A stretch of 64,000 nucleotides of DNA from Neoroseomonas eburnea (GTDB taxonomy: Bacteria; Pseudomonadota; Alphaproteobacteria; Acetobacterales; Acetobacteraceae). The notes under the pieces are model-generated. The model searched no databases. It had not been told where the DNA came from and saw only the letters and a list, made by a program, of their open reading frames with translations. The translations under genes were made by a program, and so were the position numbers. The stretch spans positions 62,001 to 126,000 of the forward strand of contig NZ_JAAEDL010000018.1 in NCBI RefSeq assembly GCF_018129005.1. Direction: 5' to 3'. Shown piece after piece: positions 1 to 64,000 of the stretch (its first letter is position 1; each line of letters opens with the position of its first letter).

Positions 1-2469
1 CTGCTGGACGCCGCGGCGCGGGACGAGCACGTCCTGCTGCTGGCGCCGACCGGCGGCGGCAAGACGCTGGCCGGGTTCCTGCCCTCGCTGCTGGATCTCG
101 CGGCGCATCCGCGGGAGGGGCTGCACACGATCTACATCTCGCCGCTCAAGGCGCTGGCGGTGGACATCGCGCGCAACCTGACCGCGCCGGTCGCCGAGAT
201 GGGCCTGCCGATCAGCATCGAGACCCGCACCGGCGACACCCCCGTCAACCGCCGCCAGCGCCAGCGCGAACGCCCGCCCAACCTGCTGCTGACCACGCCG
301 GAAAGCCTGACGCTGCTGCTCTCCCTGCCCGATGCGCCGGAGATGTTCGCCGGCCTGTCGGCGATCGTGGTGGATGAGGCGCATGCGCTGGCCGGCACCA
401 AGCGCGGCGACCAGTTGGCGCTGTGCATGTCACGGCTGGCCGCGCTGGCGCCGCGCGCGCGCCGCGTCGGCCTGTCGGCCACGGTCGCACATCCGCAGGC
501 GCTGCGTGCCTGGCTCTCGCCGACCGCCCGCGCCGACGACGTCCGCCTGGTGGAGACGCGCGGCGGCGCCGCGCCGGTCTTCGACCTGCAACTGCCCGAA
601 GGCCACCTGCCCTGGGGCGGGCATATGGGCCTCGCCTCCGCCCCGGAGATCTACCGCCGCATCGAGGCGGCGCGCGTCACCATCGTCTTCGTCAACACCC
701 GCGCCCAGGCGGAGCTGATCTTCGCCGCGCTGTGGCGGCTGAACGAGGCGGCGCTGCCGATCGCCATGCATCATGGCAGCCTCGAGATCGGCCTGCGCCG
801 CAAGGTGGAGGCGGCGATGGCGGTGGGCCGGCTGCGCGCCGTGGTGGCGACCGCCTCGCTCGACCTCGGCATCGACTGGGGCGATGTCGACCAGGTGATC
901 CAGGTCGGCGCGCCCAAGGGCGTCTCGCGCCTGCTGCAACGGGTCGGCCGTGCCAATCATCGCATGGACGAACCCTCGCGCGCCGTGCTGGTGCCGGCCA
1001 ACCGCTTCGAAGTGGTGGAATGCGTCGCCGCCACCGAGGCGGTGGAAGCCGGCGACCTGGACGGCGAGCCACCCCGCCCCGGCGGGCTCGACGTGCTCGC
1101 GCAGCACGTCCTGGCCATGGCCTGTTCCGCGCCGTTCCGGCCCGACGAGCTCTACGCCGAGGTGACGCATGCCGGCCCCTATGCCGCGCTGTCGCGCCGC
1201 GACTTCGAAGACGTGGTGCGCTTCGTCGAGGATGGCGGCTACGCGCTGCAGGCCTATGACCGATTCCGCCGGCTGTTCCGAGATGCCGAGGGCTTGCTGC
1301 ATGTCCGCGGCACCTGGGTCGCGCGGCAATTGCGGATGAACCTCGGCACCATCGTCGAGACCCCGCTGCTGAAGGTGCGGCTGCGTGGCGCCGGCGTGCT
1401 GGGCGAGGTGGAGGAATGGTTCGTCTCCACCCTGGAACCCGGCGACTGCTTCCTGTTCGGCGGCCAGGTGCTGCGCTACGAGCGGCTGGAACCCGCCGCC
1501 GTCATCGTCTCCCGCGGCGGCGAGGGCGAGCCGCGCGTGCCGGTCTATGCCGGGGCGCGGATGCCGCTGACGACCTATCTCGCGGCCCGCGTGCGCGCGA
1601 TCCTGCACGACCCGCGCCGCTGGAAGCACCTGCCCGAGCCGGTGCGCGAATGGCTCCGGCTGCAACGGCTGAAGTCGGAACTGCCGCCGCGTGACGGGCT
1701 GCTGGTCGAGACCTTTCCGCGCGGCGGGAAGTGGTTCCTGGTCGCCTACACCTTCGAAGGGCGGCTCGCGCACCAGACCCTGGGGATGCTGGTGACGAAG
1801 CGGATGGAGAAGCTCGGCATGGGGCCGCTCGGCTATGTCGGCACCGACTACGTGCTCGCCATCTGGTCCGCCTTCGAGCCGACCGACGTGCAGGCCCTGT
1901 TCACCGAGGACATCCTGGGCGACGAGATGGAGGAATGGCTGGCGGAGTCCTCGATGCTGCGGCGGACCTTCCGCAACATCGCGACGATCGCCGGCCTGAT
2001 CGAGAAATCCCACCCGGGCGCGGAAAAATCCGGCCGCCAGATGACGATGAATTCGGACCTGATCTACGACGTGCTCCGCCGCCACCAGCCCGACCATATC
2101 CTGCTCCGCGCGACGCGCGCCGAGGCCGCACAGGGCCTGACCGACGTGGCGCGCCTCGCCACGCTGCTCGCCCGCGTGCAGGGGCGCATCCGGCATCGCG
2201 TGCTGGACCGCGTCTCGCCCCTCGCCGTCCCGGCGCTGATCGAGGAAGGCCGCGAATGGGTGCCGGGCGGGGCGGAGGACGCGCTGCTCGCCGAAGCCGC
2301 CGCCCTGGTCGAGGAGGCGACCGACGGCGCCGAACACTTCACCGAGGCGCTCGCCGAGGTGACGGAATCGATCCCCGTCCGCGGCACCTCCATCGCGCGG
2401 GCCAAGGCCCGCGACCGGCGGCGATCGCGCCATATCCGCGGCGCGCCGAAGATGGTGACCGGCCGATGA
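1..2469 (+). CDS. Lhr-like DEXH-box helicase, ligase-associated repair locus (5' partial)
   Basis: The reading frame is open from the first base, so the true start lies just outside the window; 822 codons are visible, close to the full length of this helicase family. Walker A (APTGGGKT) is at visible residues 15-22, the DEAH box at about 125-128, an SATV motif III follows, and motif VI (QRVGRANH) sits near residue 315. A long C-terminal region after the two RecA domains is typical of Lhr-type enzymes. The family is the ligase-associated DNA damage response helicase, normally encoded with an ATP-dependent ligase, an exonuclease and PdeM. The stop overlaps the next start (ATGA), which supports co-transcription with pdeM. 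The ligase and exonuclease are expected upstream, outside the window. Confidence 0.93.
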   Translation: MLDAAARDEHVLLLAPTGGGKTLAGFLPSLLDLAAHPREGLHTIYISPLKALAVDIARNLTAPVAEMGLPISIETRTGDTPVNRRQRQRERPPNLLLTTPESLTLLLSLPDAPEMFAGLSAIVVDEAHALAGTKRGDQLALCMSRLAALAPRARRVGLSATVAHPQALRAWLSPTARADDVRLVETRGGAAPVFDLQLPEGHLPWGGHMGLASAPEIYRRIEAARVTIVFVNTRAQAELIFAALWRLNEAALPIAMHHGSLEIGLRRKVEAAMAVGRLRAVVATASLDLGIDWGDVDQVIQVGAPKGVSRLLQRVGRANHRMDEPSRAVLVPANRFEVVECVAATEAVEAGDLDGEPPRPGGLDVLAQHVLAMACSAPFRPDELYAEVTHAGPYAALSRRDFEDVVRFVEDGGYALQAYDRFRRLFRDAEGLLHVRGTWVARQLRMNLGTIVETPLLKVRLRGAGVLGEVEEWFVSTLEPGDCFLFGGQVLRYERLEPAAVIVSRGGEGEPRVPVYAGARMPLTTYLAARVRAILHDPRRWKHLPEPVREWLRLQRLKSELPPRDGLLVETFPRGGKWFLVAYTFEGRLAHQTLGMLVTKRMEKLGMGPLGYVGTDYVLAIWSAFEPTDVQALFTEDILGDEMEEWLAESSMLRRTFRNIATIAGLIEKSHPGAEKSGRQMTMNSDLIYDVLRRHQPDHILLRATRAEAAQGLTDVARLATLLARVQGRIRHRVLDRVSPLAVPALIEEGREWVPGGAEDALLAEAAALVEEATDGAEHFTEALAEVTESIPVRGTSIARAKARDRRRSRHIRGAPKMVTGR

Positions 2470-3179
2470 ACGCGGCGCCGATCCACATCGCCGGCGAGCG
2501 GCTGATGCTCGACCCCGCCGGCGTGCTGCACTGGCCGGCACGGCGGCTGCTCTGCGTCGCCGACCTGCATCTCGAGAAGGGCAGCGCCTTCGCCGCCCGC
2601 GGCCGGCTGGTGCCACCCTATGACTCGCGGGAGACCCTGGCGCGGCTGGTCCCGCTGCTGCGGCGCTACCGCCCGCGGCGCGTGGTCTTTCTCGGCGATT
2701 CCTTCCACGACCGGGACGGCGCCGCCCGCCTGCCGGCGCAGGAGCGCGCGATGCTGGTCCAAGCGTTGAACGGCGCGGAAGCGGTCTGGGTCGCCGGCAA
2801 CCACGACCCGGTCGCGCCGGAAGGCCTGCCCGGCCAGGCGGTCGAGGCCTGGGCGGAGGGCCCCCTCGCCTTCCGCCACATCCCGACACCGCGCGCCACG
2901 GGTGAGATCGCCGGCCACCTGCACCCCAAGGCGACCGCGCCGACGCGGGCGGGGGGCGTCTGTCGCCCTTGCTTCGTCACGGACGCGCGGCGCGTGCTGA
3001 TGCCGGCCTTCGGTGCCTACACGGGCGGGCTCGACATCGGCGATGCCGCCATCGCGTCTCTGTTTCCGCGCGGCGGCCGGTCGTTCCTGCTCGGGCCGGA
3101 ACGGCTCTACAGCTTTCCGCTGGCGGGCCGCGGCCCGGTGCGGACCGGCGCGCCTGACCTGTTTGCCGAGGCGCCCTGA
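2466..3179 (+). CDS. pdeM: Ligase-associated DNA damage response phosphoesterase PdeM
   Basis: A 237-residue calcineurin-like metallophosphoesterase. The metal-binding motifs occur in family order: DLH at residues 33-35, GDSFHD at 77-82, GNHD at 111-114 and GHLHP at 150-154. The start overlaps the stop of the helicase gene by four bases (ATGA), so the two are translationally coupled. Members of this family act as nucleases or phosphodiesterases within a bacterial repair module built around an ATP-dependent DNA ligase; the exact substrate is not settled. No signal peptide is seen, as expected for a cytoplasmic enzyme. It is probably the last gene of its operon, because about 300 bases of repeat-rich DNA follow. 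Confidence 0.92.
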   Translation: MNAAPIHIAGERLMLDPAGVLHWPARRLLCVADLHLEKGSAFAARGRLVPPYDSRETLARLVPLLRRYRPRRVVFLGDSFHDRDGAARLPAQERAMLVQALNGAEAVWVAGNHDPVAPEGLPGQAVEAWAEGPLAFRHIPTPRATGEIAGHLHPKATAPTRAGGVCRPCFVTDARRVLMPAFGAYTGGLDIGDAAIASLFPRGGRSFLLGPERLYSFPLAGRGPVRTGAPDLFAEAP

Positions 3180-3340
3180 GACGGAGCGGCGGCCGCGGCG
3201 GCAGAGCGAGGTCCGCGCGAGCCGACCCCGCGCCGTGGAATCACCCGGCCGGGATCGGCCTCAATGTCCTGCCCACGAAGTTCACCGGATCTCCAGCGAA
3301 CGATACAGACAGGCAGGCCGCTGAAAACAAGGGCCAGTGA

Positions 3341-3374
3341 CCTGATTCCGAAGTCCCGGGACTTCGGAATCAGG
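3341..3374. repeat. Perfect 34-bp palindrome
   Basis: Two 17-base arms meet with no loop: CCTGATTCCGAAGTCCC followed directly by its exact reverse complement. It lies about 160 bases after pdeM and 7 bases before a dispersed repeat. With no loop it would make a poor hairpin in RNA but could be a dimeric protein-binding site or a recombination site. It could also be one side of a degenerate terminator. Confidence 0.9.
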
Positions 3375-3380
3375 ACATGA

Positions 3381-3484
3381 GAGCGGTTTCCGTGCGCCCT
3401 GGCTCACCGCAACCGCTCCAGCTTCCTGCCTTTGCGGGCATCTTCACCCGACCAGGTGATTCCACCCGAACGGGATGTGCCCTA
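3381..3484 (-). repeat. Dispersed ~104-bp repeat, copy 1
   Basis: This stretch is closely similar to 6105-6208. Both begin with GAGCGG, contain an inverted pair (GAGCGGTT...AACCGCTC here), then a run around GCATCTTCACCC, and end in a 28-base imperfect palindrome centred on GGTGATTCCACC. The far edge carries CTA, the stop codon (TAG) of a reading frame on the minus strand, exactly as in copy 2. Read on the minus strand it lies directly downstream of that stop, which suggests a 3'-end hairpin element. Confidence 0.8.
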
Positions 3485-3685
3485 ATGCCTCGGGGCGGCG
3501 GACAGCAGGGCGAGGACCGCGTGGAGTAGGCGGACTGCATCCGTCCGGCCGGTCTCGTGCGCCCGGGCGAGGCAATGCTCCACCCCGGCGACCGCCTCCG
3601 CGATCGGGTCCGGCACGGTTTCATGCCCGCCGTGCCCCGAGCTAAGACCCCGGTCGATGGTGACGCCGTCAATGCAATGGTTCAT
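3482..3685 (-). CDS. Small hypothetical protein
   Basis: A 67-residue reading frame with no recognised domain. It is acidic and His-rich in the first half (HCIDGV...SSGHGGHE) and helical and Leu-rich at the end (AVRLLHAVLALLSAAP). The main support is context: its TAG stop falls at the edge of a dispersed repeat in exactly the position the stop of the M20 hydrolase gene occupies in the second copy. An upstream in-frame ATG eleven codons earlier is a possible alternative start. It could still be a chance frame in GC-rich DNA. Confidence 0.35.
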   Translation of the reverse strand: MNHCIDGVTIDRGLSSGHGGHETVPDPIAEAVAGVEHCLARAHETGRTDAVRLLHAVLALLSAAPRH

Positions 3686-4339
3686 CGGCCATCCAGCCGC
3701 CACGACGTCCCCCATCGCGGCGGTATGCTCCCTGATCACACTCTCTCGACATGATGCGCAAAGGTGCCTGCCCGCGCATGGGCAAAATGCCGCCTGGCGT
3801 GGCGGAGGCGCGGGTAACGGTCCCGTGTTGCCGAAAAGACTCACCATTCCGGCGGCGCGGCGGGCTCGGAGGAGGCCCGACGGCTCTCCAATCCCCTCAA
3901 GCGCGAAAGCCCACGGACCTACGCCCGCGGCTTCGGCCCCACGCCCCCCGGGCACCACCGCCGCGTCCAGGCCGTGGCACCCCCCGCACGCCCCGCGAGA
4001 AGACCAAGGGTGGGCCGCCGACGACAGGAAGGTCCGCCACGCATGATTGCATCTGGCGCAGCAGCATCACGTTCGACACGACAATGTCGGAGCACGCACA
4101 AATCAGGCGCGATGCTTCCCTCGTCCTGAGCCACGAAAGGCAAATAGAATCTCGCGCCACACGTTGCGGTCGCAACCTGCGCAAATCTCGAATATCAGAA
4201 CAATATTTTTCGTTTGATCAATTTTATTGTTCACGACGATGCTGCGACACTCCCTCCGACGCAGCGTAAACCTCCCCGGATCGACGATATGCGGCGACGA
4301 GCCTGGATCGGCGACGGTGCAACAACAGTAGGCCCCACC
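3686..4339. other. Gene-poor region with an AT-rich patch before the AMP-binding gene
   Basis: No convincing gene is seen here. The only longer frames are Pro- and Arg-rich or Cys-rich and resemble nothing. Bases about 4180-4250 are strikingly AT-rich for this genome (CAATATTTTTCGTTTGATCAA), so this is the most likely promoter region for the gene at 4340. I could not fix -35 and -10 boxes with confidence. The low GC may also mark a horizontally acquired segment. Confidence 0.45.
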
Positions 4340-5941
4340 ATGACGCAGCCCCCCGGCGTCACGACAGAATCGCAGCGGCATCCCGCCGGCTGCCAGCCGA
4401 AGGGCGCAGCGGAGCACGGGCACAACCTCTCCGGAGACCCGGCGGCTGCGCCGCAGCCGCGCGATATCGCGACCGCGTGCTGCGACGCGCTGGCGGATGG
4501 TTCCAGGCGCGTCGCGCTGCTTCACCTCCGGCGGGACGGTCAGGTGGAACGGGTCAGCTACGACACGCTGCGCGCGACCTCCTCCCGCCTCGGGCATGTC
4601 CTGCGCGCGAGGGGCGTGCAGCGGGGCGATCGCATCGGCATCCTCCTGCCGCCAGGGCCGGAGGCAGTCATCGCCTGCCTGGCGACATTCCGGCTCGGTG
4701 GCATCGCCGTGCTGCTCGGTCGGCGCTGCGGATCGGAGGCGCTGGCCGAGCGGCTGCGGGAGACGGATTGCGCAGCGGTCATCGCCGACGCGGCCGGTGT
4801 CTGCGCCCTGGCGGCGGTACCTTTGGGCTCGCGCGGGCCGCGCCTGGTGTTCTGCACGGACGGGGCTGCCCCCGGCACCCTGTCGCTTTGGCCGGAGATG
4901 GCGCGCGCCAGGGAGGAGATTCCCGCCGTCACGCTGGACGCCGAGATGCCGGCCATGATCCTCGACGGCGCGAAGGCGCCCCACAGGGTCCTGCACGCGC
5001 AGCGGGCGGTGGCGGCACGGCGCGCAGGCCTGCGCATGCTGCTGGGCGGCAGCCCGGAGCCGGGATCCCTGCTCTGGGCGCCCGTCGACTGGGCCCGGCA
5101 TGGCGGCCTGCTCGACACCGTGCTGCCGGCCCTGGCCCTCGGCCTGCCCTTGCTCACCCAGGCCACGGAGAGCTTCGATGCCGGCCGCGCCGCCCGCCTG
5201 CTCGCGCAGGGGGAGGTCCGGCACGCCGTCCTGCCAGCCCGTGCCCTGCGCCTGCTGCGGGATGCCGGGCTGCGGCACGCACATCGCCTGCGCAGCCTCG
5301 GAAGCTTCGATGGCCCGCTCGAGCCTGAATTGCACGATTGGGTGCGCGAAACCTTCGGCCTCCCTCTCGTCGAGGGCCAGGCCTGCGCCGAAGGTGGCGC
5401 GCTCGCCATCGACGGCCGCGTCGTGCCGGGGCGCCGTGTCGCCGTGCTCGGGCCTGACGGGGTGCCCCGGCGGCCAGGCGAGGAAGGCATGGTCGCGCTG
5501 TGCCGGCCGGACCCCGGGCTGTTCATCGGCTACTGGCGGGACGCGCAGGCCACGGCGGCGGCGTATCGCGGGCCATGGCTCTTGACCGGGCTGCGCGGCG
5601 CGATGGATGGCGCGGGCCGCCTCTCGCCGCCAACGGGCGATGCCGAACGGGTCGAGGTGGAGCACTGCCTGCTGCAGCACCCCTCCGTCGCCATGGCCGC
5701 CGTGCTCGCGGCGCCGGAGGCGAGCCGGGCCACCGCCCTCATCGTGCCGCGGCCGGAAGCGCGGCCCGGACCGGACCTCGCGGCGGAGCTTCGCCGCTTC
5801 CTGCGGGCCAGGCTGGAGGCGGATCGCTGCCCGCATCGCGTCGCCTTCGCGCGGAGGCTGCCAGGCGACGTGGCCGGGCCGGCGATGCGGCAGGCTCTGG
5901 AACGGACCATCGGGATCGGCGCCGGCGGCGCCGAATGCTGA
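4340..5941 (+). CDS. AMP-binding (acyl-CoA synthetase-like) protein with degenerate catalytic motifs
   Basis: A 533-residue protein with the overall order of the ANL superfamily: an N-terminal SYDTLRATSSRLGHVLRA segment, the GDRIGILLP block, a central GQACAEGG region and a C-terminal domain with a recognisable EVEHCLLQHPSVAMAAV stretch. The catalytic signatures are damaged. The Ser/Thr/Gly P-loop expected before VLHA is reduced to DGAKAPHR (about 209-216), the TGD aspartate is replaced by TGL (416-418), and the C-terminal GK lysine motif reads GDVAGP (509-514). It is therefore probably inactive as a ligase, either a decaying gene or a repurposed pseudoenzyme. The start at 4340 is chosen because homology begins after it; earlier in-frame ATGs exist and no strong ribosome-binding site decides between them. 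Confidence 0.7.
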   Translation: MTQPPGVTTESQRHPAGCQPKGAAEHGHNLSGDPAAAPQPRDIATACCDALADGSRRVALLHLRRDGQVERVSYDTLRATSSRLGHVLRARGVQRGDRIGILLPPGPEAVIACLATFRLGGIAVLLGRRCGSEALAERLRETDCAAVIADAAGVCALAAVPLGSRGPRLVFCTDGAAPGTLSLWPEMARAREEIPAVTLDAEMPAMILDGAKAPHRVLHAQRAVAARRAGLRMLLGGSPEPGSLLWAPVDWARHGGLLDTVLPALALGLPLLTQATESFDAGRAARLLAQGEVRHAVLPARALRLLRDAGLRHAHRLRSLGSFDGPLEPELHDWVRETFGLPLVEGQACAEGGALAIDGRVVPGRRVAVLGPDGVPRRPGEEGMVALCRPDPGLFIGYWRDAQATAAAYRGPWLLTGLRGAMDGAGRLSPPTGDAERVEVEHCLLQHPSVAMAAVLAAPEASRATALIVPRPEARPGPDLAAELRRFLRARLEADRCPHRVAFARRLPGDVAGPAMRQALERTIGIGAGGAEC

Positions 5942-5956
5942 GGCATGCCAGGCCGC

Positions 5957-6007
5957 CGAGGGGGCCTTGCCCCCTCGAACTCCCCCAGCAGGGGACACGG
6001 TCCCCTG
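5957..6007 (+). terminator. Twin stem-loop element after the AMP-binding gene
   Basis: Stem-loop 1 (5957-5977) has 9-bp arms, CGAGGGGGC and its complement, around a CTT loop. Stem-loop 2 (5989-6007) has arms CAGGGGAC/GTCCCCTG around ACG. A pyrimidine-rich spacer separates them. It begins 15 bases after the stop codon and points with that gene. No U-tract follows, so termination is inferred from structure and position only. Confidence 0.65.
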
Positions 6008-6035
6008 CACCCGCGGTGACTCTGAGTATTGGTTT

Positions 6036-6088
6036 CCAATGGCCTTTCGGCCTTTGGCGGGGTGAGCCCGTGAGGGGCGGCGCCCCTC
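6036..6088 (-). terminator. Twin stem-loop element, minus orientation
   Basis: Read on the minus strand, stem-loop 1 is at 6072-6088 (GAGGGGC, 3-base loop), followed by a CCCCGCC spacer and stem-loop 2 at 6036-6057 (CCAATGGCC paired with GGCCTTTGG, one mismatch). It serves the M20 hydrolase gene that converges from the right, so the two converging genes each have their own copy here. Confidence 0.6.
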
Positions 6089-6104
6089 TCGGAACCCCTT
6101 GCTG

Positions 6105-6208
6105 GAGCGGCTTCCGTTCGCCTTGGCTCACGGCAACCGCTCCGGCCTCTTGTTCTCGCGAGCATCTTCACCCGGTCAGGTGATTCCACCTGATCGGGAC
6201 CTGCTCTA
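6105..6208 (-). repeat. Dispersed ~104-bp repeat, copy 2
   Basis: This is the second copy of the repeat at 3381-3484. Its palindromic part, 6172-6199, reads CCCGGTCAGGTGATTCCACC then TGATCGGG and is nearly self-complementary. Its right edge contains the stop codon of the M20 hydrolase gene on the minus strand, so on that strand the repeat starts at the stop. Confidence 0.8.
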
Positions 6209-7408
6209 GGACGCGAGATACCGCTCCGCTGCGTTGCCCAGCACCTGGCAGCACAGAGCCAGGTCCTCCTCCTTGGTGTCCTCCGCCCAATGGTGGCTGA
6301 TGCCGCCGATCGAGGGCGTGAACAGCATCGCCACCGGCATGCGCTTGGCGATGTACTGCGCGTCGTGGCCGGCGCCGGAGGGCAGGCGCATCCAGGCGCC
6401 CGGAGCCTCCTCCTGCGCCGCCGCGTCGAGCGCCGCCATCATCGCCGGGTCGCACAGCGCCGGCGTGGCGCGGGATTTCTGCGTCAGCGTGGCGGGGCAC
6501 TTCTCGCGGCGGTCATTCTCCTGCACCAGGGCACGGAGGGTGCGTTCCATCCTCTCCAGCACCTCGACCGAGACGTCGCGGAACTGGAACAGCACCTCGG
6601 CCGAACCCGGGATGATCGAGGGCGCGCCGGGCTCGAGCGTGATCCGCCCGGTCGTCCAGGTGGATCGCTCGCCGCAGATGCGCGGGAATTCCTGGTCGAT
6701 CGCGGCGAGCAGCCGCACCGCGGAGAGGCCGGCATCCTTGCGCTCGGCCATGGTGGTGCCACCGGCGTGGTCCTGCTGGCCCTGGAACTGGATCAGCCAC
6801 TGCCAGATGGCGACGATGCCGGTGACGACGCCGACACGCAGGCCGCGCGATTCGAGCTGCGTGCCCTGCTCGATGTGCATCTCGAAGAAGCCCTTGTGGC
6901 GGCCCGGTTCGAGCTGCATGCGAGGCTTGCCGGCAAGGCCCGCATCCGAGAGCGCCTCGCGCAGCTTCTGGCCGTCGTTGCGGCTGCGGCTGCGGTCGAT
7001 CTCCTCCTCGGAAAGTTCGCCGATGATCGAGCGCGAGCCGAGGAAGCCGCCCTCGAAATGGCCTTCCTCGTCGGCGAAGGCGCAGACATCGACAGGCAGG
7101 CCGGCGCGCGCCAGCGCCACGCCGGCGACGACGCCGAGCGCACCGTCGAGCCAGCCGGCCTGGTTCTGGCTCTCGATATGGCTGCCCACCAGCAGGTGCG
7201 GCCCCGGGCCCTTGTGGCGGCCATAGACATTGCCGATGCCGTCGATGGAGGGTTCGAGCCCGCATTCGGCGAGCCTTTCCATCAGCCAGCGCCGCGACTC
7301 CATGTCCTGCGGCGAGTAGGTCGGGCGGTGCACGCCGGTCTTGTAGGCGCCGATCTTCCTGAGTTCGTTCAGGTCGCGCAGAAAGCGGTCGGTGTCGATC
7401 CTCGGCAT
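6206..7408 (-). CDS. Zn-dependent M20 hydrolase, N-carbamoyl-L-amino-acid hydrolase / allantoate amidohydrolase type
   Basis: A 400-residue enzyme of the amidase, hydantoinase/carbamoylase family. The two-metal ligands are in place: His77 in GSHIES, Asp88 in WLDGALG, the DEEG pair at 113-116, His178 in EMHIEQG and a C-terminal SHHWAEDT. Such enzymes remove a carbamoyl group from N-carbamoyl amino acids or related ureido compounds in the cytoplasm, feeding nitrogen and amino-acid catabolism. This fits the two hydantoinase/oxoprolinase systems further along. The start at 7408 (MPRIDTDRFL) is where homology begins; a longer frame upstream lacks similarity. The exact substrate cannot be read from the sequence. 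Confidence 0.85.
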   Translation of the reverse strand: MPRIDTDRFLRDLNELRKIGAYKTGVHRPTYSPQDMESRRWLMERLAECGLEPSIDGIGNVYGRHKGPGPHLLVGSHIESQNQAGWLDGALGVVAGVALARAGLPVDVCAFADEEGHFEGGFLGSRSIIGELSEEEIDRSRSRNDGQKLREALSDAGLAGKPRMQLEPGRHKGFFEMHIEQGTQLESRGLRVGVVTGIVAIWQWLIQFQGQQDHAGGTTMAERKDAGLSAVRLLAAIDQEFPRICGERSTWTTGRITLEPGAPSIIPGSAEVLFQFRDVSVEVLERMERTLRALVQENDRREKCPATLTQKSRATPALCDPAMMAALDAAAQEEAPGAWMRLPSGAGHDAQYIAKRMPVAMLFTPSIGGISHHWAEDTKEEDLALCCQVLGNAAERYLAS

Positions 7409-7495
7409 GGGCGGGGTCCTTCTCGTCTTGGCGCCATGCTGCGGCGCGAAATCCGTCGCGGCAAGGCGCGGCGTTAACCGGCGGGCAAGAGGGAT

Positions 7496-7524
7496 GCGGT
7501 TTGCTGAGGGGGACCGCAAACTGC
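7496..7524. promoter_or_regulatory. Imperfect inverted repeat upstream of small gene
   Basis: GCGGTTTGC (7496-7504) and GCAAACTGC (7516-7524) pair at 8 of 9 positions around an 11-base gap. It lies in the divergent gap between the M20 hydrolase and the small protein, 26 bases before the latter's start. It could be an operator or a leader hairpin. Confidence 0.3.
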
Positions 7525-7550
7525 GGTGCATCTGTCAGAAAGGCCAAGAA

Positions 7551-7760
7551 ATGCCCGACCTGGCTCCCCCCCGCCGTCAGCCCGAGGACCTGTCCTCCGT
7601 CGCCCTCCTGGAATCCGCGAAGGGCGCGGAACTGCACCTGCGCAGCCAGGAGGGCACGCTGCTGCGCGTGCCGCTCGGCGATGCGGACCACCTGCGCGGC
7701 CTTGCCGCGCTGGCGCTGATGGCCGGCGCGCTCGGCGCCATGGCGGCGAAGACCGCCTGA
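7551..7760 (+). CDS. Small hypothetical protein
   Basis: A 69-residue protein with no family I recognise. It has a polar N-terminus (PDLAPPRRQPEDLS), a mixed strand-like middle (GAELHLRSQEGTLLRVPLGD) and an Ala/Leu-rich end (GLAALALMAGALGAMAAK) that could be a single membrane-associated helix. The start is preceded by an AGAAAGG-like sequence. Its stop directly abuts the end of the converging SDR gene with no gap. Codon use matches the neighbours, so it is probably real. Confidence 0.6.
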   Translation: MPDLAPPRRQPEDLSSVALLESAKGAELHLRSQEGTLLRVPLGDADHLRGLAALALMAGALGAMAAKTA

Positions 7761-8531
7761 TCAGCGGCTTTCGAGCGTGAGCCCGCCATCGACCACGATG
7801 GTCTGGCCGGTGACCATCGCGGCGCCGGCCAGCAGGTAGACCATCACCTCCGCAAGGTCGGCCGGCTGGCAGCGGCGCTTGAGCAGCGCCTTCTCCGCGC
7901 TCGCCTTCCGGCGATCCTCGGTCCACTCCACCATCCAGCTGGAATCGACCGCCCCGGGCGCAATGGCGTTGACGCGCACATCCGGCGACAGGGCGCGGGC
8001 GAGGTTCTTGGTCAGGCTGATCACGCCCGCCTTGGTCGCGCCGTAGGCCATGGACGATCCCGGGCTGTCGAGGCCGGCGATGGAGGCGACGCTGACCACC
8101 GCGCCGCCCGCCGCCTTCAGCGCCGGCGCCGCCGCCTTGGTGCAGCGGAAGACGCCGAGCAGGTTCACGCTCAACACCGTCTCCCACAACTCCTCGGTCA
8201 GGCGGTCGAGTTCCTGCGGGCGGATGATGCTGCGCGTGCCGGGCGTGCCGGCATTGTTGACCAGGTAGTCGAGCCGGCCGAGATCGGCGACCGCCTGGTT
8301 CACCATGCGCACGCAATCCTCGGCATCGCCGACATCGCCAGGGGCGGAGACGGCATCGCGGCCATTGGCGCGCAGCTTCGCCACCACCTCCGGCCCGCGC
8401 GGGTCGTCGGCCAGGTGGTTGATCGCGACCTTCGCGCCCGATTCCAGCAGCATCACCGCGGTGGCGAGGCCGATGCCCGAAGCGGCGCCGGTGACCAGCG
8501 CCGTCTTGCCCTTGAGGTCATAGCGGATCAT
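7761..8531 (-). CDS. SDR-family NAD(P)-dependent oxidoreductase
   Basis: A 256-residue classical short-chain dehydrogenase. The cofactor motif TGAASGIG is at 14-21, NNAG at 92-95, and the catalytic Ser150, Tyr163 and Lys167 (YGATK) are present. It is the last gene of a minus-strand operon with a TPP-dependent enzyme and a 3-hydroxyacyl-CoA dehydrogenase, and its start overlaps the stop of the latter (ATGA). A role in oxidising or reducing the product of those enzymes is plausible, but the substrate is unknown. Confidence 0.88.
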   Translation of the reverse strand: MIRYDLKGKTALVTGAASGIGLATAVMLLESGAKVAINHLADDPRGPEVVAKLRANGRDAVSAPGDVGDAEDCVRMVNQAVADLGRLDYLVNNAGTPGTRSIIRPQELDRLTEELWETVLSVNLLGVFRCTKAAAPALKAAGGAVVSVASIAGLDSPGSSMAYGATKAGVISLTKNLARALSPDVRVNAIAPGAVDSSWMVEWTEDRRKASAEKALLKRRCQPADLAEVMVYLLAGAAMVTGQTIVVDGGLTLESR

Positions 8532-9490
8532 GCGTCGCGCTCCAGTCCTGCCATGGTGCCGATCTCCCTGAGTGCCTTGCGCAGCGCGAGGAGGCGGCGG
8601 TCGCGCTCCTCGAACAGCGCCGCAGGGTCCTTGCCGCCCCAGTCGTAGAAGCCGGCGCCGGACATGACGCCCGTCCTGCCGGCAGTGACCAGCGCATCGA
8701 GGCTCTCGCTGCGGCCGCGCACCGGCGGCGGCGTGTACATCCTGTTGCGCAGCGCGTGCTGCATCATCGGCAGGCCGGTGAAGTCCGCCTTGGCCAGCAC
8801 GCCGAGGATGGGCAGGCGCAGCGCGATGCCATGGATGATGGCGGCATCGATCTCCTCCGGCGTCGCCACGCCGTCGTCGAGCAGTTGCTGCACCTCGAGC
8901 CCGATCGCCGATTGCAGCCGGTTGGCGATGTAGCCGGGGACGAATTTCCGCATGACGATGGGCTGCTTGCCCATGGCGGCGACCATGGCGCGCACGGTCT
9001 CGATCGCCGCGGGATCGGTTTCAGGCCCGCCGACGATGTCCACGAGGTCGACGAGATAGGGCGGCGTGTACCAGTGGGCGATGAGCGTCGTCCGCTGCCG
9101 CGCCGCGGGCATCAGCGGGAAGATGTCGAGGTAGGAGGTGTTGGAGGCGATGATCGCCCCGGCCGGCGCAACGGCGTCGAGCTGCGCGTAGAGCGTGCGC
9201 TTGGCGTCCGGGTTCTCGACGATCGCCTCGACGATGAGGTCGGCGCCGTCAACGCAATCGGCGAGCGCTTCATGGCGCGTCACGGCCTGCGCGAGATGGG
9301 CCGAGGTCCAGCCTTCCGGTGCCTCCCCCGCCGCGGCCAGCGTGGCGAGCGCCGTTTCCATCAGCCCCTGCGCGCGGGCGAGCGTCTCCCTGCTGTTGTC
9401 CGTCAGCCGGACGGAATGTCCGCCGAGGGCGAAGACCAGCGCGAGGGCGTGGCCCATCGTCCCGGCGCCGAGGACTGCGACACGTGCCAT
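8528..9490 (-). CDS. 3-hydroxyacyl-CoA dehydrogenase family protein
   Basis: A 320-residue NAD-dependent dehydrogenase. The N-terminal Rossmann motif is VLGAGTMG at residues 6-13, followed by a middle region (ASNTSYL) matching the substrate-facing segment and a C-terminal helical dimerisation domain (FVPGYIANRLQSAIGLE). Single-domain proteins of this size act on 3-hydroxyacyl-CoA esters or on free hydroxy acids such as L-gulonate or carnitine. It sits 3 bases after the TPP enzyme and overlaps the SDR gene by 4 bases, so the three are one operon. The free hydroxy-acid alternative is as likely as a CoA substrate here, because no CoA ligase or thiolase is adjacent. Confidence 0.85.
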   Translation of the reverse strand: MARVAVLGAGTMGHALALVFALGGHSVRLTDNSRETLARAQGLMETALATLAAAGEAPEGWTSAHLAQAVTRHEALADCVDGADLIVEAIVENPDAKRTLYAQLDAVAPAGAIIASNTSYLDIFPLMPAARQRTTLIAHWYTPPYLVDLVDIVGGPETDPAAIETVRAMVAAMGKQPIVMRKFVPGYIANRLQSAIGLEVQQLLDDGVATPEEIDAAIIHGIALRLPILGVLAKADFTGLPMMQHALRNRMYTPPPVRGRSESLDALVTAGRTGVMSGAGFYDWGGKDPAALFEERDRRLLALRKALREIGTMAGLERDA

Positions 9491-9493
9491 GGA

Positions 9494-11170
9494 TCATCTT
9501 CCTTCAGGGGCCCAGGGCGCGGGGGCGCGGGCCTCGATGTCGGTGGCGACGTCCACCACCATGGTGTGGTCGGCCGCCATGGCGCGTCGCAGCGCCGGGG
9601 CGATGTCCTCCGGCCGTTCGACGCGGATGCCGTCGAGGCCGAAGGAGCGCGCGACCTGGGTGAAATCGGTGGGGCCGAAGCGCAGCAGCTCGGCCGCCGC
9701 ATCCGGCCGGTTGCCGGCCTGGCGCACGAGGTTCGGCCAGCCCTGGCCGAAGCCGGAATTGTTGTTCACCACCAGCGTGACGGCGATGCCGCGGCGGCGC
9801 GCGGTCTCGAGCTCCGCCAGGTGGTAGTAGAGCGCGCCGTCGCCGGACCAGCAGACCACCTTGCGGTGCGGCGCGGCGCATTTCGCCCCGAGCGCGGCCG
9901 GGAAGGACCAGCCGAGCGAGCCGGCGGCGCGCAGATAGGCCTGGGTCGGCTCGATCTCGACCAGCGTGCCGGTCCAGATGCCTGAATAGCCGGTATCCGC
10001 CACCAGGATGCCGTCGGCGGGCAGTGCCGCGGTGATCTCGGCCGCGAGGCGCGCCGGGTCGATGGGCGATGCCGTGCTGGCGAGGCGCGGCGCGATCGCC
10101 GCGCGCCACGCCGCCACGTGCGCCTGCGCCGCCTGGAGATAGGCCATCTCGCGCACCGGCTTGCCGAGTTCCGCGGCCAGCGCGCGCAGCCCCGCGCGCG
10201 GATCGGCCTGGACGGCGACGATCGCGGGATAGGAGCGGTCGAATTCCAGCGGGTCGGCGTCGATCTGCACGATGCGCGATCCTGCTGCCGGCGTGCGCCA
10301 GTAGTTGGTCAGCATGTCGCCGGTGTCGGCACCGACCATCAGGATCAGGTCGGCCTCCTGCAGGATACGGTTGGCCGGCGGCGCGGCATAGGCGCCGGCG
10401 ACGCCGATGTGCAGCCGGTGGCGCGTCGGGACGATGCCGCGCGCACCGAGCGAGGTCGCGATCGGTGCGGCGAGCGCCTCCGCCACCGCGAGCAGTTCCG
10501 CGCCGCAGCCGGACAGGGAAGCGCCGTCGCCGGCGACGATCGCGACGCGCGGCGCGGCGAGCAGCGCCCGCGCCGCGGCGGCGACGGCCGCGGGATCCGG
10601 CTCGGGGCGGTGCAGCGGCGTGCGAAAGGCGGAGAGATCCGCCGGCGGCCCGGGAACGGCGCCGGCCTCCACCACCTCCGCCTGCAATCCGAAGAGGTCA
10701 AGGTGCACCGGGCGCGGCGGGGTCGCCGTGGCGGCGGCGAAGGCCTGGCGCAGCGCGCGCGGCAGGTCGGCCGCCTCCGCGACATCGGCACGGTACCTGG
10801 TGACCGGCGCGAAGAGCGGCGCGTGGTCCAGTTCCTGGTAGGCGTTGCGATGCTGGTGCGCCGGCACCTTGCGCCCGGTCAGCGCGACGATGGGCGTGCG
10901 CGCGAGATAGGCATCCTGCAGGCCGGCCGCGAGGTTCGCGGCACCGACCGACTGCGCCGCGACAATCCCCGGGCGCCCGGCGACGCGCGCATGGCCGTCG
11001 GCCATGTAGACCGCCGCCTTCTCGGTATGCGCGAGCACCGGCGCGACGCCGGCTTCCGACAGGGCGAGCAGCGTGCGCCGCAGCACCGCATCGACGAAGA
11101 AGACATGGGTCTGGCCCGAGGCGGCGAGGCTCGCCGCCAGCCAGGCGCCGCCGGTCATCATCCCGCTCAT
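9494..11170 (-). CDS. Thiamine-diphosphate-dependent enzyme (acetolactate synthase / 2-oxoacid decarboxylase family)
   Basis: A 558-residue protein with the three-domain layout of the acetolactate synthase / benzoylformate decarboxylase family. The N-terminal PYR domain has the catalytic glutamate (Glu50 in HTEKAA), the middle domain follows, and the C-terminal PP domain has a GDG...NN signature (SGDGALYYHL then VVNNNSGFG) that binds Mg and diphosphate. It is the first gene of an operon with a hydroxyacyl-CoA dehydrogenase and an SDR, and diverges from a Bug receptor across 77 bases. I infer decarboxylation or carboligation of an imported 2-oxo acid. There is no regulatory ACT subunit nearby, so biosynthetic acetolactate synthase is less likely. 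Confidence 0.85.
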   Translation of the reverse strand: MSGMMTGGAWLAASLAASGQTHVFFVDAVLRRTLLALSEAGVAPVLAHTEKAAVYMADGHARVAGRPGIVAAQSVGAANLAAGLQDAYLARTPIVALTGRKVPAHQHRNAYQELDHAPLFAPVTRYRADVAEAADLPRALRQAFAAATATPPRPVHLDLFGLQAEVVEAGAVPGPPADLSAFRTPLHRPEPDPAAVAAAARALLAAPRVAIVAGDGASLSGCGAELLAVAEALAAPIATSLGARGIVPTRHRLHIGVAGAYAAPPANRILQEADLILMVGADTGDMLTNYWRTPAAGSRIVQIDADPLEFDRSYPAIVAVQADPRAGLRALAAELGKPVREMAYLQAAQAHVAAWRAAIAPRLASTASPIDPARLAAEITAALPADGILVADTGYSGIWTGTLVEIEPTQAYLRAAGSLGWSFPAALGAKCAAPHRKVVCWSGDGALYYHLAELETARRRGIAVTLVVNNNSGFGQGWPNLVRQAGNRPDAAAELLRFGPTDFTQVARSFGLDGIRVERPEDIAPALRRAMAADHTMVVDVATDIEARAPAPWAPEGR

Positions 11171-11247
11171 GCGCCTATCGCTTCCTCCGTTCTTGCGGCT
11201 AGCCTGCCGTCATAGGCCTGCGCCGACAAGCAGGCAGGAGGAAACGG

Positions 11248-12180
11248 ATGAGGATGATGTGGGCCGCGCTCGTCGCGGCGCTGGTACTGCCTGCCCTGCC
11301 CGCGCGGGCGCAGGTGCAGATGATCGTGAACTTCGCCGCCGGCGGCCCGACCGACATCGTCGGCCGGCTGATGCAGAACGAGATGGCGGCGGCGCTCGGC
11401 CAGCCCGTCGTGGTGCGCAACGTCGCCGGCGCCGGCGGCACCATCGGCACCGCGGAGGCGGCGCGGGCGCGGCCGGATGGGCAGACGATCCTGTTCTCCC
11501 CGGTCGGGCCGATGGCGATCCAGCCGCATTTCCGGCGCGGCCTGTCCTACAACCTCGCGAGCTTCGCCGCGATCTGCCAGGTGGCGGACAGCCCGGTGGT
11601 GATGATGACGCAGAAGAATTCAGGCCTGCGCACCGTCGCCGACGTGGTGGCGCGCGCGCGGGCGCAGGGCACGGGCTTTCCCTTCGCCTCCACCGGCGCG
11701 GGCAGCATCCCGCACATCTCCAACGTCGCCTTCATGCGGCTGGCGAACATCGAGATGAACCATGTGCCCTATCGCGGCTCGGGCGAGGTGATGCTCGCAT
11801 TCCAGCAGGGCCAGGTGCAGCTGTTCACCGACCAGACGCTGCTGATCCGGCAATACGACCTGCATGCCCTCGCCTTCCTGACCGAGCGCCGCAACCCGGA
11901 CTTCCCGGAGGTGCCGACGATGCGCGAGCAGGGCTACGACCTGGTCTACACGATCTGGTCCGGCCTCTACGTGCCGGCCGGCACGCCGGAGCCGGTGATG
12001 GCGCGGCTGGAAGCGGCCTGCGAACGCACCATGCGCCACCCGGAGGTGGTGGCCGGGATGAACCGCGTGGCGCAGCCGATCATGTACCGCAACCGCGCGG
12101 ACTTCGCCGCCTTCTCGCAGAGCGAGAGCGAGAAGTTCCGCGCGCTGATCGAGGCGGCGGGGCTGCGCGCCGCCGAATAG
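11248..12180 (+). CDS. Bug-family tripartite tricarboxylate transporter receptor
   Basis: A 310-residue periplasmic binding protein. A short signal peptide ending near PARAQ (residue 22) is followed by the family hallmark VNFAAGGPTDIVGRLM, a GQPVVVRNVAGAGG block and the NHVPYRGSGE motif. Bug receptors bind small carboxylates, aromatic acids or amides and deliver them to TctA/TctB membrane proteins; none is encoded nearby. A clear ribosome-binding site (AGGAGGAAACGG) fixes the start. It is transcribed divergently from the TPP-enzyme operon, which suggests that its ligand feeds or induces that pathway. Confidence 0.9.
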   Translation: MRMMWAALVAALVLPALPARAQVQMIVNFAAGGPTDIVGRLMQNEMAAALGQPVVVRNVAGAGGTIGTAEAARARPDGQTILFSPVGPMAIQPHFRRGLSYNLASFAAICQVADSPVVMMTQKNSGLRTVADVVARARAQGTGFPFASTGAGSIPHISNVAFMRLANIEMNHVPYRGSGEVMLAFQQGQVQLFTDQTLLIRQYDLHALAFLTERRNPDFPEVPTMREQGYDLVYTIWSGLYVPAGTPEPVMARLEAACERTMRHPEVVAGMNRVAQPIMYRNRADFAAFSQSESEKFRALIEAAGLRAAE

Positions 12181-12188
12181 GCCCGGTC

Positions 12189-12207
12189 GCCGGCGCCGCG
12201 CGCCGGC
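12189..12207 (+). terminator. GC-rich hairpin after Bug gene
   Basis: GCCGGCG and its exact complement CGCCGGC flank a 5-base loop, beginning 8 bases after the stop codon. A second small hairpin (GCCGGC, 2-base loop, GCCGGC) follows at 12221-12234. There is no U-tract. Confidence 0.5.
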
Positions 12208-12240
12208 CGCGGCCTGGGGCCGGCGTGCCGGCAGGGCGGG

Positions 12241-12385
12241 TCATGCCCGCCGCACGCCCCAGAAGCTCGGCAGGCCGACCGGGATGCCGGTGATGGTCTT
12301 GCGGTGCGCCGTCATGCGCGAATACTCGCCGAGCGGCAGACGGGGCAGGTCCACCCAGAAGCGCTCCTGGATGGCGCGCGACCGG
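12241..12385 (-). pseudogene. C-terminal remnant of an ABC transporter substrate-binding protein (family 5)
   Basis: Read on the minus strand this encodes about 45 residues ending in a stop: RAIQERFWVDLPRLPLG, an SRMTAHRKTI segment and a final FWGVRRA. This is the usual C-terminus of peptide/nickel-type binding proteins. The intact copy in this window (55827-57416) ends with the closely similar VPLGQFYQPTAYR and FWNVKRG. The frame continues upstream but the similarity stops near 12385, where another gene's remnant begins on the opposite strand. It is therefore a 3' fragment without a promoter or body. Confidence 0.7.
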
Positions 12386-12829
12386 CTGCTGCCGGCCTCC
12401 GGCATCTTCCACGACATGTCCGAGGAGGAGGTCCGCCGCAGCAAGGCGCATCCGCTGTCGATGATCGGCAGCGATGGCGGGCCGCTCGCGAAGCAGCCGC
12501 ATCCGCGGCTGTGGGGGACCATCCCGCGCGTGTTCGGGCACCATGTCCGCGAGTTCGGGCCGCTCGACCTCGAAACCGCCATCCACAAGATGACCGGCCG
12601 CACCGCCATGGTCTTCGGCATCGAGGACCGCGGCAGCATCGCGCCCGGGGCCTACGCCGACCTGGTGCTGCTGGATGCGGCGACGGTGAAGGACCGCTCG
12701 ACCTGGGAGGACCCGGTGCAGCCGGCGGACGGCATCATCGAGACCTGGGTGAACGGGGAATCCGCCCATGTCCACGGGCATGGCGTGACCGGGGCTCGTA
12801 GCGGGAAGCTGCTGCGGCGACAGGCGTGA
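12371..12829 (+). pseudogene. C-terminal remnant of an N-acyl-D-amino-acid deacylase (amidohydrolase)
   Basis: About 152 residues match the last third of D-aminoacylase / N-acyl-D-amino-acid deacylase: LLPASGIFHDMSEEEVRR, the SDGGP metal-site segment, HPRLWGTIPRVFGHHVRE, and the closing PGAYADLVLLDAATVKDR and WVNGE motifs. The catalytic barrel that should precede it, with most metal ligands, is missing. Homology begins at about 12371, exactly where the binding-protein fragment on the other strand ends. An in-frame ATG exists at 12371, but a product without the barrel would be inactive. The two fragments together mark a recombination junction. Confidence 0.75.
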
Positions 12830-12832
12830 CGC

Positions 12833-12883
12833 AGGGAGGGCGCCGCCCTCCCTGCACCCTCCCGCCAGGTGGCAGGGCCACCT
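12833..12883 (+). terminator. Twin stem-loop element
   Basis: Stem-loop 1 at 12833-12853 is AGGGAGGGC, GCC loop, GCCCTCCCT. The spacer ends in CCCGCC, and stem-loop 2 at 12867-12883 is AGGTGGC, AGG, GCCACCT, followed by GGACC. It starts 3 bases after the stop of the deacylase remnant and points with it. Confidence 0.65.
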
Positions 12884-12896
12884 GGACCGCCCGGAC

Positions 12897-13051
12897 TCAT
12901 ACCAGCGGCACGAGTTCCTGACTCGTGCCGAGGCGGCGCATGCGGCCTGCCGGTCATCCGGCGAAGCCCAGCAAACCGGAGGTCTGCGCCCGGCGTCCGA
13001 GGGCACGAACAGGCTGGTACCAGCAGCCGCGAATGGCGGCCGTCGGTATCA
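12897..13051 (-). repeat. ~155-bp two-hairpin element, copy 1 (minus)
   Basis: Read on the minus strand it begins with TGATACC, whose TGA is the stop codon of the carboxymuconolactone-decarboxylase-family gene. It continues through a hairpin resembling those of the other copies, a conserved core (GTGCCCTCGGACGCCGGGCG and on) and a closing hairpin GGCACGAGT, 5-base loop, ACTCGTGCC. It aligns along its whole length with 31957-32110 and 46973-47130. No reading frame is conserved. Confidence 0.85.
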
Positions 13052-13582
13052 GGCCGCCGGCAGGGGGTCGGTGCCCTTGATCTCCAGCGCTTCCAGGACG
13101 CGGGAGACGCAGTTGTAGCCGGCGATGGTCACGGTCAGCTCGACGAGCTGCCGAGGCGGAAACAGGTCGCGCACGGCGGCGGCGACCTCGTCGGGGACAT
13201 GGACGTCGTTCGTCATGGCGTCGCAGTAGGCGAGCGCGGCGCGGTCCGTGGCGTCGAACAACGCGCTGCCCTCCCAGGCCGGCAACGCGTCGAGCTGCGC
13301 CTGCGTCATGCCCTCCGCCAGGGCGATCGGCGCATGCGCGTCCCATTCGTAGGTCGCGCCGTTGATCGCGGCGATGCGGCAGATCACCATCTCCCGCAGC
13401 CTGCCCGGCAGGGTGGAGTTCCAGCGCACCGCATCGAACATGGCGATCCAGCCCTGCGCGATCGGCGGGGCATGCAGCAGCATGCGGTGCAGATGGCCGA
13501 TCTTCCTGCGGGAGGCGCGGATCGCCTCCGCCGCGGCCTGGAGATCCGGCTGCGCGGGATCGGCATAGGGAATGCGGGCCAT
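13049..13582 (-). CDS. Carboxymuconolactone decarboxylase (AhpD-like) family protein
   Basis: A 177-residue all-alpha protein of the CMD family. The core helix reads REMVICRIAAINGATYEWDAH at about 63-83, with the conserved His83. The CxxC pair used by peroxidase-type AhpD proteins is absent (GATYEW instead), as in a common subfamily, so thiol-disulfide chemistry is unlikely. It is the last gene of the seven-gene TRAP/hydantoinase operon, and a strong ribosome-binding site (GGAGGAACC) precedes its start. A lactone- or ring-handling step in the same pathway is plausible but unproven. Its stop codon is the first base triplet of a dispersed repeat. Confidence 0.85.
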   Translation of the reverse strand: MARIPYADPAQPDLQAAAEAIRASRRKIGHLHRMLLHAPPIAQGWIAMFDAVRWNSTLPGRLREMVICRIAAINGATYEWDAHAPIALAEGMTQAQLDALPAWEGSALFDATDRAALAYCDAMTNDVHVPDEVAAAVRDLFPPRQLVELTVTIAGYNCVSRVLEALEIKGTDPLPAA

Positions 13583-13636
13583 GGGTGCGGTTCCTCCGTT
13601 GCGCCGAGTGTGGCGTGGACGGAGGGAGCCGTGAAG

Positions 13637-14116
13637 TCAGCCCGGGCGGCGGCGCAGCAGGTAGCGCTGGCGGCCGTCGAGCACGAGTTCGCCCTTCTGG
13701 TTGTGCACGGTGCTGCGCAGGCCGATCACGCCGGTGGTACGCTGCGGCGTGATCTCGTCCACCTCCAGCGCCGGGTAGAGCGTGTCGCCGACGAAGACCG
13801 GGTGCAGGAAGCGGCTCGACTGGTCGAGGAAGCCCTTGAGGCTCTCCTCCACCATGTGCGGGAACATCCCCGCCCCCGCCGCGGTCTGGATCACCACCTG
13901 GAAACCATGCGCGAGCATGTGCGGCATGCCCCGCGCGCGGCAGTATTCGGCGTCGTAGTGGACGGGATGGTTGTCGCCGGAGGCGGCCTGGAAGGCGAGG
14001 AAGATCGCCTCCGTCATGGTGCGGCTGGGCAGGACGAAACGCTCGCCGAGGGTGAAATCCTCGAACCAGCGCTGCTGGGGGACCATGCGGTGGGCGGTGG
14101 GGTCGAAGCCGGTCAT
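13637..14116 (-). CDS. MaoC-family dehydratase (hot-dog fold)
   Basis: A 159-residue single hot-dog domain. The hydratase signature is visible: FTLGERFVLPSRTMTEA near the N-terminus and the active-site block FQAASGDNHPVHYDAEYC at about 52-69, with Asp and His in the usual arrangement. Such enzymes hydrate or dehydrate enoyl-CoA-like substrates. Its start overlaps the stop of the hydantoinase B gene (ATGA), so it belongs to the same transcript. It suggests that the ring-opened product is processed further as an unsaturated acid or thioester. Confidence 0.88.
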   Translation of the reverse strand: MTGFDPTAHRMVPQQRWFEDFTLGERFVLPSRTMTEAIFLAFQAASGDNHPVHYDAEYCRARGMPHMLAHGFQVVIQTAAGAGMFPHMVEESLKGFLDQSSRFLHPVFVGDTLYPALEVDEITPQRTTGVIGLRSTVHNQKGELVLDGRQRYLLRRRPG

Positions 14117-15744
14117 GCCTTCACGTAGCCGAGTTCACGGTCGCGCGCGACATCGGCCGCATCGCGCGCCGCCGGATCGCCGAAACCGCCGCCGCCGGAG
14201 GTTTCCAGCCGTACGATGTCGCCCTGCAGCAGGCGCACGCCGTCGGACTTCGGCGCGATGGGCGTTTCCACGCCACCGCGGATGCGCACCAGCCGGCCGA
14301 GGCTGCCCGGCCCGCCGCCCGCCAGCCCGTAGGGCGGGAAGCGGAAACGGTCCATGTTCGCGGTGAAGACACCGGCCGGACTGTCCAGGCGCCATTCGCG
14401 GAACAGGCCAAGCCCGCCACGGTGCTTTCCCGCCCCGCCCGAGCCCGGCAGCAGGCCGTAGCGGGCAATGGTCAGCGGCATCTGGCTCTCGATCATCTCG
14501 ACCGGGATATTGGCGTTGTTGTGCATGCCGAAGGACCAGGCGCTGACGCCGTCCTTGCCCGGCGCGGCGCCGGTGCCGCCGATCTCGATCTCGACCAGCA
14601 CCTCGCGCCCGCCATCGGCCGCCTCGGTCTGGAAGGTGGCGACGTAGGAACCGCCGTAATAGGCCGCCGGCATGCGGTCGGGCAGTGCCTGGTGCAGGCA
14701 GCCGAACATCACGTTCGCCAGACGGTGCGACACCGCCACGCGGTGCGCGACCGAGGCCGGCGCGCGGCAGGCGGTGACGCTGCCGTCGCGGTGCCGGATG
14801 CGGATCGGCCGGTAGCAGCCGGCATTGGCCGGCATGGCGCCATCCGTCGCGGCGATGATCGAGTAGTAGACCGCGCAGTTGGACATCGCCGGCGTGCAGT
14901 TGATCGGGCCGCGCTGCTGGTCGGCGCAGCCGGTCAGGTCGACCTCGATCTCGTCGCCCCGCACCGTCAGGACGGCATGCAGGCGGACGGGCTCGCCAGA
15001 GACGCCGTCATCGTCGAGGAAGTCCTCGAACTCGTAGCGGCCGTCGGGCATGGCGCGGATGGCGGCGCGCATCGCCGCCTCGCTCATGTCGAGGATGCGC
15101 CCCGTCGCCTCCAGCAGCCCCGGCGCGCCGTAGCGCTGCGCGAGGCGACGGATCGACGCCGCGCCGACATCCAGGCTGGCGAGCTGCGACTGCAAATCCC
15201 CCAGCATCAGCGCCGGCTTGCGCACGTTCTGGCCGATCATCTCCCAGACCGCGCGGTTGAGCCGGCCGTTCTCGATCAGCTTCAGCGGCGGGATGCGCAG
15301 GCCTTCCTGGAACACCTCGGTCGCCGTCGCGGCGTAGGAGCCAGGCGCCATGCCGCCCATGTCGATGTGGTGGCAGAGCGCGCCGACATAGGCGACGCGC
15401 TTGCCCTCATGCATCACCGGCTTGAAGACCAGCACGTCGTTGAGGTGCTGCGCGCCGCAATAGGGGTCGTTGGTGGCGACGACGTCGTCGGGGCCCCATT
15501 CCTCGGCGTTGACGAAGCGGTCGAGCAGCGTGCGCAGCGCCGCGCCCATGGAATTGAGGTGCTGCGGGATGCGCGCCGATTGCGCGACGTTGTTGCCTTC
15601 CGCGTCGAAGACGGCGGTCGAGTAGTCCAGCAGCTCCCGCACGATGGTCGAGCGGCTGGTGCGCCAGATGGTGATGTCCATCTCGGCGGCCGCGGCGGTC
15701 AGCGCGTTGCGGATGACCTCGATCTCGATGGGGCCGAGCGTCAT
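14113..15744 (-). CDS. Hydantoinase B / oxoprolinase family protein (system 1)
   Basis: A 543-residue HyuB-type subunit. It begins LGPIEIEVIRNALTAAAAEM, then has the ARIPQHLNSMGAAL and ATNDPYCGAQHLNDV blocks, and ends with the glycine-rich SGGGGFGDPAARD motif, all diagnostic of the family. Together with HyuA it forms an ATP-dependent enzyme that opens cyclic imides or lactams (hydantoins, 5-oxoproline) or, in the acetone/acetophenone carboxylase branch, carboxylates ketones. Its start overlaps the HyuA stop (ATGA). The TRAP transporter genes upstream in the operon point to uptake of the same organic-acid substrate. Confidence 0.9.
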   Translation of the reverse strand: MTLGPIEIEVIRNALTAAAAEMDITIWRTSRSTIVRELLDYSTAVFDAEGNNVAQSARIPQHLNSMGAALRTLLDRFVNAEEWGPDDVVATNDPYCGAQHLNDVLVFKPVMHEGKRVAYVGALCHHIDMGGMAPGSYAATATEVFQEGLRIPPLKLIENGRLNRAVWEMIGQNVRKPALMLGDLQSQLASLDVGAASIRRLAQRYGAPGLLEATGRILDMSEAAMRAAIRAMPDGRYEFEDFLDDDGVSGEPVRLHAVLTVRGDEIEVDLTGCADQQRGPINCTPAMSNCAVYYSIIAATDGAMPANAGCYRPIRIRHRDGSVTACRAPASVAHRVAVSHRLANVMFGCLHQALPDRMPAAYYGGSYVATFQTEAADGGREVLVEIEIGGTGAAPGKDGVSAWSFGMHNNANIPVEMIESQMPLTIARYGLLPGSGGAGKHRGGLGLFREWRLDSPAGVFTANMDRFRFPPYGLAGGGPGSLGRLVRIRGGVETPIAPKSDGVRLLQGDIVRLETSGGGGFGDPAARDAADVARDRELGYVKA

Positions 15745-17810
15745 GGCGTCTCCCTCCGGGCCATCAGCGTGCCGGCGGCGCCGAGCCGCGCCGTCCAGCC
15801 GCGCGTGATCCAATGGGTGGCGAAGGCTTCCTCGACGATGGCGGGGCCTTCGATGGTGTCGGCAGCGGCCATGGCCTCGCGGTCCCAGACCGGGATGTCG
15901 CGCCAGGCGCCGCTTTCGAAGACGCGGCGCATGCCCTTGCGCGCGGGCCGGTCGACGGGCGGCGGGTCGCCGGGTTCCGGCTTGTCCAGCAGGCCGGTCG
16001 CGATGGCGCGCAGCGTGACGATCTCCACCGGATCGCCGGGATTGGCGTAGGAGAAGCGCTGGCGGTGCGTGGCGTGAAAAGCCTCGACCAGGGCGGCGAT
16101 GTCCTCGGCGTCGGGCGCCGCGATCTCGCCCCAGGGGATCAGCAACTCGAAGGCCTGGCCGTGGTAGCGCATGTCGGCGGCGATGGAGATGCGGCGGCGC
16201 TCCGGCGCGATGCCGTCCTGCGCCAGGCGCGCATCGGCCTCGGCGCGCAAGGCGGCGAGGGTTTCGAGGATGCGCGGCAGGCTGGCCGCCTCGGCGCGCA
16301 TCACGCGCGACCGGGCGATGTCCTGCGTCAGGTCGGAGAACAGGATGCCATAGGCGGACAGCGTCCCCGGCTCGCGTGGGAAGGCGACCTCGGTGATGCC
16401 GAGTTCCGCCGCCACCTCCGTCGCGTGCAGCCCGCCGGCGCCGCCGAAGGAAAGCAGGCAGAAATCGCGCGGATCGAGCCCCTTCTCGAACAGCGAGAGC
16501 CGGATCGCCGCGCCGAGGCTGGCATTGGTGACGGTCAGGATGCCCTCGGCCGCCTGCTCCACGCCGAGGCCGAGCGGCCCGCCGACCCGCGCCTCCAGCG
16601 CCGCCCGCGTCGCCGGCATGTCGAGCTTCATCATGCCGCCGAGGAAGAATTCCGGATCGAGCCGGCCGAGCGCGAGGTTGGCGTCCGTCACCGTCGGCTC
16701 CGTCCCGCCGCGCCCGTAGGAAACCGGCCCCGGCCGCGCCCCCGCGCTGCGCGGCCCGACCGTCAGCCGCCCGCCGGCATCGACGGCGGCGATGGAGCCA
16801 CCGCCGGCGCCGATGGTGCGCATCTCGACCATCGGCAGGCGCACCGGCAGGCGGTCGATCTCGCCCTGGGTGATGACGGCGACGCGCCCGTCCTGCACCA
16901 CCGAGACGTCGAAGGACGTCCCGCCCATGTCCACCGCGACGAGGTTCGGCCGCGACAGCAGCCCCGCCAGCCGCCCCGCCGCCAGCGCCCCGCCGGACGG
17001 GCCGGAGAGCAGCAGCCGCGCCGGCTGTTCGGCCGCCATGCGCAGGCTGCACACGCCGCCATTCGACTGCACCAGGAAGACCAGCGGCTGGAACCCGCCC
17101 TCCCCCAGCCGCGCCTCCAGCCGGTCGAGATAGGCCTTCACCACCGGCACCAGCAGCGCATTCAGCACGGTGGTGGAGGAGCGTTCGTATTCGCGGATCT
17201 CCGGCGAGATCTCCGACGACAGCGACACCGGCAGGTCGGGCCGCGCGGCGCGCAGCATGGCGGCGAGCCGCTGTTCATGCGCCGGGTTCGCATAGGCGTG
17301 CAGCAGCGACACCGCGACGCAGTCCGCACCGAGCGCCGCGATGCTGTCGAGCAGCGCCGGGATCGCCGCCTCGTCCAGCGCGATTTCCGCCGTGCCGTCC
17401 GCGCGCATCCGTTCCGGCACGCCGAGCCGCCGGTCACGCGGGATCAGCGTCGGGAAGGGGTCCGGCGCCAGGCCGTAGATGTCGCGACGGACATGGCGGT
17501 TGATCTCCAGCACGTCCTCGAAGCCGGCGGTGGTCAGCAGCACGCCGCGCGCGAGCTTGCGTTCCAGCACCGCATTGGTCGCGATGGTGGTGCCGTGCAG
17601 CAGCAGGCCGACCTCGGAGAGTGCGAAGCCGAAGCGTTCCGCCGCCTCCGTCACGCCGCGCAGCAGGCCGATGGAGGGGTCCTCCGGCGTGGTCGGCGTC
17701 TTCCAGGCACGGGCGATGCCGTGGCGGGCATCGAGGATCTGCAAGTCGGTGAAGGTGCCGCCGATATCGACCGCGATGCGGACGGGGCGGATCGTTTCAG
17801 TGCTGGACAC
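15741..17810 (-). CDS. Hydantoinase A / oxoprolinase family protein (system 1)
   Basis: A 689-residue HyuA-type ATPase subunit. The N-terminal nucleotide-binding motif is RIAVDIGGTFTDL at residues 11-23, followed by HGTTIATNAVLERK, a second phosphate motif VAVDMGGTSFDVSV and the EMRTIGAGGGSIA and GPRSAGARPGPVSYGRGG blocks. GTG is the start codon, with AGGAACG upstream. It is encoded 21 bases after DctM and overlaps HyuB. Substrate choice between hydantoin, oxoproline and ketone cannot be made from these motifs. Confidence 0.9.
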   Translation of the reverse strand: MSSTETIRPVRIAVDIGGTFTDLQILDARHGIARAWKTPTTPEDPSIGLLRGVTEAAERFGFALSEVGLLLHGTTIATNAVLERKLARGVLLTTAGFEDVLEINRHVRRDIYGLAPDPFPTLIPRDRRLGVPERMRADGTAEIALDEAAIPALLDSIAALGADCVAVSLLHAYANPAHEQRLAAMLRAARPDLPVSLSSEISPEIREYERSSTTVLNALLVPVVKAYLDRLEARLGEGGFQPLVFLVQSNGGVCSLRMAAEQPARLLLSGPSGGALAAGRLAGLLSRPNLVAVDMGGTSFDVSVVQDGRVAVITQGEIDRLPVRLPMVEMRTIGAGGGSIAAVDAGGRLTVGPRSAGARPGPVSYGRGGTEPTVTDANLALGRLDPEFFLGGMMKLDMPATRAALEARVGGPLGLGVEQAAEGILTVTNASLGAAIRLSLFEKGLDPRDFCLLSFGGAGGLHATEVAAELGITEVAFPREPGTLSAYGILFSDLTQDIARSRVMRAEAASLPRILETLAALRAEADARLAQDGIAPERRRISIAADMRYHGQAFELLIPWGEIAAPDAEDIAALVEAFHATHRQRFSYANPGDPVEIVTLRAIATGLLDKPEPGDPPPVDRPARKGMRRVFESGAWRDIPVWDREAMAAADTIEGPAIVEEAFATHWITRGWTARLGAAGTLMARRETP

Positions 17811-17831
17811 GCGGGACGTTCCTGAAGTGGT

Positions 17832-19196
17832 TCAACCCATGACGGCCGGCAGCCACAAGGCGAGGCCGGGGAAGATCATGAGGATGGCGACGGCCAGAAG
17901 ATAGACCGCCAGGAAGGGCATGACGCCCATGAAGACATCGGTGATCGGCCCGGGGCGGCTGCGCATGCCTTGCAGCACGTACATCACCGTGCCGTCCGGC
18001 GGGCTGATCTGGGCGATCTCCACCAGCATGGTGACGATCACGCCGAACCAGATCGGGTCGTAGCCGAGTGCCACCACGATCGGGAACACCACCGGCACGG
18101 TGGTGATGATCATGGAGAAGCCCTCCATGAAGGTGCCGAGCGCCACGTAGAGCGCGATGATGCAGAGCATGATCCCCCAGGGCGGGATCGGCAGCCCGGC
18201 GATCAGCCCGGCCAGCGCCTGCGGCACGTTGATCGTCGTCAGGATGTAGTTGAGCAGGTAGGCGCCGAACAGGATCAGCCCGAGCAGCGCCGTGTTGCGC
18301 GCTGTCGCCTCGGCCGAGGCGTTCAGCATGCGGAAGGTGAGCTTCCGATCCAGCGCCGCGAAGACCGCCGCCCCCACCACGCCGAGCGCCGCCGCCTCGG
18401 TCGGCGTCGCCAGGCCGCCATAGATCGAGCCCAGCACCAGCAGGATCAGCAGCAGCGTCGGCACCAGGTCCACCAGGGCCCGCAGCTTCACGCCGAACGG
18501 CACGCGGTCCGGCTTCTCCATCCTGTGCGTGAAGCCATGGGCCAGGATCACCAGGATGAACAGCCCGGTCACAAGCAGGGATGGGATCAGCGCGGCGATG
18601 TAGAGCGCGCCCACCGAGGTCTCGGTGATCAGCCCGTAGATGATGAAGGTGATCCCCGGCGGGATGAGGTTGCCGAGCGCCCCGCCCGCGGCGAGCGACC
18701 CCAGCACCATGCGCTGGCTGTACTTCGTGTCCTGGAAATAGGGCAGCGCCACCGAGCCCATGGTCGCCGCCGTCGCGACCGACGACCCGGAGATGGCCGA
18801 GAACACCGCGCAGGAGACGATGTTGGTGTGGAGCAAGCCCCCCGGCATGCGGTTCAGCCAGACGTTCAGCGCGCGATACAGCCGGTCCGACAGCCCCGCC
18901 CGCAGCAGGATCTCGCCCATCAGCAGAAACAGCGGCACGGCCACCAGCACGAAGTTGGAGGACGGCGCCCACAGCGTCTGCCCGAGGAAGTCCCACCAAG
19001 GCCGGTCGGAGAACATCAGCCCGGTCAGCACGCCGAGCACGCCGAGCACCGCCGCGATGTAGACGCCCGAGCCGAAGAAGACGACGAAGACCCCCGTGAG
19101 CATGAGGATCTCGGCGACCGGCACCGCCTGGCCGCCGGCCGCCGCCGCGAAGATGGTGACGCCGAGCAGCGCCAGCAGGAAGACGATCGCGATCAC
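17832..19196 (-). CDS. dctM: TRAP transporter large permease (DctM type)
   Basis: A 454-residue, very hydrophobic protein with about 12 predicted membrane segments. It carries the DctM signature blocks VPLFLLMGEILLRAG, SGSSVATAATMGSVALP and LIPPGITFIIYGL. It couples substrate import to a sodium or proton gradient, working with DctQ and the periplasmic DctP. It starts with GTG overlapping the DctQ stop (GTGA). Position between the binding protein and the hydantoinase genes indicates a dedicated uptake system for that pathway. Confidence 0.92.
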   Translation of the reverse strand: MIAIVFLLALLGVTIFAAAAGGQAVPVAEILMLTGVFVVFFGSGVYIAAVLGVLGVLTGLMFSDRPWWDFLGQTLWAPSSNFVLVAVPLFLLMGEILLRAGLSDRLYRALNVWLNRMPGGLLHTNIVSCAVFSAISGSSVATAATMGSVALPYFQDTKYSQRMVLGSLAAGGALGNLIPPGITFIIYGLITETSVGALYIAALIPSLLVTGLFILVILAHGFTHRMEKPDRVPFGVKLRALVDLVPTLLLILLVLGSIYGGLATPTEAAALGVVGAAVFAALDRKLTFRMLNASAEATARNTALLGLILFGAYLLNYILTTINVPQALAGLIAGLPIPPWGIMLCIIALYVALGTFMEGFSMIITTVPVVFPIVVALGYDPIWFGVIVTMLVEIAQISPPDGTVMYVLQGMRSRPGPITDVFMGVMPFLAVYLLAVAILMIFPGLALWLPAVMG

Positions 19197-19828
19197 CGGG
19201 CCTCGCCCTCATGCGCCATGGCGACGGCCTCCAGCGCCTCATCCGTCTCGTCTTCCAGCGTGCGGGAGCCGAGCAGCCCGTCGAGCGCCGCCCCCTGCCC
19301 CGCCAGCCATGCCAGCACCGCTTCGGCCAGCAGCACGAAGCAGGAGAGCACGAAGGCCGAGATGCCGAAGGCCCAGACGCCCTGCGGCCAGACCAGTTGC
19401 AGCCGCAGCGCCGAATTGTCGTGCGCGTCGAACAGCGCGCTCTCGTCCACCAGTTCCCAGGCGGCCCAGGCAATGAAGGCGCCGAGCGCCGCCAGCAGCG
19501 TCAGCGCCAGGATATGCAGCGGCGCGCGCAGGCGCACCGGCAGGTGGTTCACGAAGACGTCCACCCGGATATGCGCACGGCGGAACAGCGTATGCGCGAG
19601 CGCCCAGGCGATGCCGCCGGCCAGGATGTAGCCGGTGATCTCCACCGTCGCCTGGGAGGAGAAGCCGAAGAAGGCCCGCGCGACGATGTCGAAGGTGATG
19701 AACAGCGCGCAGGCGATGTAGGCCCAGCCTGCGACATGGGCCATCAGCGTCGCCAGGGCGGCGACCACGCGCCGCAGCGCGCGGACCGCCCGGAACGGCG
19801 CCGCGACCGGGCCGACCGCCCCGCTCAC
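19193..19828 (-). CDS. dctQ: TRAP transporter small permease (DctQ type)
   Basis: A 211-residue membrane protein with four predicted transmembrane helices and the family motif RRAHIRVDVF near the middle. The start is a GTG overlapping the DctP stop (GTGA); this gives a short N-terminal cytoplasmic extension before the first helix. The C-terminus has an acidic tail (LEDETDEALEAVAM) beyond the last helix, slightly longer than usual for DctQ. It forms the membrane complex with DctM. Confidence 0.9.
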   Translation of the reverse strand: MSGAVGPVAAPFRAVRALRRVVAALATLMAHVAGWAYIACALFITFDIVARAFFGFSSQATVEITGYILAGGIAWALAHTLFRRAHIRVDVFVNHLPVRLRAPLHILALTLLAALGAFIAWAAWELVDESALFDAHDNSALRLQLVWPQGVWAFGISAFVLSCFVLLAEAVLAWLAGQGAALDGLLGSRTLEDETDEALEAVAMAHEGEAR

Positions 19829-20895
19829 CCGCCGAAGCGCACGCCGGAAATCGGCGCGATCACCTCGTTGTAGACCTCGCCGCAACGGGCGCCGCAGCGG
19901 CGCACCCAGCCGGGCAGCACCACCTCGCGGAAGATGCGGCGGGCCTCGGCGCGGTCGGCATCGGTCGCCGGCACCTCGGTCATCGGGCGGGCGGCGACGG
20001 TATGGATGCGGCATTCCGCGGCGCGGCCGATGTTGCAGTCGATGCCGTCGCGCGTCGCGGCGGCACCGAGCTCCCACTGCTTGTCGGCGACCTCCTTGAT
20101 GGTCGCCTCCAGGAAGGCGCGCACCTGCGGGTCGAGCCGGTTCCACCAGGCCAGGTTCACCATGTAGCCCGCGACGGCCCAGGACACCGGCAGGTTGGAG
20201 ATGTGCGTCGTCACCTCCGGCCAGCGCGCCGCGGCACCGGAGCCCGATCCGGTGATGGCGCAGTCCACCACGCCGCGTTCGAGCGCCGAGTAGACTTCCG
20301 GGAAGCCGATGCTGACCGGCTGCGCGCCGAGGCTGTTGAAGAAATCCACCAGCGAATTGCCGAAGGTGCGCACCCGCCGCCCGCGCAGGTCGGCGAGGCT
20401 GGTGAAGGCGGCGCGGCAGAACACCACCTGCGCCGGGAAGGGATAGAGCGCGACCAGCCGCGTGTTGAACCTTTCGAGGTCGCGGTTGGCCGCCGGGATG
20501 ATCGCCTCGGCGATGCGCTTCGCGTCCGCCATGTCCGGCGCGAGGCCGGCGAGGTCGACGCCGTCGAGGATCGGCACGTCGCCCGACAGCGTCGTCAGCG
20601 TGCCGGCGCCGATCTCCACCTGGCCGGAGCGCACCAGGCGCACGATCTCGTTGCCCGCCAGGTTGCGTTCCGCGTGGGTCGAGAGCGTGACCTGGATGCG
20701 CCCGTTGCTGCGCTGCGCCGTGGCATCGCGCAGCACGGGAATGTCGACGCGCGTGTATTGCGGCTGGGTCGGCAGCGGCTGCGTCACCGCCACGACGCGC
20801 AACTGCGGACCGGCGGGCAGGCTCGGCACCTGCGCGAAGGCGGGAACGGAAACCGCCGCCGAGGCGAGAAGCCCGGCAATCATGCGTCGCAGCAT
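19825..20895 (-). CDS. dctP: TRAP transporter substrate-binding protein (DctP type)
   Basis: A 356-residue periplasmic receptor. The signal peptide (MLRRMIAGLLASAAVSVPAF, cut after AFAQ) is clear. The conserved region LRGRRVRTFGNSLVDFFNSL contains the arginine that binds a carboxylate in TRAP receptors, and GFPEVYSALERGVVDCAI is the typical following block. A strong ribosome-binding site (AGGAGGAGG) precedes it. It is the first gene of the operon dctP-dctQ-dctM-hyuA-hyuB-maoC-cmd. The ligand is presumably a carboxylate; its identity is unknown. Confidence 0.9.
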   Translation of the reverse strand: MLRRMIAGLLASAAVSVPAFAQVPSLPAGPQLRVVAVTQPLPTQPQYTRVDIPVLRDATAQRSNGRIQVTLSTHAERNLAGNEIVRLVRSGQVEIGAGTLTTLSGDVPILDGVDLAGLAPDMADAKRIAEAIIPAANRDLERFNTRLVALYPFPAQVVFCRAAFTSLADLRGRRVRTFGNSLVDFFNSLGAQPVSIGFPEVYSALERGVVDCAITGSGSGAAARWPEVTTHISNLPVSWAVAGYMVNLAWWNRLDPQVRAFLEATIKEVADKQWELGAAATRDGIDCNIGRAAECRIHTVAARPMTEVPATDADRAEARRIFREVVLPGWVRRCGARCGEVYNEVIAPISGVRFGG

Positions 20896-20947
20896 CGCGA
20901 CCTCCTCCTGTTGACCGGGCCGGATCTTCCGTCAGCCCACGGCGCGA

Positions 20948-20980
20948 CACTCGATCACGGTCCGGGAGATGCGTCGAGTG
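20948..20980. promoter_or_regulatory. Inverted repeat in divergent control region
   Basis: CACTCGA (20948-20954) and TCGAGTG (20974-20980) are exact complements 19 bases apart, within the 237-base gap between dctP and the opposite Bug gene. The spacing and position suit an operator for both transcripts, but a 7-base match can arise by chance. Confidence 0.35.
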
Positions 20981-21132
20981 GCCGCGCCGTTCCCGCGGCA
21001 GGCACGGCGCACCGCGATGCACGATGCGGCGGCAGCGGCCGGCGCATCTGCCCTTCTGCGCGGCAGGGAATGGAGGGGTTTCGCAGTCGCACACTCTGGA
21101 TCATGCTCGCGGCGTCGCCGGGAGCATCGACC

Positions 21133-22092
21133 ATGACGATCCGCCGCCGCAGCCTGCTCGCCGCCAGCCTCGCACTGCCGGGCATCGCCCGCGCGCAGGG
21201 TGCCGGGGGGTATCCGAACAGGCCGATCCGCCTGATCGCGCCCTTCCCGCCCGGCGGCGGCGTCGATCTCACGGCTCGGCTGCTCGCCGAACCGCTCTCG
21301 CGCGAGATCGGCCAGACCGTGGTGGTGGAGAACCGCGGCGGCGCCGGCGGCGTGATCGGCGTGGAGGCGATGAGCCGCGCGGCGCCGGACGGCTACACGC
21401 TCTCGCTGACGGGCGCGGGCACCATCACGGCCGGGCCGCACCTGCGGCGGCTTCCCTATGAGGCGCTGGGGCTCACGCACATCACGCGGCTGGTGCGCAT
21501 GCCCTTCATCGTCGCCGTGCGCACCGACCTGCCGGCGCAGACGCTGGCGGAATTCCTCGACCTCGCGAAGCGGCAGGAGCTGCGCTACGCCTCGGGCGGG
21601 CTCGGCACCAGCCAGCATCTGACGGGCGAGCTGTTCAACCAGATGGCCGGGCTGCGCATGGTGCACGTGCCCTATCGCGGCACGGGGCCGGCGCTGAACG
21701 ACCTCGCGGCGAAGGTCGTGGATCTCTATTTCGGCGATCCGGCGACGCTGTCGCTCATCAATGCGGGCGGGGCGCGGGCGCTGGCGGTGACCTCGCCCCG
21801 GCGCTGGCCGCTGCTGCCCGATGCGCCGGCGGTGGCGGAAGGCGTGCCGGGCTACGAGAGCGAGAACTGGTACGGCCTCGCCGCGCCGCCCGGCCTGCCC
21901 GCCGAGATCCGCCGCGCCATCCATGCCGCCGTGGTCAAGGTGATGCGCGACCCGGCCAATGTGCGCCGCTTCGACGAGGCCGGGCTGCATCCGGCCGTGA
22001 TGGAGCTTGCTGAATACGAAGCCTTCCTCCGCGCGGACTCCACGCGCTGGGAAGGCGTGGTGAGAACGGGGAACATTCGTATCGATGGGTGA
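21133..22092 (+). CDS. Bug-family tripartite tricarboxylate transporter receptor
   Basis: A 319-residue periplasmic receptor. The N-terminus has RRRSLLAASLALPGIARAQ, a signal peptide with a twin-arginine-like start. The family blocks follow: NRPIRLIAPFPPGGGVDLTA, VVVENRGGAGGVIG and MVHVPYRGTGPALNDL. The start is supported by GGGAGCATCGACC upstream. Its last 8 bases overlap the start of the second hydantoinase A gene, so receptor and enzyme are one transcript. No TctA or TctB gene is nearby, so a shared permease elsewhere would be needed. Confidence 0.9.
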   Translation: MTIRRRSLLAASLALPGIARAQGAGGYPNRPIRLIAPFPPGGGVDLTARLLAEPLSREIGQTVVVENRGGAGGVIGVEAMSRAAPDGYTLSLTGAGTITAGPHLRRLPYEALGLTHITRLVRMPFIVAVRTDLPAQTLAEFLDLAKRQELRYASGGLGTSQHLTGELFNQMAGLRMVHVPYRGTGPALNDLAAKVVDLYFGDPATLSLINAGGARALAVTSPRRWPLLPDAPAVAEGVPGYESENWYGLAAPPGLPAEIRRAIHAAVVKVMRDPANVRRFDEAGLHPAVMELAEYEAFLRADSTRWEGVVRTGNIRIDG

Positions 22093-24157
22093 AACGCGCC
22101 TGGCCGTCGACATCGGCGGAACCTTCACGGATCTCGTGCTGCAGACGCCGCGCGGCACCCATGAGATGAAGCTGCTCACCACGCCCGAGGCGCCCGAGCG
22201 CGCGGTGCTGGACGGTGCGCGCGCCATCCTCGCCGCCGCCGGCTGCGCGGCCTCCGAGGTCGGGCTGGTGGTGCACGGCACGACGCTCGCGACCAATGCG
22301 CTGATCGAGCGCAAGGGCGCGCCGACCGCGCTGCTGACGACCGAAGGCTTTCGCGATTCCGTCGAGATGGCCTACGAGCATCGCTTCGAGCAATACGACC
22401 TGTCGATGCAGCGGCCGGAGCCGCTGGTGCCGCGCGACCTGCGCCTCGGCGTGCGGGAACGCATGGCGGCGGACGGCTCGGTGCTGCTGCAGCTCGACGA
22501 GGACGGGCTGCGCGCCGCCGCGCGGGGCCTGCGCGACCGCGGCATCCAGGCGGTCGCCGTCTGCTTCCTGCATTCCTTCACCAACCCGGCGCATGAACGC
22601 CGCGCGGCGGAGATCCTCGGCGAGGAGCTGCCGGATGCGGCGATCACCATCTCCGCCGAGGTGGCGCCGGAGATCCGCGAGTACGAGCGCGCCTCCACCA
22701 CCATCGCCAACGCCTACGTGCTGCCGCTGATGGGGCGCTACCTGGCGGCGCTGGAACAGGGGCTGCGCGATGCCGGCCTGGCCTGCCCGCTGCTGCTGAT
22801 GATGTCCTCGGGCGGCGTCACCACGGTCGAGACGGCGAAGCGCTTCCCGGTGCGGCTGGTGGAAAGCGGCCCGGCGGGCGGTGCGATCCTGGCGCAGGCC
22901 GTCGCGGCGGAGAACGGGCTCGGCGAGGTGCTCGCCTTCGACATGGGCGGCACCACGGCGAAGCTGACGCTGATCGACCGGCTCGAATTCCAGCGTTCGC
23001 GCTCCTTCGAGGTGGCACGCGCCTACCGCTTCATCCAGGGCAGCGGCCTGCCGGTGCGCATCCCGGTGATCGAGCTGGTCGAGATCGGCGCCGGCGGCGG
23101 CTCCATCGCGCGCGTCGATGCGCTGGGGCGCATCCTGGTCGGGCCGGACAGCGCGGGCAGCGTGCCCGGGCCGGCCTGCTACGGGCGCGGCGGCACGGCG
23201 CCGACGGTGACCGATGCGGATGCGGCGCTCGGGCGGCTCGACCCGGCGCGCTTCGCCGGCGGGTCGATCGCGCTGGACGTGACGAAGGCGGAAGCGGCGG
23301 TGGACGGGGGCATCGCCGCCCCGCTCGGCATGGCGGCGGCGCAGGGCGCGGTCGGCATCGCCGAGATCGTCGACGAGACCATGGCGAACGCCGCGCGCGT
23401 GCATGCGGTGGAGAACGGCAAGGACACCGCCGGGCGCGCGATGATCGCCTTCGGCGGCGCGGCGCCATTGCATGCGGCGCGGCTCGCGCAGAAGCTCGGC
23501 ATCGCGCGCGTGGTGGTGCCGGTGGGCGCGGGCGTGGGGTCCGCGCACGGGTTCCTGCGTGCGCCGATCGCCTATGAGGTGGTGCGCAGCCGGCACATGC
23601 GCCTCGATGCCTTCGATCCGGCGGCGCTGAACGCGCTCTTCGCCGAGATGCGCGCGGAGGCGGAGGCGGTGGTGCGCATGGGCGCGCCGACCGAGGCGCT
23701 GACCGAGACCCGCACGGGCTTCATGCGCTATCGCGGTCAGGGGCACGAGATCGCCGTCGCGCTGCCGGCCCGCGCCTATGGGCCGGGCGACGCGGCCGCG
23801 CTGCGCAGCAGCTTCGAAGCTGCCTACATCGCGCTCTTCGGCCGCGTCATCCCGCGCCTGGAGGTGGAAGCGATGACCTTCGCCCTCTCGCTCTCCGCCG
23901 CACGGCCATTGCCGGGGCAGGTCGCGGACCCGCCCGCCCTCGCCGCCCCGCCGCCGCGCGGCATGCGCGACGTGACCGACCCCGCGACCGGCGCGACCGA
24001 GGCCGCCGCGGTGCATGAACGCACGGGGCTCTCGCCCGGCATGGCGGTGCCCGGCCCCGCCCTCATCGTCGAGGACGGCACCACCACCGTCGTCCCGCGC
24101 GGCTTCACCGCGCGCGTCAACGCACTCCGTCAGCTCCTCCTGGAGGCCGTGGCATGA
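22085..24157 (+). CDS. Hydantoinase A / oxoprolinase family protein (system 2)
   Basis: A 690-residue HyuA-type subunit, paralogous to the one at 15741-17810. It has the N-terminal LAVDIGGTFTDLVL, HGTTLATNALIERKG, the internal LAFDMGGTTAKLTL and the GPDSAGSVPGPACYGRGG block. The start overlaps the Bug receptor gene by 8 bases and the stop overlaps hydantoinase B by 4 (ATGA). It is moderately diverged from system 1, so the two pairs probably act on different substrates. Confidence 0.9.
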   Translation: MGETRLAVDIGGTFTDLVLQTPRGTHEMKLLTTPEAPERAVLDGARAILAAAGCAASEVGLVVHGTTLATNALIERKGAPTALLTTEGFRDSVEMAYEHRFEQYDLSMQRPEPLVPRDLRLGVRERMAADGSVLLQLDEDGLRAAARGLRDRGIQAVAVCFLHSFTNPAHERRAAEILGEELPDAAITISAEVAPEIREYERASTTIANAYVLPLMGRYLAALEQGLRDAGLACPLLLMMSSGGVTTVETAKRFPVRLVESGPAGGAILAQAVAAENGLGEVLAFDMGGTTAKLTLIDRLEFQRSRSFEVARAYRFIQGSGLPVRIPVIELVEIGAGGGSIARVDALGRILVGPDSAGSVPGPACYGRGGTAPTVTDADAALGRLDPARFAGGSIALDVTKAEAAVDGGIAAPLGMAAAQGAVGIAEIVDETMANAARVHAVENGKDTAGRAMIAFGGAAPLHAARLAQKLGIARVVVPVGAGVGSAHGFLRAPIAYEVVRSRHMRLDAFDPAALNALFAEMRAEAEAVVRMGAPTEALTETRTGFMRYRGQGHEIAVALPARAYGPGDAAALRSSFEAAYIALFGRVIPRLEVEAMTFALSLSAARPLPGQVADPPALAAPPPRGMRDVTDPATGATEAAAVHERTGLSPGMAVPGPALIVEDGTTTVVPRGFTARVNALRQLLLEAVA

Positions 24158-25764
24158 ACACCGACATCCGCTTCCAGGTGATGTGGAACCGCCTGCTCTC
24201 GGTGGTGGAGGAACAGGCCCGCACGCTGGTGCGCACCGCCTTCTCCACCAGCGCGCGCGAGGCGGGAGACATCTCCGCCGGCGTCTTCGACCTCGAAGGC
24301 CGCATGCTGGCGCAGGCGGTGACCGGCACGCCGGGGCATGTGAACTCGATGGCGCGCAGCGTGGTGCATTTCCTGCGCGAATTCCCGGCGCATACCATGA
24401 AGCCGGGGGATCACTACATCACCAACGATCCCTGGAAGGGGACGGGGCATCTCTACGACCTGGTCGTCACCTCGCCCGCCTTCCACGACGGCAAGCTGGT
24501 CGCGCTGTTCTCCTCCACCACGCATATCGTGGACATCGGCGGCGTCGGGCAATCCGCCGAAGGCAAGCAGGTCTTCCACGAGGGGCTGTTCATCCCGCTC
24601 ATTCCGCTCGCGCGCCAGGGCGTGGTGGATGAGACGGTCATGCGCATCATCCGCGCCAATGTCCGCGAGCCGGTGCAGGTCGAAGGCGACGTCTTCGCGC
24701 TGATGGCCTGCAACGAGACCGGCGAGAAGCGGCTTTCCGCCATGATGGCGGAGAACGGGCTCGCCGACCTCGACGCGCTGGGCGAGTTCATCATCTCCCG
24801 CTCCCGCGCCGGCATGGCGGCGGCGATCGGCAAGCTGCCCAAGGGGACCTGGAAGTCCCACATGCGCATCGACGGGGTGGACAGCCCGATCGACCTGCAC
24901 GCCACGGTGACGATCGCCGAGGACCACATCGCGGTGGACTATGCCGGCACCTCGGACGCCGTGCCCTTCGGCATCAACTGCCCGCTCTGCTACACCGAGG
25001 CCTATACGGCCTTCGGCGTGAAATGCGTGGTCGGCGCCGAGATCCCGAACAATGCCGGCACGCTCGATGCCGTCATCGTCACGGCGCCGGAGGGCTCCAT
25101 CGTCAACGCGCCCTTCCCCTTCCCGGTGACCGCGCGCTCGACCATGGGGCACATGCTGCCGGACGTGGTCTATGGCGCGCTCGACCAGGCGATCCCGGGG
25201 CGGGTGCCGGCGGAGGGCACCTCCAACCTGTGGAACCTGAAGCTCGGCGCGGGGCCCGGCTACACCGGCGCCCGCGGGCAGGCCTTCATGATCACCTCCT
25301 TCCATTCCGGCGGCGCCGGGGCGCGGCCGAACCTCGACGGGCTCTCGGCGACCCCCTTCCCCTCCGGCGTGCGCAACGTGCCCGTGGAGGTGACGGAGGC
25401 GATCACGCCGCTGGTCTTCTGGAAGAAGGAACTGCGGGAGGGCTCGGGCGGCGCCGGGCGGCAGCGCGGCGGGCTCGGCCAGGTGATCGAGGTCGGCCGG
25501 CGGGACGGCGAGCCCTTCGGCATCTTCGCGACCTTCGAGCGGGTGAAGCATCCGGCGCGCGGGCGCTCGGGCGGCGCGAACGGCGCGCGCGGGCGGCTCT
25601 CCCTGGCCTCGGGGCAGGAGCTCAAGCCCAAGGGCTTCCACGTCGTCCCCGCCGGCGACCGGATCCTGGTGGAGATGCCCGGCGGCGGCGGCTACGGCGA
25701 CCCGGCGGAACGCGACGCCGAGGCCGCACGGCGAGACCGCGCGCTCGGCTACACGCGGGAGTGA
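24154..25764 (+). CDS. Hydantoinase B / oxoprolinase family protein (system 2)
   Basis: A 536-residue HyuB-type subunit. It carries the TGTPGHVNSMARSV and ITNDPWKGTGHLYDL blocks and ends in EMPGGGGYGDPAERD, the family's C-terminal glycine motif. It is the third gene of the plus-strand unit Bug receptor-hyuA-hyuB, coupled to hyuA by ATGA. Apart from the receptor there are no accessory enzymes, unlike system 1. Confidence 0.9.
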   Translation: MNTDIRFQVMWNRLLSVVEEQARTLVRTAFSTSAREAGDISAGVFDLEGRMLAQAVTGTPGHVNSMARSVVHFLREFPAHTMKPGDHYITNDPWKGTGHLYDLVVTSPAFHDGKLVALFSSTTHIVDIGGVGQSAEGKQVFHEGLFIPLIPLARQGVVDETVMRIIRANVREPVQVEGDVFALMACNETGEKRLSAMMAENGLADLDALGEFIISRSRAGMAAAIGKLPKGTWKSHMRIDGVDSPIDLHATVTIAEDHIAVDYAGTSDAVPFGINCPLCYTEAYTAFGVKCVVGAEIPNNAGTLDAVIVTAPEGSIVNAPFPFPVTARSTMGHMLPDVVYGALDQAIPGRVPAEGTSNLWNLKLGAGPGYTGARGQAFMITSFHSGGAGARPNLDGLSATPFPSGVRNVPVEVTEAITPLVFWKKELREGSGGAGRQRGGLGQVIEVGRRDGEPFGIFATFERVKHPARGRSGGANGARGRLSLASGQELKPKGFHVVPAGDRILVEMPGGGGYGDPAERDAEAARRDRALGYTRE

Positions 25765-25837
25765 CATCGGCCAGTCAGTTCCGCAACCGGAATCATTCTG
25801 TTAAACTGCGCATGCCGGGTTCCTGGGGAGATACGGC

Positions 25838-26215
25838 ATGCGGTACGCGACGGTTGCGTTCATGGCCCTGGCCTTCGGGGCCGCCGAGCCTTCGGGCGGG
25901 CTCGCCCAGACCACCACGGCCTTCGACGGGACCTGGAGCGGCACCGGCACGCTGATCGCGCGCCGCGGCCGCGGCACCTCCTGCGGGCCGGAGACCACCG
26001 ACCGCCGCTTCACCATCCAGAACGGGCAGATCTCCTTCCCCTACGAAACCCGCAGCGGGATCAGCTTCAGCGGCCCGATCCAACCGGATGGGCGCTTCGA
26101 CCTGGCCCATGGGTCGAGCCGCTTCATGGGCCAGGCGAGCGGGTCAACCATGACGGCGACCTTCAGCGGCACGCAATGCGAGCGCAGCTTCCAGTTCCGC
26201 CGCCGCCAGAACTGA
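25838..26215 (+). CDS. Small secreted hypothetical protein
   Basis: A 125-residue protein with a probable signal peptide (RYATVAFMALAFGAAEPSGG, cut near LAQT). The mature part is strand-rich: FDGTWSGTGTLI, a single-Cys segment TSCGPET, GQISFPYETRSGISFSG, and a closing MTATFSGTQCERSFQF with a second Cys. Two cysteines in the mature domain could form one disulfide. The pattern, a short FDGxWxG opening and a lipocalin-like run of strands, occurs in uncharacterised periplasmic proteins. GGGGAG upstream supports the start. Confidence 0.7.
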   Translation: MRYATVAFMALAFGAAEPSGGLAQTTTAFDGTWSGTGTLIARRGRGTSCGPETTDRRFTIQNGQISFPYETRSGISFSGPIQPDGRFDLAHGSSRFMGQASGSTMTATFSGTQCERSFQFRRRQN

Positions 26216-26260
26216 CGCCGGGCGGTTGCGCGTGAGGGCGGCGCGGGCTACCGCCCGCGC

Positions 26261-27313
26261 GTGACCACCCCCCTGCGCACCGCCGATTTCGACTTCGACC
26301 TGCCCGAGGCCCTGATCGCCCAGGCCCCTGCCCGGCCGCGCGACGCCGCGCGCATGCTGGTGGTGCGGCCGGGCGGGCTGACCGATGCAGGGGTGCGGGA
26401 CCTGCCTGGGCTGCTCCGCCCCGGCGATGTCATGGTGGTGAACGACACCAGGGTCATCCCGGCCCGGCTGCATGCCCGGCGCGGTGCGGCGCGGATCGAG
26501 GTCATGCTGAACCGCGCCGAGGGCGGCGGCGTCTGGCACGCGCTGATCCGCAACGCCCGGCGCCTGCGCGACGGCGACGTCATCGCTATCGAGGGCGCGG
26601 AATCCTGTACCGCGAAGGTCCTGGGCGCCCCGGAGGGCGGCGCGGCGCTGCTCGATTTCGGCCCCGATCCGGCGGCGCTCGCCGCCGCGCTGGAGCAGGC
26701 CGGCGAGATCCCGCTGCCGCCTTACATCGCCCGCCCGGAAGGTCCGCGCCCGGAAGATGCCGCCGACTACCAGGCCATCTTCGCCGCGCGCCCGGGCGCC
26801 GTCGCGGCGCCGACCGCCAGCCTGCACTTCACGCCGGCCCTGCTCGACGCCATATCCGCCCGCGGCGTGGCGCGGGCGACCGTCACGCTGCATGTCGGTG
26901 CCGGAACATTCCTGCCCCTGCGCGGCGACGATCCCCGCGCGCACCGCCTCCACGCCGAATGGGGCGAGGTGACGGAGGAAGCCGCCGCCACCATCGCCGC
27001 CGCGCGCGCTGCCGGCGGGCGGGTGGTGGCGATCGGCACCACCGCGCTCCGCCTGCTGGAAAGCGCCGCGGACGAGGACGGCACCATCCGTCCCTTCCGC
27101 GGGCTGACCGACCTGTTCCTGTTGCCCGGCCACCGCTTCCGGACCGCCGACCTGCTGATGACCAACTTCCACCTGCCGAAGAGCACGCTGTTCATGCTGG
27201 TCTGCGCCTTCGCCGGCACCGCGCGGATGAAGGCCGCCTATGCGCATGCGGTGGCGCGGGGCTACCGCTTCTACTCCTACGGCGATGCCTCGCTGCTGGA
27301 GCGCGCGGCATGA
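26261..27313 (+). CDS. queA: tRNA preQ1(34) S-adenosylmethionine ribosyltransferase-isomerase QueA
   Basis: A 350-residue enzyme, full length for the family, that transfers and isomerises the ribosyl part of AdoMet onto preQ1 in tRNA to make epoxyqueuosine. Diagnostic blocks are [12 protein letters not shown] near the N-terminus, [25 protein letters not shown] and the C-terminal [16 protein letters not shown]. The start is GTG at 26261. The stop overlaps tgt (ATGA), giving the unit queA-tgt-queF. Confidence 0.95.
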
Positions 27314-28434
27314 CGCTGCACTGGAAACGGCTCGCGACCGACGGCGCGGCGCGCGCCGGCATGCTGCACACGGCGCATGGCGAGGTGCCGACGCCGGTCT
27401 TCATGCCGGTCGGCACGGCCGGCACGGTGAAGGCGATGACCGCCGACGCGGTGCGCGCGACCGGCGCGCGGATGGTGCTCGGCAACACCTACCACCTGAT
27501 GCTGCGGCCGGGGGCGGAGCGCGTCGCGCGGCTCGGCGGGCTGCACCGGATGATGGACTGGCACGGCCCGATCCTGACGGATTCCGGCGGGTTCCAGGTG
27601 ATGTCCCTGTCCGGCCTGAGGAAGATGGACGAGCAGGGCGTGACCTTCCAGAGCCATGTCGACGGCTCGAAGCACCGGCTGACGCCGGAACGCAGCGTCG
27701 AGATCCAGCGCCTGCTCGGCGCCGACGTCACCATGTGCCTCGACGAATGCACGCCCTTCCCGGCCACCGGGAAGCAGGCGGCGGACTCCATGCGCCTGTC
27801 CATGCGCTGGGCGGCGCGCTGCCGCGACGCCTTCGTCGAACGGGAGGGCCACGGGCTGTTCGGCATCGTGCAGGGCAGCACCTATGCCGATCTGCGCGCC
27901 GAAAGCGTGGAGGCGCTGACGCGCATCGGCTTCGAGGGCTATGCCGTCGGCGGCCTCGCGGTCGGCGAGGGGCAGGAGATGATGTTCTCCGTCCTCGACA
28001 GCACCGTGCCGCTGCTGCCGGCGGAAAGCGCGCGCTACCTGATGGGCGTGGGCACGCCGTCAGACCTGGTCGGCGCGGTGCGGCGCGGCATCGACATGTT
28101 CGACTGCGTCATGCCGACGCGCTCGGGCCGCACCGGCCGGGCCTATACGCGGCGCGGCGTGCTCAACATCCGCAATGCGCGCCATGCCGAGGATGACGGG
28201 CCGCTCGACCCCGACTGTTCGTGCCCGGCCTGCCGGCGGCACTCCCGCGCCTATCTCCATCACCTGTTCAAGGCGGGGGAGATGCTCGGGCCGATGCTGC
28301 TGACCTGGCACAACATCCAGTACTACCAGGACCTGATGGCCGAGCTGCGCCAGGCCATCCTGGAAGGTCGCTTCGAGGAAACCGCCGCGCGCATCGAGGC
28401 CGGCTGGCGCGCAGGCGAGGAGATCACGGCATGA
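27310..28434 (+). CDS. tgt: tRNA-guanine transglycosylase Tgt
   Basis: A 374-residue enzyme that exchanges guanine 34 of GUN-anticodon tRNAs for preQ1. The general-base aspartate is Asp91 in [10 protein letters not shown]; the nucleophile is in FDCVMPTR. The zinc site cysteines are Cys303, Cys305 and Cys308 (CSCPAC) with a downstream Cys/His-type ligand in HHLF. It overlaps queA upstream and queF downstream by ATGA, so the three are tightly coupled. Confidence 0.96.
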
Positions 28435-28904
28435 GCGGCGGACCCGACCACGAATACCACGGCCTGACGCAGCTCGGCCGCACCACCCCGCTGCCCGCGA
28501 GCCCCAGGGACGCCGTGCTGGAACGCGTGCCCGCGCCGCACAAGGATCTGCGCTATTGCGTGCGCTTCACCGCGCCGGAATTCACCTCGCTCTGTCCGCT
28601 GACCGGCCAGCCGGACTTCGCGCACCTGATCATCGACTACGTGCCCGGCGAATGGATCGTCGAGAGCAAGTCGCTCAAGCAGTACCTCGCCTCCTTCCGC
28701 AACCACGGCGCCTTCCACGAGGCCTGCACGCTCGACATCGCACGGCGGCTCGTGGACCTGCTGGCGCCGGTGTGGCTGCGCATCGGCGGGTATTGGTATC
28801 CGCGCGGCGGGATTCCGATCGACGTGTTCTGGCAGTCCGGAGCACCGCCGGAAGGGGTGTGGATACCGGCGCAGGACGTGCAGCCGTATCGCGGGCGCGG
28901 GTGA
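28431..28904 (+). CDS. queF: NADPH-dependent preQ0 reductase QueF (type I)
   Basis: A 157-residue unimodular QueF. The nucleophile Cys55 is in [14 protein letters not shown] with Asp62, and the NADPH-binding signature ESKSLK is at 78-83, followed by the conserved FRNH and HE residues. It reduces the nitrile of preQ0 to the amine preQ1, the substrate of Tgt. It is the last gene of the queA-tgt-queF unit and is followed immediately by a twin stem-loop. Confidence 0.95.
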
Positions 28905-28910
28905 CGCGAG

Positions 28911-28959
28911 GGAGGGGGGCGCCGCCCCCCTCCACCCCCCGCCAAAGGCCGAAAGGCCT
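28911..28959 (+). terminator. Twin stem-loop element after queF
   Basis: Stem-loop 1 (28911-28933) has 10-bp arms GGAGGGGGGC/GCCCCCCTCC around GCC. The spacer is ACCCCCCGCC, and stem-loop 2 (28946-28959) is AGGCC, GAAA, GGCCT, followed by CTGGAAACC. It begins 6 bases after the queF stop. Confidence 0.7.
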
Positions 28960-28978
28960 CTGGAAACCGGGAGTTCGC

Positions 28979-29560
28979 CTATGCCGATCGGGGGGGTGAA
29001 GGCCTGTCGCCTGCTTCGGGCGCCACGCCGGCAGGCAGGGGGGCGGCCGCCTTCCGGGCGCGGCGCGGCGCCCGGCGGCCGGCACCCGGGCGGGCATGGA
29101 CCTCATGGGCATCGACCAGGCGGGCGAGCAGACGCAGCAGCGTCTCGCCCTCCACCTCGGTCAGCGGGGACAGCATCCGCCTGGCGACGCCGCTCGTCAG
29201 GCCAACGACCTCGATGCGCAACGCCTCCCCTGCCGGCGTCAGGGTGAAGGCATTGCAGCGACGGTCCCTGGGATTGGTGGCCCTCGCCACCAGGCCCCGC
29301 GCCTCGAAGGCGGCCAGCGCCTGGCCCGCCGAGGTGGCATCGATCCCGATCGCCGATGCGAGCCAGTTGCGGTCCTTCCCCGGCGTCTCGTGGATCTGCG
29401 TCAGCAGCGCGACCTGCCACGAGACGACGTCATGAGGTGCCAGCACCTCGCTCTGGAAGGTCGCCGCGATCTGCCACAGCCGCCGCACGAGGTGCTGCGG
29501 GAAGGAACGGTGGACAGTGGGGACGCCAAGGTCCAGGTTCGGCTCGCGCACAATTCCCAT
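28979..29560 (-). CDS. MarR-family transcriptional regulator
   Basis: A 193-residue winged-helix regulator. Residues about 45-125 hold the DNA-binding domain: SWQVALLTQIHETP, the recognition region NWLASAIGIDATSAGQALAA and the wing ATNPRDRRCNAFTLTPAG. The DxR wing motif (DRR) is present. The last 40 residues are a basic, Arg/Pro/Ala-rich tail beyond the usual end of the fold. It lies inside the queuosine cluster but on the opposite strand, diverging from queG over 103 bases, so it may control queG-queC or an unrelated efflux or catabolic gene. Ligand unknown. Confidence 0.85.
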   Translation of the reverse strand: MGIVREPNLDLGVPTVHRSFPQHLVRRLWQIAATFQSEVLAPHDVVSWQVALLTQIHETPGKDRNWLASAIGIDATSAGQALAAFEARGLVARATNPRDRRCNAFTLTPAGEALRIEVVGLTSGVARRMLSPLTEVEGETLLRLLARLVDAHEVHARPGAGRRAPRRARKAAAPLPAGVAPEAGDRPSPPRSA

Positions 29561-29663
29561 TTGCGAAGAATACGTTGCGGCCCGATGGTGGCAAGCGGCC
29601 TCCGCCGGCCCCGGCGACGGGCGTTCCCTCCCCCGGCTTCTGCGCTAAGAGCCTGCCGCCCCC

Positions 29664-30701
29664 ATGGAGATGCGCGCCGAGATCCGCAGCAAGGCCATCG
29701 ACCTCGGCTTCGACGCCGTGGGCTTCGCGCGCGCGCATCTTGCGCCGGAGGTACGTGCGCGGCTGATGGAATTCCTCGCCGCCGGAATGCATGGCGAGAT
29801 GGGCTGGATGGAGGACCGCGCGGAGCAGCGTGCCCATCCGCGGGCGCTGTGGCCCGAGGCGGTGTCGGTGGTCGCCCTCGGCATCAACTACGCGCCGGAG
29901 GGCGATCCGCTGGCGACGCTCGCGCAACGCGACCGCGCCACCATCAGCGCCTATGCCCGCAACCGCGACTACCACGACCTGGTGAAGAAGCGGCTCAAGG
30001 CGCTCGGCCGCTGGATGGCGGAACGCTGGCCGGGCAGCCCGCTCAAGGTCTTCGTCGACACCGCGCCGGTGATGGAAAAGCCGCTGGCGCAGCAGGCCGG
30101 CCTCGGCTGGCAGGGCAAGCACACCAACCTGGTCTCCCGCGCGCACGGGTCCTGGCTGTTCCTCGGCGAGATCTACACGACGCTCGACCTCGGCGCCGAT
30201 GCGGCGGAGGCCGACCATTGCGGCTCCTGCCGCGCCTGCCTCGATATCTGCCCGACCCGCGCCTTCCCCGCGCCCTACCGGCTCGATGCGCGGCGCTGCA
30301 TCTCCTACCTGACGATCGAGCACCGCGGCCCGATCGACCCCGGGCTCCGCCCGATGATGGGCAACCGCATCTATGGCTGCGACGACTGCCTCGCCGTCTG
30401 CCCGTGGAACAAGTTCGCGCATGCGCACAGCGAACCCGCCTTCGCCCCGCGGGAGGCGCTGACCGCCCCGCGCCTCGCGGAGCTTGCCGCGCTGGATGAC
30501 GCCGCCTTCCGCGCGCTGTTCTCCGGCAGCCCGGTCAAGCGCATCGGGCGCGACCGCTTCGTGCGCAACGTGCTGGTCGCAATCGGCAATTCGGGCGAGG
30601 CTTCGCTGCGGCCGGCAGCGCAGGCGCTGACGGAGGATCCCGACCCCGTGGTGGCGGACGCCGCGCGCTGGGCGGCGGAGCGGCTCGAGGAGAAGCCATG
30701 A
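29664..30701 (+). CDS. queG: Epoxyqueuosine reductase QueG
   Basis: A 345-residue cobalamin-dependent iron-sulfur enzyme that performs the last step of queuosine formation in tRNA. Two [4Fe-4S] motifs are visible: [16 protein letters not shown] starting at Cys186 and [11 protein letters not shown] starting at Cys239. The C-terminal region has HEAT-like helices ([14 protein letters not shown]). Its stop overlaps queC (ATGA). Confidence 0.95.
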
Positions 30702-31402
30702 GGGACGACGCAGCACTGGTCCTGTTCAGCGGCGGCCAGGATTCCGCCACCTGCCTCGCCTGGGCGCTGGACCGCTTCGCCCATGTGGAGACGCTCGGCT
30801 TCGACTACGGCCAGCGGCACCGGGTGGAGCTCGACTGCCGCGCGGCCTTCCGCGCCGCCATCCCGGTGCTGAATCCGGACTGGGCGGGGCGGCTCGGCCC
30901 CGACCACACGCTGCGCCTCGATGCGCTGGGCGAGGTGTCGGACACCGCGCTGACCCGCGACACCGAGATCGCCATGGGCGCCGAGGGCCTGCCGACCACC
31001 TTCGTCCCCGGCCGCAACATCGTCTTCCTCACCTTCGCCGCCGCGCTGGCCTATCGCCGCGGCCTGAAGCGCATCGTCGGCGGCATGTGCGAGACCGACT
31101 ACTCCGGCTACCCGGATTGCCGCGACGACACCATCAAGGCGCTGCAGGTCGCGCTGAACCTCGGCATGGAGCGGCGCTTCGTGCTCGAGACGCCGCTGAT
31201 GTGGCTGACCAAGGGCGACACCTGGCGGCTGGCGGAATCCCTCGGCGGGCAGGAACTGGTCGCGGCCTTGGTGGAACACACCCATTCCTGCTATCTCGGC
31301 GAGCGATCCACCCGCCACCCCTGGGGTTACGGCTGCGGCACCTGCCCCGCCTGCGAACTGCGCGCCAGGGGCTGGACCGAGTACGTTTCGGAGAGACTAT
31401 GA
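30698..31402 (+). CDS. queC: 7-cyano-7-deazaguanine synthase QueC
   Basis: A 234-residue ATP-dependent enzyme converting carboxy-deazaguanine to preQ0. The PP-loop SGGQDS is at 11-16. The zinc cysteines are near the C-terminus: Cys in HSCYLGE and the group YGCGTCPAC. It overlaps queG upstream and the VUT transporter gene downstream by ATGA. The earlier enzymes QueD and QueE are not in the window. Confidence 0.95.
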
Positions 31403-31959
31403 CCTCGCTCACCCCGCGCGCCGAGGGCGTGCTCGCGCTGATCGGCTTCGGCCTTTGCATTCCCGCGGCGAACTGGCTGATCGGCAATGCCGGCACGGTC
31501 TGCGTGCCGCTTGGTCCCTGCCTGGTGCCGGTGGCGCCGGGGGTGATGGCGCCTTCCGGCGTGCTGATGATCGGCCTCGCGCTGGTGCTGCGGGACCTGG
31601 TGCAGCGGCGGCTCGGCGTCGGCTGGGCGGCGGGTGCGGTGCTGGCCGGTGCCGCGCTCTCGGCGCTGCTGGCGCCGCCGGCGCTGGTGGTGGCCTCCGC
31701 CGTCGCCTTCCTGCTGAGCGAGATGGCCGACCTCGGCGTCTACACCCCGCTGCAGAAGCGCGGCCTGGTCCTGGCGGTGGCGGCGAGCGGCGCCGTCGGC
31801 CTGGTGGTGGACAGCGTGGTCTTCCTCTGGCTCGCCTTCGGCAGCCTGGACTACCTGCCCGGCCAGGTGATCGGCAAGGCCTGGATGGTGCTGTTGGCCC
31901 TCCCCTTCGTCCATCTGCTCCGCCGCCGCGACGAGCGTCGCGGCATCGTCCCGGCATAA
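31399..31959 (+). CDS. VUT-family transporter, probable queuosine-precursor importer
   Basis: A 186-residue membrane protein with about five or six helices. Features of the VUT (YhhQ-like) family are visible: [10 protein letters not shown] after the second helix, [16 protein letters not shown] in the middle, and [13 protein letters not shown] then GQVIGK near the end. Characterised members import preQ0, preQ1 or queuine. Its start overlaps queC (ATGA), which strongly supports that role here. It is shorter than the roughly 220 residues usual for YhhQ. The stop codon lies at the edge of a dispersed two-hairpin repeat. Confidence 0.85.
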
Positions 31960-32110
31960 TGCCAGCGGCCGCTATTCGCGACCGCTGGTATCCGCCTTTT
32001 CGTGCCCTCAGACGCCGGGCGCAAACCGCCGGTTCGCTTGGCTTCGCCGGACCACCGGCGGGCCACATTCGCGGCCTCGGCACGAGTCACAGACTCGTGC
32101 CGTCGGCATA
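31957..32110 (+). repeat. ~155-bp two-hairpin element, copy 2
   Basis: It begins at the stop codon of the VUT gene (TAATGCCAGCGG), has the first stem CCAGCGG...CCGCTGG, the core with GTGCCCTCAGACGCCGGGCG and GGCGGGCCACATTCGCGG, and the closing hairpin GGCACGAGT, CACAG, ACTCGTGCC at 32079-32101. It aligns end to end with the copy at 46973-47130. Confidence 0.88.
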
Positions 32111-32163
32111 ACGCGCCGCGCATCGCCACCGGCGATGCGCCCTGCCAGAGAAGGAAGGGGGAT

Positions 32164-32187
32164 GCGGGGGAGGTTCCCCTCCCCCGC
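32164..32187 (-). terminator. Hairpin after Bug gene
   Basis: GCGGGGGAGG and its exact complement flank a 4-base loop, 3 bases downstream of the stop of the Bug gene at 32191 on the minus strand. No U-tract is present. Confidence 0.55.
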
Positions 32188-32190
32188 CCT

Positions 32191-33165
32191 TCACTCCGGC
32201 TGCACCCCCGCCGCCCGCAGGACGGCGGCGCTGCGGACCATGTCCTCCCTGACGAAGGCCATCAGCGCCTCCGGCGTCGCGTATTGCGGCTGGCGCTCCA
32301 CCCCGAGCTCGCCGAGCCGCGGCGCGAGCCGCTCCATCGCCGTGTTGAAGGCCGCATTCAGCGCCGCGATCGCCGGCGCCGGCGTGCGCACGGGCGCGAA
32401 GGCCGCGAACCAGGCGGCCGCTGTCCAGGCCGGCAGCCCGGCCTCGCTGGCGGAGGGCACGTCGGGCAGGATTCCCGCCCGCGTCGGGCCGGCCACCGCG
32501 ATGGCGCGGACGCTGCCGCCGCGGATGTGGCTGACCGCGGAGGCGACGGGGTCCACCGCCATGTGCGCATCGCCGGAGATGACCGCCGCCATGGCCGGGC
32601 CGCCGCCGCGGTATTGCACCATCTGCATCTCGACGCCCGGCACGGCGGCGCGGAACACCTCGCTGCCCAGGTGGTTGGCGCTGCCGATGCCGGCCGAGGC
32701 GAAGTTGATCCGCCCGGAATTGGCACGCAGCCAGACCAGCAGCGAGGCCATGTCGGTGACCGGCAGGTTCTTGTTGACCACCAGCACCTGCGGGATGCGG
32801 CCGAGATGGGCCACCGCCGCGAAGTCGGCGATCGGGTCGAAGGGCATGCGCGAGACGAGGCTCGGCGCGATGACATGGGCGTTGGAGTGGATCAGCACGG
32901 TGTGCCCGTCGGGCGCGGCCTTGGCGACCGATTCCGAACCGATCAGCCCCGCCGCGCCGCCGGCGCGGTTCTCGATGACCAGCGGCTGGCCGAGCAGCGT
33001 GCCGACGGTGTCGGACAGCACCCGCGCGACGACATCGGTGGAGCCGCCGGGGGCGAAGGGGACGACGCCGCGCACCGGTCGGTCGGGGCGCCAGGCGGGC
33101 TGGGCGCGGGCGATGGCGGGCGCGAAAAGGCCGGCAAGCAGCAGCGGGCGCCGGGTCATGGTCAT
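32191..33165 (-). CDS. Bug-family tripartite tricarboxylate transporter receptor (tandem copy B)
   Basis: A 324-residue periplasmic receptor. The signal peptide is TRRPLLLAGLFAPAIARAQ. Family blocks are DRPVRGVVPFAPGGSTDVVA, LVIENRAGGAAGLIG and MQMVQYRGGGPAMAAV. The start at 33165 is fixed by a good ribosome-binding site (GGGAGGAAACAAC). It lies 114 bases after a second Bug gene on the same strand and shares many motifs with it, including the closing RAAGVQPE, so the pair probably arose by tandem duplication. Confidence 0.9.
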   Translation of the reverse strand: MTMTRRPLLLAGLFAPAIARAQPAWRPDRPVRGVVPFAPGGSTDVVARVLSDTVGTLLGQPLVIENRAGGAAGLIGSESVAKAAPDGHTVLIHSNAHVIAPSLVSRMPFDPIADFAAVAHLGRIPQVLVVNKNLPVTDMASLLVWLRANSGRINFASAGIGSANHLGSEVFRAAVPGVEMQMVQYRGGGPAMAAVISGDAHMAVDPVASAVSHIRGGSVRAIAVAGPTRAGILPDVPSASEAGLPAWTAAAWFAAFAPVRTPAPAIAALNAAFNTAMERLAPRLGELGVERQPQYATPEALMAFVREDMVRSAAVLRAAGVQPE

Positions 33166-33279
33166 GATGTTGTTTCCTCCCTGTCGTGTCTGGCCGTTCC
33201 CCGGCCCGCGGCCGGGTCGCGCCGGTGCGGGTGGCGCCCCTCGGCGGGGCTGCCACGCCATGCCGTCGCGGCCTGCCGG

Positions 33280-34260
33280 CTATTCGGGCTGCACGCCGGC
33301 CGCGCGCAGGATCGAGGTGTATTGCTGAATCCCCGACTGAACGAGGGCCATCACCTGCTCCGGGGTTTCATAGCCCGCCCGCGGCCGGACGCCGGCCAGT
33401 TCGCCGAGCTTGTCGGCGTTCTGCCGGATCGCGGTCTGGAAGGCGGCGCCGAGTGCAGCGACCGCGGCGGGCGGCGTGCCGGCGGGGGCGAGGATGGGGA
33501 AGAACTCCTCGAAGATCAGGCCGGGCACCCCGGCCTCCGGCGCGCTCGGCACGTCGGGCAGGGCCGGGCTGCGCTCGGCGGCCGCGACGGCGAGCGCGCG
33601 GATGCCACCGCCGCGGATCTGCCCGATCGAGGAAGCCATGGTCGGCGTGCCGAACTGCGCCTCGCCGCTGACCAGCGCGGCGACGGCAGGCCCGCCGCCG
33701 CGGTAGTGGACCATCTCGGCCTGGAAGTTGCTGGTGCTGCGGAAGAGCTCGCCCGCGACATGCACGCCGCTGCCGATCCCGGCCGAGGCGAAGTTGTAGC
33801 GGCCGGGATTGGCGCGCAGCAGGGCGACGAGTTCGCCCGCCGTGCGCGCCGGCAGGCTGTTGCTGACCACCAGCACATGCGGCGAGAAGCCGGCCACCGC
33901 GATGCCGACGAAGTCGCGGATGGTGTCGTAGGGCAGGCGCGCGACGATCGCGGGCACCGCGGCCTGGGCGCTGTTGATCAGCACCGTGTAGCCGTCTGCC
34001 GGAGAGCGCGCGGCGTGTTCGGCGCCGATGACGCTGCCGGCGCCGGCGCGGTTCTCCACCACGACCGGCTGGCCGAGCGCGGCGCCGACCGATTCCGCGA
34101 GGATCCGGCCGACGATGTCGTTCGAGCCGCTCGGCGCGAAGGGGACGATCAGGCGGATGGGTCGCGTCGGCCGCCAGGCAGGCGCTGATTGCCCGCGCGC
34201 AAGCGAGGGGGCGATGCCCCCGGCAAGTGCGAGGGCAAGGGTCGAGCGGCGAGTCGGCAT
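33280..34260 (-). CDS. Bug-family tripartite tricarboxylate transporter receptor (tandem copy A)
   Basis: A 326-residue periplasmic receptor. The signal peptide is PTRRSTLALALAGGIAPSLA with cleavage near ARGQS. Blocks RPIRLIVPFAPSGSNDIVG, VVVENRAGAGSVIG and MVHYRGGGPAVAALVSG are present. It diverges from a TPP-dependent enzyme across 167 bases, the same arrangement as at 11170/11248. GGGAGATG upstream supports the start. It shares the C-terminal ending RAAGVQPE with the next gene. Confidence 0.9.
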   Translation of the reverse strand: MPTRRSTLALALAGGIAPSLARGQSAPAWRPTRPIRLIVPFAPSGSNDIVGRILAESVGAALGQPVVVENRAGAGSVIGAEHAARSPADGYTVLINSAQAAVPAIVARLPYDTIRDFVGIAVAGFSPHVLVVSNSLPARTAGELVALLRANPGRYNFASAGIGSGVHVAGELFRSTSNFQAEMVHYRGGGPAVAALVSGEAQFGTPTMASSIGQIRGGGIRALAVAAAERSPALPDVPSAPEAGVPGLIFEEFFPILAPAGTPPAAVAALGAAFQTAIRQNADKLGELAGVRPRAGYETPEQVMALVQSGIQQYTSILRAAGVQPE

Positions 34261-34427
34261 CAATGGACATCTCCCTGCGTCATGGCTGCGCGCCGTCCCG
34301 GACGGCCGGCCCGCGCCATGCTTCTGTCCGACACATATCGCGGTTGGCGGCGGATGGCACGCCCGACATGGATCGCCGGGCGGTCCCGCGCTATCGGTCG
34401 GGGCAAGCAAAGAGGAAACCTTGCCCG

Positions 34428-36062
34428 ATGCCGACCGCCGCCGAGCGCCTGATCGACTTCCTCGCCGCCCAGGGTGTGGACCGCGCCTTCTGCGTGCCAG
34501 GCGAATCGTACATCGCGCTGCTGGATGCGCTGCACGCCCATCCGCGGATGGACCTCGTCACCTGCCGCAGCGAGGGCGGTGCCGGCTTCATGGCGGTGGC
34601 GGACGCGAAGATGACCGGGCGGCCGGGCGTCGTGCTGGTCTCGCGGGGCCCCGGCGCCTGCAACGCCTCGATCGCCGTGCACACGGCGGAACAGGACGCG
34701 GTGCCGCTGATCCTGCTGGTCGGCCAGGTGGAGAAGCGCGACCTGCGCCGCAATGCCTTCCAGGAGATCGACTACGCGCGGATGTTCGGCGGCATCGCCA
34801 AATGGGTGGGCGAGGCGACCGAGCCGAACCAGGTGCCGGAGCTGATCGCCCGCGCCTACGCCATGGCGATGCAGGGCGTACCGGGCCCTGTGGTGCTCTC
34901 GCTGCCCGAGGACGTGCTGGCCGAACCCTGCACCGCCGCGGCGCCGCCCGCGACGCTGCCCGCCCCGGCCATCCCCGCGCCGGCCGAGGTCGCGCGGCTC
35001 GCAGCCATGCTGCGCGGGGCCGAACGACCGATCCTGCTCGCCGGCCACGCCTTCGACCGGCCCGGCGGGCGGGAGGAGCTGCATGCCTTCGCGGAAGCCT
35101 GGAAGCTGCCCGTCGCGGTCTCCTTCCGCCGGCAGGACCTGTTTCCGAACGGGCATGCGCTCTATGCGGGCGATCTCGGGTTGCGCAACCCGGATGCGCA
35201 GCGCGCAGCCTTCGCCGAGAGCGACCTCGTCCTCGCCCTCGGCACGCGGCTGACCGACATCACCACCCAGGGCTGGACCTGGCCGGCGCCGGGGCAGCGG
35301 CTGGTACATGTCTGCGCCGAGCCGCGCTTCCTCGGCTGGCTGTTCCCCGCCGAGATGGCCCTCGCCGCCGACGCGGTCGCACTGATCGCGGCGCTGCGCG
35401 CCGAGGCCCCGGCCGCGCCGGCCGCGCGCGAGGCGTGGAACGCCCGGCTGCGCGCGCTCCATCTCGCCGACACCGGCGTGCGCCCCGGCGAGCACGAGGA
35501 CGGCGTCGCCTTCGCCGAGGTCGCGCGCCGCATCGGCGAGCTCGCCGCGGCGGATGCGATCGTCACGCTCGATGCCGGCACCTTCGGCGCCCCCTTCTAC
35601 CGCAAGGTGCCCTGGACGCCGCCGCAGCGGCTGCTCGCGCCGGTCTCGGGCGCAATGGGCTTCGGCGTGCCTGCCGGCGTGGCGGCGGCGCTGCGCCATC
35701 CGGAGCGGCAGGTGATCGCGGCGGTCGGCGACGGCGGGGCGCTGATGACGGGCGGCGAATTCGCCGTCGCCGTCGCCCGCGGCGTGCCGCTCAAGATGCT
35801 GCTGTCGGACAACGGCGCCTATGCCTCGATCCGCATCCACCAGGAGCGCGCGCATCCCGGCCGCGTCTCCGGCACCACGCTGGAGAACCCCGATTTCGCG
35901 ACCTGGTGCGCCGCCTTCGGCGTGCCGGTGACGCGCATCGACGGGCCGGGCGACATGCCGGCGCTGGCGGCTTCCCTCGCCGCGCCGGGGCCGGCGGCGA
36001 TCGTGGTGCGCACCTCGCTCGCCGCGGTGCTGCCCGCGCCGGCGATGCGCGCGGCGGAATAG
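34428..36062 (+). CDS. Thiamine-diphosphate-dependent enzyme (acetolactate synthase large-subunit family)
   Basis: A 544-residue three-domain TPP enzyme. The PYR-domain glutamate is in TCRSEGGAGFMA (about residue 47). The central domain follows, and the PP domain shows GDGGALMTGGEFAVAV then LSDNGAY, the GDG...N diphosphate motif. AGAGGAAACC precedes the start. It is diverged from the other TPP enzyme (9494-11170). Possible roles include oxalyl-CoA-like, sulfoacetaldehyde or 2-oxoacid decarboxylation; none can be chosen from motifs alone. The divergent Bug receptors suggest an imported carboxylate substrate. Confidence 0.87.
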   Translation: MPTAAERLIDFLAAQGVDRAFCVPGESYIALLDALHAHPRMDLVTCRSEGGAGFMAVADAKMTGRPGVVLVSRGPGACNASIAVHTAEQDAVPLILLVGQVEKRDLRRNAFQEIDYARMFGGIAKWVGEATEPNQVPELIARAYAMAMQGVPGPVVLSLPEDVLAEPCTAAAPPATLPAPAIPAPAEVARLAAMLRGAERPILLAGHAFDRPGGREELHAFAEAWKLPVAVSFRRQDLFPNGHALYAGDLGLRNPDAQRAAFAESDLVLALGTRLTDITTQGWTWPAPGQRLVHVCAEPRFLGWLFPAEMALAADAVALIAALRAEAPAAPAAREAWNARLRALHLADTGVRPGEHEDGVAFAEVARRIGELAAADAIVTLDAGTFGAPFYRKVPWTPPQRLLAPVSGAMGFGVPAGVAAALRHPERQVIAAVGDGGALMTGGEFAVAVARGVPLKMLLSDNGAYASIRIHQERAHPGRVSGTTLENPDFATWCAAFGVPVTRIDGPGDMPALAASLAAPGPAAIVVRTSLAAVLPAPAMRAAE

Positions 36063-36069
36063 GAGCGGC

Positions 36070-38277
36070 ATGGCGAGGCTGCCACCCGGCACGACATTGC
36101 GCCTGCCCGGGCAGGTCCCTCCCGGCGGGTCGGCGGCGGGATCACCCGAAGGGCTGTTCGCCACCGCAACGGCGGCCGCGGATGCGGGGCTGGGCGCGGA
36201 GGCCGCGGCGCTGAGCCTCGCCGCTCTGGAGGCTGCGCCGGAGGATCCGGTCCTGCGGCTGCGCGTCGCGATGCTGCACGCCCGGCTGCGCCGCCCGGCG
36301 ACGGCGCTGCGCGTGGCCATGCCGGCCTTCGCGGCGGCCCGGGGCGATGCGCGCCTCGCCGATCTGCTCGGCATGGCGGGCGAGGCGCTGCGCCAGCGCG
36401 GCGCGGTGGAGGAAGCGGTCGCGATGCTGCGCGCCGCCTGGCGCGGCAGCCCGCGCCCTGCGATGCGCCGTGCCCTGCTCGAAGCAGGCCTGCCCGCCTA
36501 CCGCCGCAGCCTGAACGCGGGCGCCGACACGGCGCTGCTGGAGGAGCTGGTCGCGGCCGCCGCCGCCGCGACGCGGGACATGCCGAGCGCATTGCTCGCC
36601 GAGTTGGCGCGGCTCATCGAGGATGCCGGTCGCGACGACCTGCTGCGCCGGCTCGGCGCCGCCGCGCTCGGTGCGGGGGATGGGGCGGCGGCGCGGGCGC
36701 TCGCCGGCATCGACGCGGCGGCGGCGAATGCGGCCGGCCTGGCACTGCTCGCGACCGGCCGTCCGGGGCGCGCGGGCATCGCCTTCGCCCTGGCGCATGC
36801 CGAGGCGCCGGAAGACCCCGCCGCGCGCTTCAATGCGGGCTTCGCCGCGCTCGCCGCCGGCGATGCGCGGGCAGCCGCGGATCTGCTCGCGCCGCTGCCC
36901 GCCTGCGGGGACGAGGCCATGGCCGGCGCCGCCTGGCCGCGCTTCGGCGAGCTGCCCTGGCCCTTTGCCCGCCCGCCCGAGGTGGCGCGCGAGGCCCTCG
37001 CCGCGCTGCTGCCCGAAGGCGCGCGCTGGCCGCGCATCCGCCTGGTGACGCCCTGCTACAATCCGGGGCCGTGGCTGGAGGAGACGATCCTCTCCGTCGC
37101 TGCCCAGGGCTACCCGGCGGTCGAGCATGTGGTCGTCGATGCCTGCTCCACCGACGGCACTGCGGAGGTGCTGGCGCGCTATCGGCCGCTGCTGCACGGC
37201 GCCATCGTCGGGAAGGACAGCGGCCCGGCCGAGGCAATCGGGAAGGGCTTCGCCGGCAGCGACGCCGACCTGTTCGGCTGGATCAACGCCGACGACCTGC
37301 TCGCACCCGGCGCGCTGCATCGTCTCGGCGCCGCCTGGGCACGCGATCCGCAGGCCGACATCGTGCACGGGTTCTCCCTGCCGCATCGCCGGCGGCGCAT
37401 CCTCGGCGTGCAACGGCCGCTCGCGGCGGGGCCGGAGGATTTCACCGTCGCCGCGATGGGCGACATCTTCGGCCGCTGGGCGGAAGGCGCCTTCTTCCTC
37501 CAGCCGGAGGCGCTGTTCACCCGCCGGCTGTGGGAGAGGATCGGCGGCGCGCTCGACACCTCGCTGGCGGCGGTCTTCGATTACGAGATGTGGTTGCGCG
37601 CGGCGGCGCTGCGACCGCGCATCGCGCAGGTGCCCTGGCCGGTGGCGATGTACCGCATCCATGCCGCGCAGCGCACCGCGGCGCGCATCGCCCTGGCCGA
37701 GGAACAGGTGAAGGTCCGCGGCCGCGCGGTGACGCCGGCGCTGCCGCCCGAACGCGACGCGGCGCTGCGCGCGCGGCTGCGCCGCGCCCTCGCGCCGGAG
37801 GGGCGCCGGCCGCGCCTGCTGCTGCTCGACCCGTGGTGCGCCGAGACGATGAGCCTCGCCGCACGACAGGAAGCGCGCACGGTGCTCGCCGCGCAGGGCG
37901 TCGCGCTGGAGATCCGCGCCGAACCGCCCGAGGCCGCGCCGGAGGCCGACCTCATCCTGCGCATGCTGCGCGCGCATGACGGCACGGATTGGGTGGTGCC
38001 GCTGCGCGCGGCGGGATTTTCCGGCCCCGTCGTCGGGTGGCTGACGGAAGACGACCGGGATCCCTACGCCAACGCGGCCATGGCGCGCGGCCTCGATGTC
38101 GTCATCCCGGCACGGCCCGGTCGTCGCGAGGTCCTGCTGCAGGAAGTCTCGCTGGTTCTCGACGCGCTGCCGCCGCCATGCGGCCCGATCCCGCAGGCGG
38201 AAGCCGGCGCGATGGTGGCCGCGCCCCGGCTGCAGGAAGCCCTCCGCCGGTTGCGCCGGGCTGCAGGCCTGGGCTGA
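36070..38277 (+). CDS. Family 2 glycosyltransferase with N-terminal TPR-like region
   Basis: A 735-residue protein in three parts. Residues 1-320 are Ala/Leu-rich helical repeats resembling TPRs (LAALEAAPEDPVLRLRVAML, EEAVAMLRAAWRGSPR). Residues about 322-570 are a GT-A domain: IRLVTPCYNPGPWLEETILS, VVVDACSTDGT and the metal-site INADDLL at about 404-410. The final 150 residues form a further alpha/beta region (LLLLDPWCAE to WLTEDDRDPYA) that looks like part of a second glycosyltransferase-type fold but is not assignable. AGGAGCGGC precedes the start, 7 bases after the TPP gene. The next plus-strand gene is a UDP-glucuronate decarboxylase, which suggests surface polysaccharide work. Confidence 0.8.
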   Translation: MARLPPGTTLRLPGQVPPGGSAAGSPEGLFATATAAADAGLGAEAAALSLAALEAAPEDPVLRLRVAMLHARLRRPATALRVAMPAFAAARGDARLADLLGMAGEALRQRGAVEEAVAMLRAAWRGSPRPAMRRALLEAGLPAYRRSLNAGADTALLEELVAAAAAATRDMPSALLAELARLIEDAGRDDLLRRLGAAALGAGDGAAARALAGIDAAAANAAGLALLATGRPGRAGIAFALAHAEAPEDPAARFNAGFAALAAGDARAAADLLAPLPACGDEAMAGAAWPRFGELPWPFARPPEVAREALAALLPEGARWPRIRLVTPCYNPGPWLEETILSVAAQGYPAVEHVVVDACSTDGTAEVLARYRPLLHGAIVGKDSGPAEAIGKGFAGSDADLFGWINADDLLAPGALHRLGAAWARDPQADIVHGFSLPHRRRRILGVQRPLAAGPEDFTVAAMGDIFGRWAEGAFFLQPEALFTRRLWERIGGALDTSLAAVFDYEMWLRAAALRPRIAQVPWPVAMYRIHAAQRTAARIALAEEQVKVRGRAVTPALPPERDAALRARLRRALAPEGRRPRLLLLDPWCAETMSLAARQEARTVLAAQGVALEIRAEPPEAAPEADLILRMLRAHDGTDWVVPLRAAGFSGPVVGWLTEDDRDPYANAAMARGLDVVIPARPGRREVLLQEVSLVLDALPPPCGPIPQAEAGAMVAAPRLQEALRRLRRAAGLG

Positions 38278-38651
38278 CGCGCCGCGCCTCGCGGCCGGTG
38301 TGCCGGAGGCGCGCCTGGCGGCATCGCGCGCAGGGCCGGTGTGGCGGCTGTGCGCGAGACAGCGGCCTTCCGGCATGAGGGTTCCGCCCGACCCGCCACG
38401 CGGGCCGGACGCGCCGATGGGATTGCCGGGTCCGATGACCGGACGCTGATCCTTCGCCCGCTTCAGGCGGCGTAAAGGATGGGGTCCGCATCATGCGGCG
38501 CACTGAGGCGACGCGGCACCCCGGCGCCTTGTCCGGTGCCATCCGCCATGGTGTCCTGCCGCGGCCCGGCGGACCGGCAGCATCGGGCCGCGCCGCGCCG
38601 CCGGGCACGCATGGAGGACGCCTTGACCCGAACGATGACGAGCCCTCGCCG
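38278..38651. other. Intergenic region without a recognisable gene
   Basis: This 374-base stretch between the glycosyltransferase and the decarboxylase holds only Pro/Arg-rich chance frames. It probably contains the promoter of the decarboxylase gene, but no boxes stand out. A short hairpin (CGCCC...GGGCG type) is too weak to call a terminator. Confidence 0.4.
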
Positions 38652-39614
<963 letters not shown>

Positions 39615-39615
39615 A

Positions 39616-39687
39616 CCGGAGGGGCCTTGCGCCTCCGGGCCACGCCATCATGGGAACCCATTCACCTTGCGCCGCAACGTGAATGGG
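39616..39687. terminator. Hairpins between converging genes
   Basis: CCGGAGG...CCTCCGG (39616-39638) lies 2 bases after the decarboxylase stop, and CCCATTCAC (39657-39665) pairs exactly with GTGAATGGG (39679-39687). A third small GGCCGAAAGGCC hairpin follows near 39698. The converging nitroreductase gene ends at 39784, so the region may terminate transcription from both sides. Confidence 0.5.
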
Positions 39688-39783
39688 GCCCCTCGGCCGA
39701 AAGGCCCTTCGAAGCCCTTGCCTCGCGCCGGACGCAGCGTGACCGGCCGTGGCCCCCGCAGGATGCGAAGGCGCTGACGCTGC

Positions 39784-40611
39784 TTAACGCAGCGGGAAGC
39801 CAAGGGCGACCAGCGCGTCCTTTAGCCTGTCCCGGCCGCGCAGCGCGCCAAGCGTGCCGAGGCGCGAGATGACGCGCTGCGTCCAGGTGTCGCCCAGCAT
39901 CTCGTTGCGGCGCGAGAAGTCGGCAAGGCGCGGGTCATAGGCGGCGCGGTGGCCGGCGTCGTCGGCATCGTATGTCTCGTGGTGCAGCACGGCCGCCTGC
40001 GGCAGGCGCGGCTTCACCTCGCCTTCGCGGCCGGGCAGCGCGTAGCCGACGCAGAGGCCGAAGACCGGCGCCACGCCCGGCGGCAGGCCGAGCAGTTCGG
40101 CCACCCGCTTCACGTCGTTGCGCAGCGCGCCGATATAGACATTCGCCAGGCCGAGGCTCTCCGCCGCCACCACCGCGTTCTGCGCGGCGAGCGCGGCGTC
40201 GATCGACGCGACCAGGAAGGATTCGAGATAGGGCAGGCCGGCGAGCTCAGTCCCCTCCGCCGCCGCGAGCCGCGCATTGCGCGACACGTCGGCGAGAAAG
40301 ACGAGGAAGATCGGGCATTGCTCGATGTGCTTCTGGTTGCCGGCGATCGTCGCCATCTCCCTGCGCACCGCCGGGTCGTTGACCGAAACCACCGACCAGG
40401 TCTGCAGGTTGGACGAGGTCGCGGCCGACTGCGCGGCGGCCACCAGCGTCTCGAGCGTGCCATCGGGCGGCGCATCGGTCCTGAAGCCGCGCACCGAGCG
40501 GTGCGAGAGCAGCAGCGCGATGGTGTCGTTCCACGGCCCGGCCTTGGGCTCGGCACCGGCGCCGTAGCGCGCCGTCAGCGCCGCGGCGGCGGGCATCTGG
40601 GTTCCGTCCAT
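39784..40611 (-). CDS. Nitroreductase-family NADPH-dependent flavin oxidoreductase
   Basis: A 275-residue FMN enzyme of the NfsA/FRP type. The N-terminal LLLSHRSVRGFRTDAPP and the following SAATSSNLQTWSVV supply FMN-phosphate contacts. LGLANVYIGALRNDVKRVAELL and LCVGYALPGREGEVKPRLP are the typical distal blocks. Such enzymes reduce nitroaromatics, quinones or free flavin. It is encoded just before a flavin-dependent monooxygenase gene that also reads leftward; supplying reduced FMN to it is possible. Confidence 0.9.
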   Translation of the reverse strand: MDGTQMPAAAALTARYGAGAEPKAGPWNDTIALLLSHRSVRGFRTDAPPDGTLETLVAAAQSAATSSNLQTWSVVSVNDPAVRREMATIAGNQKHIEQCPIFLVFLADVSRNARLAAAEGTELAGLPYLESFLVASIDAALAAQNAVVAAESLGLANVYIGALRNDVKRVAELLGLPPGVAPVFGLCVGYALPGREGEVKPRLPQAAVLHHETYDADDAGHRAAYDPRLADFSRRNEMLGDTWTQRVISRLGTLGALRGRDRLKDALVALGFPLR

Positions 40612-40669
40612 GTCTCAATATTCCCTGGGGTTCGCTGGGGAAGGTAGCGCGCCGCGGCGGCCCGGCAAG

Positions 40670-42016
40670 TCAGCGGGCGACGGCGGCCGCCGGGTGCGGG
40701 GCGGCAAGCCGCGGCCCGGCGCCGAAAAGCTTCTCCCGATAGGTCCCCGGCGCGTAGCCGCGTTTGTAGCGGCCGCGCTCCTGCAACACCGGCACCAGCA
40801 GCGTCACCACATCCTCCAGGCATTCGGGGATGACAGTGCGGGAGAGGTTGAAGCCGTCGATGTCGGCCTCGTCCACCCAGGCGATGAGGGCGTCGGCGAC
40901 CTCCTCCGCGCTGCCGAGGATCGGCGGCTGACGGCTGCCGAGGATCATGCGGTCGATCAGCGCGCGCTTGGTCGCGCGCGGGGCGGCGGCGCGCAGGGCC
41001 TCGACATTGGAGCGGATGGCCTCGGAGGGCGCGGCGGGCAGCTCGTCATCCATGCCGAGTCGCGCCAGGTCGATACCCAGCGAGGCGGAGGCATGCACCA
41101 GCGCGGCCTCGACGCTCGCGTGGCGGCGGTAGTCCTCGAGCCTGTCGCGCGCTTCCGCCGCGGTGCGGCCGATGATCAGCGTGGCACCCATGAAGGCCTT
41201 GATCGGGCGCGGCGCCGCCCGCGCGCGCAGGTCGGCCACCAGCGACGCGACATGCGGCTTCGGCCCGCCGTTCAGGAACACGCATTCCGCGTGGCGCGCG
41301 GCGAAGGCGCGGCCGCGATCCGAGGCGCCCGCCTGATACAGCACCGGCGTGCGCTGCGGGGATGGCTCCACAAGATGCGGCGCATCCAGCCGGTATTGCC
41401 GGCCCTCGTGCCGGATGCGCGCGACGCGCGACGGGTCGGCGTAGACGCCGGTGTCGCGGTCGCGCTTCACGGCGTCGGCGGCCCAGGATTCTTCCCACAG
41501 CCGGTAGGCGACCTGCATGAACTCGTCCGCCATGTCGTAGCGGTCGTCATGCGCCATCTGGCGGTCGAGCCCCATCGCGCGTGCCGCGCTGTCGAGGTAG
41601 CCGGTGACGATGTTCCAGCCGATGCGCCCGCGCGTCAGGTGGTCGAGCGTCGAGAAGCGCCGCGCCAGCAGCGCCGGCGGTTCCCAGGCGAGGTTCACCG
41701 TGACGCCGAAGCCAAGATGCTGCGTCACCGCCGCCATCGCCGGCACCAGCAGCATCGGGTCGAGCAGCGGGATCTGCACGCCATGCCGCACCGCCGCGTC
41801 CTGGCTGCCGCCATGCACGTCGTAGACGCCGAGCACGTCAGCCAGGAACAGCCCGTCGAACAGGCCGCGTTCCAGCAGGCGCGCGAGTCCGGTCCAGTGG
41901 TCCAGCGAGAGGTAGTCCACGGCGCGGTCGCGCGGATGCGTCCACATGCCCTGCTGGATGTGGCCGATGCAGGCCATGTCGAAGGCGTTGAGGCGAATCT
42001 CGCGGGGGGTCTGCAT
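40670..42016 (-). CDS. LLM-class flavin-dependent monooxygenase (NtaA/SnaA/DszA type)
   Basis: A 448-residue bacterial-luciferase-like monooxygenase. Family blocks include LNAFDMACIGHIQQGMW near the N-terminus, FDGLFLADVLGVYDVHGG, ARRFSTLDHLTRGRIGWNIV and LYQAGASDRGRAFAARHAE. These two-component enzymes need reduced FMN from a partner reductase; they oxidise compounds such as nitrilotriacetate, EDTA or organosulfur compounds. The flanking nitroreductase (downstream) and Bug receptor (upstream) on the same strand suggest a small uptake-and-oxidation unit. The start at 42016 is where homology begins. Confidence 0.88.
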   Translation of the reverse strand: MQTPREIRLNAFDMACIGHIQQGMWTHPRDRAVDYLSLDHWTGLARLLERGLFDGLFLADVLGVYDVHGGSQDAAVRHGVQIPLLDPMLLVPAMAAVTQHLGFGVTVNLAWEPPALLARRFSTLDHLTRGRIGWNIVTGYLDSAARAMGLDRQMAHDDRYDMADEFMQVAYRLWEESWAADAVKRDRDTGVYADPSRVARIRHEGRQYRLDAPHLVEPSPQRTPVLYQAGASDRGRAFAARHAECVFLNGGPKPHVASLVADLRARAAPRPIKAFMGATLIIGRTAAEARDRLEDYRRHASVEAALVHASASLGIDLARLGMDDELPAAPSEAIRSNVEALRAAAPRATKRALIDRMILGSRQPPILGSAEEVADALIAWVDEADIDGFNLSRTVIPECLEDVVTLLVPVLQERGRYKRGYAPGTYREKLFGAGPRLAAPHPAAAVAR

Positions 42017-42123
42017 GGCGGCAGCGTCGCGCGGTGCCGGTTGCCCGACAAGTTCGGAAGGACAGGCCCCCCTCGGCCCGACCGCAGCGATCAGTCCCCA
42101 GGGTCCCAAGGAAGGCTGGGGGG

Positions 42124-42151
42124 CCGGGGGGAGACGTTCCCTTCCCCCCGG
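42124..42151 (-). terminator. Hairpin after Bug gene
   Basis: CCGGGGGGA and its exact complement TCCCCCCGG enclose a 10-base loop, 6 bases past the stop of the Bug gene at 42158 on the minus strand. Confidence 0.55.
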
Positions 42152-42157
42152 CGTTCC

Positions 42158-43138
42158 TCAATTCTCCGGCCGGAACCCGCTCTCCCGCACGATCGCCCCC
42201 CACTCCTCCCGTTCCTGCCGTATGCGCGCCGCGAAGGCGGCGGGGCTCTCGGACGTCGTCGGTGCGTATTCCAGCCGGTCGAGGGCCGCGACCATCTCCG
42301 GCGTCGCCGCCGCCGCGCGGATGGCACCGTGCAGCCCCGCCACGATGGGCGCGGGCGTGCCGGCCGGCAGCAGGGCGCCGAACCATTCCTCCTTGTCGAA
42401 GTCGGGATGGCCGAGTTCGCGGAAGGTCGGCACATCCGGAAAGCGCGGATTGCGCGCGGCGGAGGAGACGGCGAGCAGCCGCAGCCCCTGTCCGTGATGC
42501 GTCGAGACATCGCCCAGCACGCCGATGAAGCAGGCAAGCCGCCCCGCGATCAGGTCCTGCACCGCCGGCGCGGCGCCGCGGAAGGGCACGTGGGTCAGCG
42601 TGATGCCGGCCTTCCTGCCGAGCATGATGCCCATGAAATGCGGCGCCGAGCCCGCCGCCGGCGAGGCCCAGGGCAGCTCCCGCCCCTGCGCCTTGGCCCA
42701 GTCGATCCAGGCGGGAAGCGTCTGCGCCGGATGGTCCTTCGGCACCGCGAAGGCGAAGGGGTAGGTGCAGACGGTGGAGACCGGGATGAGGTCGGTCAGC
42801 GCATCGTAGCGCACCTCCCGCGGGAAGACGTGCGGCTGCAACGTCAGCATCGAGGCCGGGGTCTGCAGGAAGGTCAGCCCGTCCGGTTCCACGCCCTTGA
42901 CGTATTCGACGGCGATGCGGCCGGCCGCACCGACGCGCCCGTCCACCAGCAACTGCGGCGCGTAGGTGCCGCGCAGCCTTTCGGCATAGAGCCGCGCCAC
43001 CACGTCCGAGGACCCGCCGGGCGGGAAGCCGACGATGATGCGCGCGGGGCGCGACACGGTCTGCGCATGCAGGGCGGGGACCGAAGCCCCCGCGGCGAGC
43101 AGGCCGAGTGCCGCGCGGCGGCCGATGGCGAAGGTCAT
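42158..43138 (-). CDS. Bug-family tripartite tricarboxylate transporter receptor
   Basis: A 326-residue periplasmic receptor with signal peptide FAIGRRAALGLLAAGASVPA and the family blocks SRPARIIVGFPPGGSSDVVA and LTHVPFRGAAPAVQDLIAG. In place of the usual VxENRxGAGG it reads LLVDGRVGAAGRIAVEYVKG, a divergent variant. GGGAGGAAACAACGAC upstream is almost identical to the leader of the Bug gene at 33165. It lies upstream of the flavin monooxygenase gene on the same strand. Confidence 0.9.
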   Translation of the reverse strand: MTFAIGRRAALGLLAAGASVPALHAQTVSRPARIIVGFPPGGSSDVVARLYAERLRGTYAPQLLVDGRVGAAGRIAVEYVKGVEPDGLTFLQTPASMLTLQPHVFPREVRYDALTDLIPVSTVCTYPFAFAVPKDHPAQTLPAWIDWAKAQGRELPWASPAAGSAPHFMGIMLGRKAGITLTHVPFRGAAPAVQDLIAGRLACFIGVLGDVSTHHGQGLRLLAVSSAARNPRFPDVPTFRELGHPDFDKEEWFGALLPAGTPAPIVAGLHGAIRAAAATPEMVAALDRLEYAPTTSESPAAFAARIRQEREEWGAIVRESGFRPEN

Positions 43139-43237
43139 GTCGTTGTTTCCTCCCTGCCCCTCCGGCGGGGGCGTCGCATGCGGAGATACCGGCTGGCCGC
43201 GGCCTCCGCCAGCGGCCCTCGACGGTTCGGCGCCACG

Positions 43238-44125
43238 CTACAGGCCGAGGCCGGGGATCAGCAGCGCCTCCAGCGCGGCGCGCTGCGCCGGCGGGATGGG
43301 AATGGCCTTGCGTGCCTTGAGGTCGAAGGCGACGCCCACCGCCTCCGCCGCCGCCACCGGCGCGCCGGTCTCGCCGTCATGCAGCAGGTGCGTCCAGGTC
43401 GTGGTCTTCTCGGCCAGCGCGCGCAGGCCGCTGGTGACGGTGACGAGTTGCCCCTCCCGCAGCGGATGCAGGTGCAGCAGCCGGTATTCGAGCGCGGCGC
43501 CGCCGATGCCTTCCTCCTTCACGCCGAGGCCGGTGCCGCGGTTGCGCAGGTTCGGCACGCCGTCCCAGACGCGGGCGATGACACCGTCGGAGCGCATGAC
43601 GCCGTCGCGGTCGCATTCGTCCGGGCGGACCGCGCCGCGATAGGCCTCGGCGAGGCCCATCGCCAGCGCCTCCTCGCGGTTCGGAAGGGTGCGCGGCGGC
43701 GCGAAGGCCAGGCCGCGCGGCGCGGCGTGGTCGGGCACCGCGACCCGCAGCGCCTCCCACCGCAGGCCTTCCGGCAGCGGCCGCAGCGCGCCGGTGGCCG
43801 GGTCGGCATGGCCGAGGTCGGTCACCACGGTCGCCGAAGGCAGGCCGGTGGCGCTATTGCGGATCTCGGCGAAGCAGCGCAGCCGGTCGCCGCGCCGGTC
43901 CACGGTGCCGCCGAGGATGGTGAAGGGCGTGCCCGGCGCCATCTCCCGCAGGAAGCGGATGTGCTGGTCGAGCACCGAAAGCGCCCCGCGGGAAGGCGGC
44001 AGCCCCGCCTCCAGCATCAGCCAGGCGAGCGCATCCGCCACACGTGCGACGTAGTGGCGCACGTTCATGTGCCCCATCACGTCGCATTCCTCCTGCTGCA
44101 CGCTGCCCCGGCCGATGACGATCAC
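43238..44125 (-). CDS. Acyl-CoA thioesterase-like protein (two hot-dog domains)
   Basis: A 295-residue protein with two 4HBT-like halves. The first holds the catalytic-type block QQEECDVMGHMNVRHYVARV near the N-terminus; the second has RPDECDRDGVMRSDGVIARV and a TSGLRALAEKTTTWTHLLHD stretch. The internal repeat DECDxxG/xM suggests a fused tandem hot-dog protein. I chose the GTG start at 44125 because GGGGAGCGG sits 8 bases before it and homology starts there; ATG at 44143 and GTG at 44203 are alternatives. Its substrate is unknown; a link to the adjacent monooxygenase unit is possible. Confidence 0.8.
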   Translation of the reverse strand: MIVIGRGSVQQEECDVMGHMNVRHYVARVADALAWLMLEAGLPPSRGALSVLDQHIRFLREMAPGTPFTILGGTVDRRGDRLRCFAEIRNSATGLPSATVVTDLGHADPATGALRPLPEGLRWEALRVAVPDHAAPRGLAFAPPRTLPNREEALAMGLAEAYRGAVRPDECDRDGVMRSDGVIARVWDGVPNLRNRGTGLGVKEEGIGGAALEYRLLHLHPLREGQLVTVTSGLRALAEKTTTWTHLLHDGETGAPVAAAEAVGVAFDLKARKAIPIPPAQRAALEALLIPGLGL

Positions 44126-44250
44126 GCGTTCCGCTCCCCGCATTCCGGACGGCAGATCAGCGCGCCGCGCGCGGTACCGCAAGCCAGGGTCCCTTGAGCC
44201 CACCGACCTGGTGCGGGACCATCGGGGCCAGAGAGGAAGGGAAACACGGC

Positions 44251-44399
44251 ATGGATGTCGGCCTGTTCAGCCTGATGGGCGAACGCACCGCGGCACGCCG
44301 ACGGCATCGATCCACGACGCCGCCGTCGCGCAGGTGAAGCTGGTACACGGGTTCGGCCCGCTGAAGAGGATCGGCCTCGCCTCCCGCACGGCCGCGTGA
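44251..44399 (+). pseudogene. Frameshifted N-terminal remnant of an LLM flavin oxidoreductase
   Basis: A good ribosome-binding site (AGAGGAAGGG) precedes an ATG encoding MDVGLFSLMGERTA, a typical LLM-oxidoreductase start. In another frame the sequence continues RGTPTASIHDAAVAQVKLVHGFG, the expected next segment (usually TP.AEIY.DAVAQ.KLAE.LGF). After that the similarity ends. A single frameshift plus truncation explains the pattern. The original reading frame closes soon after the shift at TGA. Confidence 0.5.
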
Positions 44400-44449
44400 C
44401 CCGTCGCGGGCCTTGACCCGCCGGGGGCCGATTTGCAAGGTTTTCGCCC

Positions 44450-44734
44450 GTGGGGATCCTGGTCAGTGTCCGCGCCGGGGATGACGACACGCTCTGGGCC
44501 GTCGTGGCGACGGTGGGGCGAAGAAGCCGCGTGGCGGAGGTGTTCCGATCGCGCGCCCAGGCGCTGGACGATCGCGCCTGGCGGGACCAGCAGGTCAAGG
44601 CCTATGCGGATTGGCTGGTGCGGGCGAAGCAGCCCGTGCCGCATTATTCGGTGGCGCCCATCCGGCGTTCGGACCTGCCGCGGAAATGGACGCCGCTGCC
44701 GGCGCTGGGCTTCCTGCGCGGGCCGATCATCTGA
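44450..44734 (+). CDS. Small hypothetical protein
   Basis: A 94-residue frame starting with GTG. It has a strand-rich first half (ILVSVRAGDDDTLWAVVATV), a helical middle (VFRSRAQALDDRAWRDQQVKAYADWLVRAK) and a short basic end. No family is recognised and no strong ribosome-binding site is seen. Codon usage is ordinary for the window. It lies next to a pseudogene and a G/C homopolymer tract, so it may be a remnant or a chance frame. Confidence 0.45.
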   Translation: MGILVSVRAGDDDTLWAVVATVGRRSRVAEVFRSRAQALDDRAWRDQQVKAYADWLVRAKQPVPHYSVAPIRRSDLPRKWTPLPALGFLRGPII

Positions 44735-44743
44735 CACTGGCCT

Positions 44744-44764
44744 CCCCCCCCCCGGGGGGGGGGG
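44744..44764. repeat. C10-G11 homopolymer tract
   Basis: Ten C residues are followed directly by eleven G residues. It is self-complementary and lies 9 bases after the small frame at 44450-44734. Tracts of this length are prone to slippage. The exact count should be regarded with caution because such runs are error-prone in sequencing. Confidence 0.8.
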
Positions 44765-45097
44765 CCTTGCTGCATCCCGCAGACGCCGGCGGCCTCGCGA
44801 TCCGCGCCGCCGTCCCGCCAGCCCGCGCGCGAAGGCCGGGCGCGCCCGCCGGATGGCGAACGAGGCACAGGCAGAGCGCCCCGAGCCCGAAGGAGGTATG
44901 CCGATGGCTGGTCAGCCGGAAGGCCGGCGGGCACGTCGGCAGCCCGCCGCCGGCCCGCGATATCGCGACGCGGCGCATCGGGGCGCTCCGTCGCAGGCCG
45001 CGGTTTCAGGGCCCGGACCGCCCGCCCCGCCTCGACTCGCGCCTCCGCCGCGCCAGCGGCGACGGCGCGCGGCCCGGTGGGCCGCAGGCAGAGGAGA
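44765..45097. other. Intergenic region without a convincing gene
   Basis: About 330 bases of very GC-rich sequence. A consensus-like ribosome-binding site (AAGGAGGT) precedes ATG at 44904, but the frame encodes a Pro/Arg-rich sequence that runs antisense into the next gene and resembles nothing. I see no RNA gene here. Confidence 0.4.
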
Positions 45098-45124
45098 GTC
45101 CCGAAGGCCGCACGCCTTCGGGAC
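45098..45124 (-). terminator. Perfect 11-bp hairpin after split TPP decarboxylase
   Basis: GTCCCGAAGGC and its exact complement GCCTTCGGGAC flank the 5-base loop CGCAC. It lies 28 bases past the stop of the beta-subunit gene on the minus strand. Confidence 0.65.
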
Positions 45125-45151
45125 CAGGTGGCACGAACCGCCCTGCGCCGG

Positions 45152-45754
45152 TCAGACCGGTTCCGCCATCGCGCGCATGAAGCTCTCGCGGAAGCGGATC
45201 GGGTCGCGGTCGGTCTGGTTGCGGCCCGGCTCGTTGTCGATCTTCACGCCGATCACATGCGGCCCGTCGGTGGTCAGGGCCCTGGCCACCAGCACGTCGA
45301 ATTCCGCCTCGTCGGCCGCCCAGGCAGCCGATGCGATCCCCGAGGCGCGGGCGATGGCGACGATGTCGGTCCTCGCCTGCGCCGCCGGCGTGCTCTGCCC
45401 GCCGGTGATCTGGTAGATGCCGTTGTCCCAGACGATGATGGCGAGGTTCTTCGGCGCCTGCGCCGCGATGGTGGACAGGCAGCCGAGCTGCATCAGCAGC
45501 GACCCGTCCCCCTCCAGCGCGAAGACGCGCCGGGCCGGCTGCGCGATCGCGACGCCGAAGGCGATCGGCGCGGCGAGGCCCATGCTGCCGAGCATGTAGA
45601 AGTTCTCCGGCCGCTGCCCCGCGCCCCAGAGATCCCAGTTCGAATTGCCGATGCCGCCGATCACCGCCTCGCGGTTCTTCAGCCCCGCGACCAGCCGCTT
45701 CGTCAGCGCCGCGCGGTTCATCACATGCAGGTTGCCGGTCGTCTCGGTCATCAC
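45152..45754 (-). CDS. TPP-binding subunit of a split decarboxylase (sulfopyruvate/phosphonopyruvate decarboxylase beta-like)
   Basis: A 200-residue PP domain alone. The diphosphate/Mg motif is EGDGSLLMQLGCLSTIAAQ then VWDNGIYQ; GSMGLAAPIAFGVAIA precedes it. Together with the preceding gene it makes up one full-length TPP decarboxylase cut into two chains, as in ComDE sulfopyruvate decarboxylase. Start is GTG (or the next codon, ATG), overlapping the alpha stop. Substrate is a 2-oxo acid, but sulfopyruvate versus phosphonopyruvate or another cannot be decided; no coenzyme M or phosphonate genes are near. Confidence 0.85.
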   Translation of the reverse strand: MMTETTGNLHVMNRAALTKRLVAGLKNREAVIGGIGNSNWDLWGAGQRPENFYMLGSMGLAAPIAFGVAIAQPARRVFALEGDGSLLMQLGCLSTIAAQAPKNLAIIVWDNGIYQITGGQSTPAAQARTDIVAIARASGIASAAWAADEAEFDVLVARALTTDGPHVIGVKIDNEPGRNQTDRDPIRFRESFMRAMAEPV

Positions 45755-46278
45755 TTGCGCCCTCCGCTCAGCAGCGGGGAAATGATCAGGCAGGCCGGCC
45801 AGCGTGTCGCGAAGGCCTGGCGGATGGTGCGGTCGGCGACGAAGGCGGCCTCGTCCAGCCGGGTCATGGTGTGGTGCTCGATGCCCATCGAATCGAGGAT
45901 CGGCCGCATGGTCCGGCAGACGATCGCCTGGCCCGGATTGAACTCGCCCATCGTGCCGCGCTCGCTGACAACCATCACCACCGGCACCTGGAAGGCGACC
46001 GGCAGGGAGGCAAGCGCGTTCGGCAGGGTGGCGAAGCCCGAGGTCTGCATCAGCACGACGCCGCGCATCCCGGCCATGCAGGCGCCGGTGACGATGCCGA
46101 CGGCCTCTTCCTCACGCGTGCAGGAGAAGGTCGTGAAGAAGGGGTCCGCATGGCAGCCATCGATGAGCGGCCGCAACACGTTGTCGGGGACATAGGTGAC
46201 CAGGCGAACGTCCTGGTCCTTGAAGGCCTGGCGCAGGATGCCGTGCCATGTCGGGGCCGCTTCGGCCGTGCTGCTCAT
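45751..46278 (-). CDS. PYR-domain subunit of a split TPP decarboxylase (alpha-like)
   Basis: A 175-residue PYR domain. The catalytic glutamate is in CTREEEAVGIVTGACMAG (near residue 57), followed by GVVLMQTSGFATLPNALASL. It supplies the activating Glu for TPP bound by the beta chain encoded next. The two genes overlap (GTGA). This split form resembles ComD. There is no neighbouring biosynthetic gene to reveal the product. Confidence 0.85.
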   Translation of the reverse strand: MSSTAEAAPTWHGILRQAFKDQDVRLVTYVPDNVLRPLIDGCHADPFFTTFSCTREEEAVGIVTGACMAGMRGVVLMQTSGFATLPNALASLPVAFQVPVVMVVSERGTMGEFNPGQAIVCRTMRPILDSMGIEHHTMTRLDEAAFVADRTIRQAFATRWPACLIISPLLSGGRK

Positions 46279-46397
46279 CGTCTGCCCGTCTCCTCAACAC
46301 AGTCCCGGCGGTATCGCACCGGCAGGCGGGAACGCCAAGGCAGGTCGGCCGATCCGGCTTGCACGGCCGCGCCGCTCGACCGCATAGGAGTGGCCGT

Positions 46398-46877
46398 ATG
46401 GAAGCGCCCGCCCTGCCCCGCCTCCTGGTCGACGCCGACGCCTGCCCGGTGCGGGAGGAGGCGGTGCGCGTCGCCGGCCGGCTCGGCCTGCAGGTGATCC
46501 TCGTGACCAACGGCGCGCGGCCCGTTCGCCCGCCGCCCGTACCCTTCGTGCGCCTGGTGGTGGTCGCCGAGGGGGCCGACAAGGCCGACGACTTCATCGC
46601 CGAGGAAGCGCGTCCGATCGACATCTGCCTGACAGCCGACATCCCGCTCGCCGCGCGCTGCCTCGCCAAGGGGGCCTTCGCGCTGTCCTTCAAGGGCAAG
46701 CCCTGGACCACGGACAATATCGGCAGCGCGCTGGCGGGGCGGGAGGTGGCGCGCCACCTGCGGGAGATCGGCGCCATCGGGGGCGGGCCGGCACCGATGG
46801 GCGGGGCGGACAAGTCGCGCTTCCTCAGCGCGCTCGACACCATGGCCCAGGCGGCGATCCGAAAGGCGCGCGGGTAG
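46398..46877 (+). CDS. YaiI/YqxD family protein (DUF188)
   Basis: A 159-residue protein with a PIN-like fold. The hallmark LLVDADACPVREEAVRVA is at 9-26, followed by VVVAEGADKADDFIAEEA and DICLTADIPLAARCLAKGA. Acidic residues in the DADACP and ADKADD motifs resemble a nuclease metal site, but no activity is established for the family. ATAGGAG precedes the start. It stands alone on its strand and is followed by a twin stem-loop and a two-hairpin repeat. Confidence 0.92.
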   Translation: MEAPALPRLLVDADACPVREEAVRVAGRLGLQVILVTNGARPVRPPPVPFVRLVVVAEGADKADDFIAEEARPIDICLTADIPLAARCLAKGAFALSFKGKPWTTDNIGSALAGREVARHLREIGAIGGGPAPMGGADKSRFLSALDTMAQAAIRKARG

Positions 46878-46912
46878 GCTCGCGCCCGGGGCGATAAGGA
46901 AGCGAGGCGAGG

Positions 46913-46959
46913 CTCGGGGGCGCCGCCCCCGAGACCCCCGCCAGGGGACCGGGTCCCCT
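46913..46959 (+). terminator. Twin stem-loop element
   Basis: Stem-loop 1 (46913-46933) is CTCGGGGGC, GCC, GCCCCCGAG. The spacer is ACCCCCGCC, and stem-loop 2 (46943-46959) is AGGGGAC, CGG, GTCCCCT, followed by GGACC. It is downstream of and in line with the DUF188 gene. Confidence 0.7.
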
Positions 46960-46972
46960 GGACCTCCGGGAC

Positions 46973-47130
46973 TCATGCCAGCGGCCGCTATTCGCGACCG
47001 CTGGCATGAGGCTTTTCCTGCCCTCAGGCGCCGGGCGCAAACCTCCGGCTCGCTTGGCTTCGTCGGACTGCCGGCGGGCCGCATTCGCGGCCTCGGCACG
47101 AGTCAAGAACTCGTGCCGCTCGTATCATGC
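46973..47130 (+). repeat. ~155-bp two-hairpin element, copy 3 (most complete)
   Basis: The first hairpin is CATGCCAGCGG (46974-46984) paired exactly with CCGCTGGCATG (46998-47008). A core of about 85 bases follows, then GGCACGAGT (47095-47103), CAAGA loop, ACTCGTGCC (47109-47117). The ends are roughly inverted: TCATGCCAGCGG at the left and, reversed, a GCATGATACGAGCGG at the right. There is no coding frame conserved among copies. Confidence 0.9.
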
Positions 47131-47229
47131 CGCAGGCTCTGGCCGATGACCTCATCGGACGGGGTCGGCGGTATGGCGCCCGAGGCCGGGTGGGGGTGCG
47201 GGCCGGTGCCGGACTTTCCAAACGGTCTC

Positions 47230-47763
47230 TCAGCGCCGCGCCTCGGCGATCTCGATGCCGTCCGTGCAGGCGGTCCGCGTCAGCCAGGGCCAGGGATCGG
47301 TGGGCCGCCCGTCGCGGCGCAGCTCCACATGCAGGTGCGGCCCGGTGCTGCGCCCGGTCCGGCCGACGGCGCCGATGACCTGACCGGCCATGATGCGCTC
47401 GCCGACGCGGACATCGCGGTCGATGCGCGCCAGATGGGCATAGCGGGCGCGCGTGCCGTCCTGGTGCTCGATCTCGAGCATGATGCCGTAGGCGTAGTAG
47501 CGCCCGGCGAAGACAACGGTGCCGCCCGAGGCGGCGCGGACCGCGGAGCCGATCGGCGCGCGAATATCCACCCCGGGGTGGAAGCCGCGGCCGCGATAGC
47601 CGAAGCCGGAGGAGAACTCGCCGGCCACCGGCATCCCGGTCGGGCAAGGGGCAGCGAGGGCGGCGGCGGGAAACAGGGCGGCAGCGGCAAGGATGGTTGC
47701 ACGGAACCGGCCGGCCAGGCCCAAGGATCGGATCAGGCGCGTCGTGAGGCGCGTCTGGCGCAT
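47230..47763 (-). CDS. M23-family metallopeptidase (LytM domain)
   Basis: A 177-residue exported peptidase. A basic N-terminus and hydrophobic stretch (ATILAAAALFPAAALA, cut before APCP) form a signal peptide. The zinc ligands are His62 and Asp66 in HPGVD and His143/His145 in HLHV. Such domains cut peptidoglycan cross-bridges, or regulate amidases when degenerate; here all ligands are present. The start at 47763 is preceded by GGAGATATC. It stands close to but opposite the DUF188 gene. Confidence 0.9.
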   Translation of the reverse strand: MRQTRLTTRLIRSLGLAGRFRATILAAAALFPAAALAAPCPTGMPVAGEFSSGFGYRGRGFHPGVDIRAPIGSAVRAASGGTVVFAGRYYAYGIMLEIEHQDGTRARYAHLARIDRDVRVGERIMAGQVIGAVGRTGRSTGPHLHVELRRDGRPTDPWPWLTRTACTDGIEIAEARR

Positions 47764-47888
47764 ACAGTGATATCTCCGGTTACATTTCGTGAAGCCCGCC
47801 CATGCATTGGCCGGGCCAGCCGACCCCGTCAACCCGACGACCCGCCGCGCCCACCACAAGAAATGCGGGCGGAACGGCTTCCCTCCCG

Positions 47889-48404
47889 CTACGGACGATG
47901 CCTCGCGCGCCAGTCGGCGGGGTTTTCGAAGCTGCCGTCCCAGAGGCCGCGACGGGCGGCGCGCGCCTCATTCGCCTCTGCGGCGTAATCCTCGGCATAG
48001 CGGGCAAAGGCGACCGCCCAGCCCTGGCGCACCAGTTCGCGGCCGATGTCGAGGCCGCCGGCGTTGCGGCAGCGGACGACGCGGCGGCCGTAGCGGTCGG
48101 TGTCGAGCGCCTCGCAGGTCAGGCGCCCGTTCCCCGGCAGGGCGGCCAGGGCCCGCCGCGCCGCTTCGCCGCAGGCATAGGCTTGGCCACCGCGCCGGCA
48201 GGTCTGGTCGGATTCCGGAGCATCGATGCCGTGAATGCGCAGCCTTCCGCCGGCCGTCGCCAGGGTGTCGCCATCCACCGCCGATGCCCGCGCGGCGAAG
48301 GCCCCGGAGGCGGGTGCGCCGGGCGGCGCACTGCCTCCCGGAATGCCGTGGATAATGCGGGGCAGGGCCGGCCGGGCCGCGCGGCACCAATTGATGGTTT
48401 CCAA
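47889..48404 (-). CDS. Staphylococcal-nuclease-like (thermonuclease) protein, N-terminus uncertain
   Basis: The SNase core is clear: VDGDTLATAGGRLRIHGID with APE following, a Cys-rich insertion, then TDRYGRRVVRCRN, RELVRQGWAVAF and ARRGLWDGSF. The catalytic Arg residues (RLRIHG and YGRRVVR) and Asp/Glu are present. The extreme N-terminus is doubtful: the frame has no ATG ahead of the core, and its first possible start is a TTG at 48404 lying within a twin stem-loop repeat. The usual signal peptide is missing. It may be truncated or use an unusual start. Confidence 0.7.
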   Translation of the reverse strand: METINWCRAARPALPRIIHGIPGGSAPPGAPASGAFAARASAVDGDTLATAGGRLRIHGIDAPESDQTCRRGGQAYACGEAARRALAALPGNGRLTCEALDTDRYGRRVVRCRNAGGLDIGRELVRQGWAVAFARYAEDYAAEANEARAARRGLWDGSFENPADWRARHRP

Positions 48405-48451
48405 AGGCCTCGGGCCTTTGGCGGGGTGGCTTGGAGGGGCGGAGCCCCTCC
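48401..48451 (-). terminator. Twin stem-loop element
   Basis: On the minus strand, stem-loop 1 (48433-48451) is GGAGGGGC, TCC, GCCCCTCC, the spacer contains CCACCCCGCC and stem-loop 2 (48401-48421) is CCAAAGGCC, CGA, GGCCTTTGG. It lies between the esterase gene and the SNase gene and touches the 5' end of the latter. Confidence 0.68.
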
Positions 48452-48465
48452 AATTCCGCCCTCAC

Positions 48466-48812
48466 CGGTCATTCCAAAGGGCTGTTCGCATAACCCGGCA
48501 TGTGCCGCCGCATGCCCTGAGTGTCGAGGCATCGCCCAGGTGCGGAGGGAACGGCGCGCGCACTTCGTGGGGAGCCCAAATGCCGGGCGACGCGAAGCCA
48601 AGCTCCGAACGCCGGGGACGAAAACGCCTTCCCATTGCACAGCCGACCGGAACGGCTGCCGCGGCGACGCGCCGCCCACGGCCCCGGCGATGCCCCGGCC
48701 CGCCCGCGGCTTGCGCACCGGCGCGTCCGTGCTGCCCTGGCCGGCTGCCCTGCCGTCGCCGATGCGGCGCCTGCCGCCCCGACGCCCTGATGCCGCCGTG
48801 GCCGGCCCGCGC
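48466..48812. other. Intergenic region without a recognisable gene
   Basis: About 347 bases between the nuclease and the esterase genes. Candidate frames are Pro/Arg-rich and match nothing, and no RNA gene or strong hairpin is apparent. It may be the decayed 5' region of the nuclease gene or of something lost. Confidence 0.4.
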
Positions 48813-49769
48813 TCACGCCGACCCGTCCAGCCCCCAATGCACCCGCAGGACCGCCGCCGCCTGGCGGATCGTCAGCTCCGCCGCCGGGATCAGGCGGCCC
48901 ATGGTCAGGAAACCGTGCATCTGGTCGGCGAGGTGCAGATGGGTGACATGCACCCCCTCCTCGTCGAGGCGCCGCGCATAGGCGATGCCCTCGTCCACCA
49001 GCGGATCGTGGCCGCAGGTCATGACGAAGGCCGGCGCAGTGTCGGAGAGCGTCACCGCCCGCAGCGGGGAAGCCCGCCAGTCGTACCGCTGCGCCGCCTC
49101 CGGCACGTAGTGGTCGATGAACCAGCGCATCGTCGTGGTGGTCAGCGGATAGCCCTCGGTGAAGCGCTGATAGGCCGGCGTGTTCCCGCCGAGATCGGTC
49201 GCCGGGTAGAGCAGGAGCTGGAAGCCCGGCGCCGGCACCGTGCCGTCCCGCGCCATCAGCGCCAGCACCGCGGCGAGGTTGCCCCCGGCGCTGTCCCCGC
49301 CCACCGCGATGCGCGCGGGGTCGATGCCGAGCCGTGCCGCCTCGGCGGCGACGAAGCGCAGCGCGGCGACGGCATCCTCGACCGCGGCGGGGAAGCGCGC
49401 CTCGGGCGCCAGCCGGTAGTCCACCGCGATCACCACCGCGCCGGCATGGTTCGCCAGGCTGCGGCAGAGCTGGTCATGGCTGTCGAGGTCGCCGATCACC
49501 CAGCCGCCGCCATGCAGGAAGACCAGGCAGGGCAGCGCCTCGCCGGCCGCGGTGCCGAGGCCCCGGTAGCGGCGCAGCCGGATCGGCCCGGCCGGACCGG
49601 GGCAGACCAGGTCATCGGTTTCGGCGACGGCCGGCGGCTCGGGCTGCAGCACGCGGCGGGAGGCGGCATAGGCGGCTCGCGCCGCCTCGTGGCTCAGCGT
49701 GTGCAGTGGCGGACGCCCGATCTCGCGTATCAGGTCAAGAACGCGCTGGGCGCCGGAATCGAGGGGCAT
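48813..49769 (-). CDS. Alpha/beta hydrolase, hormone-sensitive-lipase (family IV) esterase
   Basis: A 318-residue esterase. The oxyanion block FLHGGGWVIGD is at about 84-94, the nucleophile Ser160 is in GGDSAGGN, Asp in DPLVDEG and His in MHGF complete the triad. GGAAGGAAG upstream supports the start. It probably hydrolyses short-chain esters. It is followed on the minus strand by a twin stem-loop 350 bases on. Confidence 0.9.
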   Translation of the reverse strand: MPLDSGAQRVLDLIREIGRPPLHTLSHEAARAAYAASRRVLQPEPPAVAETDDLVCPGPAGPIRLRRYRGLGTAAGEALPCLVFLHGGGWVIGDLDSHDQLCRSLANHAGAVVIAVDYRLAPEARFPAAVEDAVAALRFVAAEAARLGIDPARIAVGGDSAGGNLAAVLALMARDGTVPAPGFQLLLYPATDLGGNTPAYQRFTEGYPLTTTTMRWFIDHYVPEAAQRYDWRASPLRAVTLSDTAPAFVMTCGHDPLVDEGIAYARRLDEEGVHVTHLHLADQMHGFLTMGRLIPAAELTIRQAAAVLRVHWGLDGSA

Positions 49770-49838
49770 GTCGGCTTCCTTCCGCAGGGCCGCGCCGCCG
49801 CGCGGGCGGTGTCGGGGAACGAGGAGGCTGCGCGGCCG

Positions 49839-50618
49839 TCAGGCGCCGCGGAACACCGGCGTGCGCTTCTCCCGGAAGGCCGCGAGGCCTTCCTGGATAT
49901 CGGCGCTCTCCTTGCAGATCCGCGCCCGCTCGTTGCAGGCAGCGACGTCGAGCGCGCCGTGGCCGATCTCGTTCAGCGCCTGCTTCATCCCCTGCACGGC
50001 GAGCGGCGCCATGGCGGCGAGCGTCCCCGCCAGCCGGTCCACCGCCGCATCCAGATCCTGCGGCGCGACCAGATGGGTCAGGTAGCCGATGCGCAGCAAT
50101 TCCTCAGCACCCAGCTTCTCGGCCGTGAGGAACAGCCGCTTGGCGGTGTTGAGCCCGAGGCGCGAGACGTAGCGCCGCAGCCCGCCCGGGTAGTAGTGCA
50201 CGCCGAGCCGCGCGGCCGGCATGAACATCTCCATCCCGGTCACGCCGATGCGGAAATCCGCCGTCAGGGCGAGATCCGTGGAGCCGCCGTAGACGCCCCC
50301 CTGCAACCGGCAGATGGTCGGGATGCGCACCGCCTCGAAGCGGTCGACCATGGCGTCGAAGCCGGGGGCGCGGGCGGCGGCCTCCTTGTCCTCGGCGAAT
50401 CCGCCGAGGTGGAAGCCGGCGCTGAAGGCAGGGCCGCTCGCCGCCAGCACCAGCACCCGCAGGTCCCTGTTGGCATCGACGGTGTCGAGATGTTCCAGGA
50501 TGCGGACGATGTCGCCCGGCTCGATCCGGTTGCGGTGGCGCGACCGGTGCAGGCGGATGGTGGCGCGCGGCCCCGCGATCTCAAGGCTCGGCGGGTCCAG
50601 GCGGGTGTCTTCGGTCAT
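49839..50618 (-). CDS. Enoyl-CoA hydratase/isomerase family protein
   Basis: A 259-residue crotonase. The oxyanion-hole segments are SGPAFSAGFHLGGF and LQGGVYGGSTDLALTADFRIG. The two glutamates of classical hydratases are not evident (the second segment has GGS where many have GGG and a Glu), so its reaction may differ from simple hydration. AAGGGGAAC precedes the start at 50618. It is transcribed towards the esterase gene, 69 bases away. Confidence 0.87.
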   Translation of the reverse strand: MTEDTRLDPPSLEIAGPRATIRLHRSRHRNRIEPGDIVRILEHLDTVDANRDLRVLVLAASGPAFSAGFHLGGFAEDKEAAARAPGFDAMVDRFEAVRIPTICRLQGGVYGGSTDLALTADFRIGVTGMEMFMPAARLGVHYYPGGLRRYVSRLGLNTAKRLFLTAEKLGAEELLRIGYLTHLVAPQDLDAAVDRLAGTLAAMAPLAVQGMKQALNEIGHGALDVAACNERARICKESADIQEGLAAFREKRTPVFRGA

Positions 50619-50828
50619 CGGCGTTCCCCTTCTCGCCGCCCATACTTCCCGAAGCCGGCGCCGCTGGCCATGCGCCGGCGCCATGACGGTCCCATCCGGG
50701 CGGGCATGGCGCGCATGCACCGTCGGACTGCATCAATTGTCCTGGGATGGCAGGTGCCGGGTCGCCTACTATATCTGCCCAAGCGCGGCGGCCTGATCGG
50801 CCGGCTGAACCCCTGGATCGACCACCGG

Positions 50829-51686
50829 ATGAACCTGCAGCCCCTGCGGCCGCCTCACGGACGCAAGACGACCCTGGCCCGCCTGACTGCGGGGATCCGG
50901 GACCGGCTCGGCGTCGCCGCGCCGGAGCGGCATGCGGTCCCGGCGGGGGCCCTGACCATCGCCTCCTACAACGTCCACAAATGCGTCGGCACCGACAAGC
51001 GCTTCGACCCGGAACGGGTGGCCGAGGTGATCGCCGAACTCGACGCCGACATCCTCGCCCTGCAGGAGGCCGACCGCCGATTCGGCCGCCGGCATGGCCT
51101 GCTCGACATCGCCGCCGTCGAACGCCGGACGGGCCTGACCCTGCTGCCGCTCTCGCTCGAACGCGGCGGGCATGGCTGGCGCGGCAACGCGCTGCTTGTC
51201 CGCAACGCCCGCGCCCTGCGTCTGCGGCGCCTGGCGCTGCCCGGCGGCGAGCCGCGCGGCGCGGTGATGGCCGACCTCGAACTGCCCGCCGGCCGGCTGC
51301 GCGTCGTCTCCGCCCATCTCGGCCTGCTGCGGCGCCACCGCATGCAGCAGGCGGAGGCAATCCTCGCCGCCCTCGCCGAGGGCGACGACATCCCGACCGT
51401 CATGCTCGGCGACCTCAATGAATGGCGCCCGGGGCGGCGCTCCTCCCTCCGCGCGCTCGAAGCCGGGTTCAGCGATGCGCGGCCGGGCCCCGCCACCTTC
51501 CCGAGCCGCCGGCCGCTGCTGCCGCTCGATCGCATCCTCGGCCGGCCGCGTGGCCTGGTGCGCGGCATCGAACCGCACGACAGCGCCCTCGCCCGCATCG
51601 CCTCGGACCATCTGCCGATCAAGGCCCGGCTGGACATCCTGGCGGTCGAGGCCTCGCCCGCGCCGGCCCTGGCCGAGGCCGCCTGA
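50829..51686 (+). CDS. Endonuclease/exonuclease/phosphatase family protein (YbhP-like)
   Basis: A 285-residue EEP-fold enzyme. Conserved metal-site motifs are IASYNVHKCVG, LQEADRR, SAHLGLL, GDLNEW and ASDHLPIKA, in the expected order. It is encoded just before a phospholipase-D-type gene, the order seen for the E. coli ybhP/clsB neighbourhood (there reversed), which suggests a role in lipid or membrane turnover. The start is uncertain: ATG at 50706 would add 41 residues without clear homology, and no strong ribosome-binding site is seen at either. Confidence 0.85.
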   Translation: MNLQPLRPPHGRKTTLARLTAGIRDRLGVAAPERHAVPAGALTIASYNVHKCVGTDKRFDPERVAEVIAELDADILALQEADRRFGRRHGLLDIAAVERRTGLTLLPLSLERGGHGWRGNALLVRNARALRLRRLALPGGEPRGAVMADLELPAGRLRVVSAHLGLLRRHRMQQAEAILAALAEGDDIPTVMLGDLNEWRPGRRSSLRALEAGFSDARPGPATFPSRRPLLPLDRILGRPRGLVRGIEPHDSALARIASDHLPIKARLDILAVEASPAPALAEAA

Positions 51687-51705
51687 CCCCGACCCCGCCC
51701 CGACG

Positions 51706-53136
51706 GTGACCGTGCCGACGCCCAGCAGCGCGGCCCTGGGCTCCGACGAGGGCGTGGTCGTGATGCCGGACGGCCTGGCCGCCTTCGCCGCCCGCGTCGC
51801 GGCCGCCCGCACGGCAACCGCCAGCCTCGACCTGCAGTACTACATCTGGCGCTGCGACATGACCGGCGGCCTGCTGGCGCGCGAGGTGCTGCGCGTCGCC
51901 GAGCGCGGCGTGCGCGTGCGCATGCTGCTCGACGACATGTACGCCGTCGGCGCCGAGCGCGTGCTCACGGCCCTCGACGCCCATGCCCGCATCGAGGTCC
52001 GCCTGTTCAACGCCACGCGCTGGCGCCGATTCGGCCCGCCGGGCCTGGCGCTGGAGATGCTGCTCGGCGGCTGGCATCTGAACCGGCGCATGCACAACAA
52101 GCTGTGGGTCGTGGACGGGCGGCTCGCCATCGCCGGCGGGCGCAACATCGGCGACGAGTATTTCGACGGCTCCGGCACCTTCAACTTCCGCGACCTCGAC
52201 CTTGCCATCCTCGGCGAGGCGGCCTCCCAGGCGCAGGCAGCCTTCGACCGCTACTGGCGGCATCCGCTGTCGCAGCCGCTGCGGCGGATCAGCCGCGCCG
52301 CCTATCGCCGCCGCGCCTCCCGCCGGCTGGCGGCACGGCTCGACGCCGCGACGCGGTCGCCGGAGGCGCGCCCCTTCTTCGAACGGGTCGAAGACAGCCC
52401 CGCGGTGGCGCAGTTCGTCCATGGCGGTGCCGCCCCCCGGCTCATCCCGGTCCCGGCCACGGCGGTCCAGGTGGTCGCGGATCCGCCGGAGAAGGCCAAG
52501 GGCAAGGCGGTGCCGGGGGTCGGGCTGGCGCATGCGGTGCTCGGCGCGCTGCGTGCGGCACGGCGCGAGGCGCTGCTGATCTCCCCCTATTTCGTGCCCG
52601 GCCCGGCCGGCATGGCGCTGCTGGAAGACCTGGCGCAGCGCGGCGTGCGCGTTTCCGTCATCACCAATTCGCTCGCCGCGACGGATGTCGTCGCAGCGCA
52701 TGGCGGCTACGCGCGCTACCGCGAAAGGCTGCTCGAAGCCGGCATCGCCCTGCACGAGCTCAAGCCGACGCGGCACGAAGGCGCGAGCGTGCTCGGCTCC
52801 CGCGGTGCCAGCCTGCATACCAAGGCCTTCGTCATCGACGGGGAGTTGGCCTTCGTCGGCTCCTTCAACCTCGATCCGCGCTCCATCGCGCTCAACACCG
52901 AGATGGGCAGCTTCGTCCGCCATCCGGACGTCGCGCGGCAGGTGCGCGAGGAGCACGACCGCCTGGCCGAACCGGCACGAAGTTGGCGCGTGACCCGCGA
53001 AGCACCGGGACGGCTGCGCTGGACGGCGGAAGAAGCCGGGACGATGGTCACGCGGAATGGCGAGCCGGATGCCTCGCTGTCGCGCCGCGTCGTCGCGCGG
53101 GTGCTGCGCATGCTGCCGATCGAGTCGCAGCTCTGA
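51706..53136 (+). CDS. Phospholipase D-like / cardiolipin synthase (ClsB-like)
   Basis: A 476-residue protein with two HKD motifs: HNKLWVVDGRLAIAGGRN starting at His130, and HTKAFVIDGELAFVGSFN starting at His371. The LQYYIW and SPYFVPG blocks before each are typical. Cardiolipin synthases of this branch condense phosphatidylglycerol with another lipid. GTG at 51706 is chosen as start; ATG at 51763 is an alternative. It lies 20 bases after the EEP gene. Confidence 0.87.
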   Translation: MTVPTPSSAALGSDEGVVVMPDGLAAFAARVAAARTATASLDLQYYIWRCDMTGGLLAREVLRVAERGVRVRMLLDDMYAVGAERVLTALDAHARIEVRLFNATRWRRFGPPGLALEMLLGGWHLNRRMHNKLWVVDGRLAIAGGRNIGDEYFDGSGTFNFRDLDLAILGEAASQAQAAFDRYWRHPLSQPLRRISRAAYRRRASRRLAARLDAATRSPEARPFFERVEDSPAVAQFVHGGAAPRLIPVPATAVQVVADPPEKAKGKAVPGVGLAHAVLGALRAARREALLISPYFVPGPAGMALLEDLAQRGVRVSVITNSLAATDVVAAHGGYARYRERLLEAGIALHELKPTRHEGASVLGSRGASLHTKAFVIDGELAFVGSFNLDPRSIALNTEMGSFVRHPDVARQVREEHDRLAEPARSWRVTREAPGRLRWTAEEAGTMVTRNGEPDASLSRRVVARVLRMLPIESQL

Positions 53137-53187
53137 AGGAGGTCGAAGGGCTCCGACCGATGCGCGCGAACTTGTGGCGCTGGTGAT

Positions 53188-53243
53188 CGGAGAGGGGCTC
53201 TGCCCCTCTCCGAGCCTCACCCCGCCAGGGTGCAGTGCACCCT
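53188..53243 (+). terminator. Twin stem-loop element after PLD gene
   Basis: Stem-loop 1 (53188-53212) has 11-bp arms CGGAGAGGGGC around TCT. The spacer ends in ACCCCGCC, and stem-loop 2 (53227-53243) is AGGGTGC, AGT, GCACCCT followed by GGACC. It lies about 50 bases after the stop. Confidence 0.7.
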
Positions 53244-53277
53244 GGACCGGCCGATACCTGGTGCCGGGCAGGAACTG

Positions 53278-53389
53278 TCATGCCAGCGGCGCTATTCGCG
53301 ACCCTTGGCATGAGGCTTTTCGAGCCCTCAGACGCCGGGCCGCATTCGCGGCCTCGGCACGAGTCAAGAACTCGTGCCGCTCGTATCAC
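53278..53389 (+). repeat. Two-hairpin element, copy 4 (internal deletion)
   Basis: The left hairpin (TCATGCCAGCGG...) and the right one (GGCACGAGT, CAAGA, ACTCGTGCC) are kept, but about 43 bases of the core present in the other copies are missing between GCCGGGC and CGCATTCGCGG. The ends of the deletion are short similar GC-rich words, suggesting slippage. It is otherwise close to the copy at 46973-47130. Confidence 0.85.
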
Positions 53390-53465
53390 ACCGGCACGAA
53401 GAAGCGCGCCGCGCATCCTTCGCCGCCGCGGAATTCCTCCTCTGCCCGACACCACGTGATGGTTT

Positions 53466-53525
53466 CCAAAGGCCCTTCGGCCTTTGGTGGGGAGAGGTCC
53501 GGAGAGGGGCGAAGCCCCTCTCCGG
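53466..53525 (-). terminator. Twin stem-loop element (minus) after the dimethylformamidase-like gene
   Basis: On the minus strand stem-loop 1 (53499-53525) has 12-bp arms CCGGAGAGGGGC around TTC; a spacer with CCCCACC follows, then stem-loop 2 (53466-53487) CCAAAGGCC, 4 bases, GGCCTTTGG. It lies 54 bases past the stop of the gene at 53579. Confidence 0.7.
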
Positions 53526-53578
53526 CTTCCATCGTTGCGCCCGTGAGGCTCCGCCCCTCGATCACCCCGGCGGGAAAC

Positions 53579-55822
53579 TCAGCTTCCCGCACCGTCGGAG
53601 AGCTTGAACGGCGCCGGATCGGCGAAGCGGCGGACCACGTTCTCGATCAGGCGGGCGGTCGGGTTCGCGTAGCCGTCCACGGGAAGGGCGCCGATGAAGT
53701 TCATCGACCCCACCGAGAAGACCGCGCCGCCATTCGGGGTCTCGAAGAAGGTCACGTCGGAACGGATCAGATCCTCGCGGGTGCCGGGCCAGGTGTGGTC
53801 GCGGCGCTCCTCGTTGACCGGCTGGTAGCTCGCTTCCTCCACCACCGCGCGGGCGACGACCAACGCATGATGCGGCGTACCGAGCGAGACATCGGCACGA
53901 TCCAGCTCATGCCCCGCCGCACCGCCGCCCATCAGGCCGCGATCGCCGAACACCGCGCCGGGGCGCGCACCGTCGTGCATTCCTTCGCGCAGGAAGGCCA
54001 CGCGCGGATCGAGGATCGCCTCCGTGAAGGTGTAGGGATGGCCGTTGTAGTTGCCCTGGCTGCTGAAGCCGACGCCGACCAGCGCCTGCGGCGGCCGCCC
54101 GAGCCGCCGCCACAGCCCGCCATAGCCGCCGTCGAAGGCGTGGTAGCCCTCGCCCGGCAGGGTCTCCCACAGGCGGATGCCGCCCTCGGCACGGCGCAGC
54201 TCGAAGGCCCAGGGGCCGTCGCGATGCGGGGCGATGCGCCAGTAGAAGCCGTTGCCGCCGAGATAGACGAAGCGCCCGCCGGCGGCGAGATGCCCGGCGA
54301 TGGCGTCGAGCGTCTCATGCGTGTGGTATTCGGGGTGCTGCCCCGTGAGCACGACCGCATAGCGCGAGAGCAGCGCGGCACCTTCGGCATGCACGTCGTG
54401 GTCGGTGATGACCTCATAGGCGATGCCGCGGCGCTCCAGCAGGTCGATGATGTAGCTGTCGGCCGCGGCCCAATAGGTGCCCGAGCCAGCCGGATCAGGA
54501 TCCATCAGGTGGAACTGGTTCACCCGCTTGTCGATCATCGGCCGCCGCATGTTCGACATCACGACGCCGCTGCCATCGGCATGCAGGTTGTAGGGCGAGA
54601 GCCCGTACTCCGGATGCCCGTCCGGCGCATGCGGCAGCGCGTTCCATGCCGTGGCGCGCTCCGCGATCTGCGCCTGTCGTCCGGCGCGCACGAACTGGCT
54701 GTAGACCGTGTAGGTGAAGGTCGGCGCCAGGAAGGCGACGCGCGCCTTCTCCCCCGGCACCTTCGCGCGCACGTGGAAGACGATGTTGTCGCGCGCCCCG
54801 CCGGCTTCGAGATGCAGCGCATAGACGCCGCTCGGCCAATCCACGGGCACCGGCAGGGACAGCGAGGGCGCCCAGCCGGCATCGCCGATATCGTCGGCAT
54901 GGAAATGGATGGCGTCGTAGTCGCGCGGCGCCTCGGTCCAGCGATGCACGGCGCCGGTCCAGGAAGGTCCGGTCATCGCCCGCGTCGGCAGGTTGCGGCA
55001 GCGGCCATGCCAGCGCCCCGGGCCGGCATCCGCGACATCGTCGGTCGGGATGCCGATCGAGAAATCCCAGTCGGCGACGATCTCGCCCGGCGACGGCGTG
55101 GCGCCGGCGGCCTGCGCGCGCAGATGATGCGCGAGGCCCGCACCGCCCCGCAGCACGCGCGGGCGCGCGATCTTGCCGTTGAAGTGCAGCCGCGCGGTGT
55201 CCTCCGCGCGTTCCGCCGCGATGGCGGCGCTGCCGAGGCCCGCCGGCATCGCGCCACGCCATGCGGCGCGCGCGCCCGCGGCCTCGTCGAGATCCAGCCG
55301 CTTCTGCCGCGGCGCCTGCGTCACTTCCAGCGCGCCGGTGGCGGGATCGGCGCGGCAGGCGATGTCGTGCCAGGCGCGTTCGGTCAGCGCCACGCCGGCC
55401 TCCGCGGTCACCATGCCGTCACCGGACACCAGCCGCGCGAAGGCTCCGCGCGGGCCGAGGCCGAGCGTCAGCACCGCGCCGCCGCCCATGCAGGACAGCA
55501 CCACCTGCTCCCCCTGCCCCGGCAGCGTCGGCCAGATCGTCGCCAGCAGGGTCAGCGGCGCATCGCCCGCGCCGTACTGCACCGCCGGGACATCCACCCA
55601 GGAGCCGAGATGCATCGGCTGCTCGATGCCCTCATGCTCGCCCTCGATGCCGCAGGGCATCGGGATCTCGCGGTATCCCGGGCCGGCGGGGTTGGGGTCC
55701 CCGCAGAGGATGCGGGCGACGCGCGCGCGGTACCGCCCGCCACCCGCGACGCCGACCATGAAACGGAGCGTGCCGCCCTGGCGCACGCTCCAGTGCTCGG
55801 CATAGCCGGTGACGGGCAGCAC
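53579..55822 (-). CDS. N,N-dimethylformamidase large-subunit-like protein
   Basis: A 747-residue protein resembling the large (beta) subunit of N,N-dimethylformamidase. An N-terminal lectin-like domain (about 80-250, ending ADWDFSIGIPTDD) precedes a Rossmann/amidotransferase-like domain. In the Paracoccus enzyme iron is held by two tyrosines and a glutamate; here HPE at 496-498 (TGQHPEYHT) matches the glutamate site, and Tyr371/Tyr374 and Tyr411 lie at comparable distances before it. It ends in FSVGSMNFIGALPVDGYAN, typical of the family. The small subunit found with characterised enzymes is not encoded nearby. Substrate is an amide by inference. It is coupled 4 bases behind an ABC binding protein. 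Confidence 0.82.
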   Translation of the reverse strand: MLPVTGYAEHWSVRQGGTLRFMVGVAGGGRYRARVARILCGDPNPAGPGYREIPMPCGIEGEHEGIEQPMHLGSWVDVPAVQYGAGDAPLTLLATIWPTLPGQGEQVVLSCMGGGAVLTLGLGPRGAFARLVSGDGMVTAEAGVALTERAWHDIACRADPATGALEVTQAPRQKRLDLDEAAGARAAWRGAMPAGLGSAAIAAERAEDTARLHFNGKIARPRVLRGGAGLAHHLRAQAAGATPSPGEIVADWDFSIGIPTDDVADAGPGRWHGRCRNLPTRAMTGPSWTGAVHRWTEAPRDYDAIHFHADDIGDAGWAPSLSLPVPVDWPSGVYALHLEAGGARDNIVFHVRAKVPGEKARVAFLAPTFTYTVYSQFVRAGRQAQIAERATAWNALPHAPDGHPEYGLSPYNLHADGSGVVMSNMRRPMIDKRVNQFHLMDPDPAGSGTYWAAADSYIIDLLERRGIAYEVITDHDVHAEGAALLSRYAVVLTGQHPEYHTHETLDAIAGHLAAGGRFVYLGGNGFYWRIAPHRDGPWAFELRRAEGGIRLWETLPGEGYHAFDGGYGGLWRRLGRPPQALVGVGFSSQGNYNGHPYTFTEAILDPRVAFLREGMHDGARPGAVFGDRGLMGGGAAGHELDRADVSLGTPHHALVVARAVVEEASYQPVNEERRDHTWPGTREDLIRSDVTFFETPNGGAVFSVGSMNFIGALPVDGYANPTARLIENVVRRFADPAPFKLSDGAGS

Positions 55823-55826
55823 CGGT

Positions 55827-57416
55827 TCAACCGCGCTTCACGTTCCAGAACAGCGGCAGGCCCTTCAGCATGCCGCTCAGGTCGTCGCGATACGCCGTCG
55901 GCTGGTAGAACTGGCCGAGCGGCACATAGGGCACGTCGATGAAGGCCTGGCGCTGCATGTCGCGGCCGATGCGCCGGCGCGTCTCGTCGGTGTCGGATTG
56001 CAGCCACTCGTCGCGCAGCTCCTCGAGCTTCGGGCTGACGGACCAGCCGAAGGTCGCGTTCAGCCCGCTGCCGCGGATGAAGTTGTGCGCCGCCGGGTTG
56101 AACTGGTTCACCCCCGCCGTATAGGTGCAGTAGGCATTGTAGCCGCCGCGATCCGGCACGTCCCGGTTCGCCTGGCGGCGCAGGGCGGAGGCCCAGTCCA
56201 TCGCCGCGTAATCGAGGTTGATGCCGATGCGGCGGAAGGTGTCGGCGACCACCTCGCTCATCGCGGTGATGGCGGGGAAGTCGGTCGGCGCCATCATCAG
56301 CACCTTCTCGCCCCGGTAGCCGGCCTGCTCCAGCGCGCGCCGCGCGGCGGCGAGGTCGCGCGGGCCGGTCAGCGCCGCCATGCCGACATCGCTCGCCATG
56401 ATGGAGCCGGGCGCGAAGAAGCCGATGCCGTCGCGCCACAGGGAACGATCGGTGCCCGCCACCGCGGTCATCACGTCCTCCTGGCTGATGGCGCCGAGCA
56501 CCGCGCGGCGCATCGCCGCATTGTCGAACGGGCCATGGAGCTGGTTGAAGCGCAGCATGGCGATGGCGCCGGTGGGGTCGAGCACCTCCACCTTGATCCC
56601 CCGCCCGCGCCGCAGCAGCGGCAGCAGGTCGGAGGTCGGCTGCTCCCACCAGTCGATCTCGTTGCGCTGGAGCGCGGCCGAGGCCGTGCTGGCATCCGGG
56701 ATCGTCACCCACTCCACGCGATCGAAATTCACCACCTTCGGGCCGGCGAGCAGGCTGGTCGTGCCGTTCGGGCGCGGCACGTAGCCGTCGAACTTCGCAT
56801 AGACCGCGCGCGATCCGGGCACGCGCTCACTGGCGACGAAGCGGAAGGGGCCGCTGCCCACCATCTCGCTGATCGGCAGCGCCGGGTCCGAATTCGCCAG
56901 CCGCTCCGGCATGATGAAGGCGACATTCGCGCCGATCTTGCCGAGCGCATCCGGCAGCAGCGGGAAAGGCCGCTTCAGGCGCCAGCGCACCACGCGGTCG
57001 GAGGGGGCGGAGATCTCGTCCACCACCGCCATCACGGCGATGCCGAACTGGTCGCGCACGCCCCAGCGGCGCAGGCTCGCGACCACGTCGCGCGCGCGCA
57101 CCGGCTCGCCGTCGTGGAAGCGCAGCCCCTCGCGCAGGGTCATGTTCCAGACCCGGCCGTCATTCTCGATGGTGTGGCCTTCGACCATCTGCGGATGGGC
57201 GCGGTATTGCTCGTCCCAGCCATAGAGCGTGTCGAACACGAGGAAGCCGTGGTTGCGCGTGACGAAGCCGGTGGTCGCGATGGGGTCGAGGATCGCGATG
57301 TCGGCCTGCGGCACGAAGCGCAGCACGCGCTGGCCCTGCGCGGCGGCGAGCCGCGGCGCGGCGACCAGGCCGGCACCGACAGCCGCGGATGTCTGCAGGA
57401 AGGCGCGTCTTTGCAT
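55827..57416 (-). CDS. ABC transporter substrate-binding protein, family 5 (peptide/nickel type)
   Basis: A 529-residue exported binding protein. The N-terminus MQRRAFLQTSAAVGAGLVAA has a twin-arginine-like RRAFLQ motif, so export may be via Tat. Family blocks include TLREGLRFHDGEPVRARDVV, MVGSGPFRF and the C-terminal VPYVPLGQFYQPTAYR. AGAGAGGTTCCC supports the start. It lies 4 bases upstream of the dimethylformamidase-like gene, so its ligand is likely related to that enzyme's amide substrate. No ABC permease or ATPase is adjacent. Confidence 0.9.
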   Translation of the reverse strand: MQRRAFLQTSAAVGAGLVAAPRLAAAQGQRVLRFVPQADIAILDPIATTGFVTRNHGFLVFDTLYGWDEQYRAHPQMVEGHTIENDGRVWNMTLREGLRFHDGEPVRARDVVASLRRWGVRDQFGIAVMAVVDEISAPSDRVVRWRLKRPFPLLPDALGKIGANVAFIMPERLANSDPALPISEMVGSGPFRFVASERVPGSRAVYAKFDGYVPRPNGTTSLLAGPKVVNFDRVEWVTIPDASTASAALQRNEIDWWEQPTSDLLPLLRRGRGIKVEVLDPTGAIAMLRFNQLHGPFDNAAMRRAVLGAISQEDVMTAVAGTDRSLWRDGIGFFAPGSIMASDVGMAALTGPRDLAAARRALEQAGYRGEKVLMMAPTDFPAITAMSEVVADTFRRIGINLDYAAMDWASALRRQANRDVPDRGGYNAYCTYTAGVNQFNPAAHNFIRGSGLNATFGWSVSPKLEELRDEWLQSDTDETRRRIGRDMQRQAFIDVPYVPLGQFYQPTAYRDDLSGMLKGLPLFWNVKRG

Positions 57417-57542
57417 CGGGAACCTCTCTCGGCTGTCGACAGGGGCCGCCAACGGCGATCTCGCATGCGGCGGTCTTCGTGAGCGTGGCGAGCGTGGTCC
57501 GCGCCCCACCGTCTGACAAGTGCCTGCCGGAGGCGAGGCGCA

Positions 57543-59084
57543 TCACGCGCGCAGGAAATCGATCACCCTGCTGCGGTTCGTCGCGACGCGCAGCACGCCG
57601 GGCGCGCGCAGCCAGAGACAGGCGCGCCCCGGCCAGGGCGCCGCGCCGATCGGCATCAGCGCGCGGTCCGCGGCGAGCGGCGCCAGCTCGACGCGGCGAT
57701 GCAGCGGGCCGCTGCCCGCGGCGGCAAGGCCATGGCCGTCCGCCGTGATCCCGATGGTGATCTCGGCGTGCTGCGCGCCGGCCCGCCAGGTGCCCGCCAT
57801 GTCCGGATGCAGCCGCGCATCCGGCGCGACCGGGCGGAAGCGGCGCGCCGCGTGGCCGACCTCGCCGGCGATGCCATCGCCGTCGCGCCGCAGCCGCATC
57901 GGCAGGTAGGGCGACAGGGCAATGGCCTCGCCCGCTGTCGCCCCCGGCAGCAGCGCGTCGCGCGAGCCCATGAAGGTCGCGCTGCCGTCGCGCAGTTCGA
58001 GCCAGGCCGGGCCGTGCTCCTCGACGAAGAGTCCCTGCGGCAGCACCGGCGCCCCGGTGCGCGGGGGTTCCAATCCAAGCAGCCGCGCCATCACGCGCAG
58101 CGCCGGCAGGTAGGGCTCCGTCTCCTCCCGGTTGGAGAGCAGCACGATGCCCGTGCCGCCCTCGGGGTCGAGCAGGAAGTGGTTCTTGAAGCCCGGCAGA
58201 TGCCCGCCATGGCCGATGAGACGGTGCCCGGCGATCTCCGTGACGTGCAGGCCGAGCCCGTAATGCGACGCACGCCCATCGGCGAGCGGCGCCGGCGTGG
58301 CGAGGCGCGCCAGCGCATCGCCCGCCGGCCCGTCGCCGCGCAGCAGCGCGCGCAGCCAGGTGGCGAGGTCCTCCGCGCTGCCCGCGAGCGCGCCCGAGGC
58401 CGAAAGCGCCATGCCGTAGGACCCGACGCGCCAGGGCGCTTCCGGCCCCTCCCGCCAATACCCGTCGGCGAGGCCGGCGATCGGCCGCTCCCAGCCCGAG
58501 GGAAAGCGGAATCCGGTGCCGAGCGCCGCGTTGAGCGCGCCTTCCACCCAGGCGCCGAAGACCTCGCCGCGCCGCGCCAGCACCTGCTCCACCAGGCGGT
58601 AGCCGGTGTTGCTGTAGGACATCTCGGTGCCCGGCGCGAAGTCGAGCCCCGGCAGCGCGTCGGTGAAGGCATCGAGCGCCGCGGCATCGACGCCCGCCGA
58701 GGCCGGCACGCCGCACAGCGCGTAGCTCTGCAGCAGGTCCGGGATGCCGCCGGTCATCGACAGGGCGCGCAGCACCGGCACGGCGGCGATCGGCGCCGGC
58801 AGGGCCGGCAGGAGGCCGCCGAGCGGCGCCGCGAGGTCGATCCCCCGCGCCAGGGCGAAGGCGCAGAGCACGTGCTTGGTGATGGAGGCGAAGCGGCTCG
58901 GCGTGGCCGGCGCGAAGGGGATGCCGTGCTGCAGGCTGGCCATGCCGGCGGAGGCCGCGCCGCGGATGCCATCGCGATCGAACAGCAGGATGGTCCCGCC
59001 GGGCGTGGCGGCGCCCGGGGAAGCCCAGGCGGCAGCGATGGCCTCCGCCTCGGCGATCGCTGCTGTCCAGTCGGGGTGGGTCAT
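57543..59084 (-). CDS. Serine hydrolase of the beta-lactamase / D-aminopeptidase family
   Basis: A 513-residue class-C-like hydrolase. The active-site motifs are in order: SITK at 67-70, YSN at 157-159 and HGGH at 292-295. The C-terminal 190 residues form a separate beta-rich domain as in D-aminopeptidases and esterases of this family. There is no signal peptide, so it is probably cytoplasmic. CGGAGCC upstream fits the start. It precedes the binding-protein gene by about 126 bases on the same strand and may act on a peptide or amide of the same pathway. Confidence 0.87.
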   Translation of the reverse strand: MTHPDWTAAIAEAEAIAAAWASPGAATPGGTILLFDRDGIRGAASAGMASLQHGIPFAPATPSRFASITKHVLCAFALARGIDLAAPLGGLLPALPAPIAAVPVLRALSMTGGIPDLLQSYALCGVPASAGVDAAALDAFTDALPGLDFAPGTEMSYSNTGYRLVEQVLARRGEVFGAWVEGALNAALGTGFRFPSGWERPIAGLADGYWREGPEAPWRVGSYGMALSASGALAGSAEDLATWLRALLRGDGPAGDALARLATPAPLADGRASHYGLGLHVTEIAGHRLIGHGGHLPGFKNHFLLDPEGGTGIVLLSNREETEPYLPALRVMARLLGLEPPRTGAPVLPQGLFVEEHGPAWLELRDGSATFMGSRDALLPGATAGEAIALSPYLPMRLRRDGDGIAGEVGHAARRFRPVAPDARLHPDMAGTWRAGAQHAEITIGITADGHGLAAAGSGPLHRRVELAPLAADRALMPIGAAPWPGRACLWLRAPGVLRVATNRSRVIDFLRA

Positions 59085-59430
59085 GGAAGATGGCTCCGCA
59101 TTGGCCTGGCGATGCCGGACGGTCCCACGGACTCCGGCGTCGAAGGCCAGCATGGCCGAGCCGCCCGCTCCCGCGAATGGCCTCGTAGCTGGTCGCCAGG
59201 GCCTTGGCCTGCGGCAACAGGCGACGGCGGGCGGGGCTGGTCGCGCGGTCGCACGCGGGGCAGGAAGCCGCGACCGGCGGCGCGAAGGTCGATCCTTCGG
59301 CCGGCCGGCATCAGCAGGCGCGCGGCGGACGACGACCAGGCCGTGCCCGGAGACAGGAAGACCCTTCGCGATGCGGCGGCAGGGCCAGGAATGCGGGCGG
59401 CCAGTCAGGCCGTGACGGAGCGCCCCGGCC
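59085..59430. other. Intergenic region without a recognisable gene
   Basis: This gap separates the serine hydrolase start from the bcsC stop, both on the minus strand. It must hold the hydrolase promoter. No conserved frame, RNA gene or strong hairpin is visible. Confidence 0.4.
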
Positions 59431-62400
59431 TCACTCGGGCAGGCGATAGCGGACATAGACGCCGCCCCTCGCCTCGTTCCAGTTCGCCGAGCGGTCGTAT
59501 CGCAGCAGCGCGCCCAGCGCGAGATCGCGCGAGATCGCGTATTCCAGGTCGGCGCGCACGCTGCCGATCACGCCGCTCTCGCTCTGCGAGGCATAGTTCG
59601 TGCGGATCGCCGGCGTGTCCGCCGTGCGCGCCACGAGCTGGGACTGCAGGGCGGGGTCGTTCGGGAAGACCGGCGCGCTGTCCTCCGACCACACCGCGTA
59701 GCCGAGCGACCCGCCGAGCCGCCAGGACCACTCGCCCGACCGCGCGCGCCAGTCCATCGGGATGTTGAGCGCGGTGTAGCTCTGCGGACTGAAGTACCCG
59801 CCATGGCCGAGGGTGAAGAAGCGCAGGTTCTCGTCATAGGCGAAGTAGACCAGGTCGAGCCCGAGGTTGAGCGTCTCGTCCGGCCGCCGCACCACCGCGT
59901 AGGAGCCGCCCGCGCCGACCTCGACGCGCGCATTGTCCTTCACGCCGCTGCCGTCGAACACGGCGTATCCGCCGCCGGCGTAGAGCGAGCCCGCACCCTG
60001 GCTGTATTCGACCTGCGCGCGGCCGCCGGTGCGCATCACGCCGCCCCAGGTCTGGCCGGTCAGCGCGTCGCGCTGGCCGGCCCAGGAGAGCAGGCTGTCC
60101 TGCACCGCGCGGCGTTCGCCGCTGACGCGCACGCGCCAGCCGCCACCGAGCGCCGGCGCGACCTCCAGCCCGCCGACGAGGTTGGTGTAGCGGAAACCGA
60201 TCGGCGTGCTGCCGACATCCGCGGTCAGCCAGTCCCGCCGGTAGCCGAGGTTGAAGGCGACGCCGGTCGCCGTGTCGTCCCGCGGCGCCAGCATGCCGCC
60301 GGGATAGGCGATCGGATTGGCGCCGAAGGAGGCAAGGGAGGTGAGATCCGCCGGCAGTGACCCGGCGCTGATGGCGACCGGCGTGACCGTCGCGGACAGC
60401 CGCCCGCCGATGCCGCGGGGGGCGATCGAGCCCTCGATGGGCAGCGACACCTCGCTCAGCCTGTCGAGCCCTTCCGTGCCCGAACGCCCGCGGATCATCG
60501 GCGAGACGACGATGCGCGTCGCCGCCGCATCCCGCGCGGCCTCGATCTCCTGCGCGATCTCGGCGGAGAGCGGGTCGCGCGTGAGCGGCGCGCCGACGGT
60601 CACGCCGGCCGTGCGGAAGGGATTCGCCCCGGCGCCGGACATCGGCGCGAAGGCCATCGGCATCACCTCGCCGACCTGGGCGCGGCGCTGCTCCTCGGCC
60701 TGGCGGGCTGCGACCAGCGCGCCACGGGCATCGCCGCGGGCGCGCGCGAGCCGCGCCTGCATCAGCGAGACGCGCGCCTCGTTCGGCGCCAGCGCCCGGC
60801 CCTCGTCGATCAGCGCCTGGGCCTGCTGCCAGTCCCGCGCCGCGATGGCGGCATCCACGGCGCCGGCGCGGGCTTCGAGGTTGCGCGGGTCGCGCGCCAG
60901 CACCGCCTCGGCGATGCGCTGCGCCTCCCGCGGCTGCCGCGCGCCCTGGTAGAGGCGCGCGAGCGCGAGGTTCGCCGCCGGATCCTGCGGCGCGCGCGTC
61001 AGCACCGGGCGCAGCCGGTCGAAGCCGGCCGCCTGGTCGCCGGCCTCGTTGGCGCGGTCCGAGGCGCGCACGGCGGCGCCGGCGAGCAGCCCCCCGGCCT
61101 GCCGCCGGGCATCGGGCGTGAGCGAAGGATCGTTCTCCAGCCCGCGCGCCATGGCGGCCGCCTGGGCCTCCTGCCCCGCCTCGAGCAGCGCGCCGGCAAT
61201 CGCGAGCCGCGCCTGCGCCGAGGGCGCGCGGTTCACGGCGAGCGCCACCCGCGCCGCCTCCTCCGCCCCGCGCGGGTCGCTGATGCGGGCGAAGGCGCGT
61301 ACCACCGCCGCGGCCGTCGCGCCCGTCGCATCCTGTCGCGCGGCGAGGGCCAGCAGGCGCTGCCGCCCCTCGAAGCCGCCGATCGCCGCGGCCTCCTCGA
61401 CCTCGGCGGCGACGCGGGTGCGCTGCGCGAGCCGCGCCATGTCCGGCGAGCGCCGGCCGGGCGGGATCCGCGCGATCAGCGCCGCGGCATCGCCGAGCCG
61501 CCCCTGTTCCTCGGCGAAGAGGGCGGCGGCGAAGACGGCCTCGCTGCCCGGCTGCGGCTGGGTCAGCGGCGCCTCGACGATGGCGCGCGCCTCGGCGGCA
61601 TCGCCCTGGCGGGCCAGGGCTCGCGCGAGGTCGAGCCGGATCCAGGGATCGTTCGGCGCCTCGGCCAGCGCGCCGCGCAGCAGCGCGGCGGCGGTCGCCG
61701 CATCCGGCGCGCGGGCCGCCTCCGCCCGCAGGCGCGACCCGCCGCCGGCCGGCGTCGCCGGCGCGGCGACGCGCAGCCGGCGCGCGAGGTCGTCCGCCTC
61801 CGCGACGCGGCCCTGCTGGCGCAGCGCACGTTCCAGCCCCGCCATCGCCGGCTGGAAGCCGGGGCGGCGCGCAAGGGCGGCACGGAAGCGCTGCTCCGCG
61901 CCGGCGGCGTCGTTGCGCCGCAGGGCGATCTCGCCGAGCGCGACCTCGGCATCGGTGCGGTCGGCCGCATCGCGTGCCACGGCGCGGCGCAGCGTCGCCT
62001 CGGCGGCATCGATCTCCCCGCGGCGGAGCTGCGCGCGGCCTTCCGCGAGTTCCTGGCTGTAGGCCGCGCCGTCCAGCGCCTGCCGCCAGCTTGCCGCGCG
62101 CGACGGGTCGGCCGCGATGGCGCGCTCCAGCAGGCTGCGGGCCTCGGCCGTGCGCCCCTCGCGCAGCCGCACGATGCCGAGCCCGCCGAGCGCATCGGCA
62201 TCATCCGGATTGCGCGTGAGCGCCGCCTCGAAGGATCGCGCGGCGTCGGCAAGCCGGTTGGCCTCCAGCCGCTCGAAGCCTTCCTGGCGTTCCCCGCTGC
62301 CGATCGTCGCGGCGCGGCGCGCCGGGTCGCGGACCTCGGCGAGGCGCCGCTCGATCGCCGGATCGCCAGGTCGCACCGCGAGGAAGGCCTGCAGGGGGGC

Positions 62401-63108
62401 CTCGGCCTGCGGCCCGGTGCCGAGCCACAGCAGTGCCTGGCGCCAGGCCTGGATCGCCGCCGGCGCGGCTGCCGGGTCACGCGCCAGTTCGGCCAGCATG
62501 GCGATGCCCTGTCCGCGCGTCGGTTCCCGCCAGGTCAGCACCTGGGCGGCGGCGACGCGCGCGCGCGCGTCGTTCGGCCGACGGGCGGCCAATGCGGCGA
62601 GTTGCCGCCGCGCTTCCTCCCAGCCGCCCTCGGTGCCGGCAAGCGTCAGCCAATACTCGGTCGCATAGGTGTCGGGCGGGCTGCCGCCGCCGAAGGCATC
62701 GCGGTAGCGCGTCAGCGCCTCGGGCACCCGGCCGTCGCGGGACAGGCGACGGGCATCCTCGATCGCGGCGCGATCCACGGCGGCGCCGCGCAGCGCATCG
62801 CGCGCCCCGGCAAGGGCGGGCGCGCTGGGCGCCACCGTGCGCAGCCGGGCGAGCAGCGCCTCCGCCTCCTGGCGGTTGCCGAGCGCGGCCTGCGCCTCCG
62901 CGGCGCCGGCCAGCGCCTCGGCATTGCGCGGATCGGCCGCAAGCACGCGATCGAAGGACCGCAAGGCGAGGTCCGGCCGGTTCTGTTCCTGCCAGTGCCG
63001 CGCCTGCTGCAGCAGCACCGCAAGCGCGCCCTGGGCCTGGGCGAGGACGGGTCCGGCCAGCGCGGCCGATGCCGCGGCGCCGAGCAGCGCGGCGCGCAGA
63101 CGCCTCAC
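59431..63108 (-). CDS. bcsC: Cellulose synthase outer-membrane subunit BcsC
   Basis: A 1225-residue exported protein. A signal peptide (RLRAALLGAAASAALAGPVL) is followed by roughly 850 residues of TPR repeats (for example ALRSFDRVLAADPRNAEALA), and a C-terminal beta-barrel of about 340 residues (PIEGSIAPRGIGG, YVRYRLPE at the end) that forms the export pore for cellulose. The GTG start overlaps the bcsB stop (GTGA). Length is close to BcsC of other bacteria (about 1150-1300). No bcsD or cellulase gene follows in the window. Confidence 0.92.
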   Translation of the reverse strand: MRRLRAALLGAAASAALAGPVLAQAQGALAVLLQQARHWQEQNRPDLALRSFDRVLAADPRNAEALAGAAEAQAALGNRQEAEALLARLRTVAPSAPALAGARDALRGAAVDRAAIEDARRLSRDGRVPEALTRYRDAFGGGSPPDTYATEYWLTLAGTEGGWEEARRQLAALAARRPNDARARVAAAQVLTWREPTRGQGIAMLAELARDPAAAPAAIQAWRQALLWLGTGPQAEAPLQAFLAVRPGDPAIERRLAEVRDPARRAATIGSGERQEGFERLEANRLADAARSFEAALTRNPDDADALGGLGIVRLREGRTAEARSLLERAIAADPSRAASWRQALDGAAYSQELAEGRAQLRRGEIDAAEATLRRAVARDAADRTDAEVALGEIALRRNDAAGAEQRFRAALARRPGFQPAMAGLERALRQQGRVAEADDLARRLRVAAPATPAGGGSRLRAEAARAPDAATAAALLRGALAEAPNDPWIRLDLARALARQGDAAEARAIVEAPLTQPQPGSEAVFAAALFAEEQGRLGDAAALIARIPPGRRSPDMARLAQRTRVAAEVEEAAAIGGFEGRQRLLALAARQDATGATAAAVVRAFARISDPRGAEEAARVALAVNRAPSAQARLAIAGALLEAGQEAQAAAMARGLENDPSLTPDARRQAGGLLAGAAVRASDRANEAGDQAAGFDRLRPVLTRAPQDPAANLALARLYQGARQPREAQRIAEAVLARDPRNLEARAGAVDAAIAARDWQQAQALIDEGRALAPNEARVSLMQARLARARGDARGALVAARQAEEQRRAQVGEVMPMAFAPMSGAGANPFRTAGVTVGAPLTRDPLSAEIAQEIEAARDAAATRIVVSPMIRGRSGTEGLDRLSEVSLPIEGSIAPRGIGGRLSATVTPVAISAGSLPADLTSLASFGANPIAYPGGMLAPRDDTATGVAFNLGYRRDWLTADVGSTPIGFRYTNLVGGLEVAPALGGGWRVRVSGERRAVQDSLLSWAGQRDALTGQTWGGVMRTGGRAQVEYSQGAGSLYAGGGYAVFDGSGVKDNARVEVGAGGSYAVVRRPDETLNLGLDLVYFAYDENLRFFTLGHGGYFSPQSYTALNIPMDWRARSGEWSWRLGGSLGYAVWSEDSAPVFPNDPALQSQLVARTADTPAIRTNYASQSESGVIGSVRADLEYAISRDLALGALLRYDRSANWNEARGGVYVRYRLPE

Positions 63109-64000
63109 GACGCCCTGCCCCGCAGCCGACGCACCGCGCGACGGCGCAGGTAGGCGAGTGCGGGCAGCCCGATCAGCAGGCTGGCGCCGAGCATCATCAG
63201 CAGCAAGGCCCATGGCTGTGCCCCCAGGTAGTGGTTCGGCCACATCCAGAACGGCAGGGATCCGACGGCATAGGACGGCGCCGTGCGAAAGGCTTCGAGC
63301 CCGCTGCCGGTCAGCAGCACCAGGTCGCCCTGGAAGCGCGGGATGCGGGCCGGGTCGCGCAGGGCCTCGGCCACCGCTTCGAGTGCAGCGGGCGTCGGCG
63401 CCGCGACGGCGACGACGGATCGCCCCGGCCTGAGCGGCGACTGCGCCGCGGCTATGAAGCCGAGCCCTTCGGCCGGCGCCGCGAGCGCGGCGGCGGCGCG
63501 GACCCGTTCCTCCGGCGGCGGCCCGTCCCAGACCAGGCGCGCGAAGCCGTCGAGCCGCTGCGGCAGGGTCATGGACAGCCGCCCTGCCTCGTCGATCGAC
63601 AGCGGCGCCTCGCGCAGCAGGGCGGAAAGTGCCGGCTGCCGGCCGAGCGTGCCGATGACGATCAGGTCGCGGTCCCCCGCCTGCTGCACCTGCGCGGGAC
63701 GGACCACGGTGAGCCCGGTCGCCGGCACGCCGACCATGGCCGAAAGGCCGCCGACCAGGCCGAGGAAGGCGCTGACTTCCACCGCGCCGGGGCGGTCCGG
63801 CAGCACCACCGCGGTCTCCGACAGATCCGCCATGCGCGTGTAGGGAAAGCCCGCGCTGGCGAAGAAAGCGAGGTTCGGCAGCATCGCGAAGCGGTGCGCG
63901 CGGGAGATGTCGATCGTGCTGCCCGGGTCGATCGCCGCCTGCACGTCGACGGGGACGGAGACGCAATCGCCGCGGTGCATCGGGCGCATGTCGAAGCGGA
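63105..64000 (-). CDS. bcsB: Cellulose synthase periplasmic subunit BcsB (3' part)
   Basis: The frame is open to the window edge; the C-terminal 298 residues are visible. It shows the BcsB features PNLAFFASAGFPYTRMADLS, VSAFLGLVGGLSAMVGVPATG and a final transmembrane helix (ALLLMMLGASLLIGLPALAYL) anchoring it to the inner membrane next to BcsA. It guides the growing glucan through the periplasm. bcsA is expected just upstream, outside the window. Confidence 0.9.
   Translation of the reverse strand, partial: RFDMRPMHRGDCVSVPVDVQAAIDPGSTIDISRAHRFAMLPNLAFFASAGFPYTRMADLSETAVVLPDRPGAVEVSAFLGLVGGLSAMVGVPATGLTVVRPAQVQQAGDRDLIVIGTLGRQPALSALLREAPLSIDEAGRLSMTLPQRLDGFARLVWDGPPPEERVRAAAALAAPAEGLGFIAAAQSPLRPGRSVVAVAAPTPAALEAVAEALRDPARIPRFQGDLVLLTGSGLEAFRTAPSYAVGSLPFWMWPNHYLGAQPWALLLMMLGASLLIGLPALAYLRRRAVRRLRGRAS

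Follow-up and report, generated by a model that had tools for sequence, protein, structure and literature searches.

What is a non-coding hairpin element of about 155 bp that recurs four times within one stretch of a bacterial genome, each time close behind a gene, and is it kept as RNA, as DNA or as something mobile? An earlier note on this DNA had taken the compensated stems and variable loops of the repeat as a sign of selection on RNA or DNA structure. We followed the repeat from the window (the whole stretch of 64,000 nucleotides that was analyzed, G000:C18:62001-126000 of a 5.86-Mb genome in 89 contigs) into the rest of the genome and into related species, and the copies are very probably a MITE, a DNA transposon that is non-autonomous and served by a transposase acting in trans, in which a more widely spread structured core is embedded.

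RESULTS

Make-up of the window copies

The four copies were confirmed from the letters at the positions first given for them. Their starts stood, and with borders drawn from TNA to TNA (46973-47127 for copy 3) three of the end points shift (Table 1). The last stem, GGCACGAGT/ACTCGTGCC, is present and identical in all four copies, as had been described, whereas a first stem on CCAGCGG is not common to all of them, since copy 1 begins CCGACGG, and the two core words taken as constant are each exact in some copies only (GACGCCGGGCG in copies 1 and 2, CGGCCTCGGCACGAG in copies 2 to 4). Copy 4 is indeed shortened, an internal deletion having taken out P1 and P2, and copies 1 and 2 do start within a stop codon. 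The copies also share one orientation relative to the preceding gene, which had been offered as a clue; it is uninformative because all four lie between convergent genes, where either orientation satisfies "follows a gene." The body of copy 3 matched itself at 100% and its best other genomic copy at 93% identity, and it gave no blastn match in the plasmid collection.

Table 1. Parts of copy 3 and extents of the other window copies (positions in the window)
Feature	Position	Strand	Basis or remark
Copy 1, both duplications TGA, body 12900-13048	12897..13051	-	TGA 13049-13051 is the stop of the minus-strand gene 13049-13582
Copy 2, both duplications TAA, body 31960-32108	31957..32111	+	TAA 31957-31959 is the stop of gene 31399-31959
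Copy 3, left TNA duplication (TCA)	46973..46975	+	Identical to 47125-47127
Copy 3, body, 149 bp, terminal repeats TGCCAGCGG…CCGCTCGTA	46976..47124	+	Profile match, model positions 2-149 of 149
Copy 3, first hairpin H1, includes left terminal repeat	46976..47006	+	Sequence, predicted fold
Copy 3, TTTT ahead of core	47013..47016	+	Sequence
Copy 3, class-wide core CCTCA…; P1 47037-47053, P2 47061-47076, P3 47077-47092	47022..47092	+	Profile positions; core model R1
Copy 3, last hairpin H4, CGGCACGAGT/ACTCGTGCCG	47094..47118	+	Sequence
Copy 3, right TNA duplication (TCA)	47125..47127	+	Sequence
Copy 4, both duplications TCA, body 53281-53385	53278..53388	+	Without P1 and P2

Copy number across the genome

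A pattern for the last stem, with up to three mismatches, matched the genome 112 times (62 forward, 50 reverse) against none for the reversed control pattern. Elements were mapped at 109 loci and in the window, together 92 segments of 452 kb that hold at least 100 of the 112 pattern matches, and a profile search of these segments returned 135 matches that were joined into 110 called elements, 91 of them two-ended. Three called pairs (C1:62083/62234, C33:50479/50593, and C58:5477/5559) are halves of one element, so that about 107 elements are mapped and the context counts over 110 given below are slightly too high. The figure of ∼107 is itself a lower bound because four more MITE-type cores (C2:108752, C2:205573, C9:123792, and C19:72677) lie outside the mapped segments. 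The element is short, multi-copy, and without an open gene, its bodies being mostly ∼149 or 194 bp long: among the 91 two-ended elements, 47 measure 140-149 bp, 25 measure 190-199 bp with ∼45 bp extra in the P3 loop, and 19 have other lengths. A few elements stand in tandem (C3:229293, C18:8096, and C4:71414). The earlier call of a repeated non-coding hairpin element thus held well beyond the four copies from which it was made.

Ends, target duplication, and empty sites

The body of ∼149 bp has inverted ends, TACC(A/G)RCGG…CCGCTGGTA, and is flanked by TNA trinucleotides. Among the two-ended elements, TNA stands on the left in 74, on the right in 74, and on both sides in 63, and the pair is identical in 55 of these 63, against a permutation mean of 27.5 (0 of 20000 permutations reach 55), a direct repeat of fixed length. 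There are exceptions, as TNA is missing from at least one side in 28 of the 91 and differs between the two sides in 8 of the 63. At 76 of 97 left ends, the TNA is preceded by C. Inverted ends with a 3-bp direct repeat are the marks of a DNA transposon, a reading that the first description had left unconsidered and without which it was incomplete.

At C4:87837-87984, a copy separates two genes, named by eye as acyltransferase-like and glutathione S-transferase-like, that are 4 bases apart once the element is removed. Its joined, element-free flanks match 1-503 or 2-503 of 503 bases at 85-88% identity in G021, G020, G018, and G009, four sister species in which the site is uninterrupted. The junction reads as a single TGA followed by the next gene in G018 and G009 and as a stop/start overlap, TGATG, in G020 and G021. 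A weaker match in G003 has a longer and different spacer, with the element absent from the stretch shown. Copy 2 of the window is likewise absent from the syntenic gap of G015, where the aligned blocks of the same gene pair are 6 bp apart, compared with 223 bp in this genome; the comparison is not a clean one, since the element accounts for only ∼155 of the 223 bp. At the site of copy 1, the neighboring gene is missing from G015 as well, so the difference exceeds the element.

Elements in G045, a genome of another family, end in TNA-TACCAGG and …GGTA or …AGTA-TNA, and of eight that we examined, seven could be read on both sides, six of them with equal TNA. A search with this end pattern gave 65 matches against 3 for a control, and of the 30 loci retrieved from these, all but L200/L222 (one place) are at a core, as judged by exact search, covariance model, or eye. 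A 42-bp palindrome stands by itself at L200 1500-1545, with TACC at its ends and TAA and TTA flanking it; it is perhaps an ancestral unit of the element ends.

Placement in gene gaps

With genes called by a home-made codon model, none of the 110 called elements falls inside a gene. Their neighbors are convergent for 68, both forward for 21, both reverse for 18, and divergent for 1, two elements having no neighbor on one side. The 171 element-free gaps of 20-400 nt in the same DNA comprise 15 convergent, 99 tandem, and 57 divergent ones, which gives a convergent excess (p ∼4e-22) and a divergent deficit (p ∼4e-13) relative to a background drawn from element-bearing neighborhoods.

In same-strand gaps, there may be a mild lean toward the downstream direction, but no significant preference was seen (21 versus 18 for all elements, p = 0.75; 21 versus 12 for two-ended elements, p = 0.16). 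A stop codon is hit exactly by 39 of 90 elements tested. Stop-codon targeting is not supported, as among the 89 elements with a usable emptied gap 38 do so and 33.4 are expected from random TNA sites in the gaps (p = 0.12). Starts at stop codons are thus accounted for by TGA and TAA being themselves TNA sites.

A core that occurs beyond the element

The interior of the element consists of CCTCARNCGCCGGGCG, hairpin P1 with an NTCC loop, CTTGGCT, and two hairpins. Copies in relatives keep this interior and have changed ends, so that between species the interior is more conserved than the ends; this is unusual for a MITE and counts against that assignment. In other genomes, the core often has a T-rich stretch upstream of it.

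Covariance model R1, built on 14 core sequences and comprising 75 positions and 21 pairs, detected the core in 23 of 289 genomes of the class, this one included, and in 20 of 224 genera, with several genomes having at least 16 scored matches. The further copies that the earlier note had proposed to look for were thus found both in the genome and, with this model, in relatives. In a phylum sample, for which the share of other classes is not given, the same search found the core in 11 of 299 genomes, this one among them, all of the same class. The exact core pattern occurs in at least 117 stretches of named genomes, and the hosts among the matches listed are Roseomonas, Neoroseomonas, Azospirillum, Nitrospirillum, Magnetospirillum, Erythrobacter, and Sphingomonas. 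Of 35 genomes in the genus, the 15 that contain exact matches (from 4 to 48 apiece) are all of at least 4.8 Mb, and the 20 that lack them are all of at most 4.2 Mb, though some of these 20 give weak blast matches to the element.

The present genome has 44 exact core matches, of which 37 share P1 with the MITE and 7 carry different stems, and at these seven no transposon ends were seen within 70 bases before or ∼90 after the core. One of the seven, L512, follows a tRNA-Leu gene at a distance of a few bases. In class genomes generally, the core is common, often in many copies and often without transposon ends. None of 104 named cores is inside a called gene (convergent gaps 35, reverse 32, forward 23, and divergent 14), and the median distance between their 5' side and a gene is 19-45 nt, rising to 156 nt in divergent gaps, with the 5' side by the stop codon or, when reversed, the start codon.

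Several individual loci may be mentioned here. The core directly follows the gene for ribosomal protein L34 (PF00468) in L271 3112-3258, of Erythrobacter dokdonensis, and in L192 243-387, of G278, possibly one shared old insertion site. At L324 344-1429 (minus) and the adjoining core, the core is flanked by the gene for phenylalanyl-tRNA synthetase alpha (PF01409) and by a pheT-like piece assigned by eye (65 amino acids, without a Pfam match), and in L291 a core near 7682 is upstream of a similar pheT-like start. Tandem core arrays were seen in L449 6000-6467 and L514 1059-1500, with a period of 108 bp in an IMG/VR contig and of 136 bp in G009, and inverted core pairs ∼165-190 bp apart in L420, L424, L457, and L466, putatively viral contigs by their classification.

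We tentatively propose, as an idea that could well prove wrong, that the core is an undescribed class-wide element of ∼75-140 bp, made of P1 and two or more further hairpins, sitting beside stop or start codons, terminators, and a tRNA gene in Rhodospirillales, Sphingomonadales, and relatives, partly in tandem or inverted arrays, which would have its own means of spreading or its own function and which palindromic transposons that insert at TNA would have captured in several lineages.

Pairing in the stems

The compensation ascribed to the stems is weak within the genome and strong across species in the core hairpins. Among 72 distinct near-full copies from this genome, pairing and double changes do not stand out from the shuffles in H1, in P1, or between the left and right terminal repeats, and a single double change was counted in P2 and another in P3. 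The last stem alone exceeds the shuffles, and barely, with 94.4% of cells paired against 93.2 (maximum, 94.0) and 6 double-change cells against a mean of 1.6 (maximum, 5). The covariation sought in both the first and last stems therefore amounts to this slight excess in the last and to zero double changes in the first.

Across species, 97.0% of cells pair in alignment A3 (65 distinct rows; biased toward the model's structure by having been fitted to it) against 72.2 after shuffling, and there are 253 double-change cells against 76.4, a number that 0 of 500 shuffles reach in this fitted alignment. The first core alignment, built without the model, has 93.8% of cells paired and 18 double-change cells against 4.8 shuffled. 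In 127 distinct P1 segments, a half pairs with its own partner at 5.60 of 6 outer positions and with that of another copy at 3.47 (maximum, 3.74). NTCC forms the central four bases in 77 of 92 even-length P1 segments. The flanks of P1 are conserved as well, but they had served as the search key.

An RNA made from the written strand should give more G-U than A-C in its stems. Class-wide, the counts are 10 versus 15 for P1 and 17 versus 11 for A3. The stems of this genome give 5 versus 9 for H1, 6 versus 5 for P2, 8 versus 10 for P3, and 18 versus 17 for the last stem, and its P1 leans the opposite way (17 versus 46; p = 0.0003, the copies being related). These counts lend no support to a written-strand RNA signature, and DNA hairpins, quasi-palindrome correction, or the opposite strand remain as what lies behind the core stems. 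In the structural reading first put forward, selection on RNA is thus unsupported, given the weak compensation within the genome and a G-U/A-C balance that favors neither strand class-wide, while selection on a DNA hairpin, or the copying of one arm from its partner, may be at work.

DISCUSSION

Alternatives to a transposon

A cis-acting RNA element at gene 3' ends, be it a terminator, an mRNA stabilizer, or a 3' small RNA whose fold is under selection, would suit the position of the elements after genes, the TTTT after H1 that resembles an intrinsic terminator, the strong compensation across species, and the downstream lean of two-ended copies in same-strand gaps. That lean, however, is not significant and shrinks over all elements, compensation within the genome is slight, stems on the written strand have no excess of G-U over A-C, and the TNA duplications and empty sites demonstrate mobility, and we consider such an RNA unlikely. 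A narrower proposal concerns the compensation only: the core arms would stay complementary through replication templating (quasi-palindrome correction), with no selection on a fold. The scarcity of intermediates (1282 cells comprise 1227 Watson-Crick, 17 G-U, 11 A-C, and 27 other pairs) and the many distinct P1 stems in a single genome agree with it, but the prevalence of the NTCC loop in P1 and the P2 and P3 loops, also of one type, do not, since loops of a set type suggest a bound shape; we regard this explanation as doubtful, if with some real chance of being right.

Mobility by another route, as a REP or BIME mobilized by a Y1 (RAYT) transposase, would fit a palindromic, interspersed, intergenic, multi-copy element, and two core carriers outside the genus, G035 and G041, have one Y1_Tnp match each. 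Against it, Y1_Tnp (PF01797) has no match in this genome, for which we reject the RAYT/REP reading, or in the 14 further members of the genus that have exact core matches, and a TNA duplication suits a DDE enzyme; we judge it highly improbable.

Comparison with known systems

Insertion sequences of the IS1031 type, in the IS5 family, duplicate a 3-bp TNA target. The TNA duplication of our element is the sole feature that fits them, and a transposase with the element's ends was not found here. We know of no named insertion sequence that matches the TACC ends. Rhizobium intergenic mosaic elements (RIME) are mosaic palindromic intergenic repeats of Alphaproteobacteria, and the present element is like them by description alone.

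As characterized in a review (PMC10969869), bacterial MITEs are short and gene-less, with inverted ends, short flanking direct repeats, intergenic positions, and stable stem-loops, all of which apply here. They are typically AT-rich in that account, whereas this element is GC-rich, and its conserved core also occurs beyond it and without its ends. The CGTC and GTAG REPs, as described in PMC3733652, are 20-40 bp long with an unpaired tetranucleotide tag, the CGTC-tagged ones being commonest in Alphaproteobacteria and without a known dedicated transposase; our element is likewise a palindromic intergenic repeat but differs from that description in its ∼149-bp body, TACC ends, and TNA duplication, and has neither their size nor their tag.

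The absence of a named family that had been stated earlier agrees with Rfam, which gave no match over a gathering cut-off in the 64-kb window. A search of eight loci that admitted E values up to 5 gave matches overlapping a core for ncS011 only, with 24.2 bits at L128 1401-1511 and 15.9 bits at L126 1466-1668, both in relatives and far below its cut-off of 48. Searches of an open-access library brought up no description of this repeat.

Transposase and proposed mechanism

The MITE reading implies an enzyme acting in trans, probably a DDE transposase, which would recognize the terminal repeats and choose as target a TNA trinucleotide, usually one preceded by C, whose three bases are duplicated on insertion. 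Insertions would persist chiefly in gaps after genes, those in genes and promoter gaps being selected against, and the placement would reflect tolerance rather than targeting; an insertion on a TGA or TAA stop would be tolerated because the duplication restores the stop. TNA-inserting palindromes may have captured the core. A host effect, such as forming the transcript 3' end in both directions or stabilizing mRNA, is possible as a by-product.

No autonomous partner with the element's ends was found among the PF01609 and PF13586 matches of this genome, in an end scan of 2.51 Mb, or at the G045 loci. PF01609 has four matches here, none with TACC/TNA ends, and PF13586 has one sub-threshold match. 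The scan looked for two such ends spaced by 0.5-2.8 kb and yielded 20 candidate pairs, the best with 17 of 22 bases matching and most starting CGCC. At the 30 end-pattern loci of G045, with open reading frames listed at L200 only, no insertion sequence was seen. L365 1028-1920 holds a separate candidate insertion sequence, in which a DDE_Tnp_1 match is enclosed by perfect inverted ends of 16 bp, GAGACCTGTGCGCGGA, that are unrelated to those of the MITE.

Meaning

We class the window copies as a MITE family and assign it no parent element. The core, shared by forms with and without these ends, makes up a large and apparently unnamed repeat family whose stems are hypervariable yet complementary. 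About 100 insertions in one genome, some of them absent in sister species, provide a direct test of how small mobile elements are tolerated, and since the core occurs in cultured Azospirillum, Magnetospirillum, and Sphingomonas, its transcription and binding partners are testable.
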